DNA of 64,000 nucleotides from Pseudomonas rhizosphaerae (GTDB lineage Bacteria > Pseudomonadota > Gammaproteobacteria > Pseudomonadales > Pseudomonadaceae). Made by a program: the position numbers and the translations under genes. Below are positions 1-64,000 of this stretch, in pieces. Every line of letters begins with the position of its first letter. Within the stretch, counting starts at the first letter, position 1. Location of the stretch: positions 1,612,001 through 1,676,000 of the forward strand of contig NZ_CP009533.1 of the NCBI RefSeq assembly GCF_000761155.1. The letters run 5' to 3'. The notes below the pieces were generated by a model. It searched no databases, was not told the origin of the DNA, and was given only the letters and a program-made list of their open reading frames with translations.

Positions 1-1
1 C

Positions 2-3154
<3,153 letters not shown>

Positions 3155-3176
3155 TCCAGATGCATCGAGTCGAACG

Positions 3177-3209
3177 AACCGGGGCCCAGCGCCCCGGTTT
3201 TGTTTTTTT
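3177..3209 (+). terminator. Intrinsic terminator of fadBA
   Basis: A 9-bp perfect stem (AACCGGGGC with GCCCCGGTT) has a 5-nt loop and is followed by a T-rich tract (TTGTTTTTTT). It lies 22 nt after the fadA stop. Confidence 0.9.
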
Positions 3210-3245
3210 GGTTTTTTTGAGTCAGTATTTCAAGCGAGGCGCAAC

Positions 3246-3497
3246 ATGCATATACAGCCTGGGCTCTATCGTCACTACAAAGGCCCCGAGTATCGTGTCT
3301 ACGGCGTCGCGCGCAGTTCCGAGGACGAGCAGGAAGTGGTGTTCTACCAGGCGCTGTACGGCGAATTCGGCCTTTGGGTTCGACCGCTGAGCATGTTCCT
3401 TGAGTCGGTCGAGGTTGACGGCGAGAGCGTCCCGCGCTTTGCTTTGATCGAGGCCGAACCCAGCCTGTTTTCCGTTCCGCAGGCGCCGACCGCTTGA
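3246..3497 (+). CDS. DUF1653 family protein
   Basis: Small 83-residue protein. The core GLYRHYKGPEYRVYGVAR, followed by GEFGLWVRPLSMFLE, is the conserved signature of DUF1653. The role of this family is unknown. An AG-rich Shine-Dalgarno (GCGAGGCG) precedes the ATG. It sits alone between the fadBA terminator and topA; the 99 bp before topA contain a TATATATA stretch that may hold the topA promoter. Confidence 0.85.
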   Translation: MHIQPGLYRHYKGPEYRVYGVARSSEDEQEVVFYQALYGEFGLWVRPLSMFLESVEVDGESVPRFALIEAEPSLFSVPQAPTA

Positions 3498-3596
3498 ACC
3501 CCGGCGCTTGACCTCACGTTCTCACCACTATATATAGCGGGGCCTCGCAAGGCGCCGCATGCCTTTCATTTCAAGAATTCAGGAATTTTCCGATCC

Positions 3597-6209
3597 ATGG
3601 GCAAATCGCTGGTCATTGTGGAATCCCCGGCTAAGGCCAAGACCATCAACAAGTACCTGGGCGACCAGTACGTGGTGAAGTCGAGTATCGGCCATATCCG
3701 AGACTTGCCCACCAGTGGTTCGGCCAGCGCGAGCAAGGAGCCGGCCGCCAAGCGCGGCAAGGCTGCCGCTAGCGACGCGCCGGCGCTCTCGCCCAAGGAA
3801 AAGGCCCGCAAGCAATTGGTGGCACGCATGGGCGTGGACCCGGACCAAGGCTGGAAGGCCAAGTACGAGATCCTGCCCGGCAAGGAAAAGGTCATCGAGG
3901 AACTGCGCCGCCTGGCCAAGGATGCCGACACCATCTATCTGGCGACGGACTTGGACCGCGAGGGGGAAGCCATTGCCTGGCACCTGCGCGAAGCCATCGG
4001 TGGTGACGACAGCCGCTACAAGCGCGTGGTGTTCAACGAGATCACCAAGAAAGCCATCCAGGAGGCCTTCTCGCGTCCTGGCGAGCTGGACATCGACCGC
4101 GTCAACGCGCAGCAGGCTCGCCGTTTTCTCGACCGCGTCGTCGGCTACATGGTCTCGCCGCTGCTGTGGCAGAAGATCGCCCGTGGTTTGTCTGCCGGGC
4201 GCGTGCAGTCTGTCGCGGTGAAGCTGGTGGTCGAGCGTGAGCGCGAGATTCGTGCGTTCAACCCCGAAGAGTACTGGGAAGTGCATGCCGACCTGGCATC
4301 GGCCAAGGCGGCCAAGGTGCGCTTCGAAGTGGCCCGCGAGAACGGCGAGGCCTTCAAGCCCTTGAACGAAGCGCAGGCCATGGCCGCGCTGGCCAAGCTC
4401 AAGGACGCCAGCTACAGCATCGTCAAGCGCGAGGACAAGCCGACCAGCAGCAAGCCGTCGGCCCCTTTCATCACGTCCACCCTGCAGCAGGCGGCGAGCA
4501 ACCGCCTCGGCTACGGCGTGAAGAAGACCATGATGATGGCGCAGCGCTTGTACGAGGCCGGCTACATCACTTACATGCGTACCGACTCCACCAACCTGTC
4601 GGTTGACGCCGTGCAGATGGCCCGGGCCTACATCGAAAGCGAGTTTGGCAAGCAGTACCTGCCCGAATCGCCAATGGTGTATGGCAGCAAGGAAGGCGCT
4701 CAGGAAGCCCACGAGGCCATTCGCCCCTCGGACGTGAACACTCACCCCAGCAAGCTCACCGGCATGGAGCGCGACGCCGAGCGCCTGTACGAGTTGATCT
4801 GGCGCCAGTTCCTGGCCTGCCAGATGCCGCCTGCCCAGTACCTGTCGACCACCGTCACCGTCGCTGCCAGCGATTTCGAGCTGCGCGCCAAGGGCCGCAT
4901 TCTCAAGTTCGATGGTTACACTCGCGTGCTGCCGCAGATGAGCAAGCCGGGCGACGACGACGTGCTGCCGGACATGAGCCAGGGTGAGCAGCTCAAGTTG
5001 CTGCACCTGGACCCTACCCAGCACTTCACCAAGCCGCCTGCCCGCTATTCCGAAGCCAGCCTGGTGAAAGAGATGGAAAAACGCGGCATCGGTCGACCTT
5101 CGACCTACGCGGCGATCATTTCCACCATCCAGGACCGCGGCTACGTGGCGCTGCACAACCGTCGCTTCTATTCGGAAAAGATGGGCGACATCGTCACCGA
5201 GCGGCTGTCCGAGAGCTTCTCCAACCTGATGGACTACGGCTTCACCGCCGGCATGGAAGAGAACCTCGATGACGTGGCTCACGGTGAGCGCGACTGGAAG
5301 AACGTGCTCGACGAGTTCTACGGCGACTTCAAGGGCAAGCTCGATGTAGCAGGTGCTGCCGACAGCGGCATGCGCGCCAACCTGCCGACCCTGACCAACA
5401 TCGCCTGCCGCGAATGCGGCCGCCCGATGATGATCCGCACCGCTTCCACCGGGGTGTTCCTGGGCTGTTCGGGCTACGCGTTGCCGCCCAAGGAGCGCTG
5501 CAAGTCGACCATCAACCTCATTCCGGGCGATGAGATCGCAGCCGACGATGAAGGTGAGTCCGAATCGCAGATCCTGCGCGGCAAGCATCGCTGTCCGATC
5601 TGTGCGACTGCCATGGATGCCTACCTGGTCGACGAGAAGCGCAAGCTGCACATCTGTGGCAACAACCCCGACTGCCCAGGCTATGAGATCGAAGAGGGCA
5701 ACTACCGCATCAAGGGCTATGAAGGCCCCAGCCTGGAATGCGACAAGTGTGGCAGCGAGATGCAACTCAAGACGGGCCGTTTCGGCAAGTTCTTCGGTTG
5801 CACCAACCCGGAATGCAAGAACACCCGCAAGTTGCTCAAGAGCGGCGAGGCAGCACCACCGAAGATGGACGCGGTGAAAATGCCCGAGCTCAAGTGCGAA
5901 AAGGTCAACGACACCTACGTGCTGCGCGACGGCGCTTCGGGTCTGTTCCTGGCTGCCAGCCAGTTCCCCAAGAATCGCGAGACCCGTGCGCCGCTGGTAT
6001 TGGAGATCATTCCGCACAAGGACGAAATCGATCCCAAGTACAGCTTCCTGTTCGATGCGCCGATCAAGGACCCGGACGGCCGTCCGACCGTGATCCGCTA
6101 CAGCCGCAAGACCAAAGAGCAGTACGTGCAGAGCGAAGTCGAGGGTAAGCCAACCGGATGGAAGGCGTTCTACGACGGCAAGACCTGGAAGGTCGAAGAC
6201 AAGCGCTGA
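3597..6209 (+). CDS. topA: DNA topoisomerase I (type IA)
   Basis: Relaxes negative supercoils by single-strand cleavage. The 870 residues begin with the TOPRIM domain (E9; D118-D120-R121-E122 in ATDLDRE). A Lys/Ala-rich insert at about residues 42-72 is absent from E. coli TopA but, from memory, usual in pseudomonads. The catalytic tyrosine is Y326 in YITYMRTDS. The C-terminal third carries three four-cysteine zinc ribbons (starting [16 protein letters not shown] and CDKCGSEM) and a further DNA-binding tail. ATG is chosen because the protein starts with the canonical [18 protein letters not shown] terminator follows directly. Confidence 0.98.
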
Positions 6210-6226
6210 GGCGCTCGTTGCAACGT

Positions 6227-6262
6227 AGGCCGCGCCGTCCATGAGGACGGTGCGGCCTTTTT
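6227..6262 (+). terminator. Intrinsic terminator of topA
   Basis: A 14-bp stem (6227-6240 with 6245-6258, one G:T pair) has the 4-nt loop ATGA and is followed by TTTTTC. Confidence 0.9.
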
Positions 6263-6336
6263 CATTTGTAGCTTGCGCTGCCCCGGCGGGTTCTCGACAC
6301 TGTAGGCGATCAGTGTTCATTGCGGAGACCGCCACC

Positions 6337-6858
6337 ATGGCCTATGAGCTCTACACCCGTACCAACCAGAAAATCTATTTCGCCGGGCTGGCGCTGGAGG
6401 CGATGGGCAAGGCCGAGCTGGGCCAGGCGATCAATGCCCAGGCACAGTTGCAGGCGCAGCGCGAATCGGCGCTGTTCCACCTGTACGGTGCCTTGCTGGG
6501 GCTTTGCCATGAGATTGCCGGTTACTATCGTCTGCCGCAGGCCGGCACCGCCCGCGCTGAAACCCTGTTGTCACCTCAGGCGCTGGAGGGTGCGTCCATT
6601 CCCGAGCTCGGCGAGCTGGTGGAGTTGGCCCAGCACTCCCATACCTGGCTGGCGCAGCTGCTTGCAGCGCACAGCACGCTGTTCGTGCCGCCCCGTGCGC
6701 CAAAGAAGCCCAAGGGGGACGTGACCCAGCCGTTGATACAGGCAGTGAATCTGGACGAAGTGGAAGAGCCGGAATTGAGTCGCGAGGTGCTCGAGAGCTG
6801 GCGTCAGCAGCTCAAGGGCTTGACCGTTCGGTTCCGAGAGGGGCTCAGTGAGTGCTGA
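6337..6858 (+). CDS. DUF6586-type conserved Pseudomonas protein
   Basis: Protein of 173 residues. It corresponds by position to the conserved unknown gene after topA in other pseudomonads; the DUF6586 name is from memory and less certain than the orthology. The sequence is mostly alpha-helical, rich in Ala, Leu, Glu and Gln, with no signal peptide or membrane segment. The frame is open further upstream, but ATG at 6337 is preferred: a GGAG lies 10-13 nt before it, and the upstream part overlaps the topA terminator. The 50 nt to the next gene suggest co-transcription. Confidence 0.75.
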   Translation: MAYELYTRTNQKIYFAGLALEAMGKAELGQAINAQAQLQAQRESALFHLYGALLGLCHEIAGYYRLPQAGTARAETLLSPQALEGASIPELGELVELAQHSHTWLAQLLAAHSTLFVPPRAPKKPKGDVTQPLIQAVNLDEVEEPELSREVLESWRQQLKGLTVRFREGLSEC

Positions 6859-6908
6859 TTTACCCCGGCACTGCTACAATGCCCGCCTTTCGTGGAGAAC
6901 ATGTCCTT

Positions 6909-7142
6909 ATGCCTACGTCCTTTCTTGAGATTGTCGAGCTGCCTGACGGCCGCATCGAGTTGCGTCGTGCCGAGGACGAAGGTTCGCTGGTGACGCTGAA
7001 TTTTTCCGAAGATGCCAAGGCATTCTTGCAGGGCCAGCACGTGGAAGTGGCCAAGGCCATGCTCAGTGTCGGCGTGCAGATGGCTGGCAAGCTGGTGGAA
7101 GGCGAGCTCGACAAGGAAGACGGCCCGCGCGTCCTGCACTGA
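6909..7142 (+). CDS. Small conserved protein upstream of sulA
   Basis: A 77-residue protein beginning MPTSFLEIVELPDGRIELRR. I do not recognise a named domain. Its position between the DUF6586-type gene and sulA matches a small conserved gene at the same place in P. aeruginosa (from memory). The N-terminus looks like short beta strands and the C-terminus a helix. ATG at 6909 is preferred to the longer frame from 6852 because GGAG lies about 11 nt upstream. A 14-bp palindrome (GGCAAGCGCTTGCC, 7154-7167) follows, without a T tract. It is convergent with sulA. Confidence 0.7.
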   Translation: MPTSFLEIVELPDGRIELRRAEDEGSLVTLNFSEDAKAFLQGQHVEVAKAMLSVGVQMAGKLVEGELDKEDGPRVLH

Positions 7143-7196
7143 TCCTGCCGCAAGGCAAGCGCTTGCCGGGGTGGACGGTCCCAATAACGGCAGGGG

Positions 7197-7673
7197 CTAG
7201 CCCAGTCGAATGTTCAAGCTCTGCGCGCCGCCCTGGCGTGCTGCCGAGATCAATTGTTGCCTGGCCACGGCAGGCAGCGGATTGAGCCAGCTCACCACCG
7301 TGTGGCTACGGCCCAAGCGCAACGCCTCGCAGGTAAGTCGTTGCGCGCTCTGGGTGCCACGCGGCTGGAGCAGCAGGATCCGTTCGCGGTTGAGCCCTGC
7401 ATCGCGCAACCAGGCCTGGGTCAGGCTCGCGGGCGGGGCAATCAACGTCAGCCAGCGTGCGTCCTGCTCTTCACTGAGCTCGCGCAGCATCGGCGCCAGC
7501 AGGCTCAGGCAGTTCCCCGCAGCACCACGCAGAGACATCTCGCTGAATACATCCGGCTCGGCAAGGGTCCAGGGCGACTCGACGGCCTCCTTGAATCGCG
7601 GCACGGCCGGTGCGGCCATGAAAGCTTCGAACAGCGACATTTGTGCCTGTTGGGGTGTCAGGGGAAACTGCAT
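7197..7673 (-). CDS. sulA: SOS cell division inhibitor SulA
   Basis: A 158-residue member of the SulA family, which binds FtsZ and delays division while DNA damage persists. The C-terminal half has the RecA-like fold typical of the family (LTLIAPPASLTQAWLRDAGL, then ILLLQPRG). It lies 9 nt downstream of lexA on the same strand. It is therefore transcribed from the LexA-controlled promoter, the usual lexA-sulA arrangement in pseudomonads. Confidence 0.93.
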   Translation of the reverse strand: MQFPLTPQQAQMSLFEAFMAAPAVPRFKEAVESPWTLAEPDVFSEMSLRGAAGNCLSLLAPMLRELSEEQDARWLTLIAPPASLTQAWLRDAGLNRERILLLQPRGTQSAQRLTCEALRLGRSHTVVSWLNPLPAVARQQLISAARQGGAQSLNIRLG

Positions 7674-7682
7674 GATGCCTCC

Positions 7683-8291
7683 TTATCGACGAATGACGCC
7701 GACGCTCAAACCTTCGATGACCAGATCCTGATCCTTGAGGTCGACTTCAATGGGTGCGAAATCAGGGTTTTCCGCAACCAGAAAAACCTTGTTGCCCTCG
7801 CGCTGGAAACGCTTGACCGTGACCTCGTCGCCGATCCGTGCCACTACGATCTGCCCATTGCGCACTTCACGGCAGGTGTGCACGGCGAGCAGATCGCCGT
7901 CGAGAATGCCGACGTCGCGCATGCTCATGCCCTGCACGCGCAGCAGGTAGTCGGCGCGCGGATGGAAGAAGCCCGGGTTGATCTTGCAGGACTCCTCGAT
8001 GTGCTCCTGCGCCAGGATCGGCGCACCCGCGGCGACCCGGCCCACTACCGGCAGACTGGCGTCGTCGTTGCGCGCCTCCGAGCCTGGAATACGAATGCCA
8101 CGCGAAGCGCCCGGGGTCATTTCGATCGCGCCTTTGCGCGCCAGGGCCTTGAGGTGTTCTTCGGCGGCATTGGGCGACTTGAAGCCCAATTCCTGGGCGA
8201 TTTCTGCACGTGTAGGTGGAAAGCCATTGTCGTCAAGGCAGCGCTTGATGAAGGCCAGAATTTCAGCTTGGCGTGGCGTCAATTTCAACAT
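7683..8291 (-). CDS. lexA: LexA repressor
   Basis: SOS repressor of 202 residues. The N-terminal winged helix contains [20 protein letters not shown]. The self-cleavage site is A88-G89 in GRVAAGAPI. The Ser/Lys dyad is S123 (VQGMSMRD) and K160 (EVTVKRF). All parts needed for RecA-stimulated autoproteolysis are present. It heads the lexA-sulA operon, and two LexA boxes lie directly upstream, so it is autoregulated. Confidence 0.98.
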
Positions 8292-8301
8292 GTCGATGGC
8301 T

Positions 8302-8336
8302 CTGTCTTTTTGTACAGTGACTGGGATTATATACAG
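8302..8336 (-). promoter_or_regulatory. Two tandem LexA (SOS) boxes before lexA-sulA
   Basis: Both sites fit CTG-N10-CAG. Box 1 is CTGTCTTTTTGTACAG at 8302-8317 and box 2 is CTGGGATTATATACAG at 8321-8336, three bases apart. They lie 11-45 nt upstream of the lexA ATG and should cover its promoter. Confidence 0.92.
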
Positions 8337-8460
8337 TAGATAGCCCTTGGCAATACCGTTTTCAGGGGGCTGGTTCCGGGGATGTTCGCATGCTGCGCTA
8401 AGGCGATGAATTTGTATGCTTTAATACGTGACCGCATGGCCATAAATAGCCCGCCCGGAC

Positions 8461-8505
8461 TTGACAGTCACAGGCTTTGAAACGTATGTTTCAAACAAGT
8501 GTTTG
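8461..8505 (+). promoter_or_regulatory. psrA promoter with two overlapping PsrA operators
   Basis: A perfect -35 (TTGACA, 8461-8466) is followed after 18 nt by TATGTT (8485-8490). Two palindromes of the PsrA consensus (G/C)AAAC-N2-4-GTTT(G/C) lie here: GAAACgtatGTTTC (8479-8492) and CAAACaagtGTTTG (8492-8505). They share base 8492. The first covers the -10, consistent with the known autorepression of PsrA. Confidence 0.85.
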
Positions 8506-8520
8506 TCAGGCGGAGTAGCC

Positions 8521-9228
8521 ATGGCCCAGTCGGAAACCGTTGAACGCATCCTCGATGCCGCGGAACAGCTTTTTGCGGAAAAAGGCTTCGCGGAAACGTC
8601 GCTGCGCCTGATCACCAGCAAGGCCGGGGTCAACCTGGCGGCGGTGAACTACCATTTCGGTTCGAAGAAGGCACTTATCCAGGCGGTCTTCTCGCGGTTC
8701 CTCGGGCCGTTCTGCGCCAGTCTCGACCGCGAACTCGAGCGGCGCCAGGCCAGCGCCACGCCCAAGGCAAGCCTTGAAGAACTGCTGGAGATCCTCGTCG
8801 AGCAGGCCCTCGTGGTGCAACCGCGCAGCGGCAACGACCTCTCGATCTTCATGCGCCTGCTTGGCCTGGCATTCAGCCAGAGCCAGGGTCACTTGCGTCG
8901 TTACCTGGAGGACATGTACGGCAAGGTGTTCCGCCGCTACATGCTGCTGGTCAACGAAGCAGCACCGCGCATTCCACCCCTCGAGCTGTTCTGGCGCGTG
9001 CATTTCATGCTCGGCGCCGCCGCGTTCAGCATGTCCGGGATCAAGGCGCTGCGTGCCATCGCCGAGACCGATTTCGGTGTCGATACCTCGATCGAGCAGG
9101 TCATGCGCCTGATGGTGCCGTTCCTGGCTGCGGGCATGCGCGCACAGAGCGCAGTGACCGACCCGGCCATGGCCGCGGCTCAGTTGCGCCCGCGCAGCAA
9201 GAGTACCCCGGCCGTTGCCAAGGCCTGA
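8521..9228 (+). CDS. psrA: TetR-family transcriptional regulator PsrA
   Basis: Regulator of 235 residues that senses long-chain fatty acids. In pseudomonads PsrA represses fadBA and its own gene and activates rpoS. The N-terminal TetR helix-turn-helix is seen in SETVERILDAAEQLFAEKGF through VNLAAVNYHFGSKKALIQAV. The C-terminal ligand/dimer domain has an extended Ala/Pro/Arg-rich tail. ATG at 8521 (MAQSETVERIL) is chosen over an upstream in-frame start because GGCGGAG precedes it and the upstream codons run through the operator. The target fadBA operon is in this same window. Confidence 0.95.
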   Translation: MAQSETVERILDAAEQLFAEKGFAETSLRLITSKAGVNLAAVNYHFGSKKALIQAVFSRFLGPFCASLDRELERRQASATPKASLEELLEILVEQALVVQPRSGNDLSIFMRLLGLAFSQSQGHLRRYLEDMYGKVFRRYMLLVNEAAPRIPPLELFWRVHFMLGAAAFSMSGIKALRAIAETDFGVDTSIEQVMRLMVPFLAAGMRAQSAVTDPAMAAAQLRPRSKSTPAVAKA

Positions 9229-9273
9229 TTCGGGCATGGCTGTCTTCCAGATCCCTCTTTACAAGGAAACCCC

Positions 9274-10284
9274 ATGAGCGCTCGTCTGCAAGGCTCCTTG
9301 ATGGTCGACGTCGCCGGTACCTGGCTTACCGCCGAGGACCGACATCTGTTGCGCCAGCCCGAAGTCGCCGGGCTGATCATCTTCGCGCGCAACATCGAGC
9401 ACCCGCGCCAGGTGCGGGAGTTGACGGCAGCCATCCGTGCCGTGCGGCCCGACTTGATCCTCGCTGTGGATCAGGAAGGCGGTCGGGTGCAGCGCCTGCG
9501 CCAGGGCTTCGTACGGCTGCCGGCCATGCGCGACCTGGCGCGCCATGCCGATGCCATGGCACTGGCCGAGCAGTGTGGCTGGTTGATGGCCACCGAAGTG
9601 TTGGCGGTCGGGCTGGACCTGAGTTTTGCTCCGGTACTGGACCTCGATCATGGGCACAGTGCGGTAGTTGGCACCCGCGCGTTCGAGGGCGACCCGCAGC
9701 GGGCGACGGCGCTCGCCGGTGCGTTCATCCAAGGTATGAATGCCGCGGGAATGGCCGCCTGCGGCAAGCATTTTCCCGGCCATGGCTGGGCCGAAGCCGA
9801 CTCCCACGTGGCGATTCCCACCGACGAGCGCAGCCTGGAGCAGATCCGTGCGTGCGATCTGGTGCCGTTCGCGCGGTTGGCCGACAAGCTGGCAGCGGTC
9901 ATGCCGGCGCATGTCATCTACCCGCAGGTCGACGCCAACCCGGCGGGCTTTTCACGCCGATGGCTGCAAGACATCCTGCGCGGTGAGTTGGGCTTCGAGG
10001 GTGTGATCTTCAGCGACGACCTGTCGATGGCCGGTGCCCACGTGGTGGGTGATGCGGCCAGTCGTATCGAAGCAGCGCTCAGCGCTGGCTGCGACATGGG
10101 CCTGGTGTGCAACGACCGCGCTGCAGCGGAGCTGGCCCTGAGCGCAGCCCAGCGCATGGGTGTGCAGCCGTCGCCGCGCATCGCGGCCATGCGTGGCCAA
10201 AGCCAGGCGAATGTCGAGTATCGCCAGCACCCGCGCTGGCAACAGGCAACCGCCGCGTTGCGCGCCGCAGCGCTGATCGATTGA
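9274..10284 (+). CDS. nagZ: Beta-N-acetylhexosaminidase NagZ
   Basis: Cytoplasmic glycoside hydrolase family 3 enzyme of 336 residues. It removes N-acetylglucosamine from 1,6-anhydromuropeptides during cell-wall recycling. The family signature KHFPGHGWAEADSHVAIP carries the D176/H178 general acid-base dyad, the substrate loop is VDQEGGRVQRLR, and the nucleophile region is FSDDLSM (D248). AAGGAAA precedes the ATG. It follows psrA by 45 nt, as in other pseudomonads, and converges on the next gene with only 9 nt between. Confidence 0.96.
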   Translation: MSARLQGSLMVDVAGTWLTAEDRHLLRQPEVAGLIIFARNIEHPRQVRELTAAIRAVRPDLILAVDQEGGRVQRLRQGFVRLPAMRDLARHADAMALAEQCGWLMATEVLAVGLDLSFAPVLDLDHGHSAVVGTRAFEGDPQRATALAGAFIQGMNAAGMAACGKHFPGHGWAEADSHVAIPTDERSLEQIRACDLVPFARLADKLAAVMPAHVIYPQVDANPAGFSRRWLQDILRGELGFEGVIFSDDLSMAGAHVVGDAASRIEAALSAGCDMGLVCNDRAAAELALSAAQRMGVQPSPRIAAMRGQSQANVEYRQHPRWQQATAALRAAALID

Positions 10285-10293
10285 TCCTGTGCG

Positions 10294-11250
10294 TCAGCGG
10301 GTGAGCAGGCGCAGGGGCTGGCCGGCATGCCAGGCCAGTATGTCTTCGATCATCTGGGTGAAGAACAGCCGGTAGTTGTTCCCGGTGACGTAGCCGATGT
10401 GCGGGGTAGCCAGCACGTTGGGCAGCATGCGGAACGGATGATCTTGCGGCAGCGGCTCTTCGTCGAACACGTCCAGCGCGGCGCCAGCCAGGCGGCCTTC
10501 GCCAAGGGCTTGAATCAAAGCTGCTTCGTCGATGATCGGGCCGCGCGAGGTGTTCACCAGCCGCGCACCCGGCTTCATCCAGCCCAGGGCTTGCGCATCG
10601 ACCAGCCCCCGGCTGCGCTCGCTCAGCACCAGATGCACGCTGAGCACGTCGGCCTGTTCGAACAACTGCTGTTTGTCCACGTACTCGACGCCTACCTCAG
10701 CCGCCCGCTCGGGGGTGAGGTTTTGGCTCCAGGCGATCACGCGCATGCCGAACGCCTGGCCAAAGCGTGCCACCTTCTCGCCGATGCTGCCCAGGCCCAG
10801 CAGGCCCAGGGTGTTGCCATGCAGGTCGCCACCTAGGCCGATTTGCCAGCCACCGCTGCGCAGCGAATTGGCCTCGCCCAGCAGGTCACGGGTCAAGGCC
10901 ATCACCAGGGCCCAAGTCAGCTCCGGGGCCGCATGCTTGTAGCTGTCGGTGCCGGCAACCTGGATGCCCAGGCGGGCGGCTGCCTGCAGGTCGATGGCGG
11001 CATTGCGCATGCCGCCGGTGACCAGCAGTTTCAGCTGTGGCAGTTGCTCGAGCAAGGTGGCGTCGAAGAGGGTGCGTTCACGCATCACGCAGATGACAGC
11101 ATAGGGCGCCAGGCGCTCGGCCAATGCCGTGCCGTCGGCGGGATACTCGTGGATGAAGTCGAGCTGGCCTACGGCTTCGAGCGCGGTCCAGTCGACCGCG
11201 CCTTCAGCCACCGATTGCCAATCGTCGATGACGGCTATTCGCATGGGCAT
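10294..11250 (-). CDS. D-2-hydroxyacid dehydrogenase family protein
   Basis: NAD(P)-dependent oxidoreductase of 318 residues. The Rossmann motif GLLGLGSIGEKVARFG is in mid-protein. Catalytic Arg is in NTSRGPIIDE, Glu in the following DVFDEEPLP region, and His in ATPHIGYVT. The substrate is not evident: members of this family reduce glyoxylate, hydroxypyruvate or phosphoglycerate. There are no pathway neighbours. It lies 9 nt downstream of the exported hydrolase gene on the same strand, so the two may be co-transcribed. Confidence 0.88.
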   Translation of the reverse strand: MPMRIAVIDDWQSVAEGAVDWTALEAVGQLDFIHEYPADGTALAERLAPYAVICVMRERTLFDATLLEQLPQLKLLVTGGMRNAAIDLQAAARLGIQVAGTDSYKHAAPELTWALVMALTRDLLGEANSLRSGGWQIGLGGDLHGNTLGLLGLGSIGEKVARFGQAFGMRVIAWSQNLTPERAAEVGVEYVDKQQLFEQADVLSVHLVLSERSRGLVDAQALGWMKPGARLVNTSRGPIIDEAALIQALGEGRLAGAALDVFDEEPLPQDHPFRMLPNVLATPHIGYVTGNNYRLFFTQMIEDILAWHAGQPLRLLTR

Positions 11251-11259
11251 TGCCTCGTA

Positions 11260-12276
11260 TCAAAGTGGTTTCTGGGGAGCGTCCAGCCAGTCGAGCAGGG
11301 CCTTGTGGAATCGCGCCGGTTCTTCCATCTGCGGCGCGTGGCCCAGGCCTGCGAACTCCACCAGGGTGCTGTGGGGGATCATCTGGCTGGCCTGCTTGCC
11401 CAGCACGGCATACTTGCCCAGCTTGGCCTTGACTTCGGGCGGGGCGATGTCACTGCCGATGGCCGTGGTATCGGCATCGCCGATCAGCAGCAGGGTCGGT
11501 ACTTCAAGGTTTTTGAATTCGTGCACCACCGGCTGGGTGAAAATCATGTCGTAAATCAGCGCCGAGTTCCATGCCACCAAGGTATGCCCCGGGCCCTTGT
11601 TGAGGCCGGCGAGCATGTCTACCCAGCGGTCATACTCGGGCTTCCAGCGACCGCCGTAGTAGGTGGTGCGCTCGTAGTTGCGGATGCCGTCGGCGGTGAC
11701 CTTGGACTCGCGTTCGAACCATTGGTCGACACTGCGATAGGGCACGCCCATGGCTTTCCAGTCTTCCAGGCCGATGGGGTTGACCATGGCCAGGCGCTCG
11801 GTGTCTTCGGGGAACATCAACGCATAGCGTGTGGCGAGCATGCCGCCGGTGGAGTGGCCCATGATCACTGCTTCCTTGACCCCGATGCGGGTCAGCAGGT
11901 CGTGGGTGTTGTTGGCCAACTGTTGGAAGCTGTATTGATAGTGTTCGGGCTTGCTGGAGGTGCAGAAGCCGATCTGGTCGGGAGCGACCACGCGGTAGCC
12001 GGCATCGCTGAGCGCCTTGATCGAGCTTTCCCAGGTGGCGCCGCAGAAATTCTTGCCATGCATCAGCACCACGGTGCGGCCGTTGGCCTTGCCGTTGGCG
12101 GCGACGTCCATATAACCCATCTGCAGGCTTTTGCCCTGAGACTCGAAGGCGTAATGTTGCAGGGTGTATGGATAGTCGAAGCCTTGCAGTTCGGGGCCAT
12201 AGGCAGGCGTCGAGTCGGCGGCCAGCAGTGGCTGGGCGAAGACGCTGGCAAGTGCCAGCATGGACAGGCGAAGCAT
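11260..12276 (-). CDS. Exported alpha/beta hydrolase
   Basis: Protein of 338 residues with an N-terminal signal peptide (LSMLALASVFAQPLLAADS). The alpha/beta hydrolase fold has oxyanion motif LMHGKNF, nucleophile S142 in MGHSTGGM, the acid in LLIGDADTTAIG, and catalytic His in GLGHAPQ. The substrate cannot be named from sequence; esterase, lactonase and haloalkane-type activities all occur in this superfamily. It lies just upstream of the dehydrogenase. The 242 bp before it, shared with the divergent hydratase gene, contain no gene I can see. Confidence 0.88.
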   Translation of the reverse strand: MLRLSMLALASVFAQPLLAADSTPAYGPELQGFDYPYTLQHYAFESQGKSLQMGYMDVAANGKANGRTVVLMHGKNFCGATWESSIKALSDAGYRVVAPDQIGFCTSSKPEHYQYSFQQLANNTHDLLTRIGVKEAVIMGHSTGGMLATRYALMFPEDTERLAMVNPIGLEDWKAMGVPYRSVDQWFERESKVTADGIRNYERTTYYGGRWKPEYDRWVDMLAGLNKGPGHTLVAWNSALIYDMIFTQPVVHEFKNLEVPTLLLIGDADTTAIGSDIAPPEVKAKLGKYAVLGKQASQMIPHSTLVEFAGLGHAPQMEEPARFHKALLDWLDAPQKPL

Positions 12277-12518
12277 GGGGACCTCCTGGAGTCGGCTGTA
12301 GACAAGGGTAGACGCACGGTCGCTGCGTGCTGCCGGCGTTCACCGTAGCACCCATTGGAGGTCGACAGGCCCCGGTGGTGCCGGGCTGCGGCGATAAATG
12401 TCCGACATCAGGTTTCAGAATGCTACAAGCCCCAAGCGCGACCACGGGCAATGCGCCGCCCGTGGGTCGATACAACAATAATCATCGAGGCAGAAAGTGC
12501 CTCTACCTGGAGATCTAC

Positions 12519-13292
12519 ATGGCTTTTGAAACCATCCTGTTGGAAACCCGCGGTCGCGTGGGCCTGATCACCCTCAACCGTCCCCAGGCGCTGAATGCGC
12601 TCAACGCCCAGCTGATCGACGAGTTGAACCAGGCCCTGGATAGCCTGGAAGGCGATCGCGAGATTGGCTGCATCGTTCTGACCGGTTCCGCCAAGGCGTT
12701 TGCCGCTGGCGCCGACATCAAGGAAATGGCTGAACTGCGTTACCCGCAGATCTACTTGGACGACCTGTTCCACGAGAGTGACCGCGTGGCCAACCGGCGC
12801 AAGCCGATGATCGCCGCCGTGGCCGGCTTCGCCTTGGGTGGAGGCTGTGAGTTGGCGCTGATGTGCGATTTCATCCTGGCCGCCGACAACGCCAAGTTCG
12901 GCCAGCCGGAAATCAAGTTGGGCGTACTGCCGGGCATGGGTGGGACGCAGCGCCTGACCCATGCGGTGGGCAAGGCCAAGGCCATGGAGCTGTGCCTGAC
13001 CGGTCGCCTGATGGGCGCCGAGGAAGCGGAACGGGCAGGGCTGGTGGCCCGCATCGTCGCCGCCGACCGGTTGCTTGACGAAGCCCTGGAGGTCGCCCAA
13101 CAGATCGCCGCCAAGTCGCTGCCGATCGCGATGATGGTCAAGGAAAGCGTCAACCGCGCGTTCGAAGTGAGCTTGTCCGAAGGGGTTCGTTTCGAGCGGC
13201 GGGTGTTCCACGCGGCGTTTGCCAGCGAGGATCAGAAAGAGGGGATGGCGGCATTCATTGCCAAGCGCCAGCCGCAGTTCAAGGGTAATTAG
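12519..13292 (+). CDS. Enoyl-CoA hydratase
   Basis: Crotonase-fold enzyme of 257 residues that hydrates trans-2-enoyl-CoA. The motif [13 protein letters not shown] and oxyanion loop [16 protein letters not shown] are present. Both catalytic Glu positions are kept (E in GGCELA and in [15 protein letters not shown]). ATG at 12519 is selected: CTGGAG precedes it and the protein then starts at the family N-terminus [12 protein letters not shown]. The longer open frame upstream lacks family sequence. It converges on the acyl-CoA dehydrogenase, and these genes probably serve one acyl-CoA pathway. Confidence 0.93.
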
Positions 13293-13301
13293 CCCGCCTG
13301 C

Positions 13302-13330
13302 AAGGGGGCTGGTGCCTGGCCAGCCCTCTT
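13302..13330. terminator. Hairpin between convergent genes
   Basis: An 11-bp stem (13302-13312 with 13320-13330, one G:T pair) with a 7-nt loop lies between the converging hydratase and dehydrogenase genes. There is no T tract, so this is a candidate terminator only. Confidence 0.45.
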
Positions 13331-13360
13331 GCGGCAATGTGAGTCATCACAGCGCGTGGG

Positions 13361-14512
13361 TTACAGCAGGTAATGACGCAGCTCGCGGGCGATCAGCATG
13401 CGCTGGATTTCGCTGGAGCCTTCGTAGATCTGCGTGATGCGCGCGTCGCGGTAGTACTTTTCCACCGGATAGTCTTCCAGGTAGCCGTAGCCACCGTGAA
13501 CCTGCACGGCGCTGGAGCACACCCGTTCGGCCATTTCCGACGCGAAGAGCTTCGCCTGGGAGGCTTCGGACAGGCACGGCAGGCCCGCGCTGCGCAGGCG
13601 CGCAGCGTGCAGCACCAGCAAGCGTGCGGCATTGACCTGCACCTGCATGTCGGCCAACAGGTTGGCCACGCTTTGGTGTTCGATGATCGGCTTGCCGAAC
13701 TGCACCCGCTCGCGGGCGTAGCCCAGCGCGGCCTCGAACGCGGCGCGGGCGATGCCCAATGCCTGCGCGGCGATGCCGATACGGCCGCCTTCGAGGTTGG
13801 ACAGGGCGATGTTCAGGCCCTTGCCGCGTTCACCCAGGAGGTTGGCTGCGGGTACGCGGCACTGGCTCAAGGTGATGGCGCAGGTGTCGGAGGCGCGGAT
13901 GCCGAGCTTGTGCTCGCTGCGGTCGACGGTGAACCCTGGGGTGTCGGTGGGAACCAGAAAAGCCGACAGGCCCTTCTTGCCCAGCTCCGGGTCGGTGACG
14001 GCGAAGACGATGGCCAGCTTGGCTCGGCGACCATTGGTGACGAATTGCTTGGCGCCATCGATGACCCAGTGCTCGCCGTCGAGCACGGCGCGGGTGCGCA
14101 GGTTGTTCGCCTCGGAGCCAGCCTGGGGTTCGGTCAGGCAGAAGCAGCCGATGACCTCGCCGCTGGCCAGGGCTGCCAGCCAGGTGTCCTGCTGGGCCGG
14201 GCTGCCGTAGTTGAGCAGGGGGCCGCAGCCCACTGAGTTGTGTACGCTCATCAACGCACCCAGGGCACCGTCGGCTGCGGATATCTCTTCCACCGCCAGC
14301 GCATACGCGACGTAATCGGTGTAGCTGCCGCCCCACTGTTCGGGCACGACCATGCCTAGCAGCCCGAGGGCGCCCATCTGTGCCACCAGCGCGTCATCGA
14401 TCCAGCCCGCCTGTTCCCAGGCACGGGCGTGGGGCGCCACTTCGGCGCGGGCGAAGTCGCGCGCCATGTCGCGGATCATGATCTGTTCTTCGCTCAGTTC
14501 CAGGTCTTGCAT
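13361..14512 (-). CDS. Acyl-CoA dehydrogenase (likely branched/short chain)
   Basis: FAD enzyme of 383 residues that forms 2-enoyl-CoA from acyl-CoA. Signatures include [18 protein letters not shown], the C-terminal [20 protein letters not shown] and the terminal [18 protein letters not shown]. The catalytic base appears to be the Glu of the YEGSSEIQ segment, as in short- and branched-chain members. The long open frame extending to 14797 is an artefact of GC bias; the start is ATG at 14512 ([15 protein letters not shown]). It lies 14 nt downstream of the hydrolase-like gene. Together they resemble the isobutyryl-CoA (valine) step set. Confidence 0.93.
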
Positions 14513-14526
14513 GGCAGACTCCGGCC

Positions 14527-15618
14527 TCAGAGGCCTTGAAAGAAGGGCTCGACGCGGGCGCGTGCAAGCCGGTCTAGCGTCGGTGGGTTCCAACGCGGGT
14601 TCTTGTCTTTGTCGATCAGTAAAGCACGTACGCCTTCGATCAGGTCGCCGTGCTCGAACCACTGACGGTTCAGGTGCAGCTCCAGGGCGAAGCATTGCTC
14701 CAGGCTGCAGTGGCGACCGCGGCGCAGCAGTTCGAGGGTGACGGCCATGGCCAGCGGGGAACGGGTGCGCATCAGCCGCGCGGTGTTCTGCGCCCACGCC
14801 TGGCTGTCGGCGACGCTCACGTTTTCCAGCTGTTCGACCAGACTGGTCAGGTCGGCTTGACCGAAGAAATGGTCAATGGCCGGCCGCAGCCGGTGCAGCG
14901 GGGCGTCGGGGAGGGTCTGGACGCCGAGGCGGGCGAGTACACCTTGCAGGTCCTTGAGGGCATTGTCGCTCCACTGCAGTTTGTCCAAGCGCTCGTCGAG
15001 CTGGGCCAGCCGCTCGCTCTCCAGGTACCAGTCCGCCAGGCCGCAGTAGAGCGCATCGGCTGCTTCGATCTGTACGCCGGTGACGCCCAGGTAAGTACCG
15101 ATTTCACCGGGGATGCGGCTGAGGAAATAGCTGGCGCCGACATCGGGAAAATAGCCAATGGCCACTTCCGGCATGCCCAGTTTGCTGCGCTCGGTGACCA
15201 CGCGCAGCTCGGCTGCCTGGGCCAAACCCATGCCGCCGCCCAGGGTGTAGCCATCAAGCAGGGCCATCACGGGCTTGCGGTATTGATGCAGGCATTGATC
15301 CAGGGCGTATTCTTCGTCGAAGAACGCCTCGTGCAGGGATTCCCGGTTGCGGTAGCTCAGGTAGAGGTTGCGGATGTCACCGCCTGCGCAGAAGCCGCGG
15401 TCGCCAGCGCCGCGCAGGACCACGGCATGGATCTGCGGGTCCACGGCCCAGGCATCCAGGTAGCCGCGCAAGGCGCGGACCATGTCCAGGGTAAGCGCAT
15501 TCAGGCCGGCCGGGCGGTTGAGGGTCAAATGGCCAATGTGGTTGCGGACTTCGCCGAGCACGTGGTCGTCGAGCTCCAGGGGAGAACGCTGGGGAGAGGA
15601 AAAAACCTGAGCTGTCAT
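14527..15618 (-). CDS. Enoyl-CoA hydratase/isomerase family, 3-hydroxyisobutyryl-CoA hydrolase-like
   Basis: Crotonase-fold protein of 363 residues, longer than true hydratases and the size of HIBYL-CoA hydrolases. Diagnostic motifs are [31 protein letters not shown] and [20 protein letters not shown]; the last is the hallmark of the hydrolase branch. This enzyme releases 3-hydroxyisobutyrate in valine breakdown. It is first in a two-gene minus-strand operon with the acyl-CoA dehydrogenase. Annotation as a simple enoyl-CoA hydratase is the alternative. Confidence 0.85.
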
Positions 15619-15681
15619 CGCTGAATCCCTGCTTGTTATTGATTTCCTGAGATAAATGAGCGGACCAGGCGATCGTGACAG

Positions 15682-15734
15682 GCAAGTTTGCAGCTTTCAA
15701 TACAGATTAATGCAGGTCTTGCCTGCAAATTTGC
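15682..15734. promoter_or_regulatory. Operator-like palindromes upstream of the acyl-CoA genes
   Basis: Two similar 10-bp sites, GCAAGTTTGC (15682-15691) and the perfect palindrome GCAAATTTGC (15725-15734), have starts 43 bp apart. Between them, and overlapping the second, lies TGCAGG-N5-CCTGCA (15711-15727). They are 64-116 nt upstream of the 15618 start in an AT-richer stretch. The regulator is unknown. Confidence 0.4.
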
Positions 15735-15795
15735 ACGGACTGCGAACGCGGGTCGGCATCCAGTAGACCGGCCCCGCGCCACGGCGTTCGTTGCC

Positions 15796-16051
15796 GTAGC
15801 AGCGGCGCAAGCCGCGTCGGCGGTGGATGCGGGGGTCAGGAATAACGCGGTGAAGCCGGACGCGGCTTGCGCCGTTCCTGTAGCAGCGGCGCGAGCCGCG
15901 TCGGCGGTGGCTGCGGTGTGTCTGATGCCACGCGGTGAAGCCGGACGCGGCTTGCGCCGTTCCTGTAGCAGCGGCGCGAGCCGCGTCGGCGGTGGCTGCG
16001 GTGTGTCTGATGTCACGCGGTGAGGCCGGACGCGGCTTGCGCCGCTGCTAC
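15796..16051. repeat. Three tandem ~85-bp hairpin units (REP/BIME-type array)
   Basis: Units start at 15796, 15880 and 15965, each with GTAGCAGCGGCGC. Units 2 and 3 are nearly identical; unit 1 is more divergent in the middle. Each unit carries inverted arms, about GCGGCGCAAGCCGCGTC near its left end and GACGCGGCTTGCGCCG near its right end, so each can fold into a long hairpin. The array ends in CGCTGCTAC, the mirror of its beginning. It fills most of the 506 bp between 15618 and 16124, where no gene is credible; open frames here are products of the repeat. Confidence 0.85.
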
Positions 16052-16123
16052 TGGGAACGCGGCGCTGGCGTCGGCGGTTGGTGCGATGGATCAGGGGAAA
16101 GCGGTGAAACTGGATGCGGTGGT

Positions 16124-16924
16124 TCAGGCGACGGCTTCGACGACTTTTCCCTGTTTCTCATACAGGAAACTGAGCACCGCTAGGCGGTACTGGTTGTAGC
16201 GCGGGTCGTCGGCCAGGGCCAGGCGGCTGCGCGGGCGGGGCAGGTCGATGGTGAGGATTTCGCCGATGGTCGCCGCTGGGCCATTGGTCATCATCACGAT
16301 GCGATCCGACAGCAGCACCGCTTCGTCGACATCGTGGGTGATCATCATCACCGTGTTGTGCAGCTCGCTCTGGATTCGCATCACCTCATCCTGCAAATGC
16401 GCGCGGGTCAACGCATCCAGCGCGCCGAACGGCTCGTCGAGCAACAGCACCTTGGGCTGCATCGCCAGCGCGCGAGCGATGCCGACACGCTGCTTCATGC
16501 CCCCGGAAATCTCGCTGGGGCGCTTGTGCAGGGCGTGGGTCATGTTGACCATTTCCAGGTTGTGCAGTGTCCAGGCATGGCGCTCGCTCTTGCTCTTGCT
16601 GTGCTTGAAGACCTTGTCCACACCCAGGGCCACGTTCTCGTAAACGGTCAGCCACGGCAGCAGCGAATGGTTCTGGAACACCAGGCTGCGGTCCGGCCCC
16701 GGCTGACGCACTTCCTTGCCGTCGAGAATCACCGCACCGTTGCTCGACTCGATGAGCCCGGCGACGATGTTCAGTACTGTCGACTTGCCGCAGCCCGAGT
16801 GGCCGATGATGGAAATGTATTCGCCGCGTGCGACGTTGAGGTTGATCCCGCGCAGCACCTGGCTGGTGACACCGTCGCGCTCGAAGTGCTTGTCGACGTT
16901 TTCGATACTCAAGTAATGGCTCAT
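16124..16924 (-). CDS. nrtD: Nitrate ABC transporter, ATP-binding protein (NrtD/NasD type)
   Basis: ATPase of 266 residues driving nitrate import. Walker A is IGHSGCGKST, the Q-loop is VFQNHSLLPW, the signature is ISGGMKQRVGIARAL, Walker B is VLLLDEPFGALD, and the H-loop is MMITHDVDEAV. The FQNHSLLPWLTVYENVALGVD segment is typical of the nitrate/taurine-type subfamily. It is the last gene of nrtA-nrtB-nrtD, 9 nt after nrtB, and is followed by the repeat array. Confidence 0.93.
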   Translation of the reverse strand: MSHYLSIENVDKHFERDGVTSQVLRGINLNVARGEYISIIGHSGCGKSTVLNIVAGLIESSNGAVILDGKEVRQPGPDRSLVFQNHSLLPWLTVYENVALGVDKVFKHSKSKSERHAWTLHNLEMVNMTHALHKRPSEISGGMKQRVGIARALAMQPKVLLLDEPFGALDALTRAHLQDEVMRIQSELHNTVMMITHDVDEAVLLSDRIVMMTNGPAATIGEILTIDLPRPRSRLALADDPRYNQYRLAVLSFLYEKQGKVVEAVA

Positions 16925-16933
16925 GTTGCCTCC

Positions 16934-17809
16934 TCAGCTTTGCGAAGTGCCACGGGTGACCAAGCGTCCGACCATCGCCACGAGACGGTCGAGGCAGAAG
17001 CCAACCACCCCTACGTAGGCCAGGGCGAGGATGATGTCGCTGATGCGCGAGGCGTTCCAGGCGTCCCAGATGAAGAACCCGATGCCGACACCGCCAATCA
17101 GCATTTCCGCAGCGATGATCGCCAGCCACGACAGGCCGACACCGATGCGCAGGCCGGAGAAGATGTAGGGCGCGGCCGCCGGCAGCATGATCTTGCTGAA
17201 GTATTCCAGGCCGTTGAGCCGCAGTACCTTGGCCACGTTGCGGTAGTCCTCGGGAATGTTGCGTACGCCCACCGAGGTGTTGATGATGATGGGCCAGATG
17301 GCCGTGATGAAGATCACGAAGATCGCCGAAGGGTAGCTGTCCTTGAAGCCGGCCAGCGACAGCGGCAGCCAGGCCAGCGGCGGCACCGTACGCAGGATCT
17401 GGAACAGCGGATCGAGGCCGCGCATGGCCCAGGTCGACTGCCCCACCAGCACACCGAGGCTGATCCCCACCACCACGGCCAGGGCGTAGCCATAGGCGAC
17501 CCGTGACAGGCTGGCCAGCAACTGCCAGGCCATGCCCTTGTCGTTGCCGCCGTTGTCGTAGAACGGGTCGACGATCAGCTCCCAGGTGTCGGTGATGACC
17601 TGGGTCGGCGGCGGCAGCGCCGCGCCCTTGCCGCTGCACACCAGTTGCCAGACCAGCAACAACAGGGCGCCAATCACCACCGGTGGCAAACACTGTTGCA
17701 ACACGAAGCGGCGGGTGTTCTTCAGCAGGCTGGCCATCCGCGGCGGCTTGACCTGCGCCTTGGCGACCGCCTGGGCGGCGCTGTGCAGCTTCTTCACTTC
17801 AGCATTCAT
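16934..17809 (-). CDS. nrtB: Nitrate ABC transporter permease (NrtB)
   Basis: Inner-membrane permease of 291 residues with about six hydrophobic helices. The cytoplasmic coupling loop reads AAEMLIGGVGIGFFIWDAW, typical of the NrtB/SsuC permeases. A hydrophilic N-terminus precedes the first segment QQCLPPVVIGALLLLVWQLV. It sits between the binding-protein gene (27 nt away) and the ATPase gene (9 nt away). Confidence 0.93.
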   Translation of the reverse strand: MNAEVKKLHSAAQAVAKAQVKPPRMASLLKNTRRFVLQQCLPPVVIGALLLLVWQLVCSGKGAALPPPTQVITDTWELIVDPFYDNGGNDKGMAWQLLASLSRVAYGYALAVVVGISLGVLVGQSTWAMRGLDPLFQILRTVPPLAWLPLSLAGFKDSYPSAIFVIFITAIWPIIINTSVGVRNIPEDYRNVAKVLRLNGLEYFSKIMLPAAAPYIFSGLRIGVGLSWLAIIAAEMLIGGVGIGFFIWDAWNASRISDIILALAYVGVVGFCLDRLVAMVGRLVTRGTSQS

Positions 17810-17836
17810 GGTGACCTCCGGTCAGTGCGGGGAGCA

Positions 17837-19162
17837 TCAGGCCAGGGCCTTGATGGACAGGCTGTCGAGATAGGCCTGCGGGTTCTGTGGATCGAAGGTC
17901 TTGCCGTCGAAGAAGGTCTCGATACCGCGCGAGTCGGAATCGGGAATCTGAGCGGACGGCACGTTCAGTTCGGTGGCGGCCTGGCGCCAGAGGTCGGAGC
18001 GGTTGACCTTGGCGATCAAGGCCTGGCTGTCGAAGTCCTTGGGCAAATAACCCCAACGCTTGTTCTCGGTGAGGAACCACAGGTCGTGGCTCTTGAACGG
18101 GTAGGAGGCGAAGTCGTCCCAGTAGCGCATGATGTGCGGGCTGTCCTTGACCACCTTGCCGGTGCCGTAGTCGAAGTTGCCTTTCATGCGCTCGATGATG
18201 TCCGCCACCGGCGCGTTGATCCAGCGCCGCTTGGCGCAGATTTCAGCCACTTCTTCCTTGTTCTGCGGCTGCTCGCAGAACATCTGCGCTTCCATCACCG
18301 CCTTGAGCAGCGCCTTGGTTGCGTTGGGGTGCTTGTCGACGTAGTCGGCGCGCAGGGCCAGGGCTTTCTCGGGGTGCTTGTCCCAGATCTCGCCGGTGGT
18401 ATTGGCGGTGTAGCCGATCTTCTGGTTGATGAGCTGGGCGTTCCATGGCTCGCAGACGCAGAAGCTGTCCATACTGCCGACCTTCATGTTGGCCACCATC
18501 TGCGGTGGCGGCACGACGATGGTGGACAGGTCCTTGTTCGGGTCGATGCCGCCTGCAGCCAGCCAGTAGCGCAACCACAGGTCGTGGGTGCCGCCGGGGA
18601 AGGTCATCGCGGCATTGACGGTCTTGCCGCCGGCACGCTTGGCTGCCAGCGCCGCCTTGAAGGGCGCAGAGTCCAGGCCCAGTTTCAGGTCGGCGTGTTC
18701 GTTGCCCACGGAGATGCATTGCCCGGCCAGGTTCAGCCGGGCCACGATGTACATGGGCACCGGTTGGTTGTTCGGGGTGACTTTGCCGGCAGCGATCAGG
18801 TAGGGCATGGGCGTGAGAATGTGCGCGCCATCGATGCCGTTGGCAGCCGAGCCCAGCACCAGGTTGTCTCGCGTCGTGCCCCAGGAAGACTGCTTGAGCA
18901 CTTCCACGCCAGTCATGCCGTGCTTGGCGAAAAAGCCCTTTTCGTCGGCGACGAACAGCGGCGCGGCATCGGTCAGTGCGATGAAGCCCAGCTTGGCCGT
19001 GGTGGTTTCCAGACCGTCGGTGCCTGCTGCCCAGACCGCCGAGGCCAGGCCGGGCGGCAGCAGGCCCAGGGCAGCACCGGCGCCGGCGACGGTCAAGGAT
19101 TGCTTGAGAAAGTGCCGACGCTTGGCGTCGTGCGGGTGTCCCTTGAAAGGCGTGTCGTCCAT
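17837..19162 (-). CDS. nrtA: Nitrate ABC transporter substrate-binding protein (NrtA)
   Basis: Periplasmic nitrate-binding protein of 441 residues. The N-terminus DAKRRHFLKQSLTVAGAGAA is a twin-arginine (Tat) signal, unusual for binding proteins generally but common in the NrtA family. The body follows NrtA throughout (LGFIALTDAAPLFVADEKGF, later FPGGTHDLWLRYWLAAGG). ATG at 19162 is selected because AGCAGGGGAATC lies just upstream; the 13 extra codons back to 19201 run into the poly-T tract of the leader terminator. The long untranslated leader suggests control by transcript antitermination. Confidence 0.93.
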   Translation of the reverse strand: MDDTPFKGHPHDAKRRHFLKQSLTVAGAGAALGLLPPGLASAVWAAGTDGLETTTAKLGFIALTDAAPLFVADEKGFFAKHGMTGVEVLKQSSWGTTRDNLVLGSAANGIDGAHILTPMPYLIAAGKVTPNNQPVPMYIVARLNLAGQCISVGNEHADLKLGLDSAPFKAALAAKRAGGKTVNAAMTFPGGTHDLWLRYWLAAGGIDPNKDLSTIVVPPPQMVANMKVGSMDSFCVCEPWNAQLINQKIGYTANTTGEIWDKHPEKALALRADYVDKHPNATKALLKAVMEAQMFCEQPQNKEEVAEICAKRRWINAPVADIIERMKGNFDYGTGKVVKDSPHIMRYWDDFASYPFKSHDLWFLTENKRWGYLPKDFDSQALIAKVNRSDLWRQAATELNVPSAQIPDSDSRGIETFFDGKTFDPQNPQAYLDSLSIKALA

Positions 19163-19437
19163 CGCTGATTCCCCTGCTGGTGGCGGCCAAAAAAAAAGCA
19201 AAAAAAAACGGCGTTCACGCGGTCCGGGCAGTGCTGCCGGGAACGCGTGGACACCGTTGTCCAGGATTCGAATAGTCGACCGCAGTTGGCTGCGATCCTG
19301 TGTGTCTCAAAGCAGATTGCGTGCCAAGGCCGCATGAGCCGCGTAGCACGTGGATGGGCAGGTGCCGCGCAGCACCGGCGTGCACGGATGCGGAGCATGC
19401 CACGTGCGGGGTGCGCAAATAGGGCGCAGTGTCCGCT
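19163..19437 (-). promoter_or_regulatory. Nitrate-responsive untranslated leader of nrtABD
   Basis: This 275-nt gap lies between nasR and nrtA, with both genes reading leftwards. It contains no ORF of interest but is highly structured on the minus strand. One 8-bp hairpin is GAUCGCAG-CCAA-CUGCGGUC, enclosed by CAG/CUG. Others include a GGUGC/GCACC stem and a CGUGC/GCACG long-range pair. The terminator described separately ends the leader. In Klebsiella, NasR binds such a leader through paired hexaloop hairpins and prevents termination. I could not place the two A1/G4 hexaloops unambiguously by eye. Confidence 0.7.
19190..19257 (-). terminator. Leader terminator (attenuator) before nrtA
   Basis: On the minus strand ACGGTGTCCACGCG pairs with CGCGTGAACGCCGT (13 of 14, including one G:U). 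Inside it, CCGGCAG pairs with CTGCCCGG around a 2-nt loop with one bulge. Nine T then GC then nine T follow immediately. The terminator ends 28 nt before the nrtA ATG, so it must be bypassed for expression. Confidence 0.88.
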
Positions 19438-20724
19438 TCAACCCTTGCCGGCCACGGCCAGAACGTTCTGGGCCATGTCGACCATGCGCAGCCCTCGCGA
19501 CATCGCCGATTGCCGCAAGCGGGTGTAGGCCTCGTTTTCGCTCAAGGCGTATTCACTCATCAGCAGCTGCTTGGCGCGTTCCACCAGCTTGCGCTCGTTG
19601 AGCGCCTGGCGCGCCTCGTCCAGTTGCAGGTTGGCGTCTTGCAAGCGATGGGTCTGGGCTTGCAGCAGATCCAGCAGCGAGCGGCCCATCTGCGGTCCGT
19701 GGCCGTCGGGCGCGGGGCTGTCGAGATCGCTGGCATGCACGCTGAACAGCCGGGCGTCGCCACAGCCCATGGTCTCCAGGCTGGCCAGGCGTTGCAGCAG
19801 CACACGATGGTTGTCCAGGTCGGCATGGGCCAGCTTGATGCTGCTCTGACAACTGGCCAGAAGTTGCTCGGCCAGGTGCTTCTCCACTTCGTGCATCTGG
19901 TCGATGCGCTGGCTGTGCAGATCGAACCATAATTGCGACAGGCCAGGGTCCACCGGATGCTGCGCCGAGGTGCGCATGCCGACCTCGCGCAGGCGCAACA
20001 ACTGTGTGGTGAGTTCGCTGCGCTGCAGCTCGGCCCAACGCTGACCGGCCACCGGGTCGGCGAACTCGCCAAAGGTCTGGAAGCAGCGCTCCTGGCTTTG
20101 CGTCAGGTGCAGGATGCGCTCCTGCACGCTGGCGTCGAAGAAACCCGCTGAAAAGCCCACCACACCGGTGGCCCGCTCCTGGCCCGCCAGTTCCTTGCCC
20201 TGCATGAAATTGAACAGCGCTACCAGCACTCGGGTGATGCTGGGATCGATGGCGGTGTCGGCCGCTTCGAAGACGACCGCCATCAGCCCACCCACCAGGC
20301 GGGTCAGCGCCGAGGTGGCCACGCTGGGCGCCAGTAGACGTTCGCGGATGCGCCGACGCAGGCCGGGCAACTCGTCGAAGCCGTGCAGGACATAGGCGAC
20401 ACGGTTGAACAGCCGGGCACGGTCGGCAGCGCTGGCCGCGTTGAGGTCCATGGCCTGCAGCCGCGGCAGTACGTCCTGGGCCAAGGCCTGCGCCTGGTCG
20501 GCGTGCAGGTCGAGCTGGCCACGATAGGTTTCGGCCTGGCTGCCCAAGTAAAGGTTGGTGTAGCCACGTTCGCGCTGCAACGCGTGCACCAGGCGGCTTA
20601 TCAATGTCACCAGTTCACAGGTGTCGGCCAGTCCGCGCAGGCCTTCGAGCTCGCTGCGGCGGGCGGCCAGCATGAAGCGCAGGGCAGGGGGCATAGGACG
20701 ATCAGGCAGGGCGCGATCAGGCAT
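19438..20724 (-). CDS. nasR: Nitrate-sensing antiterminator NasR (NIT + ANTAR)
   Basis: RNA-binding antiterminator of about 428 residues. The large N-terminal NIT domain senses nitrate/nitrite; its conserved R-E-R-G is at about residues 51-54 (QRERGYTNLYLGS). The last 60 residues form an ANTAR domain (NERKLVERAKQLLMSEYALS through SRGLRMVDMAQNVL). The gene is directly upstream of and colinear with the nitrate transporter leader. The start is uncertain: ATG at 20724 is used, with 20694 or an upstream start at 20853 possible; none has a strong Shine-Dalgarno. Confidence 0.9.
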   Translation of the reverse strand: MPDRALPDRPMPPALRFMLAARRSELEGLRGLADTCELVTLISRLVHALQRERGYTNLYLGSQAETYRGQLDLHADQAQALAQDVLPRLQAMDLNAASAADRARLFNRVAYVLHGFDELPGLRRRIRERLLAPSVATSALTRLVGGLMAVVFEAADTAIDPSITRVLVALFNFMQGKELAGQERATGVVGFSAGFFDASVQERILHLTQSQERCFQTFGEFADPVAGQRWAELQRSELTTQLLRLREVGMRTSAQHPVDPGLSQLWFDLHSQRIDQMHEVEKHLAEQLLASCQSSIKLAHADLDNHRVLLQRLASLETMGCGDARLFSVHASDLDSPAPDGHGPQMGRSLLDLLQAQTHRLQDANLQLDEARQALNERKLVERAKQLLMSEYALSENEAYTRLRQSAMSRGLRMVDMAQNVLAVAGKG

Positions 20725-20870
20725 GGCGGGCTCGCAACTTCGATGAGGGACGGCATGGCTGCATGCAAATCCTGGTCCCGACGCCGCGCCTGCCGCGTGC
20801 ATCGCCGCGTATGCCGACGGCTGCGTAGCTGCTATAACGCGCAGGCCCAACAATAAAAAAGGAGTTCACG

Positions 20871-21797
20871 ATGTCCCCCATTCGTCTCGGCGTGGTCGGC
20901 TACGGCAAGATTGCCCAGGATCAGCATGTCCCCGCCTTGCGCAACGACCCGGCCTTCGACCTGGTCGCCGTGGCTACCCTCGGCGAGCCATGCCCCGGCG
21001 TCGCGCATTTCGCCAGCCTGCACGAGTTGCTCGAACAGGCAGCGGATATCCAGGCGCTGGCCTTCTGCACACCGCCCCAGGGTCGCTATGCGCAGGTCCG
21101 CGAAGCGCTGCTGGCCGGCAAGCACGTGCTGGTGGAAAAACCACCCTGTGCCAGCCTCGGCGAGGCCATGGCCTTGGTCGAACTGGCCGCCGAGCAGGGC
21201 GTGACCTGCCTGTTCGCCTGGCATTCACGTTTCGCTGCCGGTGTCGAGCCTGCGCGCGCCTGGCTGGCGGGCAAACGCCTGCAGTCGGTCACGGTCCAGT
21301 GGAAGGAAGACGTGCGCAAGTGGCACCCGGGCCAGCAGTGGATCTGGCAGGCCGGCGGTCTGGGCGTGTTCGATCCGGGCATCAACGCCCTGTCGATCAT
21401 CAGCCACGTGCTGCCCGAAGCGCTGTTCGTCACCCAGGCCAGCCTGCGCTTTCCCGGCAATCGCCAGGCGCCGATCGCGGCTGACCTGAGCATGAGCGAT
21501 GCACAGGGTTTGGCAGTCAGTGCTGCGTTCGATTGGGACCATGGCCACGACGAGCTCTGGCAGATCGAGGTGCGTTGCGCCGAAGGCTGCCTGCGCCTGA
21601 CCCACGGCGGCGCACAGCTGCTGATCGACGATGTACCGCAAACGCTCGAGACGACAGGCGAGTACCCCTTGCTCTACCGGCATTTCGCGCAGCTCATCGA
21701 AGCCGGCCGCAGCGATACCGATCTGCAGCCGCTGCGCCTTGTGGCCGACGGGTTTCTGCTCGGGGAGCGCGCAACGGTCGTCGACTTCGTCGACTGA
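20871..21797 (+). CDS. D-galactose 1-dehydrogenase (Gfo/Idh/MocA family)
   Basis: NAD(P)-dependent enzyme of 308 residues. It starts with the Rossmann segment IRLGVVGYGKIAQDQHVPAL and contains EKPPCASLGEA (the EKP motif) and KEDVRKWHPGQQWIWQAGG. These stretches match, from memory, the galactose dehydrogenase of P. fluorescens almost residue for residue. That enzyme oxidises galactose (also fucose or arabinose) to the lactone, the first De Ley-Doudoroff step. AAGGAG precedes the ATG. No other gene of the pathway is beside it; it diverges from nasR with 146 bp between. Confidence 0.85.
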   Translation: MSPIRLGVVGYGKIAQDQHVPALRNDPAFDLVAVATLGEPCPGVAHFASLHELLEQAADIQALAFCTPPQGRYAQVREALLAGKHVLVEKPPCASLGEAMALVELAAEQGVTCLFAWHSRFAAGVEPARAWLAGKRLQSVTVQWKEDVRKWHPGQQWIWQAGGLGVFDPGINALSIISHVLPEALFVTQASLRFPGNRQAPIAADLSMSDAQGLAVSAAFDWDHGHDELWQIEVRCAEGCLRLTHGGAQLLIDDVPQTLETTGEYPLLYRHFAQLIEAGRSDTDLQPLRLVADGFLLGERATVVDFVD

Positions 21798-21810
21798 GGC
21801 TGCGCTGCGT

Positions 21811-24135
<2,325 letters not shown>

Positions 24136-24136
24136 A

Positions 24137-27100
24137 TCAACCGGCTTTTGGCGTCAGGCGCTCGAACAGCGCTTCGATGACGTTGAAGCGCTCCTCGGCG
24201 CGCTCCATCGGCACCATGAACTTGAACAGCGTGGCGCCTTCGAACTTGTAGCGCTTGGGCTGGCTCTGGATCAGCTTGATCAGGGTCAGTGGATCGACCG
24301 GCGTACTGGCGCCGAATTCGATCCGCCCACCTTGCGGGCCGCCGTCGACCTTGGTGATCCCCAACTGCTCGGCCTGAAGCTTGAGCAGGGTCAGGCGCAC
24401 CAGGTTCTTGGTCGGCTCGGGCAGCAGGCCGAAGCGGTCGATCATTTCCACCTGCAGGTCCTTGAGACCATCTTCGTCCACCGCCGAGGCGATGCGCTTG
24501 TAGAGGATCAGGCGCGCGTGCACGTCGGGCAGGTAATCCTCGGGAATCAGCGCCGGCAGGCGCAGGTTGATTTCCGGGCCGCCACCCAGGGGCTGGTCCA
24601 GGTTAGGCTGCTCGCCCTTGCGGATCGACTTGACCGCACGTTCGAGCATTTCCATGTAGAGGGTAAAGCCGACCGCCTGGATCTGCCCGCTCTGGCCTTC
24701 GCCGAGCAACTCGCCTGCGCCGCGGATTTCCAGGTCATTGGTGGCCAGGACGAAACCTGCGCCCAGATCCTGGGTATTGGCGATCGCTTCCAGGCGCTTT
24801 TCCGCGTCCGGCGTGATCTGCTGGCGCGGCGGGGTCAGCAGGTAGGCGTACGCCTGGTGGTGGCTGCGCCCGACGCGGCCGCGCAGCTGATGCAGCTGGG
24901 CCAGGCCGAACTTGTCGGCCCGCTCGATGATGATGGTGTTGGCGCTGGGCACGTCGATACCGGTTTCGATGATGGTCGAGGCGATCAGCACGTTGAAGCG
25001 CTTGTGGTAGAAATCGCTCATCACCTGTTCCAGGTCGCGCTCGCGCATCTGCCCGTGGCCGATGCCGATGCGCGCCTCGGGAACCAGTTCGGCGAGGTCG
25101 GCGGCGCATTTCTCGATGGTCTTCACATCGTTGTGCAGGTAGTACACCTGTCCGCCGCGCAGCAGTTCGCGCAGCAGCGCTTCCTTCACGGTGCCCTTGT
25201 TCTGCTCCATGACGAAGGTGCGCACCGACAGGCGCCGTGCCGGTGGCGTGGCGATGATCGACAGGTCGCGCATGCCGGCCACGGCCATGTTCAGTGTGCG
25301 CGGGATCGGCGTGGCGGTCAGGGTCAGGATATCGACTTCGCTGCGCAGGGCCTTGAGGGCCTCTTTCTGGCGCACCCCGAAGCGGTGTTCTTCGTCGATG
25401 ATCACCAGGCCCAGGTTCTTGATCTTGACGTCGTCCTGCAGCAGCTTGTGGGTACCGATGACGATGTCGATCTTGCCTTCGGCCAGTTGCTCGACGGCGG
25501 CACCGACTTCCTTGGCCGACTTGAAGCGGCTCATCACTTCGACCGTTACCGGCCAATCGGCGAAACGGTCGCGGAAGCTGTTGTAGTGCTGCTGGGCGAG
25601 CAGGGTGGTCGGCACCAGGATGGCCACCTGGCGGCCGCCGTGCACGGCGATGAACGCCGCGCGCATGGCCACTTCGGTCTTGCCGAAGCCGACGTCGCCG
25701 CACACCAGGCGGTCCATCGGCTTGGGCGCCAGCATGTCGTGGCGCACCGCTTCGATGGCCGACTGCTGGTCCGGGGTTTCCTCGAAAGCGAAGCCGGCGC
25801 TGAACGTGGCGTAGTCCAGGGCCGGGTCGGCGAACGCATAGCCTTCGCGCGCGGCGCGGCGGGCATAGATGTCGAGCAACTCGGCAGCCACGTCGCGCAC
25901 CTGCTCGGCGGCCTTGCGCTTGGCTTTCTGCCAGGCCTCGGAGCCGAGCCGGTGCAGCGGCGCCAGGGCGTCGTCGCTGCCGGTGTAGCGGGCGATCAGG
26001 TGCAGGTTGGCCACCGGCACATAGAGCTTGGCGTTCTCGGCGTATTCCAGGGTGAGGAATTCAGCGACCTGGTTGTCGATCTCCAGCGTCGCCAGCCCCA
26101 GATAACGGCCCACGCCATGGTCGATGTGCACCACCGGCGCGCCTTCGCGCAGCTCGGTGAGGTTCTTGATGACGTTGTCGTTGGCCGCGTCGGCGCGCTT
26201 GTCGCGGCGGCGCCGCTGCATCACGCGCTGGCCAAACAGCGGGCTTTCGGCGATCAGGGCCAGGGCCGGGTCGAGAATCTGCAGCCCTTCGTCCAGCGGC
26301 GCGATGGTGATTGCCAGGCGTTCCTTGCCCTGGGCGAATTCTTCCCAACCGTCAACCGTTCTTGGGCGTACCTTGAGGCGCTCCAGCAACTCCAGCAGCA
26401 CTTCGCGGCGGCCGGCGGATTCAGCGGTGAACAATACCCGCCCGGGGAACTGGTCGAGGAATCCGGCGAGCGCGGCGAGGGGCTGGCTGGCCTTGGCCTC
26501 GATGGCCAGGTCTGGCAGTTTCGCCGCAGCGAAGCGTTCGCGGCCCGGCCCCGACTCCAGGTCGTCCTGGCTGACGACGATGCGTGGCCAGGTCTTGAGT
26601 TGGGCGAAGCAGTCTTCTACCGGCATGAACAGCTCGGCGGGCGGCAGCAGTGGCCGCGCAGGATCGACCCGGCGCTCTTCGTAGCGGTTGCGCACGTCGC
26701 TCCAGAAGTGCTCGGCCGCCTGCTCGATGCCGGGCAGCGAGAACACCTGGGTGTCCTGGGGCAGGTAGTCGAACAGGGTCGAGGTTTCTTCGAAGAACAG
26801 CGGCAGGTAGTACTCGATACCGGCAGGGGTAATGCCACTGCTCAGGTCCTGAAAGATCGGGCAGCGGCGGAAATCGACGTCGAAACGCTCGCGAAAGCGT
26901 GCCTTGAAGCGGGTCACCGCTTCCTTCTGCAGGGGGAACTCGCGGGCCGGCAGCAGGCGGATCGACTCGACTTTGTCGATGGAGCGCTGGGTCTCCGGAT
27001 CGAAGGTGCGCAGCGTCTCGATCTCGTCGTCGAACAAGTCGATCCGGTAGGGCAGTTTGCTGCCCATGGGGAACAGGTCGATCAGGGCGCCGCGCACGGC

Positions 27101-27586
27101 AAATTCGCCGTGCTCGTACACCGTGTCGACATAGCGGTAGCCGCTGGCTTCCAGGCGCGTGCGCATCTGCTCCACATCCAGGCGCTGGCCGACGTCCAGC
27201 ACCAGGCTGCTGCCCAGCAGGAACTGGGTCGGCGCCAGCCGATGTAGGGCTGTGGTGATGGGCACTACCAAAACCCCGTGCGCCAGCTCGGGCAGGCGAT
27301 AGAGGGCGGCGATACGCTGGGAGATGATGTCCTGGTGCGGCGAGAACAGGTCGTACGGCAGGGTTTCCCAGTCGGGGAAATGCAGCACCGGCAACTGCGG
27401 GGCGAAAAAGCGCAGTTCCTGTTCCAGCCGATCGGCGCTTTGGCTGTCGGCAGTGAGCAGCAGGGTGAAGCGCTTGGCGGCATTGGCCGCTTCGGCGATC
27501 GCCAGGCTCAAGGCAGCCCCGGGCAGGTTGCCCCAGGCGTGTTTGCCTGCCGAGGCAGGGAGTTGCGGAAGGCGCAGAACAGGCAC
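24137..27586 (-). CDS. mfd: Transcription-repair coupling factor Mfd
   Basis: Translocase of 1149 residues that removes stalled RNA polymerase and recruits UvrA. In order: UvrB-like N-terminal domains (FPDWETLPYDLFSPHQD), the RNA-polymerase-interacting CarD-like domain (VVHIDHGVGRYLGL), the RecG-like motor (Walker A CGDVGFGKTEVAMR, DEEH box IIDEEHRFGVRQ, motif VI region HQLRGRVGRSHHQAYAYLL), and the C-terminal TRCF domain. Length and architecture are complete. The helicase gene follows directly. The long open frame on the opposite strand (24041-27247) is a codon-bias shadow. Confidence 0.98.
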   Translation of the reverse strand: MPVLRLPQLPASAGKHAWGNLPGAALSLAIAEAANAAKRFTLLLTADSQSADRLEQELRFFAPQLPVLHFPDWETLPYDLFSPHQDIISQRIAALYRLPELAHGVLVVPITTALHRLAPTQFLLGSSLVLDVGQRLDVEQMRTRLEASGYRYVDTVYEHGEFAVRGALIDLFPMGSKLPYRIDLFDDEIETLRTFDPETQRSIDKVESIRLLPAREFPLQKEAVTRFKARFRERFDVDFRRCPIFQDLSSGITPAGIEYYLPLFFEETSTLFDYLPQDTQVFSLPGIEQAAEHFWSDVRNRYEERRVDPARPLLPPAELFMPVEDCFAQLKTWPRIVVSQDDLESGPGRERFAAAKLPDLAIEAKASQPLAALAGFLDQFPGRVLFTAESAGRREVLLELLERLKVRPRTVDGWEEFAQGKERLAITIAPLDEGLQILDPALALIAESPLFGQRVMQRRRRDKRADAANDNVIKNLTELREGAPVVHIDHGVGRYLGLATLEIDNQVAEFLTLEYAENAKLYVPVANLHLIARYTGSDDALAPLHRLGSEAWQKAKRKAAEQVRDVAAELLDIYARRAAREGYAFADPALDYATFSAGFAFEETPDQQSAIEAVRHDMLAPKPMDRLVCGDVGFGKTEVAMRAAFIAVHGGRQVAILVPTTLLAQQHYNSFRDRFADWPVTVEVMSRFKSAKEVGAAVEQLAEGKIDIVIGTHKLLQDDVKIKNLGLVIIDEEHRFGVRQKEALKALRSEVDILTLTATPIPRTLNMAVAGMRDLSIIATPPARRLSVRTFVMEQNKGTVKEALLRELLRGGQVYYLHNDVKTIEKCAADLAELVPEARIGIGHGQMRERDLEQVMSDFYHKRFNVLIASTIIETGIDVPSANTIIIERADKFGLAQLHQLRGRVGRSHHQAYAYLLTPPRQQITPDAEKRLEAIANTQDLGAGFVLATNDLEIRGAGELLGEGQSGQIQAVGFTLYMEMLERAVKSIRKGEQPNLDQPLGGGPEINLRLPALIPEDYLPDVHARLILYKRIASAVDEDGLKDLQVEMIDRFGLLPEPTKNLVRLTLLKLQAEQLGITKVDGGPQGGRIEFGASTPVDPLTLIKLIQSQPKRYKFEGATLFKFMVPMERAEERFNVIEALFERLTPKAG

Positions 27587-27948
27587 GGGAGGTTGAGCTC
27601 CAAGCGTTGCGGCGGAAAACGAGGAGTGTACCGGGGTGGCAGTGGGCTGTCAGGTGCTGTTGTGGGGTTGCGACAATGAAGCCGCTTTCGCGGGCAGAAC
27701 GTAAAAGGTCTTGGCTTTGCAGCGCTTGGCCTGCAAGGGCAGGGCCAGGCTTTTAACGGCGCGCCGCAGTCTGTCGCCATCCCTCGTCATAAAACCGCCG
27801 GGTATGATCTACCTCATTGGCAGGCCTCGGTTTTTTTGACGGCCCTATTCGCCAATCTTCACGACGTCGATAAGCGCAGATTGCTCCGGCCGCGCGGCGA
27901 AGTCATAATGTAGCCCGTTTTCTCAGCCCCTACATGTGGAAGGTTACC
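27587..27948. promoter_or_regulatory. mfd/gap divergent intergenic region with gap promoter
   Basis: These 362 bp separate divergent mfd and gap. A sigma70-like promoter for gap is TTGCTC (27881-27886), 17 nt, CATAAT (27904-27909), 40 nt upstream of the start. A CGG-T7-GACGG stretch lies at about 27830-27843. A degenerate REP remnant (GCTTTCGCGGGCAGA) lies near 27682. I see no gene here. Confidence 0.55.
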
Positions 27949-29397
27949 GTGACTCAGAAGCCCGACCAGTGTCTTGGTGAATGGATCGATCGTGAAGCTC
28001 TCGCCGAAGCGATGATTCCTTTGATCGGCCAGCTCTACCGCAATAACAACGTAGTCACCTCCATCTACGGCCGCAGCCTGATCAACCGTTCGGTGATCGA
28101 GCTGCTCAAGGCGCACCGCTTCGCTCGCCATCGCCAGTCCGATTCCTCGGAGCTGTCGGTGCACGAGACGTTCCCGCTGATCAAGGCGATGAGCGAACTC
28201 AAGCTGGGTGCGGCTTCCGTCGATCTGGGCAAGCTCGCGGTCAAGTTCAAGGAAAGTGGCAACGGGCGCAACGCCGAACAATTCGTGCGTGAAGAGTTGG
28301 CGGACGTGGTCGGCCAGCAGAACCAGGGCGAGCGTACCGGCACCGACGTGGTGCTGTACGGTTTCGGCCGCATCGGTCGCCTGCTGGCGCGCATCCTGGT
28401 CGAGAAGGCCGGTGCCGGCGACGGCCTGCGTCTGCGTGCGATCGTCGTGCGCAAGGGCGCCGACAACGACCTGGTCAAGCGCGCCAGCCTGCTGCGTCGC
28501 GACTCGGTGCACGGCTCGTTCGACGGCATCATCCATGTCGACGAGGCGAACAGCACCCTGACCGTCAACGGCAACCTGATCCAGGTCATCTACGCCAAGA
28601 ACCCGAGTGAAGTCGACTACACCCAGTACGGCATCAAGAATGCCCTGCTGGTCGACAACACCGGCGTCTGGCGCGATGCCGACGGCCTTGGCCAGCACCT
28701 GGCCTGCCCAGGCATCGACCGCGTGGTGCTAACCGCACCGGGCAAGGGCAAGCTGAAGAACATCGTGCACGGCATCAACCATGGCACGATCACTGCCGAC
28801 GACAAGATCGTGTCGGCCGCGTCCTGCACCACCAACGCCATCGTGCCGGTGCTCAAGGCGGTCAACGACAAGTTCGGCATCGTCAACGGCCACGTCGAAA
28901 CCGTTCACTCGTACACCAACGACCAGAATCTGATCGACAACTTCCACAAGGGCGACCGTCGCGGCCGTTCGGCGGCGTTGAACATGGTCATCACCGAGAC
29001 CGGCGCTGCTACCGCTGCCGCCAAGGCGCTGCCCGAACTGGCCGGCAAGCTGACCGGCAACGCCATTCGAGTACCGACGCCGAACGTCTCGATGGCCATT
29101 CTCAACCTGAACCTCGAGAAGGCCAGCACCCGCGAAGAGATGAACGAGTACCTGCGCTACATGGCGCTGCACTCGGACCTCTCCCGCCAGATCGACTTCG
29201 TCAACTCCCAGGAAGTGGTATCGACCGACTTCGTCGGCTCGCGCTACGCCGGTGTGGTCGACGCCGAGGCCACTATCTGCAACGACAACCGCGTCGTGTT
29301 GTACGTCTGGTACGACAACGAATTCGGTTACAGCTGCCAGGTGGTACGCGTGATGGAAGACATGGCGGGCGTCAACCCTCCAGCCTTTCCTCACTGA
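27949..29397 (+). CDS. gapB: Glyceraldehyde-3-phosphate dehydrogenase, N-terminally extended GapB type
   Basis: NAD(P)-dependent dehydrogenase with 482 residues if started at GTG 27949 (TGGAAGG 5 nt before), or 487 from ATG 27934. Standard GAPDH is about 335 residues; here about 130 residues precede the Rossmann motif GTDVVLYGFGRIGRLLA. The catalytic Cys is in SAASCTTNAIVPV and the C-terminal signature is YDNEFGYSCQVVRV. Long GAPDHs of this kind occur next to mfd in other pseudomonads and are thought to favour gluconeogenesis. Function of the extension is unknown. Confidence 0.9.
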   Translation: MTQKPDQCLGEWIDREALAEAMIPLIGQLYRNNNVVTSIYGRSLINRSVIELLKAHRFARHRQSDSSELSVHETFPLIKAMSELKLGAASVDLGKLAVKFKESGNGRNAEQFVREELADVVGQQNQGERTGTDVVLYGFGRIGRLLARILVEKAGAGDGLRLRAIVVRKGADNDLVKRASLLRRDSVHGSFDGIIHVDEANSTLTVNGNLIQVIYAKNPSEVDYTQYGIKNALLVDNTGVWRDADGLGQHLACPGIDRVVLTAPGKGKLKNIVHGINHGTITADDKIVSAASCTTNAIVPVLKAVNDKFGIVNGHVETVHSYTNDQNLIDNFHKGDRRGRSAALNMVITETGAATAAAKALPELAGKLTGNAIRVPTPNVSMAILNLNLEKASTREEMNEYLRYMALHSDLSRQIDFVNSQEVVSTDFVGSRYAGVVDAEATICNDNRVVLYVWYDNEFGYSCQVVRVMEDMAGVNPPAFPH

Positions 29398-29413
29398 GCC
29401 TGAGCGCTGAATG

Positions 29414-29444
29414 AAAAACGTCCCGACTGGTTCGGGGCGTTTTT
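29414..29444 (+). terminator. Intrinsic terminator of gapB
   Basis: A 13-bp stem (29414-29426 with 29432-29444, one G:T pair) with a 5-nt loop ends in a T5 tract. The arms begin with A5, so it can also act in the reverse direction. Confidence 0.88.
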
Positions 29445-29464
29445 GTGTGTGGGGTGTCAGTGAT

Positions 29465-29553
29465 GGCCTCTTCGCGGGCAGAGCCCCGCTCCCACAAGTG
29501 CCCGTATTCACATAACGACAATCTGTGGGAGCGCGGCTCTGCCCGCGAAGGCC
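29465..29553. repeat. Inverted pair of P. putida-type REP elements
   Basis: Two ~30-bp copies in opposite orientation: GGCCTCTTCGCGGGCAGAG... (29465-29496) and its complement ending in CTGCCCGCGAAGGCC (29524-29553), separated by 27 bp. The core (TCGCGGGCAGAGCC ... GCTCCCACA) is the well-known P. putida REP. It lies between converging gapB and the MFS gene. Confidence 0.88.
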
Positions 29554-29564
29554 GCACCACGGTG

Positions 29565-30854
29565 TCAGGCTTGCGCCGCCAAAGCCGTGCGCTGCGCATG
29601 CCGGTCGCCGCGAAACAGCACTAGCGTCGCTATCAGCCCCAGCACCGCCGCGCCACTGAGCCAGATGCCCGGTGCCGCCTTGTTGTCCAGCGCATGAATC
29701 AGATAGGTACAGGCCACCGGCGTGAACCCGCCAAAGGTCGCCGTGGCCAAGCTATAGGCCAGTGAAAACCCGGTGGTGCGCACGTCCAGTGGCATGATCT
29801 CGGTCAGCGCCACGACCATGGCCCCGTTGTACGAGCCATACAGGAACGACAGCCACAGCTCGACCATCAACAGACGAGCAAAGCTGGGGTCCGCTACCAG
29901 CCACGACAAGGTCGGGTAGGCCGTTAGAATCGCCAGCACCGTGGCCGCGAGCAGCAACGGCTTGCGCCCGATCCGGTCCGACAGTGCGCCCATGATCGGC
30001 AGCCAGATGAAGTTGGAAAGGCCCACGGCCATGGTCACCAGCAGCGCATCCATGTCCGACAGGTGCAGCTCGTTCTTGCCGAAGGTCGGTGTGTAGGCGG
30101 TGATCAGGTAGAACGACACAGTGGTCATCACCACCAGCGCCATGCCGGCCAGGACCAGACGGAAGTTCTGCGCCACCGAATGCACGACCTGCTTGAGCGT
30201 AGGCCGATGGGTGCGCGCTTCGAACTCGGGCGTCTCTTCCAGCGAGCGACGGATGAAGAAGATCACCGGCACGATCATGCAGCCCACCAGGAACGGTACG
30301 CGCCAGCCCCATTCACCCATTTGCTGCGCATCGAGAAACTGATTGAGCAAGACCCCGAGCAGGCCGGCGAAGACCACGGCAACCTGTTGGCTAGCGGACT
30401 GCCAGCTGACGAAGAAACCCTTGCGCCCCGGCGTGGCGATTTCGGCCAGGTACACCGACACACCACCCAGCTCGACCCCTGCCGAGAAGCCCTGCAACAG
30501 CCGCCCAAGCAGGACCAGCAACGGCGCCGCAACGCCCAGGGTCGCATAACCAGGTACGCAGGCGATCAACACCGTCCCCAGGGCCATCAAGGCCAGGGTC
30601 ACGATCAAACCTTTGCGACGCCCGTGGCGGTCGATGTACGCACCTAAAAAGATGGCCCCGAGCGGGCGCATCAGAAAGCCGGCACCAAAGGTGGCCAGCG
30701 ACAGCATCAGCGAAGCGAAGGCGCTGTCGGCCGGAAAGAAAGTCTTGGCGATGGCCGTGGCGTAAAAGCCATAGACCATGAAATCGAACATTTCCAGAAA
30801 ATTGCCGCTGACAACGCGAAAGATCGCTTTGCCTTTACCCACCTCAGACGTCAT
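29565..30854 (-). CDS. MFS transporter, citrate/tricarballylate:H+ symporter type
   Basis: Protein of 429 residues with 12 predicted membrane helices. The N-terminus [20 protein letters not shown], the loop [17 protein letters not shown] and the segment [20 protein letters not shown] strongly resemble the CitA/CitH/TcuC family. Substrate is probably a tri- or dicarboxylate, not proven. ATG at 30854 ([12 protein letters not shown]) is preferred to a GTG at 30920. A long palindrome 82-108 nt upstream suggests a dedicated regulator, but none is encoded beside it. Confidence 0.85.
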
Positions 30855-30935
30855 GGCTGTGCTCACTTTACTTGATCTTGTTGGTGCTCCAGGGTTGAAA
30901 CGCGTTGGCCCAGCGGGCACAACGGTTCAGCACTG

Positions 30936-30962
30936 GGAACATATCTTGTAACAATATGTTCC
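30936..30962 (-). promoter_or_regulatory. 27-bp inverted repeat upstream of the MFS symporter
   Basis: Perfect 9-bp arms GGAACATAT (30936-30944) and ATATGTTCC (30954-30962) flank 9 nt. An inner near-centred TTGT-A-ACAA (30946-30954) resembles half-sites of GntR-type regulators. It lies 82 nt or more before the ATG, a plausible operator position. Confidence 0.6.
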
Positions 30963-31035
30963 AGATCCACCTCAGGTAAAGTGAAGATGTTCGCTAGCTA
31001 AGCAGTTTGACGAGGGTAGGCGTGCCGCGCATCGC

Positions 31036-31260
31036 TCAGGCTGGACGCCAGCTGACTGCGTGGATGCCGAATTTTTCCGCCAATGGCTGGCTGGTTTTTT
31101 TCACGTGCTCGCGGCCGAACCGGCCAATGCGGCCCACCCCGGCGTCGCAGCTTGCCCAGTGCCAGGCTTCGCTGGCGTCCATTTTTTCGGCGCGGATGAC
31201 GAATGACTTCGGATCGCCGTGAAGGGTGTAGTCAATGACGAACAGTTTCGCGTTGTTCAT
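31036..31260 (-). CDS. Small conserved Pseudomonas protein (DUF6555-like)
   Basis: A 74-residue soluble protein, MNNAKLFVIDYTLHGDPKSF onward, with a conserved-looking centre EAWHWASCDAGVGRIGRFG. I recall similar short proteins in Pseudomonas under DUF6555, but am unsure of the number. No signal peptide or membrane segment. It is a single gene; the 117 bp between it and the next gene hold nothing clear. Confidence 0.65.
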   Translation of the reverse strand: MNNAKLFVIDYTLHGDPKSFVIRAEKMDASEAWHWASCDAGVGRIGRFGREHVKKTSQPLAEKFGIHAVSWRPA

Positions 31261-31377
31261 GGGGCCGGGAATCTTCCTTGTGGTGTGCGTCGCAGTCTGG
31301 TTCGGAGTCCGGCCCGTCTGAATAATTCCGTTGGATCGGCGCAGCTGCGCCGGTCCACTGGCCGCGCTGCCCCTGAC

Positions 31378-32628
31378 TCAGCCCAGACCGGCCTGGCGGG
31401 CCAGCGCGGTCGCCAAGCTCGGGGCCAGTGGCAGGGTGGGCAAGAGCGTTGCCTGATAGGCGTGATAAAGATCGGGCTTGCCTGGCCAGATGGTCCACGC
31501 CGGTCGATTGCAAGTGTCCAGCTCGTGGTGCCAGCTGCCATGTTCACGGTCGATCAGGTACAGGTCGATGTAATCCCAGAACTCTCGGTACCACTGCTCA
31601 TAGCCTGCATCGCCGGTGCGCTGGTGCAACGCGGCTGCGGCAGCCGCCGCCTCGGCCAGCGTCCAATGCAGGCGCTGCGCGACCACTGGCCGCTGTTGCC
31701 AATCCACGGTGTAGACGATCCCCGGCTGGCCATCTACGGTCCAGCCAACCTGACAAGCGGCAGCGAACAGGCGCTGGGCGTCTTCGGCCAGCCAGCTCGG
31801 GTTGGCCAGGCCGATGCGGTGCCGTGCGGCTTCCAGGTGCAGCAGCAGCCGCGCCCACTCGAAGGCATGCCCGGGGGTTTGCCCGTAGGGACGGAACTCG
31901 TCGCCGGGACGATCATGGTTATAGTCGCGCAGTGGTTGCCACTGGGCATCGAAATGCTCCACGGGCAGGTAGCCGGCGGCCGCCGCATGCTGGTGGATCA
32001 TCCGTTCGCTGATCGCCAGCGCGCGATCAAGCCATTTCACATCGTTGCACACATCGGCCAAAGCCAGGCAGGCTTCCACGCCGTGCATGTTGCTGTTGCC
32101 ACCACGGTAGCGCTCGAGATCGCTCCAGTCCTGGGCATAGGACTCCAGAAATGCCTGCTCCTCTTCGCACCAGAAGTGTCGCTCCAGTATCTGCACCGCG
32201 TCATCCAGCAACGCTGCTGCATCGGGTCGTCCGGCCGCCACCGCCGAGCTCGCCGCCAGGGCGACGAAGGCGTGCAGATAGGCTTGCTTGCGCGAGGAGG
32301 GCTCGGCTCGCTCGCCGGCATACCAGCCGCCATGGCATGCGTCGCGCAACGGGCCGTGCAGCGCGCGCAGGCCATGGTCGACCATGGCCGCACTGCCTGG
32401 AATGCCTTGCAGACAGGCCAGGGCGAAGCTGTGGGTCATGCGAGCGGTCTGGATGGTCAAGGCGCCGCTGGCTAGATCCGGCCGACCGCGGTTGTCGAGG
32501 TCGGCGAAGCCGTTATCGATTCGCGAGGCCTTGGCGAATTCCAGCAATCGCTGGCCCTGCAGGGCCAGCCAGTGTCGGTGCGCGGGGAGGTTCAGCCAAC
32601 TGTTCGTGGTAGCAGTGAGCAATTCCAT
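31378..32628 (-). CDS. AGE-family epimerase/isomerase (D-mannose isomerase-like)
   Basis: Protein of 416 residues with the (alpha/alpha)6-barrel pattern of N-acylglucosamine 2-epimerases and YihS/mannose isomerases. Conserved patches include TARMTHSFALA, HGGWYAG, RGGNSNMHGVEACLAL, the His/Glu-rich FRPYGQTPGHAFEWARLLLHL and the C-terminal WTIWPGKPDLYHAYQA. These favour mannose-fructose isomerase activity over an ATP-dependent epimerase. ATG at 32628 (MELLTATTNSW) is taken as start, with 32670 possible. A sugar porter is encoded 2 kb upstream on the same strand but not contiguously. Confidence 0.85.
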   Translation of the reverse strand: MELLTATTNSWLNLPAHRHWLALQGQRLLEFAKASRIDNGFADLDNRGRPDLASGALTIQTARMTHSFALACLQGIPGSAAMVDHGLRALHGPLRDACHGGWYAGERAEPSSRKQAYLHAFVALAASSAVAAGRPDAAALLDDAVQILERHFWCEEEQAFLESYAQDWSDLERYRGGNSNMHGVEACLALADVCNDVKWLDRALAISERMIHQHAAAAGYLPVEHFDAQWQPLRDYNHDRPGDEFRPYGQTPGHAFEWARLLLHLEAARHRIGLANPSWLAEDAQRLFAAACQVGWTVDGQPGIVYTVDWQQRPVVAQRLHWTLAEAAAAAAALHQRTGDAGYEQWYREFWDYIDLYLIDREHGSWHHELDTCNRPAWTIWPGKPDLYHAYQATLLPTLPLAPSLATALARQAGLG

Positions 32629-32734
32629 CTGTACGAATGCCTCGCTGGGGATGCAGGAAGCATTCAGCATAGCGGTCCGTGACCGGCCCTGGGGTAGCGC
32701 CGGTCCGTACAGTCAGGCTTGTGGCCGATTCGGC

Positions 32735-32893
32735 CTACTGATAGGCGTCGTCTTCGTCTTCGAACTCTTCTTCCTGAAGCGGCACGGTGGCATCTTCGGT
32801 GGTCACCGAACCCGGATCCTCGCTGCCTGGATCATTGATGAAGGGCACACCGTTGGGGCCTTTTTCTTCTTTACCTTCGGTTTCAGGTGTCAT
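32735..32893 (-). CDS. Small highly acidic protein
   Basis: A 52-residue protein, MTPETEGKEEKGPNGVPFIN followed by an Asp/Glu-rich tail ending EEEFEDEDDAYQ. It has one Arg-free, strongly negative low-complexity sequence and is probably disordered. ATG at 32893 has AGGAG 7 nt upstream; an ATG at 32899 is too close to that site. It is recorded as a gene because the Shine-Dalgarno, clean stop and non-shadow composition agree. No function is known. It sits 50 nt downstream of an MFS gene on the same strand. Confidence 0.65.
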   Translation of the reverse strand: MTPETEGKEEKGPNGVPFINDPGSEDPGSVTTEDATVPLQEEEFEDEDDAYQ

Positions 32894-32943
32894 GCTCATT
32901 CTCCTGTGGGCGGGCGTCGGTGAGCGACCAGCGTACGGTCGAC

Positions 32944-34131
32944 TCAGGCATTGGACGCCCGGGCGCGGGCGACGTTCATGCTGACCATTGCCACGATCGC
33001 CACCAGCGCCACCAGTACGCTGAAGAACTCGGCGGAGTGATGCAGGCCGAACAGCGGAATGCTCACGCCCACCGCGATCACCGGCAGCGACATGGACACG
33101 TAGTAGACGATGAACAGCGCCGAGGTGACGCCGGCTTTCTGTCCGGCGGGTGCGGCATTGGCCACTGCGCCCATGCCGGCACGGAACGTGAGACCCTGAC
33201 CGATCCCGCTGAGGGCGCCGCCCAGGACCAGTAGCCACAGCTGCGCGCTGGCGATACTCATGCCCAGACAGGCCACACCAAGGATCAATATGCAGCAGCC
33301 GACGCTCATCTGCGCGGCCTCGCGGATCCGTCTGACCCAGGCCTGGCCGACGATCGAGCCCAGGAACAGCACAAAAATCACGGCGCCGATCATCAGGCCC
33401 TGATCATGGCCCATCACTTGACGCATGATGGCCGGCACCAGCGAGGTGAACAGCCCGGTCACGCTGAAGCCGGCAAGACCGGCGATGGCTGCGGGAATGA
33501 ACGGTCCGCGCACCGCTGCAGGCACGCTCGGACGCTGAAAACCCAGGCGTGGGCTGGCGGGCCGCTGCACCGTCTCGCCGACGGCCAGGATGGCCACCGC
33601 GGCCACCAGCAACAGCAGCAGGTGCACGATGAAGGCCAGGTGCACGGGCCACGGCAGCAACTGCGAAGTGAAGCCGGCCAGCAATGGCCCCAGTCCCAGG
33701 CCGAGCATGTTGGCGGCCGTGGCCACCAGTGTCGCGTTGGCCTGCCAGCGCTTGGGCGCCGCTTCGATCACCGCCACGGTGCCGGTACCGGTCATGATCC
33801 CGGCCGAGAAGCCCGAGATGAGTCGAGCCACCAGCAGTCCGCCGATGGAGTCGGTGCACAGGAAGATCACCGCGCTGACAGCGCCCATCGCCAAGCCGGC
33901 CAGCAGCATCGGGCGCCGACCCAGTTGATCGGACCAACTGCCGACCGCCAGCAACGCAAGGATCACCCCGGCAGCGTAGATGGCGAAGATCAACGTCACC
34001 CAGGTCGGGCCGAAGCCCAGGTGCTGTTGATACAGGGCATAAAGCGGTGTCGGCAGGGTCGTGCCCACCATGGTGATCAGGAACGCCAAGGCGATCAGCC
34101 AGAAACTGGTGCCGTTCGATTGTTTATTCAC
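32944..34131 (-). CDS. MFS transporter
   Basis: Protein of 395 residues with 12 hydrophobic helices. The loop 2-3 motif A appears as GSWSDQLGRRPMLLAG and the motif C region as GFSAGIMTGTGTVAVIE. The subfamily resembles drug or aromatic effluxers, but the substrate cannot be deduced. It starts 9 nt after the DUF3253 gene stop, so the two are likely one transcript, possibly continuing into the acidic 52-residue protein. Confidence 0.85.
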   Translation of the reverse strand: MNKQSNGTSFWLIALAFLITMVGTTLPTPLYALYQQHLGFGPTWVTLIFAIYAAGVILALLAVGSWSDQLGRRPMLLAGLAMGAVSAVIFLCTDSIGGLLVARLISGFSAGIMTGTGTVAVIEAAPKRWQANATLVATAANMLGLGLGPLLAGFTSQLLPWPVHLAFIVHLLLLLVAAVAILAVGETVQRPASPRLGFQRPSVPAAVRGPFIPAAIAGLAGFSVTGLFTSLVPAIMRQVMGHDQGLMIGAVIFVLFLGSIVGQAWVRRIREAAQMSVGCCILILGVACLGMSIASAQLWLLVLGGALSGIGQGLTFRAGMGAVANAAPAGQKAGVTSALFIVYYVSMSLPVIAVGVSIPLFGLHHSAEFFSVLVALVAIVAMVSMNVARARASNA

Positions 34132-34140
34132 GTGCTGGCC

Positions 34141-34416
34141 TCACGGGTGCTTGAAGTGAGCGCCCCGGCGCAGCCTGATCGGCCCTTCCGGTTCGCTGTC
34201 GGGGTCCAGGCGCACGTCGCCCTGAGTCAGGTCGATGATCTGCGCAGCCGCGAGAGCCCTGGCCACCCGACGAACTTCGGGCATCAGCGCACGCCACGCG
34301 GGCTCTTCCTGCTCCAGCGAGCGGGCCACTTCCGAAGGGCAGATCGAGGCGCCGATAGCGCGTTGTTCGAGCAACTGCAGGACGCGGCTGGCGATGACGT
34401 CGTCGGGATGGATCAT
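34141..34416 (-). CDS. DUF3253 family protein
   Basis: A 91-residue protein. ICPSEVARSLEQEEPAWRAL followed by MPEVRRVARALAA and the end EGPIRLRRG are the signature of DUF3253, a small winged-helix-like family of unknown role. ATG at 34416 (MIHPDDVIASRVLQLL) is taken rather than the longer frame from 34482. It is upstream of and tightly packed with the MFS gene; a regulatory or DNA-binding role is only a guess. Confidence 0.8.
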   Translation of the reverse strand: MIHPDDVIASRVLQLLEQRAIGASICPSEVARSLEQEEPAWRALMPEVRRVARALAAAQIIDLTQGDVRLDPDSEPEGPIRLRRGAHFKHP

Positions 34417-34539
34417 GGGAGGCGTTCGTCCTTGCAGGCGACATGGCGAAGGTGAAAACAACTTCAGCCATGTTACCTGCAACGTCCAGGACTGGACACA
34501 TCGAACCGTTCGCGGTGCCAGGCCGCGAACGGCGGCGGT

Positions 34540-36000
34540 TCAGGCGCTGGCGGTCTCGTCGGGGGTGAATTCCTTCTCCATGTGCCGTTCGATCTGCTCC
34601 AGCGACTTGCCACGGGTTTCCGGGACACAGGTCATCACGAATATCAGCGACATGACGTTGATCACCGCGAATACCACGAAGGTATAGGGGCCGAAGCCGG
34701 CCAGTGCGATGGGAAACAGGAACGCCACCACTGCATTGCACAGCCACTGGAAGCACACCGCCGTGCCGGTCATCAGTCCGCGCAGGTGGGACGGGAACAG
34801 CTCGGACATCAGCAGCCAGTAGACCGGGGCGATGAAGGTCTGCATGAACAGCAGGAACATCAGGATACAGGCCAGCGCCAGGTAGCTTTGCAGCAGCGAG
34901 GAGGGCAGCAGGGTGAGCACGCAGCACAACAGCACCTGCGCCAGGATCACGAAGCACAAGCCGGTCATCAGCATCGGCCGACGGCCATGGCGGCCGACCA
35001 GCCAGATACCGATGAGGGTGGCGATCACCGAAGCGACACCGTTACCAATGGTCGCGGTCAGCGCCGCGTTGGTGCCCAGGCCCGTGGATTTCAGAATCAC
35101 CGGGGTGAAGTACATGAATGCGTTGACGCCCGTGAGCTGGGCGACGAAGCCCAGGCCCATGCCCACCAGCAGCAGGCGGCGCAGCCACGGCTCGGACCAG
35201 ATCGAGGACCAGCTGACATCGGCCCGCTCTTCCTCGTTCTGGGCAATGATTTCCTTCATTTCCTTGTCGACCTGCTTCTTGCTCGAGCGGATCTTTTCCA
35301 GCACTTCGCGCGCCTCTTCCATCCGCCCCTTGCTGGCGAGCCAGCGCGGCGAGGTGGGCACGAAGTGCATGCCGATCCACAACAGGGCGGCCGGAAGGAT
35401 CGCGATGGCCAGCATCCAGCGCCACACATCCGGGGTGTGGGCGAAGTGCGCGAGCAGGGCATTGGACACGTAGGCCACCAGTTGCCCGGTGACGATCATC
35501 AATTCGTTCTGGCTGACCAGGCGCGCGCGCTTGTTGGGGCCGGCAATCTCGGCAATGAACATCGGCACGATCGCCGATGCACCCCCGACCGCCAGGCCCA
35601 GTACGAAACGGGTGGCGACCATGATCGCCACGCTCGGAGCCAGGGCCGAACCCAGGGCGCCGATCATGAACAGGATGGCCAAGCCCTTGAGCGCCGTCAG
35701 GCGGCCGTACTTGTCGGCCAGATGACCGGCGAACAAAGAGCCGAATGCAGCGCCCAGGATCAGCGACGATGCCACCAGGCCTTCGGTGAATGGGGTAAGC
35801 CCTAGGCCTCCTTGGTCGGGTCCCTGGGTCATGAAGGGCAGGGCACCGGAAATCACCCCAGTGTCATAGCCGAATGCCAGGGCACCCATGGTGGCGATGA
35901 TCGCCACGCGCACCACGATCTGGCCGGGGGAGGTGCGCGTGGCATCGTTTTCCTCGCCCGCAGGCAAGGTGTCAGGTGCAGTGGTGTTGGAACTGGACAA
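34540..36000 (-). CDS. MFS sugar porter (sugar:H+ symporter)
   Basis: Protein of 486 residues of the sugar porter subfamily (XylE/AraE/GalP/GLUT-like). Hallmarks: ALAFGYDTGVISGAL in helix 1, GHLADKYGRLTALKG in loop 2-3, RFVLGLAVGGASAIVPMFIA, PTSPRWLASKGR before the central loop, and a final PETRGKSLEQIERHMEKEF. The 12-helix architecture is complete. It is a single gene, with its own upstream palindrome. The sugar is not determined; the nearby AGE-family isomerase makes mannose or a related hexose one possibility. Confidence 0.9.
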   Translation of the reverse strand: MSSSNTTAPDTLPAGEENDATRTSPGQIVVRVAIIATMGALAFGYDTGVISGALPFMTQGPDQGGLGLTPFTEGLVASSLILGAAFGSLFAGHLADKYGRLTALKGLAILFMIGALGSALAPSVAIMVATRFVLGLAVGGASAIVPMFIAEIAGPNKRARLVSQNELMIVTGQLVAYVSNALLAHFAHTPDVWRWMLAIAILPAALLWIGMHFVPTSPRWLASKGRMEEAREVLEKIRSSKKQVDKEMKEIIAQNEEERADVSWSSIWSEPWLRRLLLVGMGLGFVAQLTGVNAFMYFTPVILKSTGLGTNAALTATIGNGVASVIATLIGIWLVGRHGRRPMLMTGLCFVILAQVLLCCVLTLLPSSLLQSYLALACILMFLLFMQTFIAPVYWLLMSELFPSHLRGLMTGTAVCFQWLCNAVVAFLFPIALAGFGPYTFVVFAVINVMSLIFVMTCVPETRGKSLEQIERHMEKEFTPDETASA

Positions 36001-36185
36001 GGCTCATTCCTTTCATTGCGCGCAGGCAATGTCTCGTGATGCGCCACGCAGGATCGCGCACGAAATGAGCAGGGCAGGTGTCAGCGTTCGGTGTTGCGAT
36101 GCCGGGCAGGGAAAGGAACGGTCCCAAAGGCCGTCGGCGCCAGCGGATATTATGATTATGTCGAACTGCTTGAATCTTGACGTCT

Positions 36186-36200
36186 TTGAACCGGGTTCAA
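36186..36200. promoter_or_regulatory. 15-bp palindrome in the sugar porter/map intergenic region
   Basis: TTGAACC-G-GGTTCAA is a perfect inverted repeat around one central base. It lies 186 nt upstream of the sugar porter ATG and 191 nt upstream of map. The remainder of this 391-bp divergent gap is AT-richer around 36260-36310 and holds no gene I can support. A regulator is not identified. Confidence 0.45.
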
Positions 36201-36391
36201 GGACACTGCCTTTGCGCTTTTCGCGGTCATCTGCCGGTGTGGCGCTGGGCTGTGAGTCTTATGAACAAAGTGGTTACAAAAAGTTTTGTATCGTTTGAAA
36301 TTAAATGCTGTCATCGCGCAGAAGCCAGGAATCCAACGTGTCCTGTCAGCCTGCTCTGCTAGCATAGGCGTTCGAACAGCAGGAGAAATCA

Positions 36392-37150
36392 GTGAGCCGC
36401 AAAAATCTGAGTCGCACCCCGGAACAAGTCGCCATGGCCCGCAGCGCGGGTGCCCTGGCCGCTGACGTGCTGCGCATGATTGCACCGCATGTGCAGGCCG
36501 GCGTCACCACGCAACAGCTGGACGCGCTGTGCAACGCCTACATCGTGAACGAACTGAGGGTGATCCCGGCGAACGTGGGTTACCACGGTTTCACCAAGAC
36601 GGTATGCATCTCCGTCAATCATGTGGTGTGCCACGGCGTGCCCAGCGACAAGGTGATATTGGTCGACGGCGACATCGTCAACATCGATGTGGCAGTCATC
36701 AAGGACGGCTGGTTTGGCGATACAAGCCGCATGTATTACGTCGGCGAGCCCAGCCCACTGGCACGGCGCCTGGTGGACACGACCCACGAAGCGATGCTGG
36801 CCGGGATTGAAGTAGTCAAGCCAGGCGCCACACTGGGCGACATTGGCCATGCGATTCAAACCGTGGCCCACCGTGAAGGCTTCAGCGTGGTGCGCGAATA
36901 CTGTGGGCATGGTATCGGGCAGATTTATCACGATGAACCACAGGTGCTGCACTATGGCCGCAAGGGCGAGGGCATGCGCTTGACCGAAGGCATGATTTTC
37001 ACCATCGAACCCATGATCAATGCTGGCAAGGCTGGCACCCGCCAGCTGCCCGACGGTTGGACGGTGGTAACCCGCGACCTGTCGTTGTCCGCGCAGTGGG
37101 AACACATGGTGGCGGTCACTGCCAACGGCTACGAAATTCTCACGCTGTAG
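36392..37150 (+). CDS. map: Methionine aminopeptidase, type I (second copy type)
   Basis: Metalloprotease of 252 residues that removes initiator Met. Metal ligands appear in order: VDGDIVNIDVAVIKDGWFGD (two Asp), CGHGIGQIYHDEP (His), TIEPM (Glu) and WEHMVAVT (Glu). It starts with GTG, with AGGAGA 5 nt upstream. The essential map of pseudomonads is next to rpsB-tsf elsewhere, so this is probably a paralogue. It is monocistronic and followed by a hairpin. Confidence 0.92.
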   Translation: MSRKNLSRTPEQVAMARSAGALAADVLRMIAPHVQAGVTTQQLDALCNAYIVNELRVIPANVGYHGFTKTVCISVNHVVCHGVPSDKVILVDGDIVNIDVAVIKDGWFGDTSRMYYVGEPSPLARRLVDTTHEAMLAGIEVVKPGATLGDIGHAIQTVAHREGFSVVREYCGHGIGQIYHDEPQVLHYGRKGEGMRLTEGMIFTIEPMINAGKAGTRQLPDGWTVVTRDLSLSAQWEHMVAVTANGYEILTL

Positions 37151-37162
37151 CGCGTACGACAC

Positions 37163-37184
37163 ATGCCCGCGCAGGCGGGCATTT
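37163..37184. terminator. Hairpin between map and the response regulator
   Basis: Perfect 8-bp stem ATGCCCGC (37163-37170) / GCGGGCAT (37175-37182), 4-nt loop, followed by only TT. It is shared by convergent genes and could terminate either. Confidence 0.55.
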
Positions 37185-37198
37185 CCACGAACCTTGGG

Positions 37199-37567
37199 CT
37201 AGAAAGGCTCGAGCGGAACCAGCTGGCGAATCTTCTTTACCACTTCATTGATGTCGAAGGGCTTGTCGTAGACGGCATTGAACAGGTCGGGAGTGGCCCG
37301 TCCGACGCTGCCCTGTGCGCCACTCATCAACAGGATCGGCACAGACTTGAACGAGGGATGGCTGCGGATCTTCTGCGCCAGTTCCAGCCCATTCATGCCC
37401 GGCATCATGAAGTCGGTAATGACCAGCGCAGGACGCTCGCGATCGAGGATCTCCAGCGCACGCTTGCCGTTGCCGGCCTTGACGGCCATGTAGCCCTCGT
37501 CTTCGAGCGCGTAACCAAGGATGTCGGCGATGAGATACTCATCGTCGACGATCAGGATAGTGGCCAT
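37199..37567 (-). CDS. Single-domain response regulator (CheY-like)
   Basis: A 122-residue receiver domain with no output domain. All active-site residues are present: D8-D9 acidic pair, phosphoacceptor D52 in VITDFMMPG, S82 in ILLMSGAQ and K102 in VYDKPFD. It lies 21 nt downstream of the KaiC-like gene on the same strand. Pairs of KaiC-like ATPase and receiver are known, usually with a histidine kinase nearby; none is present here, so the phosphodonor must be encoded elsewhere. Confidence 0.9.
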   Translation of the reverse strand: MATILIVDDEYLIADILGYALEDEGYMAVKAGNGKRALEILDRERPALVITDFMMPGMNGLELAQKIRSHPSFKSVPILLMSGAQGSVGRATPDLFNAVYDKPFDINEVVKKIRQLVPLEPF

Positions 37568-37588
37568 GTCAGTTCGACCCCGGAAACA

Positions 37589-39031
37589 TCACGGATTCGA
37601 TATCGTGGAGGCGCTACCTGATAACACTGCCTCTGCATTTTTGAACGCCTTTCTCAGGTCGATTCCGTGACCATGGATGACCAGCTCCAATAGCGACGGA
37701 TCATAATAACTATCTCTGACTTTAAGAATGGAAAGCAAGCGCTTAAGTTCAGACTCATGTTCGACAAATCGAGTCAGCAGGACGTTGTCGACGATGCTGG
37801 AAAGGTCGGGCGCCGGTGAAGTGATTTCCGGACCGAACAACCCGCGAATCTCCCAGGTGGCAAACACGGTCACACCCCGTGTACGCAGCTCGCTCATGAG
37901 CGTGCTGAAGAACTCGGTCAAGCGTACGGTACTGGTTGCCGTGCGGGCCATCCCGCCCAGGCTGTCGATCAGCACGCGCTTGATGCCGTGGGTTTCCACC
38001 TGACGCAGCAGGCGCGCGCCCAGACCGTCGAGCAAGCCTTCGGTGGTCGGTTGCCAGCACACGTGCAGGGCGCCGCTGGCCTGCAGTGCTTCGAAGTCAT
38101 GGCCCAACGACCGAGCCTTGACCTGCAGGCGCCGTTCCGATTCGTACATGCCGAACAGCAAGCCAGGCTCTTCGGGTGTGGAGGCGCCCAGGAAGTTGAT
38201 CCCCAGACTGGTCTTGCCGATCCCCGAGGGACCCATCACCAGCGTCACCGAGGAGCGCGGCAGACCGCCACCAATCAGGTTGTCCAAATCAGGAATGCCG
38301 CTGGGCACCCGGCTCAGATCGGTGAGGTCGGGGCAGGAAGGGCGGCTGTACAGACTCTCGAGGCGCGGATAGACCACCAGTCCATCGTCGGTGATCTCGC
38401 ATTCATGCAGGCCCGACAATGCACCGCTGCCGCGGGTCTTGCGCAACTGGATACGGCGGACCGAACGGGTGTTGAACAGCTCCTCGCCCAGTTCGATGAC
38501 GCCATCGACCATGGTGTGCTCAGGGCTGCCATCGTCCAGTCGCGAGCTGGTCAGGAACAACACCGTACACCCGGCGAAGGCCGCATGGCCTTGCAACTCG
38601 GAAATGAACTTCTTGGTGTCGATTTGCGAATCGGCCTTGGAACGGGCATTCAGGACGCCATCGACGATCAGAATCGTTGCCTTTTGCCGGCTTATTTCGC
38701 GACGCAGCAGCTTGACCACCTCATCCAGGCCCTCGTTCTCCAGCGTGTCGAAGGCACTGACGAACTGAATTTCGTTGCCGATTTTCGAGGCGTCGAAAAA
38801 GCTCAGGGTAGAGAGGTACTGAAACAGCCGTTCATGGGACTCGGCCAGCAGCGTGGCAACCAGGACCCGGCCGCCTTCGCGCACGTGATTGAAGCCCAAC
38901 TGATTGGCCAGGATGGTTTTGCCTGAACCGGGACGACCCTGCACGATGTAGGACGCACCGGCCACCAGCCCACCCTTGAGCAACAAATCGAGCCCTTCAA
39001 TCCCGCTAGCGAGGCGCTTTAGCTGTTCCAA
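37589..39031 (-). CDS. KaiC-like double-domain ATPase (RecA superfamily)
   Basis: Protein of 480 residues with two tandem KaiC/RadA ATPase domains. Domain 1 has Walker A at residues 32-39 (GRPGSGKT) and Walker B near ATILIVDGV. Domain 2 has Walker A at about 267-275 (GPSGIGKTS), then LFGMYESERRLQVKAR and Walker B KRVLIDSLGG. In cyanobacterial KaiC both catalytic positions are Glu-Glu; domain 2 here has E-S (YESERR) and domain 1 a single Glu in LLAESHERL. It is shorter than KaiC (about 519) at the C-terminal tail. KaiA and KaiB are absent, so a clock is unlikely; a stress-signalling ATPase working with the receiver gene is more plausible. Confidence 0.88.
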   Translation of the reverse strand: MEQLKRLASGIEGLDLLLKGGLVAGASYIVQGRPGSGKTILANQLGFNHVREGGRVLVATLLAESHERLFQYLSTLSFFDASKIGNEIQFVSAFDTLENEGLDEVVKLLRREISRQKATILIVDGVLNARSKADSQIDTKKFISELQGHAAFAGCTVLFLTSSRLDDGSPEHTMVDGVIELGEELFNTRSVRRIQLRKTRGSGALSGLHECEITDDGLVVYPRLESLYSRPSCPDLTDLSRVPSGIPDLDNLIGGGLPRSSVTLVMGPSGIGKTSLGINFLGASTPEEPGLLFGMYESERRLQVKARSLGHDFEALQASGALHVCWQPTTEGLLDGLGARLLRQVETHGIKRVLIDSLGGMARTATSTVRLTEFFSTLMSELRTRGVTVFATWEIRGLFGPEITSPAPDLSSIVDNVLLTRFVEHESELKRLLSILKVRDSYYDPSLLELVIHGHGIDLRKAFKNAEAVLSGSASTISNP

Positions 39032-39148
39032 TATCCGATCTGCCTGTATGGGTTATGCATGATCGGCCTCGTCTGGATGACAACGACCGATCCATCAAAT
39101 GCTGGCGATTCTATACCTTTTTGGCAGGGTGGGTGCATCCGAAGCCAT

Positions 39149-39173
39149 AGCCGCGGCTCGCGCCGCTGCTGCA
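39149..39173. repeat. Single REP-like unit
   Basis: AGCCGCGGCTCGCGCCGCTGC-type sequence matches the right arm of the 15796-16051 array units (about GACGCGGCTTGCGCCGCTGC). It lies in the 177-bp gap between the KaiC-like and antiporter genes. Confidence 0.5.
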
Positions 39174-39208
39174 GAGATCGTCCTAGCCTTGGCATATTGC
39201 ATTCACCA

Positions 39209-40549
39209 TTAAGCCGGCTTTCGCCGCCGTTCATAGTGCTCGAGCAGCGGCTGGGTGCTGATGCCGTGTACCAGGATGCTCAACGCCACCACCGACAGCG
39301 TCAGGCTGATACACACCTGCTCGACCGATTCAGGCAATTCGTGTGCCAGGGCATAACACAGGTAGTAGATCGACCCGATCCCACGTATGCCGAACCAGCC
39401 CAGCAACGCGCGCTGATGCCCATCGAGCAAGCGGCGACTCACCAGCAGCCACACGCTCAATGGCCGAATCACGCAGAACAGCGCGGCCGCCAGGCCCACC
39501 GCTCGCCAATCCCAATAGGCGGACAAGGTCGCCCCCAGAATGGTGATCAGCAGTACCTCCATGGACCGTTCCACCAGATTGCCGAACACCAGGATGTCGC
39601 CCATCATCACCCCAGCGGCCAGCTGCCCATCTTCCAGATCGTTCGGATGGGTGACGGTGCCTTCTTCGGGGGCCATGTCACGGTGGCCGCTGATCGGTTT
39701 CGCCAGGTGCTCCGAAGGCACCTCGGAGTTCGACGTGCGTACCTCCGCCTGCCGCAACCCCAGGCCTGCGGCGAACACGGCGAGAAAACCGAAGGCGCCC
39801 ACGGAGGCGGCGGCAAAGTAGGACAGCGCTATCAAGGCCAGCGCCAGAAAATCGTTCGGCGAGTTGGTGCTGTCGGCGTGGCGCACGCGCAGGTAGATCA
39901 TCAAGTGGCCGATTGCCCGGCCCATCCCGTAACCGATCAGCAATCCGACCGGCACGCCCCACACCAGATTTTCCAGGGCCCACTGACCCAGCCAGTGGCT
40001 GTCGAGGCTGCCATGATGCAGCATCAGCAGGCTCAGGATCACGAAGGGAAAGGCGGTGCCGTCGTTGAGCCCGGCCTCGCCCGACAGCCCGAAGCGCACG
40101 CGGTCGAAATCCTGCGCGCTGTTCACCTGGACCATGGACGCCAGCACCGGATCGGTCGGCGCCAGCATCGCCCCGAGCAGCATGCTCACCCCCCACGACA
40201 AGCCCAGGGCATAGTGCGCCACCAGGCATACCCCCAGGATCGAGACGATCATCACCGGGCCTGACAGCATATAAGCTGCGCGCCACGCACTGCGGCCCAA
40301 TCCCAGCCGCAATTTGATGCCAGTGCTGAACAGCGAAAACAACACCGCGGCCTCCGCCAGGCGTTCCAGCCACGAAGCGGTGTCCTTGAAGTCGGTGGTG
40401 AACAGGCCCAGCCCCATTGGGCCGATGGCCACGCCGAATGCCAGGCACACCGCGGAGGTGGTCACTGGCAACCAGCGCAGGTAAGACGCCGTCAGCGCCA
40501 GCATCAACAGCAGGACGCCCAGCACGGCCATCCACAAGATAAAGCTCAT
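39209..40549 (-). CDS. Cation:proton antiporter (CPA1/NhaP type)
   Basis: Inner-membrane protein of 446 residues with about 12 hydrophobic helices. The core ion-binding segments are GAMLAPTDPVLASMVQV and GLSGEAGLNDGTAFPF, both diagnostic for NhaP-type Na+(K+)/H+ exchange. A hydrophilic loop of about 45 residues (QAEVRTSNSEVPSEH onward) lies between helices in the C-terminal half. ATG at 40549 (MSFILWMAVLG) is preferred to an upstream start at 40570. Monocistronic. Confidence 0.9.
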   Translation of the reverse strand: MSFILWMAVLGVLLLMLALTASYLRWLPVTTSAVCLAFGVAIGPMGLGLFTTDFKDTASWLERLAEAAVLFSLFSTGIKLRLGLGRSAWRAAYMLSGPVMIVSILGVCLVAHYALGLSWGVSMLLGAMLAPTDPVLASMVQVNSAQDFDRVRFGLSGEAGLNDGTAFPFVILSLLMLHHGSLDSHWLGQWALENLVWGVPVGLLIGYGMGRAIGHLMIYLRVRHADSTNSPNDFLALALIALSYFAAASVGAFGFLAVFAAGLGLRQAEVRTSNSEVPSEHLAKPISGHRDMAPEEGTVTHPNDLEDGQLAAGVMMGDILVFGNLVERSMEVLLITILGATLSAYWDWRAVGLAAALFCVIRPLSVWLLVSRRLLDGHQRALLGWFGIRGIGSIYYLCYALAHELPESVEQVCISLTLSVVALSILVHGISTQPLLEHYERRRKPA

Positions 40550-40694
40550 CAGGCCTCGTCGGGCTCTCACCCATGAAATGGCTACAAAATGTAACCGCTA
40601 CTGGTGTGACTGCTCATGTGTCTGTTAGTTGAGCGACAAAACGTCGCGGGCGTCATGAGGGGCACCGCTCGTCCGATCTAGCGTTACCCGATGC

Positions 40695-43481
40695 TTATGG
40701 ATGGCCAGAAAGTCCGTAGCTCTGTCTGACTTGGTCCGTGATTCCTCCGCGATTGGACGCGTTGATCGTTTTCATCTGCCCCATGAGGTTTTCGCCCGTC
40801 TTGCTGGCGAGCAAGTCCCTATGGGTTTTGGCGATCTCTCCCAGCTCCTCGGCGCCATGCACCACCCCGGTCACTGTCCATGCTGCAGACAGTATCTTGA
40901 GGCCAGCCTTCGCGACCGGATGAGGCACGATTGCTGCCGCTCCATCCAAACCGGCCTTGACCGTACCTCCGAACGATAGACCGGTAATCAGCTTGTCTTG
41001 CGCCAGCTCTTCCAAGTCGTTTACCGAATTCTGAAGCTGCTCGGTCTTGGTATTGGAAAGTGTGGCCAGCTCGGCGGTGCTCTGCACCACTTTTTTAGCT
41101 GTTTGCACAGTGCCCTTGACGCCTTGCACGACGCCCTGTGCAGCATCAGTAGCCACCGCGCCCGCCAAGGATGTCTTCTCGAGTTGCGAGACGCTGCCGC
41201 TATGGCTGAACTCGGCCACGGTACTGATAGTCGACGCCCCTTCGAGGACCGCCTGGGCGCCCGGTAGTTGTCCATGGGCCAGATGCTCGGCAGTTTCGGC
41301 CCGACCGATAGCGCTGTCCTTAATCTGACGTGCAGGGCTGAACTCGTCCTTCATGCGTTGGATCTTTTCGATCGCTTGATCCGCTCTACGATCGCCCATG
41401 GAGCCACTCGGTGCAGGCGCGGATGCCTGTGGCGCAGGCTGTGCTGCCTTTTCGTTATGCTTCCACGCCTCGTAGCCCAATCCCGCTGCGCCAACACCGC
41501 CTCTGACCATGATCCGCAACATGCGACCATCGTCATCCACCGCTGACGCTGGCGAGTTGCGGACCATGGCGTAAAGGTTCAGGCCATCCACCGTGCCTGC
41601 CGGATCGGCGCTCAGCCAGCGACCGATCCATGGCTGGTAGTAGCGATAGCCGTAATAGTAGAGTCCGGTATGGTCACGTTCTTTTCCTGAATAGCGGACC
41701 GTCTTGTATCGGGCTTCGACCTGACTCCGGCAAGCCCATATGGCCGTGGCGCCGAACGGGAAGAACTCTTCGCGGCTGATCACCTGGCCTTCGCCGTCCA
41801 GCTCTAGTCCGTGACTGCCGAGCAGGTCTGTATAGCTGTAGCGCAACTGGTCGTTGGCCACACCGTTGGGGCTGCCTGCAGGCCAGTGCAACAGACGAAT
41901 GTGCTCGCCCACGCTGATGCAGTGCAACGCTTGCCCGTCGTTTTCATGCCATTCCAGTCCCGGCAAATAGCGGGTAGTCCCCAGCGCATGGGTCTTGCGC
42001 AACCGTTGATGCTGAAGGCCATAGAGGTAGTGCTCGATGCCACCCCCTGTACAGGCAACGCTGCGCAGTTGCATGCGGCTGTTCCAGGTAGTGGTTTGCG
42101 AGTGATCCAACGCCCGCTGCTGGCCAGCAGCGTCGAAGTGATCGTCGATCTGGCTGGGGTCGTCGCACAGACTGCTCGGCAGCGTCCGATTGCTGCGGGT
42201 GGAGGTCGTTAGCTCAGTGATGAAGCCCGCGCCGGTTGCCGGTACGCTATGCCGAATGGCTTGCAGGTTGCCGGCCTGGTCATACACGTATCGACGGCGG
42301 TAGCGAGCGTAGGCACTGGTGTCGATGGCAAGCGCGCCAGGTAGCTCGCTGCCGACTTGACCGAGTGCGGCCATTTGCCGACCACACGTTTCGATGAGCT
42401 GCGCCAGTGAGTCATAGCGATAGTCTTGCTGCGGCTCGATTTTCTGATTGCGCCAAAAGCGAGTCTGTTCGGCGTCATTGCGCACCTGGGTCACTAGACC
42501 CGTCGGGTCGTACTGGTAGCGTAGGTATTGCATTGTACGGCGGTCTCGCAGGCGCAGAGTATGCAGGCCGACCAGGCGTTGGCTATCAGGTGCGTAGCTA
42601 TGGGTCACGACAATGCCATTGGCATGCCGCTCTACTTCCTTTTGCCCGCCTGCACCGTAGCTCACGTCCAGCACCGCTGGGATCTCGGTCCTCTGCGCGA
42701 GGGTGCCCCAGCTGGCTCGGAACTGCCCGCAACGGTCACGGCCATAGCGTTGACGATGCCCTTTGGCATCCTCGCTGGCGACGATGGCGCCACAGGCATC
42801 GAACGCTACCGTGCTGATCATGGGTTCTGGTTCCAGGAATTCGGTCCAGGGCTGGGAATCATCGCCGTTCCAGTCACTTTCGGCATGGCTGGCAAGCAAT
42901 TGCAGGCTTTCCCTGGCAATCGCACCATGAAGACTGCGCGCCTCGACAACGTTTTTACCGCCGCTGTCGAAACGTGAGTGGCAATGGCCGGCCAGGTTGC
43001 GTGCCTTGGTCCACTCGCCAACGTCCGCCCATTGCCAGCGTTCGGCTGTACGCCAGACTTGTGCGGCGTCACGTTCGTGAACCGCCAGCAGGCGGCCGGG
43101 CAATGGTGCATGTTCATAGTTCCGGGTCTGCGCGACACCATTGGCGAGCCAAGTCATTGCCTCACGGCCGCTGGCGTCAAGCAAGATCACCTCTGTCCCG
43201 GCGTCGACGCTACGGCTTTGCAGGCATCGACCGCTCAAGCTGTGGCGGTGCTGCAGATTGGCAGCCACATTCGCTCCGTTGGCTTGAGCCGTATGAAGAC
43301 GCGGGTCGATACTGTATGCGAGCTGCCCACTCGCATTGTATCCCTGGCGCGTGATGTGCGCGTGGGCGGCGCCAGGTTGGTCACGGTAGTAGGCGATATT
43401 GCGCAGCGCCAGCAAGCGGTTGTCGAATACCTGAAGTGCAGGGGTAGCGTGATGAATCGCGTGAGACGCAGAGTGGGTCAT
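40695..43481 (-). CDS. Rhs-repeat protein with unassigned C-terminal tail
   Basis: Protein of 928 residues. The body has many YD-type repeats (such as RYQYDPTGLVTQVRND and RRRYVYDQAGNLQAIRH). The Rhs core end follows at about residues 590-650: TVRYSGKERDHTGLYYYGYR, then WLSADPAGTVDGLNLYAMVRN. After that comes a tail of about 275 residues (40695-41522) with a Pro/Ala linker and Ala-rich, amphipathic helices (AVATDAAQGVVQGVKGTVQT). In Rhs and TcC proteins the tail after the core is the toxin. I cannot assign this tail to a known toxin. No VgrG, PAAR domain, signal peptide or adjacent small immunity gene is visible. It may be an insecticidal TccC-like relative. Confidence 0.85.
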   Translation of the reverse strand: MTHSASHAIHHATPALQVFDNRLLALRNIAYYRDQPGAAHAHITRQGYNASGQLAYSIDPRLHTAQANGANVAANLQHRHSLSGRCLQSRSVDAGTEVILLDASGREAMTWLANGVAQTRNYEHAPLPGRLLAVHERDAAQVWRTAERWQWADVGEWTKARNLAGHCHSRFDSGGKNVVEARSLHGAIARESLQLLASHAESDWNGDDSQPWTEFLEPEPMISTVAFDACGAIVASEDAKGHRQRYGRDRCGQFRASWGTLAQRTEIPAVLDVSYGAGGQKEVERHANGIVVTHSYAPDSQRLVGLHTLRLRDRRTMQYLRYQYDPTGLVTQVRNDAEQTRFWRNQKIEPQQDYRYDSLAQLIETCGRQMAALGQVGSELPGALAIDTSAYARYRRRYVYDQAGNLQAIRHSVPATGAGFITELTTSTRSNRTLPSSLCDDPSQIDDHFDAAGQQRALDHSQTTTWNSRMQLRSVACTGGGIEHYLYGLQHQRLRKTHALGTTRYLPGLEWHENDGQALHCISVGEHIRLLHWPAGSPNGVANDQLRYSYTDLLGSHGLELDGEGQVISREEFFPFGATAIWACRSQVEARYKTVRYSGKERDHTGLYYYGYRYYQPWIGRWLSADPAGTVDGLNLYAMVRNSPASAVDDDGRMLRIMVRGGVGAAGLGYEAWKHNEKAAQPAPQASAPAPSGSMGDRRADQAIEKIQRMKDEFSPARQIKDSAIGRAETAEHLAHGQLPGAQAVLEGASTISTVAEFSHSGSVSQLEKTSLAGAVATDAAQGVVQGVKGTVQTAKKVVQSTAELATLSNTKTEQLQNSVNDLEELAQDKLITGLSFGGTVKAGLDGAAAIVPHPVAKAGLKILSAAWTVTGVVHGAEELGEIAKTHRDLLASKTGENLMGQMKTINASNRGGITDQVRQSYGLSGHP

Positions 43482-43634
43482 GGCAGCACCTGTAACCTTG
43501 GAATCGAGTGTGGGTTGCTCTTCCTTGTAACCCGTGGCGCCATCTGGAGGCCCGTGGTGCGGTCTGTTACGACGCTTGCCACAAAGCTTTCAGGCAATTG
43601 ACAAATCCCCGATCCCTGACCATAGTTCCCTTCA

Positions 43635-43648
43635 CGCAAACGTTTGCG
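43635..43648 (+). promoter_or_regulatory. RbsR (LacI-family) operator
   Basis: CGCAAACGTTTGCG is a perfect 14-bp palindrome with the central CG typical of LacI/PurR/RbsR operators. It lies 53 nt upstream of the rbsB ATG. Confidence 0.82.
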
Positions 43649-43700
43649 GTTGCCCGCGAACTGTTGCTCGAAAATAATCATAAGATCGGAGTAACCCCTC

Positions 43701-44657
43701 ATGAAGCTGCCCTTCGCTGGACGCCTGCTTGCCGTCTCCCTGATGGCTGCCATCGGCACCGTCGCCCCGTTGCAATCCTCCTTCGCCGATGCCCAGAAGC
43801 CCAAGGTCGCGCTGGTCATGAAGTCTCTGGCCAACGAATTCTTCCTGACCATGGAAGACGGCGCCAAGAGCTACCAGAAGGAACACGCCGCCGATTTCGA
43901 CCTGGTGTCCAACGGCATCAAGGACGAGTCCGACACGGCCAACCAGATCCGCATCGTCGAGCAGATGATCGTGGCCAAGGTCGATGCGCTGGTCATTGCC
44001 CCGGCAGACTCCAAGGCCCTGGTACCTATCATCAAGAAAGCCATGGATGCCGGTATCAAGGTCGTCAACATCGACAACCAACTGGATGCCGGCGTGTTGA
44101 AAAGCAAGGGCATCCAGGTGCCGTTCGTAGGCCCCGACAACCGCAAGGGCGCCAAGCTGGTGGGTGACTACCTGGCCAAGCAACTTGCCGCAGGCGACCA
44201 GGTCGGCATCATCGAAGGCGTACCGACCACCACCAATGCACAGATGCGCACTGCCGGTTTCAAGGACGCCATGGAAGCGGCGCAGATGAAGATCGTCTCG
44301 GTGCAGTCGGGCAACTGGGAAATCGACAAGGGCAATGCCGTCGCTTCCGCCATGCTCAATGAATACCCCGACCTCAAGGCCCTGCTGGCCGGCAACGACA
44401 GCATGGCGCTCGGTGCGGTCTCTGCGGTGCGTGCCGCCGGCAAGGCAGGCAAGGTGCAGGTGGTGGGCTACGACAACATCAATGCCATCAAGCCGATGCT
44501 CAAGGACGGCCGCATACTGGCCACGGCTGACCAGTTCGCCGCTCGCCAGGCAGTGTTCGGTATCCAGAGTGCCCTGGGCATGATCAAGGGCGACAAGCTC
44601 GACGTCGACGCCAACGGCGTGATCCAGACCCCGGTCGAGCTCGTCACCAAGCCCTGA
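43701..44657 (+). CDS. rbsB: Ribose ABC transporter substrate-binding protein
   Basis: Periplasmic sugar-binding protein of 318 residues. The signal peptide ends near residue 29 (QSSFA/DAQ). The mature chain has the type I sugar-binding fold: KPKVALVMKSLANEFFLTME, ALVIAPADSKALVPIIKKA, and LLAGNDSMALGAVSAVRAAG, closely matching RbsB proteins. GGAG lies about 10 nt before the ATG. It is first gene of rbsBACRKD and downstream of a perfect LacI-type operator. Confidence 0.94.
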   Translation: MKLPFAGRLLAVSLMAAIGTVAPLQSSFADAQKPKVALVMKSLANEFFLTMEDGAKSYQKEHAADFDLVSNGIKDESDTANQIRIVEQMIVAKVDALVIAPADSKALVPIIKKAMDAGIKVVNIDNQLDAGVLKSKGIQVPFVGPDNRKGAKLVGDYLAKQLAAGDQVGIIEGVPTTTNAQMRTAGFKDAMEAAQMKIVSVQSGNWEIDKGNAVASAMLNEYPDLKALLAGNDSMALGAVSAVRAAGKAGKVQVVGYDNINAIKPMLKDGRILATADQFAARQAVFGIQSALGMIKGDKLDVDANGVIQTPVELVTKP

Positions 44658-44727
44658 TGCAGAGCGTCTCGTGGCAGGCCTGGGCATTGCCTCGGCCTGC
44701 TATCGGCAGGCGCGTCTGGAGAACCCT

Positions 44728-46272
44728 ATGACATCCAATGTTGTGCTGTCGGTGAGTGGCATCGGCAAGACCTATGCCCAGCCGGTGCTGTGGGACATCG
44801 ATCTGCAACTGCACCGTGGCGAAGTGCTGGCCCTGACAGGCGAGAACGGTGCAGGCAAAAGCACCCTGTCCAAGATCATCGGCGGGCTGGAAGCGCCGAC
44901 CACAGGGCAGATGCAGTTCCAGGGTCAGCCCTGGCTGCCGGGCAGCCGCACCGCCGCCGAGCGTGGCGGGGTGCGCATGGTCATGCAGGAACTCAACCTG
45001 CTGCCCACCCTGACCGTCGCGGAAAACCTGTTTCTTCACGAACTGCCCAGCCGCGCAGGCTGGATCGACCGTCGGCGCCTGCGTGAACAGGCTCGTCAGG
45101 CGATGGCTCAGGTGGGCCTGGACGCGATTGATCCGGACACCCTGGTCGGCGATCTGGGAATTGGCCATCAACAGATGGTCGAGATCGCCCGCAACCTGAT
45201 CGGCGAGTGCCGGGTGCTGGTGCTCGACGAACCCACCGCCATGCTCACCGCGCGCGAAGTCGACATGCTGTTCGCGCAGATCCTGCGCCTGCGCGAACGC
45301 GGCGTTTCCATCATCTATATTTCCCATCGCCTGGAAGAGCTGGCCCAGGTCGTGCAACGCATCGCCGTGCTGCGCGATGGCCGTCTGGTGTGTGTCGAAC
45401 CGATGGCGCGCTACAACAGTGAGCAATTGGTCAACCTCATGGTCGGTCGCGAGTTGGGCGAACGCATCGACCTGGGTGAGCGGCGCATCGGCACGACGAT
45501 GTTTCAGGTCCAGGGCATGAGCCGTGGCGACAAGGTCAAGGACGTGTCCTTCGACGTGCGCCAGGGCGAGATCTTCGGCATTTCCGGATTGATCGGGGCA
45601 GGGCGCACCGAGCTGCTGCGGCTGATCTTCGGCGCCGACACCAGCGATGCCGGCACCGTTGCTATCGGCCTGCCACCCAAGCCGGTCAACATTCGCAGCC
45701 CCGCCGATGCCGTGGCCCACGGCATTGCCCTGATCACCGAAGACCGCAAGGGCGAAGGTCTGCTGCTGTCGCAGTCCATTAGCGCCAATATCGCGCTGGG
45801 CAACATGCCGGCGATTTCTGCCGCTGGCATCGTCAACAATCAAGCCGAAGGCGCCTTGGCACAGCGCCAGATCGAGGCCATGCGCATCCGCAGTTCGAGT
45901 CCGGCACAGACCGTGTCGGAGCTGTCCGGCGGCAATCAACAAAAGGTGGTGATCGGCCGCTGGCTGGAGCGCGACTGCGCCGTGCTGCTGTTCGACGAGC
46001 CCACCCGCGGCATCGATGTGGGTGCCAAGTTCGACATCTACGCCTTGCTCGGCGAGCTGACCCGTCAGGGCAAGGCCCTGGTCGTGGTCTCCAGCGACCT
46101 GCGCGAGCTGATGCTGATCTGCGACCGCATCGCGGTGCTCTCGGCCGGCCGCCTGATCGACACGTTCGAGCGCGAACATTGGAGCCAGGATGAACTGCTG
46201 GCGGCCGCGTTCGCCGGTTATCAAAAACGCGATGCGCTGCTGGCCGAGCCTGCAGCAAGGACCTCTGCATGA
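44728..46272 (+). CDS. rbsA: Ribose ABC transporter, dual ATP-binding protein
   Basis: A 514-residue ATPase with two ABC domains. The N-terminal domain has Walker A GENGAGKSTL and Walker B VLVLDEPTAML. The C-terminal domain has the usual degenerate Walker A GLIGAGRTELL, signature LSGGNQQKVVIGRW and Walker B LLFDEPTRGIDVG. ATG at 44728 is chosen (CTGGAG upstream); 19 upstream codons are in frame but not family-like. It overlaps rbsC by 4 nt (ATGA). Confidence 0.95.
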   Translation: MTSNVVLSVSGIGKTYAQPVLWDIDLQLHRGEVLALTGENGAGKSTLSKIIGGLEAPTTGQMQFQGQPWLPGSRTAAERGGVRMVMQELNLLPTLTVAENLFLHELPSRAGWIDRRRLREQARQAMAQVGLDAIDPDTLVGDLGIGHQQMVEIARNLIGECRVLVLDEPTAMLTAREVDMLFAQILRLRERGVSIIYISHRLEELAQVVQRIAVLRDGRLVCVEPMARYNSEQLVNLMVGRELGERIDLGERRIGTTMFQVQGMSRGDKVKDVSFDVRQGEIFGISGLIGAGRTELLRLIFGADTSDAGTVAIGLPPKPVNIRSPADAVAHGIALITEDRKGEGLLLSQSISANIALGNMPAISAAGIVNNQAEGALAQRQIEAMRIRSSSPAQTVSELSGGNQQKVVIGRWLERDCAVLLFDEPTRGIDVGAKFDIYALLGELTRQGKALVVVSSDLRELMLICDRIAVLSAGRLIDTFEREHWSQDELLAAAFAGYQKRDALLAEPAARTSA

Positions 46273-47261
46273 AAACTTCGACGCTGCCCAAAGCTACCCC
46301 TGGCACAAAATCCAGCGGCACCTACCTGGGCCTGGGTACCTACCTCGGTCTGGCTGGCGCCTTGCTGGCCATGATCGTGCTGTTCTCCGTGCTCAGCAGT
46401 CACTTCCTGTCGTACAGCACTTTCAGCACCATTGCTAACCAGATTCCCGACCTGATGGTATTGGCTGTCGGCATGACCTTCGTACTGATCATCGGCGGCA
46501 TCGACCTGTCGGTGGGCTCGGTGCTGGCACTGGCTGCTTCCGCCGTCAGCGTCGCAATCCTCGGCTGGGGCTGGAGTGTGTTGCCCGCCGCGCTATTGGG
46601 CATGGGCTGCGCGGCGCTTGCCGGGACCATCACCGGTTCGATCACCGTGGCCTGGCGCATCCCCTCGTTCATCGTCTCCCTGGGCGTGCTGGAAATGGCT
46701 CGCGGGGTCGCCTACCAGATGACCGATTCGCGCACGGCCTACATCGGCGACGCCTTCGCCTGGCTGTCCGACCCGGTTGCCTTTGGCATCGCGCCCTCGT
46801 TCCTGATCGCCCTGGGGGTGATCGCCATCGCCCACCTGACCCTCACACGCACGGTCTTCGGCCGCTACCTGATCGGCATCGGCACCAACGAAGAAGCCGT
46901 GCGCCTGGCCGGGATCAACCCCAAGCCCTACAAGGTGCTGGTGTTCTCGCTCATGGGGCTCCTGGCCGGGGTGGCTGCACTGTTCCAGATTTCCCGGCTG
47001 GAGGCGGCTGACCCCAATGCCGGTGCTGGCCTGGAGCTGCAGGTAATCGCCGCGGTGGTCATCGGTGGGACCAGCCTGATGGGCGGACGTGGCTCGGTCA
47101 TCAGCACCTTCTTCGGCGTGTTGATCATTTCCGTGCTGGCTGCCGGCCTGGCGCAGATCGGCGCGAGCGAACCGACCAAGCGCATCATTACCGGTGCCGT
47201 GATCGTCATCGCCGTGGTGCTCGATACCTACCGCAGCCAACGCGCACGCAAGCGGGGTTAG
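46269..47261 (+). CDS. rbsC: Ribose ABC transporter permease
   Basis: Inner-membrane permease of 330 residues with 8-10 hydrophobic helices. The family signatures IIGGIDLSVGSVLALAA and EEAVRLAGINPKPYKVLVF are present. Translationally coupled to rbsA by a 4-nt overlap, and followed 1 nt later by rbsR. Confidence 0.95.
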   Translation: MKTSTLPKATPGTKSSGTYLGLGTYLGLAGALLAMIVLFSVLSSHFLSYSTFSTIANQIPDLMVLAVGMTFVLIIGGIDLSVGSVLALAASAVSVAILGWGWSVLPAALLGMGCAALAGTITGSITVAWRIPSFIVSLGVLEMARGVAYQMTDSRTAYIGDAFAWLSDPVAFGIAPSFLIALGVIAIAHLTLTRTVFGRYLIGIGTNEEAVRLAGINPKPYKVLVFSLMGLLAGVAALFQISRLEAADPNAGAGLELQVIAAVVIGGTSLMGGRGSVISTFFGVLIISVLAAGLAQIGASEPTKRIITGAVIVIAVVLDTYRSQRARKRG

Positions 47262-47262
47262 C

Positions 47263-48285
47263 ATGGCGACCATCAAGGACGTCGCGGCACGGGCGGGGAT
47301 CTCCTACACGACCGTCTCCCATGTGGTGAACAACAGCCGACCGGTCAGTGCGCACGTGCGGCGCAAGGTCGAGTCGGCCATTGCCGAACTCAACTACGTG
47401 CCCAGCGCCGTGGCGCGCTCGCTGAGAGCGCGCAGCACGGCGACCATCGGTTTGCTGGTGCCTAACAGCGTCAACCCGTATTTTGCCGAACTGGCGCGAG
47501 GTATCGAGGACTGCTGCGAGCGCAATGGCTATTGCGTGATTCTGTGCAACTCTGACGACGATCCGCAGAAGCAGCGCAACTACCTGCGTGTGCTGCTGGA
47601 GAAGCGCGTCGACGGCATTGTGTTCGCTTCGGTCGGTGGCGATGCCGCGCTGACCGATATGCTGGCGGCAGTGCGCACCCCCATGGTCATCGTCGACCGC
47701 GGCTTGCACGAGGTGACGGCCGATCTGGTGTGCATCGACCACGAGCAGGGCGGTTACCTGGCCACCCTGCACCTGCTGGAGCTGGGCCATCGCGCCATTG
47801 CCTGCATCAGCGGTCCGGAGCATACCCATGTGGCCCAACTGCGGATGGACGGCTACCATCGCGCGCTCGCCGAGTACGGTGCACAGCCCGCGAAAGGCCA
47901 TGTCCTGCACAGCGACTTCACCAGCCCGGGCGGCTATCGGGCGGCGGTGCAATTGCTGGCAGGCGAGCGGCCCACGGCGATCTTCGCCGCCAACGACATG
48001 ATCGGTCTGGGCGTGCTGCGCGCCGCCGCCGAACAGGGCATTCGGGTACCTGAACAGTTGTCGGTCATCGGTTTCGACGACATTCAGCTGAGCCGCTATG
48101 TGTATCCGGCCTTGACCACCGTTGGCCAGCGCATCGGCGAGCTGGGTGAGGTCGCCGCCGAGCGGCTGCTGGCTCGCATTGCCGGGGCCGCAGGTGTGGC
48201 TGCCACGCAACAGGTCATCGCGCCACAGATCGTGGTGCGCGAGTCAACGGCACGATACGCCGGTCTTTCCCATGAATTGCGCTGA
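47263..48285 (+). CDS. rbsR: Ribose operon repressor (LacI family)
   Basis: Regulator of 340 residues. The N-terminal LacI helix-turn-helix is ATIKDVAARAGISYTTVSHV and the hinge helix is PSAVARSLRARST. A periplasmic-binding-protein-like effector domain follows (ATIGLLVPNSVNPYF, then IFAANDMIGLGVL). Lying inside the operon it controls, it should bind the CGCAAACGTTTGCG site before rbsB and be released by ribose. Confidence 0.93.
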   Translation: MATIKDVAARAGISYTTVSHVVNNSRPVSAHVRRKVESAIAELNYVPSAVARSLRARSTATIGLLVPNSVNPYFAELARGIEDCCERNGYCVILCNSDDDPQKQRNYLRVLLEKRVDGIVFASVGGDAALTDMLAAVRTPMVIVDRGLHEVTADLVCIDHEQGGYLATLHLLELGHRAIACISGPEHTHVAQLRMDGYHRALAEYGAQPAKGHVLHSDFTSPGGYRAAVQLLAGERPTAIFAANDMIGLGVLRAAAEQGIRVPEQLSVIGFDDIQLSRYVYPALTTVGQRIGELGEVAAERLLARIAGAAGVAATQQVIAPQIVVRESTARYAGLSHELR

Positions 48286-48297
48286 GAGTGGCCCAAG

Positions 48298-49215
48298 ATG
48301 CAAGCGAACGTGTTGGTAATAGGCAGTCTGAACATGGACCTGGTCGCACAGGCCGAGCGGCTGCCACGGGCAGGAGAAACCCTGCTGGGCCAGTCCTTCG
48401 CGACGGTTCCAGGTGGCAAGGGCGCCAATCAGGCCGTCGCGGCGGCGCGCCTGGGCGGTCAGGTGGCGATGATCGGCTGTGTAGGCGCCGACGCCTATGG
48501 CCACGCGCTGCGACAGGCGCTGGCCGATGAGGGTATCGATTGCCAGGGCGTGCGGGTGGCCGAGGACGTGGCGACCGGGATTGCCATGATCGTGGTCGAT
48601 GCCAACAGCCAGAATGCCATCGTGATCGTCGCGGGCGGCAACGGCCAGCTCGAATGCGCCGACATCGAACGCTTCGATGGTCTTCTGCAAGCCGCTGACG
48701 TGGTGGTGTGCCAACTGGAGATCCCCTACGCGGTAGTGGCCTTTGCACTGGAGCGTGCCCACCAGGCGGGCAAGACGGTCATTCTCAATCCCGCGCCGGC
48801 CAGTGGCCCGCTGCCGCAGGAGTGGCTGGCCTGGGTTGACTACCTGATCCCCAACGAGAGCGAAGCTCAGGCCCTCACCGGGCTGGCAGTGGACTCGGTG
48901 GACGATGCAGAGCAGGCCGCCGGCCTTTTGCACGAAGCCGGCGCAGGCAAGGTCATCATTACCTTGGGCGAGCGGGGCGTGTTGTTTGCGGCGGGCGCAC
49001 AGTCCCGCCACTATCCTGGGCGCAAGGTACAGGCCGTGGATACCACGGCAGCGGGCGATACCTTCGTCGGCGGCTTCGCCGCGGCCCTGGCGCGAGGCCT
49101 GGACGAGTCGCAGGCCATCGCTTTCGGGCAGGCCGCCGCGGCGCTCTCGGTTACCCATGCTGGTGCGCAGCCTTCCATTCCCACTCTGGCGCAGGTCGAG
49201 CAGGTGCTATCGTGA
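48298..49215 (+). CDS. rbsK: Ribokinase
   Basis: PfkB-family kinase of 305 residues that makes ribose 5-phosphate. The N-terminal signature is [20 protein letters not shown]. The anion hole and catalytic Asp are in [14 protein letters not shown]; the A-A-G-D form (rather than G-A-G-D) is normal for ribokinases. Its last 4 nt overlap the rbsD start. Confidence 0.95.
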
Positions 49216-49616
49216 AAAAGACTGCATTGCTGAACATTTCCCTGTCCCAGTTGGTCGCCTCCCTGGGCCATGGCGACATCGTCGTGATCGGCGACGCCGG
49301 CCTACCGGTGCCGCCGGGCGTGCCTATGATCGACCTGGCGCTCACGCCGGGCATTCCCAGCTTCGTCAGCACACTGGAGGTGCTGCTCAGTGAGATGCAG
49401 GTGGAGAGCCACGTGATCGCCGAGGAGATGCTCCAGGTACTGCCCCCGGCGTCGACCCGAATCCAGCAACTGCACGATCAAGGCACACTGGGCGTGCGCC
49501 AGATGGTCAGCCATGCGCGGTTCAAGGAATTGTCAAAAAGCGCCCGCGCCATTGTGCGGACCGGTGAATGCCAGCCCTACAGCAACATTGCCCTGATGGC
49601 AGGCGTTACTTTCTAG
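49212..49616 (+). CDS. rbsD: D-ribose pyranase
   Basis: A 134-residue enzyme interconverting beta-pyranose and beta-furanose forms of ribose, which lets the kinase use the imported sugar. Conserved regions: [20 protein letters not shown] with catalytic His in [18 protein letters not shown], and the C-terminal [19 protein letters not shown]. Starts inside the rbsK stop (ATGA-type overlap region). Confidence 0.95.
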
Positions 49617-49644
49617 ATTCATCAATGAGCACAAGGAGTGTGAT

Positions 49645-50664
49645 ATGCAACGTTTTTTCCTGACCCTGATCCGAGGATTTTCGCTGATGGCCTTGCTGAC
49701 CAGTGCCACCGCCATGGCCGCCGACAAGATCGATCTGATCATCGATACCGATCCGGGTGCCGATGACTTCGTCGCCTTGCTGCTGGCCTTGTCCTCACCT
49801 GAGCAGATCAACGTTCGCGCGCTCACCACAGTGGCCGGCAACGTGCGCCTGGACAAGACTTCCCGCAACGCACGCCTGGCTCGCGAATGGGCCGGCCGCG
49901 AAGACGTACCGGTGTATGCCGGAGCGCCCAAGCCATTGGTCCGCGAGCCGATCTATGCCGCCAACGTACACGGCGAGGAGGGCGTGCCGGGTATCCCCGT
50001 GCATGAGCCCAGCAAGGGTCTCGCCGAAGGCAGCGCGGTGCAGTACCTGATCGACACCCTCAGCCAGGCCGAGCCCCACAGCATCACCCTGGCGATGCTG
50101 GGGCCACAGACCAACCTGGCGCTGGCCCTGATCCAGGCCCCGGGCATTACCCAGGGCATCAAGGAAGTGATCGTCATGGGTGGCGCGCACTTCAATGGCG
50201 GCAACATCACCCCGGTGGCCGAATTCAACCTCTTCGCCGACCCCCACGCCGCCCAGGTCGTACTGGCGAGCGGCGTCAAGCTCACTTACGTGCCGCTGGA
50301 CGTCACACACAAGGTGTTGACCAGCCCGGCTCGCCTGCACCAGTTGGCCGCCTTGCAGAACAAGGCCGGTCCGCGCGTGGTGGACATTCTGCAGGCCTAC
50401 GTCAAAGCCGACATGGAGCACTACGGGCTGCCCGGCGGCCCGGTGCACGATGCCAGTGTGATCGCCTATCTGCTGGCGCCTGAGCTGTTCAGTGGGCGCA
50501 ACGTCAACCTGACCATCGACACTCGAGAAGGCCCTACCTTCGGCCAGACCGTGGCCGACTGGTACGGCACGCTCAAGCAACCCGCCAATGTATTCTGGGT
50601 GAACGAAGGCGATGCCCAGGGGCTTTTCGATCTGTTGACGCAGCGGTTGCAGCGTCTGCCTTGA
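49645..50664 (+). CDS. Exported nucleoside hydrolase
   Basis: Ribonucleoside hydrolase family protein of 339 residues. The N-terminal Ca2+-binding motif DTDPGADD has its key Asp at D34, D36, D40 and D41. Catalytic-site patches are VMGGAHFNGGNITPVAEFNL and the C-terminal PGGPVHDASVIAYLL. Unlike E. coli Rih enzymes it has a signal peptide (cleavage near residue 25, TAMA/ADK). It would split extracellular nucleosides in the periplasm and release ribose for the transporter encoded just upstream. It follows rbsD by 28 nt. Confidence 0.92.
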   Translation: MQRFFLTLIRGFSLMALLTSATAMAADKIDLIIDTDPGADDFVALLLALSSPEQINVRALTTVAGNVRLDKTSRNARLAREWAGREDVPVYAGAPKPLVREPIYAANVHGEEGVPGIPVHEPSKGLAEGSAVQYLIDTLSQAEPHSITLAMLGPQTNLALALIQAPGITQGIKEVIVMGGAHFNGGNITPVAEFNLFADPHAAQVVLASGVKLTYVPLDVTHKVLTSPARLHQLAALQNKAGPRVVDILQAYVKADMEHYGLPGGPVHDASVIAYLLAPELFSGRNVNLTIDTREGPTFGQTVADWYGTLKQPANVFWVNEGDAQGLFDLLTQRLQRLP

Positions 50665-50669
50665 TCCGG

Positions 50670-50688
50670 CGAGCCCTTGCCGGGCTCG
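50670..50688. terminator. Hairpin ending the ribose operon
   Basis: Perfect 7-bp stem CGAGCCC / GGGCTCG with loop TTGCC, 6 nt after the nucleoside hydrolase stop. The T tract is weak (AACATTT). Confidence 0.55.
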
Positions 50689-50694
50689 AACATT

Positions 50695-50934
50695 TCACAG
50701 CGTAGGTGCGTTCTTGAGGGGATGCGCCACACTGTTGGTCGTCGCTGCCAGGTGCTCGTTCGCGTAGCGCTCGAACACCTGCATGACGAAGCTGCGCGCG
50801 GCATCGGTGCCCAGAGCCTTGACCAGGACATCTACGCCGATGATCGCCAGCTCCTCGGGCGTGCCGGGGCTGAAGGAGCTTTGGCCCTGCGGCCACTGGA
50901 CCTTGATGTCCGCCTTGATCGATACGTTTGCCAT
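50695..50934 (-). CDS. Conserved small protein of unknown function
   Basis: A 79-residue protein. The N-terminal strand-like MANVSIKADIKVQWPQGQSS leads into a predicted helix (TPEELAIIGVDVLVKALG) and an amphipathic helix with a Phe/Val pattern (ARSFVMQVFERYANEH). No signal, no recognised domain. ATG at 50934 is taken because the extension to 51084 crosses a palindrome and reads the shadow of the divergent gene. It diverges from an equally unknown gene, with a near-perfect operator-like palindrome 23 nt upstream. Confidence 0.7.
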   Translation of the reverse strand: MANVSIKADIKVQWPQGQSSFSPGTPEELAIIGVDVLVKALGTDAARSFVMQVFERYANEHLAATTNSVAHPLKNAPTL

Positions 50935-50956
50935 GCTGCTCTCGCCAACGGTCACA

Positions 50957-50973
50957 AGCGAACGACGTTCGCT
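50957..50973. promoter_or_regulatory. 17-bp palindrome between two divergent unknown genes
   Basis: AGCGAACG-A-CGTTCGCT is a perfect inverted repeat around one base. It is 23 nt upstream of the 50934 start and 94 nt upstream of the divergent 51067 start, a position suiting an operator; in the leftward RNA it could also form a hairpin. Confidence 0.55.
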
Positions 50974-51066
50974 CCTCATGCCCAAGTAAAGCATTTTCGC
51001 CAGCGCTTTACACCGGCCCTTGGGCAGATGGCAGACTGCATGGCAAACTTGCACCCATTCTTCGGC

Positions 51067-51384
51067 ATGGAGGCTTACGTGCACATTGATCTTACCCAGA
51101 GCGGCTCACTGACCCTGGAGGCTGTCCGCGCCCTGCTGGCGTCGGGAAACCCGGCGGTCCACAACCAACTGCGCGTCAACCGAGCAGGCCTGGCCTTTCT
51201 GTCTACCCATGCGGTCGGCGGTATGGATGTGCAAGACCTGTGCTTTCGTCTCGAAACCTGGGCGGCAGGCTCTGGCTACGTAGGCGCTGCGGCGGCTGCG
51301 GACGACCTGTGGGTGCAACAGGTGCATGCCGCCTTGCAGACTCACTGGCCCGTGCCACGGTCCGACTACATTGACTTGTATTGA
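51067..51384 (+). CDS. Conserved hypothetical protein
   Basis: A 105-residue protein starting MEAYVHIDLTQSGSLTLEAV. The first third (LTLEAVRALLASGNPAVHNQ) looks like a helical segment, and the end LQTHWPVPRSDYIDLY is tyrosine-rich. No recognised domain. The start is uncertain: ATG at 51067, 51040 and 51028 are in frame and none has a strong Shine-Dalgarno. It diverges from the 79-residue gene, so their functions may be linked. Confidence 0.6.
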   Translation: MEAYVHIDLTQSGSLTLEAVRALLASGNPAVHNQLRVNRAGLAFLSTHAVGGMDVQDLCFRLETWAAGSGYVGAAAAADDLWVQQVHAALQTHWPVPRSDYIDLY

Positions 51385-51546
51385 GCGTCCGTTGGCTACA
51401 TATCCCGTGACGATTTCGCGGGCACTTCACCATGGCTCACTCGGGCAGACTACACAGGCGTGCAACCAATCCGACTGCAAGGGGTCGCACAACCTTACCC
51501 GCTGAAACAGTTACCGAACCCTTCAACCAAAGAAAGAGGAGGCTAC

Positions 51547-51864
51547 ATGCCTTTCCCGCGCAAGACCTTGTTGATCCTGATGGCAGCCCTGGCCGCCAGC
51601 GGCTGCTCCACATCCGGACCCTCGACCGGGCCATCTGCCGCTGCCGCACCTGCTTTCGACGGACGCTGCAATGCCGATGGGGCACGCTACACCGTCGGCA
51701 AGCCGGTATCAGCCGACCTGCTTGAACAGGCCAGGGTCAAGGCAGGCGCACAGGTCGCTCGCGTACTGCGTCCCCATGACATGGTCACCCTCGAGTACCG
51801 CTCCGACCGTCTCAACCTCAATGCCGATGACAACGGCCAGATCACCCGCGTCAATTGCGGCTAA
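51547..51864 (+). CDS. I78-family peptidase inhibitor lipoprotein
   Basis: A 105-residue lipoprotein: signal peptide PRKTLLILMAALAASGC with lipobox Cys at residue 20. The mature part has the I78 inhibitor pattern: RYTVGKPVSADLLEQARVKA, RVLRPHDMVTLEYRSDRLNL and the end GQITRVNCG. Members inhibit serine proteases such as elastase or subtilisin. AGAGGAGG lies just upstream of ATG 51547. The gene is alone, with a bidirectional terminator downstream. Confidence 0.85.
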   Translation: MPFPRKTLLILMAALAASGCSTSGPSTGPSAAAAPAFDGRCNADGARYTVGKPVSADLLEQARVKAGAQVARVLRPHDMVTLEYRSDRLNLNADDNGQITRVNCG

Positions 51865-51896
51865 TCACAGCGCAATTGGCATAAATCGCAGGCGAA

Positions 51897-51925
51897 AAAA
51901 AACCCGTCACATGGACGGGTTTTTT
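51897..51925. terminator. Bidirectional intrinsic terminator
   Basis: 12-bp stem (AAAAAACCCGTC, 51897-51908; GACGGGTTTTTT, 51914-51925), 5-nt loop ACATG. It has T runs in both directions and serves the convergent I78 and cold-shock genes. Confidence 0.92.
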
Positions 51926-51937
51926 CAGTCGCTCAGA

Positions 51938-52150
51938 TTACTCTGGGCGAACTTGAGCAGCTTGCATGCCCTTTTGGCCTTTCTCAGCCACGAATGAAAC
52001 GTTCTGGCCTTCTTTCAGGCTTTTGAAACCGTCCGATTCGATAGCTTTGAAGTGTACGAACAGGTCGTCACCGCCACCTTGAGGAGTGATGAAGCCGAAG
52101 CCTTTCTCATCGTTGAACCATTTTACGGTGCCGGTCTGGCGATTAGACAT
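51938..52150 (-). CDS. Cold-shock domain protein (CspA family)
   Basis: A 70-residue RNA chaperone. RNP1 is KGFGFITP and RNP2 is DLFVHF, after [10 protein letters not shown]. Start at ATG 52150 ([12 protein letters not shown]), with TTGGAG 8 nt upstream. Several Csp paralogues exist in pseudomonads; which one this is cannot be decided here. Confidence 0.95.
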
Positions 52151-52219
52151 GGTGAATCTCCAAGAAACATAATATTCAGTAGTGCTGTGCTGCTCAGGCC
52201 AACTGGGCACACGGTCCCT

Positions 52220-52247
52220 ATCATAGTCCAAAACCTGGACTGTGAAC
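52220..52247 (-). promoter_or_regulatory. Probable promoter of the cold-shock gene
   Basis: On the minus strand GTTCAC (52242-52247), 16 nt, TATGAT (52220-52225), giving an untranslated leader of about 60 nt. The spacer holds an inverted repeat AGTCCA-N5-TGGACT (52225-52241). The rest of the gap to 52399 is AT-rich with two homopolymer runs and no gene. Confidence 0.55.
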
Positions 52248-52398
52248 CCCCCTTGATTGGGGTCGGTACTCAAGGTTGTCGTCGTTTGGTCTGTTCAACG
52301 CTGCTAAGCCCCTTATTTTATTGGGCTTTGCACCTGAAAATTCTTTTAAAAAAAAACCGCATTTGGTCGTAAATAATTCAGTAGCCTGCCGTTTGCGG

Positions 52399-52430
52399 GC
52401 CTGAAGAACCCCCGCAGGTGCTCTTCAGGC
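52399..52430 (-). terminator. Inverted repeat after the small secreted protein gene
   Basis: 9-bp perfect arms GCCTGAAGA (52399-52407) and TCTTCAGGC (52422-52430) with a 14-nt loop, 12 nt beyond the stop codon. No clear T run follows, so termination is probable but not certain. Confidence 0.55.
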
Positions 52431-52442
52431 AGGCGTGCATTG

Positions 52443-52745
52443 TTATTGGTTGTTGCAAACCAGCACTTCTTTCATCAGCTTTTGGCGCAGTGCCATTGGC
52501 GGCTCGACCTTCTTGTCAGTCAACTGGTCGATTTCGGCCTGGCTGAATTTCTCTTCGATCACTTTCGCGCCACAGCTGCAGTGTGCCTTGGCCTTGGCAG
52601 GGTCCACATTTTGTTGCACGGCCGCAGCTTCGCACTGAGCGGTGTATTCGGCCTTGGCATTGGCGGACAGCGCGGCAGCCTGGGCTGTGAATGGCAGCAG
52701 CAGGGCCAGGCAGGCAGTCAGGGGAAGAAGTCGTTTGAGACCCAT
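52443..52745 (-). CDS. Small secreted cysteine-containing protein
   Basis: A 100-residue protein with a signal peptide (MGLKRLLPLTACLALLLPFT, cleavage after AQA). The mature part of about 77 residues has four Cys (CEAAA, HCSCG, VCNNQ), suggesting two disulfides in the periplasm, and is mostly helical. No domain recognised; similar short proteins are conserved in Pseudomonas. AAGGAG is upstream of the ATG. Confidence 0.75.
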   Translation of the reverse strand: MGLKRLLPLTACLALLLPFTAQAAALSANAKAEYTAQCEAAAVQQNVDPAKAKAHCSCGAKVIEEKFSQAEIDQLTDKKVEPPMALRQKLMKEVLVCNNQ

Positions 52746-53100
52746 AATGAATAGCTCCTTGTTCTCAGGCGGTATTGACTCACCTCATCTGAGGGGTGGA
52801 AAGGGCTGCAAGTTCAGCCACCGGCTCAGTTGCCGCGCTGCATGCATGGCGCACCAATCCGACGCACTATATGTGCTAGGATGCTCGGCCCAGCGTTCGG
52901 CGCAGTTTCTACAGGCTGTGCAGCCTGTTCCGCCAAGCGTGGGATTTACCTTTTTCGATTGCTCCAGTCACTCTGGTTCGTGTTCCGGTCGGCCGCAAGG
53001 CTCCTGCCAACGTAAGGCAGGCATACTGGGCGAATCGCGTACTGGCTCATCCCAACCCATGTGACCTTTGGTAGGGGTCACCACTAGGAGAGGAGGCGCC
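52746..53100. promoter_or_regulatory. Leader and promoter region of thrS
   Basis: 355 bp without a credible gene. An extended -10 TGTGCTAGGAT lies near 52873-52883. Two dyads follow: ACAGGCTG-TG-CAGCCTGT (52911-52928) and GTGACC...GGTCAC (from 53061), the latter just before the thrS Shine-Dalgarno AGGAGAGGAGG. In E. coli ThrRS represses its own mRNA by binding tRNA-like hairpins in the leader; the second dyad could serve that role here, but I have not shown similarity to tRNA-Thr. Confidence 0.45.
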
Positions 53101-55023
53101 ATGCCCACCATTACTCTTCCCGACGGCAGTCAGCGTTCGTTCGATCACCCGGTTTCCGTTGCCGAGGTCGCTGCATCCATCGGCGCCGGTCTGGCCAAGG
53201 CCACCGTGGCCGGCAAGGTCAACGGCCAACTGGTCGATGCCTGTGACCTGATCACCGCCGACGCCACTTTGCATATCATCACGCCCAAGGACGAAGAGGG
53301 GCTGGAAATCATTCGCCACTCCTGCGCCCACCTGGTCGGCCATGCGGTCAAGCAGCTGTACCCGACCGCGCGCATGGTGATCGGGCCCGTCATCGAAGAA
53401 GGCTTCTACTACGACATTGCCTTCGAGCGGCCTTTCACACCAGACGACATGACCGCGATCGAGCAGCGCATGCAGCAGTTGATCGACACCGAATACGACG
53501 TGATCAAGAAAGTCACGCCGCGCGCCGAAGTCATCGACGTGTTCACCGCTCGCGGCGAAGACTACAAGCTGCGCCTGGTCGAAGACATGCCGGATGAGCA
53601 GGCCATGGGCCTGTACTATCACGAAGAATACGTCGACATGTGCCGCGGTCCGCACGTGCCGAACACGCGCTTCCTCAAGTCCTTCAAGCTGACCAAGCTG
53701 TCCGGTGCCTACTGGCGCGGCGATGCCAAGAACGAACAGCTGCAGCGCGTGTATGGCACTGCCTGGGCGGACAAGAAGCAGCTGGCGGCCTACGTCAAGC
53801 GCATCGAGGAAGCCGAAAAGCGCGATCACCGCAAGATCGGCAAGCGCCTGGGCTTGTTCCACCTTCAGGAAGAAGCGCCTGGCATGGTTTTCTGGCACCC
53901 GAACGGCTGGACCGTCTACCAGGTGCTCGAGCAGTACATGCGCAAGATCCAGCGCGAGAACGGTTACCTGGAAATCAAGACGCCGCAGGTGGTCGATCGT
54001 AGCCTGTGGGAAAAATCCGGGCACTGGGCCAACTACGCCGAGAACATGTTCACCACCGAGTCGGAAAATCGCGACTACGCCATCAAGCCGATGAACTGCC
54101 CATGCCACGTGCAGGTGTTCAACCAGGGCCTGAAAAGCTACCGCGAGTTGCCACTGCGTCTGGCCGAGTTCGGCGCCTGCCACCGCAACGAGCCTTCAGG
54201 CGCGCTGCACGGCATCATGCGCGTGCGCGGCTTCGTCCAGGACGACGCGCATATCTTCTGCACCGAAGAGCAGATGCAGTCCGAATCGGCGGCCTTCATC
54301 AAGCTGACCATGGACGTCTATGCCGACTTCGGCTTCAAGGATATCCAGCTCAAGCTATCGACTCGCCCCGAGAAGCGCGTCGGTTCCGATGAGCTGTGGG
54401 ATCGTGCCGAGTCGGCCCTGGCTGCAGCGCTCGATGCCGCTGGCCTGCCGTACGATCTGCAGCCGGGCGAGGGCGCCTTCTACGGTCCCAAGATCGAATT
54501 CTCGCTGAAGGATTGTCTGGGTCGAGTCTGGCAATGCGGTACACTGCAGCTCGATTTCAACCTGCCGATCCGCCTGGGTGCCGAATACGTCACCGAAGAC
54601 AACGGTCGCAAGCATCCGGTCATGCTGCACCGGGCGATCCTGGGTTCGTTCGAGCGCTTCGTCGGTATTCTGATCGAGCACTACGAGGGCGCATTCCCGG
54701 CCTGGCTGGCTCCGGTGCAGGCTGTGGTGATGAATATCACTGATAAACAAGCCGATTTCGTGCATCTGGTCGAAAAAAATCTGACGGAAAGCGGGTTTCG
54801 TGCCAAGTCCGACTTGAGAAATGAAAAGATCGGCTTTAAAATCCGTGAGCATACTTTGCTCAAGGTTCCTTATCTCCTGGTCATCGGGGACAAGGAAGTT
54901 GAAACGCAAACTGTCGCTGTGCGTACCCGTGAAGGCGCTGACCTGGGCTCCATGCCCATCGCGCAATTCACCGAGTACCTTGCACAAGCGGTTTCCCGGC
55001 GTGGTCGCCCAGATTCGGAGTAA
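53101..55023 (+). CDS. thrS: Threonyl-tRNA synthetase
   Basis: Class II synthetase of 640 residues, standard for Pseudomonas. N-terminal TGS domain ([20 protein letters not shown]), editing domain with [16 protein letters not shown], catalytic core with zinc-site Cys in [11 protein letters not shown], motif 2 [15 protein letters not shown] and motif 3 [15 protein letters not shown], then the anticodon-binding domain. ATG at 53101 has an excellent Shine-Dalgarno. First gene of the thrS-infC-rpmI-rplT block. Confidence 0.98.
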
Positions 55024-55574
55024 TTATTATTAAGCGTGAAATGAGACAAGATAAACGAGCTGCACCGAAAGCCCCGATCAACGAGAATATCTCGGCACGC
55101 GAGGTTCGGTTAATTGGCGCTGACGGCGAGCAGATTGGCATCGTCTCTATCGATGAAGCGCTTCGTATCGCTGAAGAAGCGAAGCTGGACCTGGTGGAAA
55201 TCTCCGCCGATGCCCTCCCGCCCGTATGCCGGGTGATGGACTACGGCAAATCGATCTTCGAGAAGAAGAAGCAGGTTGCCGCGGCGAAGAAGAACCAGAA
55301 ACAGGTTCAGGTAAAAGAAATCAAGTTTCGTCCAGGGACGGAAGAAGGGGATTACCAGGTAAAACTCCGCAACCTGGTACGTTTCCTGAGTGATGGGGAC
55401 AGGGCCAAGGTATCCTTGCGATTCCGCGGCCGTGAGATGGCGCATCAGGAGCTGGGTATGGAGCTGTTGAAGCGGGTCGAAGGTGACCTGCTCGAATACG
55501 GCTCCGTCGAACAGCATCCGAAGATGGAAGGACGCCAGCTGATCATGGTCATCGCCCCCAAGAAAAAGAAATAA
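55023..55574 (+). CDS. infC: Translation initiation factor IF-3 (AUU start)
   Basis: IF-3 of about 183 residues, binding the 30S subunit and checking the start codon. Core sequences [37 protein letters not shown], and [20 protein letters not shown] are canonical. The start is not ATG: three consecutive ATT codons (55023, 55026, 55029) precede [10 protein letters not shown], after GGAG at 55017-55020. IF-3 genes use AUU so that IF-3 limits its own translation. The first ATT overlaps the thrS stop by 1 nt and gives the usual 183 residues; spacing would favour the second or third. ATG 55041 is the fallback. Confidence 0.92.
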
Positions 55575-55634
55575 CCACCAGGGCACGGCAGGCCTTGCGG
55601 TTATGTTTATCAATTGAATGTGGAGTACCCGAAC

Positions 55635-55829
55635 ATGCCAAAGATGAAAACCAAGAGTGGTGCAGCTAAGCGGTTTTTGAAAACCGCTAACGGCATCAAG
55701 CACAAGCACGCTTTCAAGAGCCACATCCTGACCAAAATGTCGACCAAGCGTAAGCGTCAACTGCGCGGTAGCAGCTTGCTGCATCCGTCTGACGTGGCAA
55801 AAGTCGAGCGCATGCTGCGCCTTCGTTAA
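55635..55829 (+). CDS. rpmI: Ribosomal protein bL35
   Basis: 64 residues, very basic: [20 protein letters not shown], then [13 protein letters not shown] and the end [12 protein letters not shown], all canonical for bL35. ATG 55635 gives the standard N-terminus; the 7-codon upstream extension is not kept. 60 nt after infC. Confidence 0.97.
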
Positions 55830-55856
55830 TTTCGGTCAAAGATAGAGGACTAACTC

Positions 55857-56213
55857 ATGGCTCGTGTTAAGCGTGGCGTCATTGCCCGTAAGCGTCACAA
55901 GAAAATTCTGAAACTGGCTAAAGGCTACTACGGCGCTCGTTCGCGCGTATTCCGTGTTGCCAAGCAAGCGGTCATCAAGGCAGGCCAGTACGCCTACCGC
56001 GACCGTCGTCAGAAAAAACGTCAGTTCCGCGCCCTGTGGATCGCTCGTATCAATGCTGGTGCTCGTGTAAACGGTCTGTCCTACAGCCGTTTCATCGCTG
56101 GCCTGAAAAAAGCGTCCATCGAGATCGACCGCAAGGTTCTGGCTGATCTGGCAGTGAACGAAAAAGCGGCGTTTGCTGCGATTGTCGAGAAAGCTAAAGC
56201 CTCGCTGGCCTAA
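55857..56213 (+). CDS. rplT: Ribosomal protein bL20
   Basis: 118 residues, the family length. [20 protein letters not shown] and [20 protein letters not shown] are the RNA-binding N-terminal helix. In E. coli L20 also represses rpmI-rplT translation; I did not identify the corresponding leader pseudoknot here. Confidence 0.98.
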
Positions 56214-56232
56214 GTACCCCGACAATCACCCT

Positions 56233-57338
<1,106 letters not shown>

Positions 57339-57365
57339 CCGTAACGAATCTTTCAGGAGAGCAGG

Positions 57366-59744
57366 ATGAAATTCAGTGAACAATGGCTGCGTGGCTGGGT
57401 AAGCCCGCAGGCCTCGCGTGACGAGCTGGTAGCGCGTCTGTCGATGGCAGGTCTGGAAGTGGACAGCGTGACCTTGGCCGCAGGCGAGTTCAGCGGTGTG
57501 GTCGTGGGCGAGGTGCTCGCCACCGAGCAGCACCCTGACGCCGACAAATTGCGCGTTTGCCAGGTCAGCGATGGCAGCGAGACTTTTCAGGTGGTCTGTG
57601 GTGCGCCGAACGTGCGTCCCGGCCTGAAGATTCCGTTCGCCAAGATCGGTGCACAGTTGCCCGGTGACTTCAAGATCAAGAAAGCCAAGCTGCGCGGCGT
57701 CGAGTCCAACGGCATGCTGTGCTCGCAGTCCGAGCTGCAGGTCGGTGAAGGCAACGAAGGCCTGATGGAGCTGCCGGCCGATGCACCCACCGGTGAAGAT
57801 TTCCGGGTTTACCTGGGGTTGGACGACGCCAGCATTGAGGTCGACCTGACTCCGAACCGTGGCGACTGCCTGTCCCTGGCTGGTCTTGCCCGGGAAGTGG
57901 GCGCGCTCTACGGTGCACCGGTGACGCGTCCGGTGATCGCTGCCGTTGCACCGGTCAACGACGAAGTCCTTGCGGTAGACGTACTCGCGCCGGCGGCTTG
58001 CCCACGTTTCCTGGGCCGCGTGGTACGCAATGTCGACCTGTCCAAGGCAACTCCGCTGTGGATGGTCGAACGCTTGCGCCGCAGCGAAGTGCGCAGCATC
58101 GATGCCGCCGTGGACATCACCAACTACGTGATGATCGAGCTGGGCCAGCCGATGCACGCCTACGACCTTGCCGAAATCGACGGCGGCATCCGCGTACGCA
58201 TGGCCGAGGAGGGCGAGAAGATCACCCTGCTTGACGGTCAGGAAGTCACCTTGCGCGGCGAGACCCTGGTGATCGCCGACCACGTACGACTGCTGGGTAT
58301 TGCCGGCGTCATGGGTGGCGAGAACAGCGGCGTGACCGCCAAGACCCGCGATGTGTTCCTTGAAGCGGCTTTCTTCGAGCCGATCTCGGTAGCTGGCAAG
58401 GCACGCTCCTATGGGCTGCACACCGATGCCTCCCATCGTTTCGAGCGTGGTGTCGATTCGAACCTGGCACGCGAAGCCATGGAGCGTGCGACTGCGCTGC
58501 TGCTGGAAATCGCCGGCGGTGAGCCCGGCCCGATCATCGAAAGCGTCAGCCAGCAGCATCTGCCGCAGGTCGCGCCGATCACCCTGCGCGCCGAGCGCGT
58601 CAGCCAGATGCTGGGCCTGGAACTGGGCGCCAGCGAGATTCAAACGCTGCTGACCGGCCTTGGTTTGGGCGTGAAGGCCAGCGGGGAAGGGCAGTGGTCG
58701 GTCGAAGTACCCAGCCACCGCTTCGACATCAGCCTTGAAGTCGATCTGATCGAGGAACTGGCTCGGCTTTACGGCTACAACCGTCTACCGGTTCGCTACC
58801 CGCAGGCGCGTTTGGCGCCACAGGCCAGTCCGGAAGCTCGCTCCGACCTGCCCGCCTTGCGCCGTCTGCTGGTCGCACGTGGTTATCAGGAAGCGATCAC
58901 CTACAGCTTCATCGATCCAAAGCTGTTCGAGCTGTTCAGCCCTGGCGTCGAGCCGCTGTTGCTGGCCAACCCGATCTCGGCCGACATGGCGGCAATGCGC
59001 TCGTCGCTGTGGCCGGGCCTGGTCAAGGCCCTGCAACACAACCTCAACCGCCAGCAGGATCGCGTTCGCTTGTTCGAAAGCGGCTTGCGCTTCGTCGGTC
59101 AGTTGGATGGCCTGAAGCAAGAGCCCATGCTGGCTGGCGTGGTGTGCGGCAGCCGCCTGCCCGAAGGCTGGGCACAGGGTCGCGAGACCGTGGATTTCTT
59201 CGACGTCAAAGCCGACGTCGAAGCGGTGCTCGGCTTCGCCGGCGCGCTCGATGCCTTCACCTTCGTTCCCGGCCAGCACCCCGCGTTGCATCCGGGCCAG
59301 ACCGCACGGATCGAACGTGACGGACAGGAAGTAGGGTATCTCGGCGCATTGCACCCGGAACTGGTGAAGTCGCTGGGTCTGGATCGCACCGTGTTCGTCT
59401 TCGAGCTGGTGCTGGCCGAAGTATCCGAAGGTCGTCTGCCGAAATTCCAAGAGCTGTCGCGTTTCCCTGAAGTGCGTCGTGACCTGGCCTTGCTGGCCGA
59501 TCGTGATGTGGCTTCGAGCTCAGTGTTGGCGGTAATTCGAGAGAATGCAGGCGAATGGCTCACGGACCTCAGGCTGTTTGACGTCTACCAGGGTAAAGGC
59601 ATTGATCCTCATAGAAAAAGCCTGGCTGTTGGCTTGACCTGGCAGCATCCATCGCGCACTCTTAACGACGATGAGGTGAATACCACGACACAAGCCATCC
59701 TCACCTCGCTCGAACAAAGGTTGAACGCCACGTTAAGGAAGTAG
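57366..59744 (+). CDS. pheT: Phenylalanyl-tRNA synthetase beta subunit
   Basis: 792 residues. Domains in order: EMAP-like tRNA-binding (VCGAPNVRPGLKIPFAKIGA), B3/B4 editing, B5 (LTPNRGDCLSLAGLAREVGA precedes it), the catalytic-like core, and C-terminal FDX-ACB (LSRFPEVRRDLALLADRDV). ATTCAGGAGAGCAGG lies upstream of the ATG. Forms the alpha2-beta2 enzyme with PheS. Confidence 0.98.
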   Translation: MKFSEQWLRGWVSPQASRDELVARLSMAGLEVDSVTLAAGEFSGVVVGEVLATEQHPDADKLRVCQVSDGSETFQVVCGAPNVRPGLKIPFAKIGAQLPGDFKIKKAKLRGVESNGMLCSQSELQVGEGNEGLMELPADAPTGEDFRVYLGLDDASIEVDLTPNRGDCLSLAGLAREVGALYGAPVTRPVIAAVAPVNDEVLAVDVLAPAACPRFLGRVVRNVDLSKATPLWMVERLRRSEVRSIDAAVDITNYVMIELGQPMHAYDLAEIDGGIRVRMAEEGEKITLLDGQEVTLRGETLVIADHVRLLGIAGVMGGENSGVTAKTRDVFLEAAFFEPISVAGKARSYGLHTDASHRFERGVDSNLAREAMERATALLLEIAGGEPGPIIESVSQQHLPQVAPITLRAERVSQMLGLELGASEIQTLLTGLGLGVKASGEGQWSVEVPSHRFDISLEVDLIEELARLYGYNRLPVRYPQARLAPQASPEARSDLPALRRLLVARGYQEAITYSFIDPKLFELFSPGVEPLLLANPISADMAAMRSSLWPGLVKALQHNLNRQQDRVRLFESGLRFVGQLDGLKQEPMLAGVVCGSRLPEGWAQGRETVDFFDVKADVEAVLGFAGALDAFTFVPGQHPALHPGQTARIERDGQEVGYLGALHPELVKSLGLDRTVFVFELVLAEVSEGRLPKFQELSRFPEVRRDLALLADRDVASSSVLAVIRENAGEWLTDLRLFDVYQGKGIDPHRKSLAVGLTWQHPSRTLNDDEVNTTTQAILTSLEQRLNATLRK

Positions 59745-59747
59745 CGC

Positions 59748-60050
59748 ATGGGGGCTTTGACGAAAGCTGAAATGGCGGAACGTCTTTATGAAGAGTTGGG
59801 CCTGAACAAGCGAGAGGCCAAGGAATTGGTCGAGCTGTTCTTCGAAGAAATCAGGCACGCTCTTGAAGACAACGAGCAGGTCAAATTGTCGGGTTTCGGC
59901 AATTTCGACCTTCGGGACAAACGCCAGCGGCCTGGCCGCAATCCGAAAACCGGTGAAGAAATCCCGATCACGGCTCGCCGCGTGGTCACCTTTCGTCCAG
60001 GGCAGAAACTGAAAGCCCGAGTTGAGGCCTATGCTGGAACCAAGTCATAA
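59748..60050 (+). CDS. ihfA: Integration host factor alpha subunit
   Basis: 100 residues. [40 protein letters not shown] and [20 protein letters not shown] include the beta-arm with the intercalating Pro ([10 protein letters not shown]). Starts 3 nt after pheT and is partly expressed from the same transcript, as in E. coli. Confidence 0.98.
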
Positions 60051-60387
60051 CGACGAACTTCCGCCCATTCCCGGCAAGCGCTACTTCACCATCGGTGAAG
60101 TCAGCGACTTGTGTGCCGTCAAGCCTCACGTGCTGCGGTACTGGGAGCAGGAATTTCCTCAGCTCAACCCCGTGAAGCGTCGCGGAAACCGTCGGTATTA
60201 CCAGCGCCAGGACGTGCTGATGATCCGCCAGATCCGCGCGCTGCTGTATGACCAGGGTTTCACCATCGGCGGTGCGCGTCTGCGTCTGTCCGGTGACGAA
60301 GCCAAGGATGACACCACGCAGTACAAGCAATTGATTCGCCAGACCATCTCCGAGCTCGAAGATGTGTTGAGTGTCCTCAAGAAGTGA
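60031..60387 (+). CDS. MerR-family regulator (IhfA-linked type)
   Basis: 118 residues. The winged helix [20 protein letters not shown] through [20 protein letters not shown] is followed by a coiled coil ending in [16 protein letters not shown] 60031 overlaps the end of ihfA by 20 nt in another frame. Genes of this type follow ihfA in many gammaproteobacteria; the role is not established. Confidence 0.92.
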
Positions 60388-60476
60388 ATTTCTGGAAAAA
60401 AATACTTCCATAATTCAAATGCTTAAGGTATATTTCTCGACGTTCTCAGAGGTTCTGGAACAGCTTTACGCTCGGT

Positions 60477-60553
60477 CGGGGCGTAGCGCAGCCCGGTAGC
60501 GCACTTGCATGGGGTGCAAGGGGTCGAGTGTTCGAATCACTCCGTCCCGACCA
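60477..60553 (+). tRNA. tRNA-Pro (anticodon GGG)
   Basis: 77 nt with encoded CCA. The acceptor stem CGGGGCG pairs with CGTCCCG (one G:U), the anticodon stem is CTTGC/GCAAG with loop ATGGGGT, so the anticodon is GGG, reading CCC. The T arm GAGTG-TTCGAAT-CACTC is perfect. Its 3' 40 nt are part of the 47-bp repeat found again at 62180. Confidence 0.96.
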
Positions 60554-60560
60554 TTTATTC
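60514..60560. repeat. attL-like site: 47-bp direct repeat, copy 1 (3' end of tRNA-Pro)
   Basis: Begins GTGCAAGGGGTCGAGTG and ends CCATTTATTC. Identical over all 47 bases to 62180-62226. It covers the 3' half of the tRNA from the anticodon stem plus 7 nt of flank, the usual form of a tyrosine-integrase target. Confidence 0.9.
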
Positions 60561-60569
60561 TAATGACTT

Positions 60570-60597
60570 AGCCCAATCTTCACAGGTTGGGCTTTTT
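60570..60597 (+). terminator. Terminator downstream of tRNA-Pro
   Basis: AGCCCAA (60570-60576) pairs with TTGGGCT (60587-60593), then TTTTT. It lies inside the island side of attL. A different terminator lies after attR, consistent with replacement of the original tRNA flank. Confidence 0.8.
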
Positions 60598-60825
60598 CAT
60601 GCGTGGGGACTTTTTCGGGACATCATCCGATTTTCCCGTCAAGACCAGCCCGCGCAAGTCGGTCGCCGATGGATCGGGCTGGTAGTTATGTGTCATCTCC
60701 TCGTCAGTATGGCAAGCGATCCTCTGCCCTCCCTCTCTGAAGCGCTTTTAGACGCGCAGACCGATTGCTTCAAGGCCTGGCGTTGATATATGTGTGGGGT
60801 ACATGCAACGCTGGGGGAAATTCGA

Positions 60826-61245
60826 TCACCTTAGCTTTGTCAGCAGCGCAGGTATCACTGGGTGATATTTTTGAGGTCCCAAATACTGCTGCGCCATCCA
60901 CCACGCAGCACCGAGCGCTGATGCTACAACCGTCGCCAAACCTAGGAGAGCCAGGAACGTTAGTCGTCCTTTTGTCACCATGTGATTTTCGATGTTAGCA
61001 AGTCGATTCTCTACGGCTTGCGACGACAGCTTGAGCGCTACGATATCGCCAGCAACGCCTTTAACATCGACCTTGATCGAGGAAATGTCACTGCGCACGT
61101 ATTCCATATGACTTTCAAGCTTTGCAACTCTAGGTTCCACGTTATTGCCTCCGCTGGGTGGACCTCCGCCGCCCCGCTTGGGTTGGTCCCGGTCCGTGTC
61201 ATGGAGTTTATACTCGTCCTTCATCCAGCTGATGTTATCACTCAT
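60826..61245 (-). CDS. Coiled-coil protein with C-terminal membrane anchor
   Basis: 139 residues from ATG 61245 (MSDNISWMKDEYKLHDTD), or 146 from 61266. A Gly/Pro-rich stretch (KRGGGGPPSGGNN) is followed by a long heptad-like helix (EPRVAKLESHMEYVRSDISS then KVDVKGVAGDIVALKLSSQA) and one membrane segment (LTFLALLGLATVVASALGAA). This layout recalls small phage-encoded XhlA-like or spanin-like membrane proteins, but I recognise no family. It overlaps the preceding small gene by 8 nt. Confidence 0.7.
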   Translation of the reverse strand: MSDNISWMKDEYKLHDTDRDQPKRGGGGPPSGGNNVEPRVAKLESHMEYVRSDISSIKVDVKGVAGDIVALKLSSQAVENRLANIENHMVTKGRLTFLALLGLATVVASALGAAWWMAQQYLGPQKYHPVIPALLTKLR

Positions 61246-61444
61246 CGGTTGGATCTCCGGACACATTCCACGGATAGCGGCCGTCGTAGATCCTGCCCGT
61301 ACGGGAGTCTATCTGCTCAAGGGCGTCAAAAACCTCTCGGAATTTATTCCAAGCGCTATCTGCCCTTTCCTTGGCCTCGCCTTCCAGCGGCATTGCTTTC
61401 ATAGCAAGTAGCATATCGAGCGTAACTGAGGTCAAAACACCCAC
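61238..61444 (-). CDS. Small island protein of unknown function
   Basis: 68 residues from GTG 61444 (MGVLTSVTLDMLLAMKAM), ending in RIYDGRYPWNVSGDPTDE. Helical, amphipathic, Ala/Glu/Lys-rich in the middle. The frame is open without a start back to about 61519, and an upstream 26-codon ORF lies in the neighbouring frame, so this may be the 3' part of a gene broken or shifted by one base. Overlap with the next gene indicates translational coupling. Confidence 0.5.
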   Translation of the reverse strand: MGVLTSVTLDMLLAMKAMPLEGEAKERADSAWNKFREVFDALEQIDSRTGRIYDGRYPWNVSGDPTDE

Positions 61445-61473
61445 TGCAGATCTTAGGGGGCCGATTACCTGTG

Positions 61474-61554
61474 TCAGCGCAGAGTATCCACCGGGCCATC
61501 CAAAAATTTGCTCACGTGTTCAGGAAGGCTGTCAGGCCCTTTTTCATCTGCCAT
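61474..61554 (-). CDS. 26-codon ORF, possible 5' part of the preceding island gene
   Basis: MADEKGPDSLPEHVSKFLDG followed by six residues and TGA, with TAGGAG 7 nt before the ATG. It ends 30 nt before the GTG of the next gene. Moving one base back near 61480-61519 would join it to a frame reading TQVIGPLRSAVGVLTSVTLD. A single protein of about 95 residues would result. Confidence 0.4.
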   Translation of the reverse strand: MADEKGPDSLPEHVSKFLDGPVDTLR

Positions 61555-61892
61555 ATGAGGCTCCTAGCCAAAAAAATGAATGTCACTCTTTTTTGCATTC
61601 CATCTCGTCAGAGCCGCGCCTGTTAACGGCCGCGTCATCGATGAGCACCGTTCTATTTGCGGTCATCGGGACACCAGTAGCTCACTCCACACGCATAGCA
61701 CGCGCGCGAAAAATGTCTCTGCCCTCTACCTTCACTGCCATGGCCGAATGCATGACGCTGTCAGCTACTCTCTTCAGATATCCTTCCCAATGGCATGCGG
61801 TCCCTCCGCGTTCTAGAGCGTTCCAGGGCATCTATGTGTGATCTTAGCACTGCCCAGGACCGCGCTCACATCGACAATTCGGCCGGCGAGGT

Positions 61893-62179
61893 CTAAAAGT
61901 GTCGCAAGTTAATTGGGGAGGATGATGTTCGGTGATCGAATCGATGATCCAAGCACTGCGGTAGCTGGCAGCCCAGCTTTCTGAGCTTTTCTACAAGCCA
62001 AGGCCGCTTGTTGCGACCGCCTGCAATAGCTCGTAGCTTTAGTCGCTCAGCGTCATGGCGCTCACTGGCCAAGATTTGAATGCGGTCCACTTCTGCTGGC
62101 GAAACACAGAGAAAACCATCTTCGTCGCCAACGATCAGAGCACTTGGTTCGATCACCATGCCGTTAATAGCAATTGGTA
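61893..62179 (-). pseudogene. RraA-family gene fragment, 5' end cut at the att repeat
   Basis: The minus-strand frame reads LPIAINGMVIEPSALIVGDE then DGFLCVSPAEVDRIQIL and on to a stop, about 95 residues. The pattern P-I-x-I-x-G-x-V-x-P-x-x-LIVGDEDG is the C-terminal part of RraA/HMG-aldolase-like proteins, which carry about 120 more residues upstream. Those are missing: sequence similarity stops exactly where the 47-bp tRNA repeat begins. Reading further upstream gives only the antisense of the tRNA end ([10 protein letters not shown]). Confidence 0.7.
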
Positions 62180-62226
62180 GTGCAAGGGGTCGAGTGTTCG
62201 AATCACTCCGTCCCGACCATTTATTC
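62180..62226. repeat. attR-like site: 47-bp direct repeat, copy 2
   Basis: Identical to 60514-60560. The tRNA half it contains is not a full tRNA gene. Bases on both sides diverge at once (A versus G before; C versus T after), which sets the repeat boundaries. Confidence 0.9.
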
Positions 62227-62246
62227 CTAAGTGAAATCGGACAGTT

Positions 62247-62273
62247 AAGCCACTTCTCATAAGTGGCTTTTTT
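62247..62273 (+). terminator. Intrinsic terminator just after attR
   Basis: 9-bp perfect stem AAGCCACTT / AAGTGGCTT with loop CTCAT and a T6 run. It is probably the original terminator of the tRNA-Pro gene, displaced by the insertion. Confidence 0.8.
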
Positions 62274-62340
62274 GAGCCCGCGCAAAACTATCTGGTGATT
62301 TCTCTGATATCCAAGTCAGCGTCAACCTCTGACCAGACCG

Positions 62341-62370
62341 GCCCAGCCCAGCCCAGCCCAGCCCAGCCCA
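62341..62370. repeat. (GCCCA)6 simple-sequence repeat
   Basis: Six exact tandem copies of GCCCA, followed by a partial GCCCC, 16 nt beyond the stop of the minus-strand hydrolase gene. Confidence 0.9.
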
Positions 62371-62385
62371 GCCCCCCAGACATCC

Positions 62386-63249
62386 TCAAAACCTGTTCAC
62401 CGGAATCTTCAAGCTGCACAACCCGCTCTCATCCGCAGGTGGCAGGTTTCCGGCCCGGATATTCACCTGTAGTGCCGGCAGCAACAGCGCAGGGACCGAC
62501 AGGCTGACATCCCGAGTGGTGCGCATGCGCACGAACGACGCCAGATCCGAAGCATCACTGACGTGAATGTTCTTCTCGCGCTGCTCGGCGACAGTGCTTA
62601 TCCAACACGCTTCCCTACCAGCGGGAGGGTAGTCATGACACATGTACAGTCGGGTGTGCGAGGGCAGGTTCAGTAGCCGCTTGATCGATCCATACATCTG
62701 CTCGGCATCCCCGCCTGGAAAATCGCACCGGGCGGTGCCAACGTCTGGCATGAACAGCGTATCGCCGACGAAGACATGTAAGTCGTCGACCAGATAGGCG
62801 ATGTCTGCCGGCGTGTGTCCAGGTACATGCAGAACTTTCACCGGGATCGCGCCGATGTGAAACGCCTCGTCCGCGTCGAACAGTCTGTCGAACTGCGAAC
62901 CATCGGGCAGGAAACTGGGTTCGAGGTTGTAGATGTCGCGAAACACCTTCTGTACCGCTGTGATCTGCGCACCGATGCCGATCTGGCCGCCGAGTTTGTC
63001 CCTGAGGTAGGCGCTGGCGGACAGGTGGTCCGCATGCGCGTGGGTTTCCAGTAACCACTGCACCTGTAGCCGGTGCTCATTCACGAACGCGATGATACGG
63101 TCTGCACTATCGGTGTGGATGCGTCCGGCTTTGGCATCGTAGTCCAGCACGGGATCCACGATCGCGCAGGGGCCTCCCGAGGCCTCGAAAATGACATAGC
63201 TCACGGTTGCCGTGGCGGTGTCGTAGAAGCCTTCAATCTGCGCGGTCAT
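62386..63249 (-). CDS. MBL-fold hydrolase, ETHE1/Blh-like (persulfide dioxygenase type)
   Basis: 287 residues. Metallo-beta-lactamase metal ligands: ETHAHADHLSAS, LHVPGHTPADIAYL, GDTLFMPDVGTARCDFPGG, and MCHDYPP. The DFPGGDAEQMYGSI segment places it with ETHE1/Blh enzymes, which oxidise glutathione persulfide to sulfite, rather than with glyoxalase II. It diverges from a BigR-like sulfide-responsive regulator, which fits this role. Rhodanese fusion is absent. Confidence 0.88.
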   Translation of the reverse strand: MTAQIEGFYDTATATVSYVIFEASGGPCAIVDPVLDYDAKAGRIHTDSADRIIAFVNEHRLQVQWLLETHAHADHLSASAYLRDKLGGQIGIGAQITAVQKVFRDIYNLEPSFLPDGSQFDRLFDADEAFHIGAIPVKVLHVPGHTPADIAYLVDDLHVFVGDTLFMPDVGTARCDFPGGDAEQMYGSIKRLLNLPSHTRLYMCHDYPPAGREACWISTVAEQREKNIHVSDASDLASFVRMRTTRDVSLSVPALLLPALQVNIRAGNLPPADESGLCSLKIPVNRF

Positions 63250-63279
63250 TGCCAGCCCCCTTGCTTAACGTCATTACAC

Positions 63280-63295
63280 TATATTGAAAGATATA
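63280..63295. promoter_or_regulatory. AT-rich palindrome between hydrolase and ArsR gene
   Basis: TATAT-N6-ATATA within a longer imperfect dyad ACTATATTGAAAGATATACTAT (described by positions 63278-63299). BigR/SqrR regulators bind AT-rich dyads of this kind over their own promoter and that of blh. Confidence 0.6.
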
Positions 63296-63339
63296 CTATC
63301 CAATCGTAGACTGTCGATCTTCCACTGTCGGGGCTTGCC

Positions 63340-63669
63340 ATGTCTGCTCAATTGTCCGCCGAGGAAATCGGTCTGCTGCGCGATTCAGCCGCCAAGGCGT
63401 GTGCCCTGCTGAAAGCGCTGGCCAACGAAGACCGTCTGTTGCTGCTGTGCCAATTGACCCAAGGCGAGCGCAACGTGGGCGAGCTGGAGGCATTGTCCGG
63501 GATCAGGCAGCCGACGTTGTCTCAGCAGTTGGGCGTCCTGCGTGAGGAGGGCATGGTCAACACCCGCAGAATGGGTAAGTACATCTACTACTCGCTGGCC
63601 AGTTTCGAAGTGGTCTCTCTGATGCAGACGCTATCGGGCCTGTACTGCGGCCAGGCGCTCAAGAAGTAA
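63340..63669 (+). CDS. ArsR-family repressor, BigR/SqrR-like
   Basis: 109 residues with the ArsR winged helix (LKALANEDRLLLLCQLTQGE, then LEALSGIRQPTLSQQLGVLR). Cys at 21, 37 and 103. C37 and C103 are 66 apart, the spacing I recall for the redox pair C42 and C108 of BigR, which forms a disulfide or tetrasulfide with reactive sulfur and then releases DNA. Expected to repress the divergent hydrolase and the downstream DUF442 gene. Confidence 0.87.
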   Translation: MSAQLSAEEIGLLRDSAAKACALLKALANEDRLLLLCQLTQGERNVGELEALSGIRQPTLSQQLGVLREEGMVNTRRMGKYIYYSLASFEVVSLMQTLSGLYCGQALKK

Positions 63670-63710
63670 GCCTCAGCACTATCACACAGCGTACATGCCT
63701 GGAGTTTGCA

Positions 63711-64000
63711 ATGGAGCAAGTGGTAAAGCGTATAGACGCAGGGTTCTCGGTGGCTGGCCAGCTCGATCCGGGCAATTTGTCTGAAGTGCGGGCCATGAGC
63801 TTCGCCAGCGTGATCTGCAACCGTCCGGATCATGAGGGTGGAGTGGATCAACCCGATCATCTGGCGATGGAGCGAGCGGCTATCGCGGTAGGGCTGGAGT
63901 TCCGCTACCTGCCTGTAGCGAGCGCGGGTGCCACGGCTGCGCAGGGGCAAGCGCTGAAGGCGCTTCTGGAGCAACTGCCCGCGCCTGTCCTTGCCTACTG
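63711..64000 (+). CDS. DUF442/TIGR01244 phosphatase-like protein (3' end outside window)
   Basis: 96 codons visible. VKRIDAGFSVAGQLDPGNLS, SFASVICNRPDHEGG, then VGLEFRYLPVASAGATAAQG and LLEQLPAPVLAY match the start of DUF442 proteins, a dual-specificity-phosphatase-like domain. The window ends just before the expected catalytic C-x5-R loop. In other bacteria this domain is fused to the N-terminus of Blh; here it is a separate gene 41 nt after the ArsR gene. Confidence 0.85.
   Translation, partial: MEQVVKRIDAGFSVAGQLDPGNLSEVRAMSFASVICNRPDHEGGVDQPDHLAMERAAIAVGLEFRYLPVASAGATAAQGQALKALLEQLPAPVLAY

Follow-up and report, generated by a model that had tools for sequence, protein, structure and literature searches.

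The closest described systems come from Pseudomonas fluorescens Pf-5 and P. aeruginosa. Prophage 05 of Pf-5 is a 2.6-kb defective prophage in tRNA-Cys, with a GC content of 55.3%, 84-bp repeats and a truncated integrase (PMC2647930). Prophage 04 of the same strain is also defective, spans 13.5 kb and holds an integrase, tail genes, a repressor and a bacteriocin gene (PMC2647930). The PAGI-97A group consists of islands at tRNA-Pro(ggg) of P. aeruginosa, found in 41 strains among 226 complete genomes, delimited at a distance of 21-103 kb from the tRNA by a perfect repeat of 49 bp, with a P4-type integrase at the 3' border (PMC8373256). No paper titled on the locus described here was found in the one open literature library that was searched.

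Our locus lies in a 64,000-nt stretch of the Pseudomonas rhizosphaerae genome, referred to here as the window. It had been described from the sequence as a 1.67-kb island in tRNA-Pro(GGG). We consider it very likely that the 1.67 kb is a dead, mostly deleted remnant of at least two tyrosine-integrase elements inserted at the 3' half of this tRNA gene. The source elements were most likely temperate phages or phage-like islands. The features of the locus are listed below, with "type I" and "type II" denoting two kinds of element end.

60477..60553, plus strand: tRNA-Pro(GGG), intact, the insertion target (ARAGORN; Rfam RF00005, 57.6 bits)
60514..60560, plus strand: repeat copy 1 (attL core), consisting of the tRNA's 3' half and the next 7 nt
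60561..60667, no strand assigned: left end of a type I element, comprising a terminator (60570-60593) and, on the minus strand, the final codons of a type I integrase
60673..60774, minus strand: C-terminal relic of a type II (L105-like) tyrosine integrase with one internal stop (tblastn E 6e-5; also blastn)
60826..61266, minus strand: 146-codon ORF, a prophage gene found beside repressors (phrog_6136, E 2.7e-21)
61238..61444, minus strand: 68-codon ORF, no family match, a weak call
61965..62180, minus strand: C-terminal fragment of a gene of the RraA family, truncated at the border with repeat copy 2 (best amino acid identity 54%, in G094)
62180..62226, plus strand: repeat copy 2 (attR core), its left side 5-11 nt shorter than in 22 of 24 other non-tRNA copies
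62227..62345, no strand assigned: left end of a type II element, with a terminator (62247-62269) and the last type II integrase codons (62294-62338, minus strand)
62333..62374, plus strand: 8.4 copies of CCAGC at the junction of type II scar and chromosome
62386..63249, minus strand: gene for a metallo-beta-lactamase-fold protein (named by inspection), chromosomal flank, adjoining the tRNA in G249

ARAGORN found one tRNA gene in the whole window, the tRNA-Pro(GGG) at 60477-60553 on the plus strand. Its 3' half plus 7 nt makes up the unit of a direct repeat whose two copies (60514-60560 and 62180-62226) are identical at 47 of 47 nt and spaced 1666 bp apart. The exact repeat that the original prediction had described was therefore borne out at 100% identity. 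The runner-up direct repeat in 58000-64000 is 28 nt long with 79% identity, and the perfect 47-nt match is far beyond chance. Two further claims, that each repeat is followed by its own terminator and that the interval is low in GC, also held. A strong hairpin with a T run stands 3' of copy 1 (60570-60593, z -5.6) and of copy 2 (62247-62269, z -4.5), the latter being missed by a separate pattern scan. The GC content of the enclosed interval is 53.0%, compared to 62.2% for the window.

Copies of the repeat were surveyed with a 34-nt core, allowing at most 2 mismatches, in 17 genomes: our own, the 11 best matches to the right flank and five others matching the interior. The core was found at 42 places, tRNAs included, and 36 of the 42 were exact. 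Twelve of the 17 genomes held 2-6 copies and the other five held a single copy. tRNA-Pro(GGG) is thus an integration hotspot.

An empty site, as looked for in relatives, was found in G249. This genome is 91% identical to the window over 3351 bp ending with the repeat, of which it has a single 47-bp copy, followed directly by the terminator trailer that starts at 62227 in the window. The window's downstream gene lies 86 bp past the core and is 83% identical over 1292 bp. The G249 site may itself be a scar, since its trailer resembles a type II end. The comparison of loci covered genomes of other species. G043, which is as close as G249, also has one copy with the 62227-type trailer. At the G043 locus (L094, G043:C1:1146001-1166000), 15.6 kb separate the tRNA-Pro trailer from the conserved downstream gene. 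This stretch carries metabolic genes, among them molybdenum-hydroxylase-like, AraC-like and oxidoreductase genes (named by inspection), and no second tRNA repeat was found in it. In 11 of the remaining 14 genomes the downstream gene lies elsewhere or on another contig, and G018, G091 and G094 have no listed place for it. The empty site in G249, together with the integrases found beside the repeat in relatives, supports the earlier claim of site-specific integration at tRNA-Pro.

At least two kinds of element end occur at tRNA-Pro(GGG), each with a terminator and a tyrosine integrase gene reading toward the tRNA. Type I ends were sought by comparing 60561-62179 with 398 genomes of the genus, our own included, with two candidates scored per genome. 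Matches were obtained in 144 of the 398. Among the matches listed, all fell in the first 40-110 nt or in the RraA piece, save for those in G191 (60875-61142) and G075 (60674-60737). The trailer AATGACTTAG, with at most 2 substitutions, follows the repeat core in 29 of the 29 best other type I loci (here and for type II, the 29 loci were chosen as the best matches, not at random, and extend over no more than about 1.5 kb). In 21 of them a type I integrase was matched downstream, many at full length, with the best match covering only 19-40 residues in three of the 21; the other 8 showed none. The type I integrase is about 392 aa long with a PF00589 domain (L095), and proteins of 392-394 aa stand behind such ends in L095, L097 and L100.

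For type II, 62215-62350 was compared with the 398 genus genomes and matched in 78. A type II integrase match was found at 19 of the 29 best other loci. Among the 10 without one are G249 and G043, where the similarity is limited to the trailer. The type II integrase is L105-like, about 371 aa long, and has PF00589 and a lambda-type arm-binding domain.

A given trailer does not always go with the same integrase type. In L131, fragments of both integrases follow a single repeat, and L137, L147, L149 and L150 carry type II-like DNA behind another trailer. Additional trailers also occur, such as that in L106. Seven loci (L125, L129, L130, L138, L143, L146 and L148) have type II ends with no downstream integrase match at all, and such terminator scars recur at tRNA-Pro(GGG). 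The sequence immediately left of the repeat is almost the same in L008, L013, L083, L084 and L090. A third element type may have its right end here. In L105, L008, L013 and L083, which were checked for a third type of integrase running into the repeat from the left, no stop-to-stop frame of more than 200 codons was found covering the start of the core.

Pieces of both kinds of end are present in the window. Next to the tRNA, 60561-60667 can be aligned to the type I ends of relatives if a gap of 10 nt is allowed, and matches at 91% over 75 nt in G112 and 79% over 110 nt in G293. The coding tail is not significant on its own (tblastn E 2.8), and the call rests on the DNA alignment. The relic at 60673-60774 has 76% DNA identity to L105 over 59 nt (blastn). 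Against eight type II loci it gave 69-76% over 51-64 nt in six and matches of only 17-18 nt in two. The reading frame continues across the junction of type I and type II DNA near 60670. We also considered that 60561-60670 is native chromosome, as it follows intact tRNAs in many genomes. This was rejected in favor of an element end because an integrase follows in 21 of the 29 loci and because the empty site has a different trailer. The statement that the island has no integrase is correct only in that no intact one is present, as there is a broken tail at 60673-60774 and last codons at about 62294-62338, outside the right repeat. Since only broken integrase tails are found, the 1.67-kb interval is a remnant and not a working element.

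The genes of the interior are in keeping with a prophage remnant, since phage-derived genes are broken or truncated and there is no complete phage gene set in the 1.67 kb. By inspection, the 146-codon ORF encodes a coiled coil and a membrane segment. It has 16 homologous proteins, and the 13 rows that were aligned share 29 invariant columns. One relative, P0001, is 99% identical over 90% of the query. Compared with P0001, the ORF has lost its frame near the C-terminus, and the intact end of P0001 means that a copy with an intact end exists. P0001 comprises 5 member sequences on 8 contigs. These contigs may contain the element from which the remnant derives, or the remnant itself as present in other strains. 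As a single sequence the ORF gave no locus in the genome contigs searched; its family alignment gave three loci. In L107 (P. juntendi) and L108 (P. aylmerensis) a homologue stands just after a CI-like repressor, named by inspection, and G191 has one in its type II locus, about 9 kb from the repeat. No locus for P0001 was found in viral contigs, and none in plasmids. Four phage records, two of which belong to a single phage, cover 46% of P0001 with identities of 46-54%. The matching region of phage YMC11/07/P54 is found three genes past an annotated repressor.

Inspection of the frames suggests that the 68-codon ORF is probably part of a broken gene. The RraA piece extends to the first base of copy 2 of the repeat. 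The relatives closest to it are 44-54% identical and belong to long open frames, most of which have 225-290 codons; L002, L152 and L153 were inspected. The piece also matched 59 plasmid records, all at less than 60% identity. The DNA of the interior had no match in plasmids or phages. The 6 ORFs scanned gave only weak matches (E >0.02) to PHROGs of named function, and their Pfam matches were likewise weak and below the cut-offs.

The right edge was compared with 24 other non-tRNA copies of the core (at most 3 substitutions, distinct by the left 40 nt, with copies cut by contig ends dropped). To the left of GGGGTCGAG, copy 2 of the window shares 6 nt with the tRNA. In 22 of the 24 other copies this identity is 11-17 nt; it is 8 nt in L083 and 0 in L017, where the zero value reflects a shift of one base. 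The shorter identity suggests that copy 2 probably lost sequence in the same deletion that placed the RraA piece next to it. A lambda-type integrase needs an inner arm. With copy 2 trimmed, this arm would be lost, which argues against mobility.

The flank beyond copy 2, earlier taken for untouched chromosome, resembles the worn end of a second element. The tail at 62294-62338 gave a tblastn E of 0.058 on its own, so its assignment rests on the DNA matches. The CCAGC repeats may mark a deletion or its repair, because the alignment with G249 has a gap there.

What was observed directly is the repeat, an empty site in a relative, the hotspot and, within the window, remains of two distinct element ends. 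From these we infer the stacking of elements and the order of the deletions. A type I element would have lain next to the tRNA, with one or more type II elements on its right side. One deletion would have fused two integrase tails, type I to type II, with the loss of most genes in between. A second would have joined an RraA gene, either cargo or captured, to the inside of the right repeat and trimmed the repeat. A third would have removed the right-hand type II element up to its last integrase codons. The terminators survived and are available to the tRNA. Several points count against this account. The integrase relics are short, the pairing of trailer and integrase type is loose, and the G249 site may be a scar too. 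In addition, neither repeat has yet diverged, as would rather be expected after a recent insertion; the counterweight is the share of exact core places in the 17-genome survey (36 of 42, tRNAs included).

Another possible explanation is a single phage or island whose integrase region was a hybrid and which carried an RraA gene of its own; it would have shrunk by internal deletions, with no stacking within the repeats. Phages swap modules, the frame runs through the type I/type II junction, and a hybrid is possible because the pairing of trailer and integrase is loose in L137, L147, L149 and L150; L131, with both types after one repeat, also fits. We nevertheless regard this explanation as unlikely. 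No type II integrase match was found near the trailer in the 29 type I loci, so a type I end directly before a type II integrase would be an uncommon arrangement, and the right flank resembles the end of a second element in any case.

Less probable still is a small non-autonomous element, moved through both repeats by an integrase encoded elsewhere, as the original prediction had proposed as one of two readings. The perfect 47-bp repeats and a recognizable left end up to 60667 would suit such an element, and elements with a suitable integrase are common in relatives. However, the 1.67-kb unit has only one place in its own genome (a single contig of 4.685 Mb). No full copy was found in the 397 other genomes of the genus, with two candidates scored per genome, or in 143 other genomes (144 relatives with our own, from 49 genera, an overlapping draw). 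The genome has 10 matches to PF00589, 9 of them over the cut-off, and none of the 10 is similar to either of the two local integrase types (tblastn E 1e-3). Furthermore, at least one interior gene is out of frame, the inner right arm is a piece of RraA, and the boundary between RraA and the repeat (22 nt, exact) was absent from the viral contigs searched. The mobilized element was therefore not upheld, with no second copy, no fitting integrase and RraA sequence as its inner right arm. The other reading, the leftover of a larger island, is supported by the integrase relics, the out-of-frame prophage gene and the gene piece fused to a shortened repeat.

It is also conceivable, if quite doubtful, that the 1.67-kb remnant is kept because it is useful. 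Its ends would serve as terminators for the tRNA, and its perfect repeats as a landing or capture site for an incoming type I or type II phage, which could pick up or excise the 1.67 kb. The scars at tRNA-Pro would then be a reusable cassette and not debris. That copy 2 is a duplicated tRNA fragment unrelated to integration can practically be dismissed, as no point in its support was found, the same 3' half recurs beside integrases across the genus, and an empty site exists in G249.

A dead remnant of stacked elements makes the locus most likely an ordinary, known kind of genomic scar and not a new mobile element. The appearance of an island without an integrase can mislead, whereas a comparison of the ends of the elements brings out two families of integrase with a common tRNA site. 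The scars consist of a terminator and an integrase tail, and they allow past traffic at a hotspot to be read after the elements are gone.

Among the described systems, the PAGI-97A group uses the same tRNA, has a similar perfect repeat (49 bp compared to 47 bp) and is likewise recurrent at its site (PMC8373256). In that group, however, the integrase is at the border away from the tRNA (PMC8373256), whereas type I and type II ends have theirs beside the tRNA-proximal repeat. In the window, relics are found next to the repeat copy at the tRNA and beyond the right-hand copy, which is not the PAGI-97A placement. Prophage 04 of Pf-5 is likewise defective and has its integrase gene next to a tRNA-Pro gene; it differs in its 13.5-kb size and in the genes that it carries (PMC2647930). 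Prophage 05 is closer, being a remnant of a few kb with a broken integrase and direct repeats at a tRNA gene (PMC2647930). It differs in its target, tRNA-Cys, and its description, as far as available from that source, mentions no integrase pieces of two types (PMC2647930). The locus in the window is of the same kind as the 2.6-kb remnant in tRNA-Cys of Pf-5.
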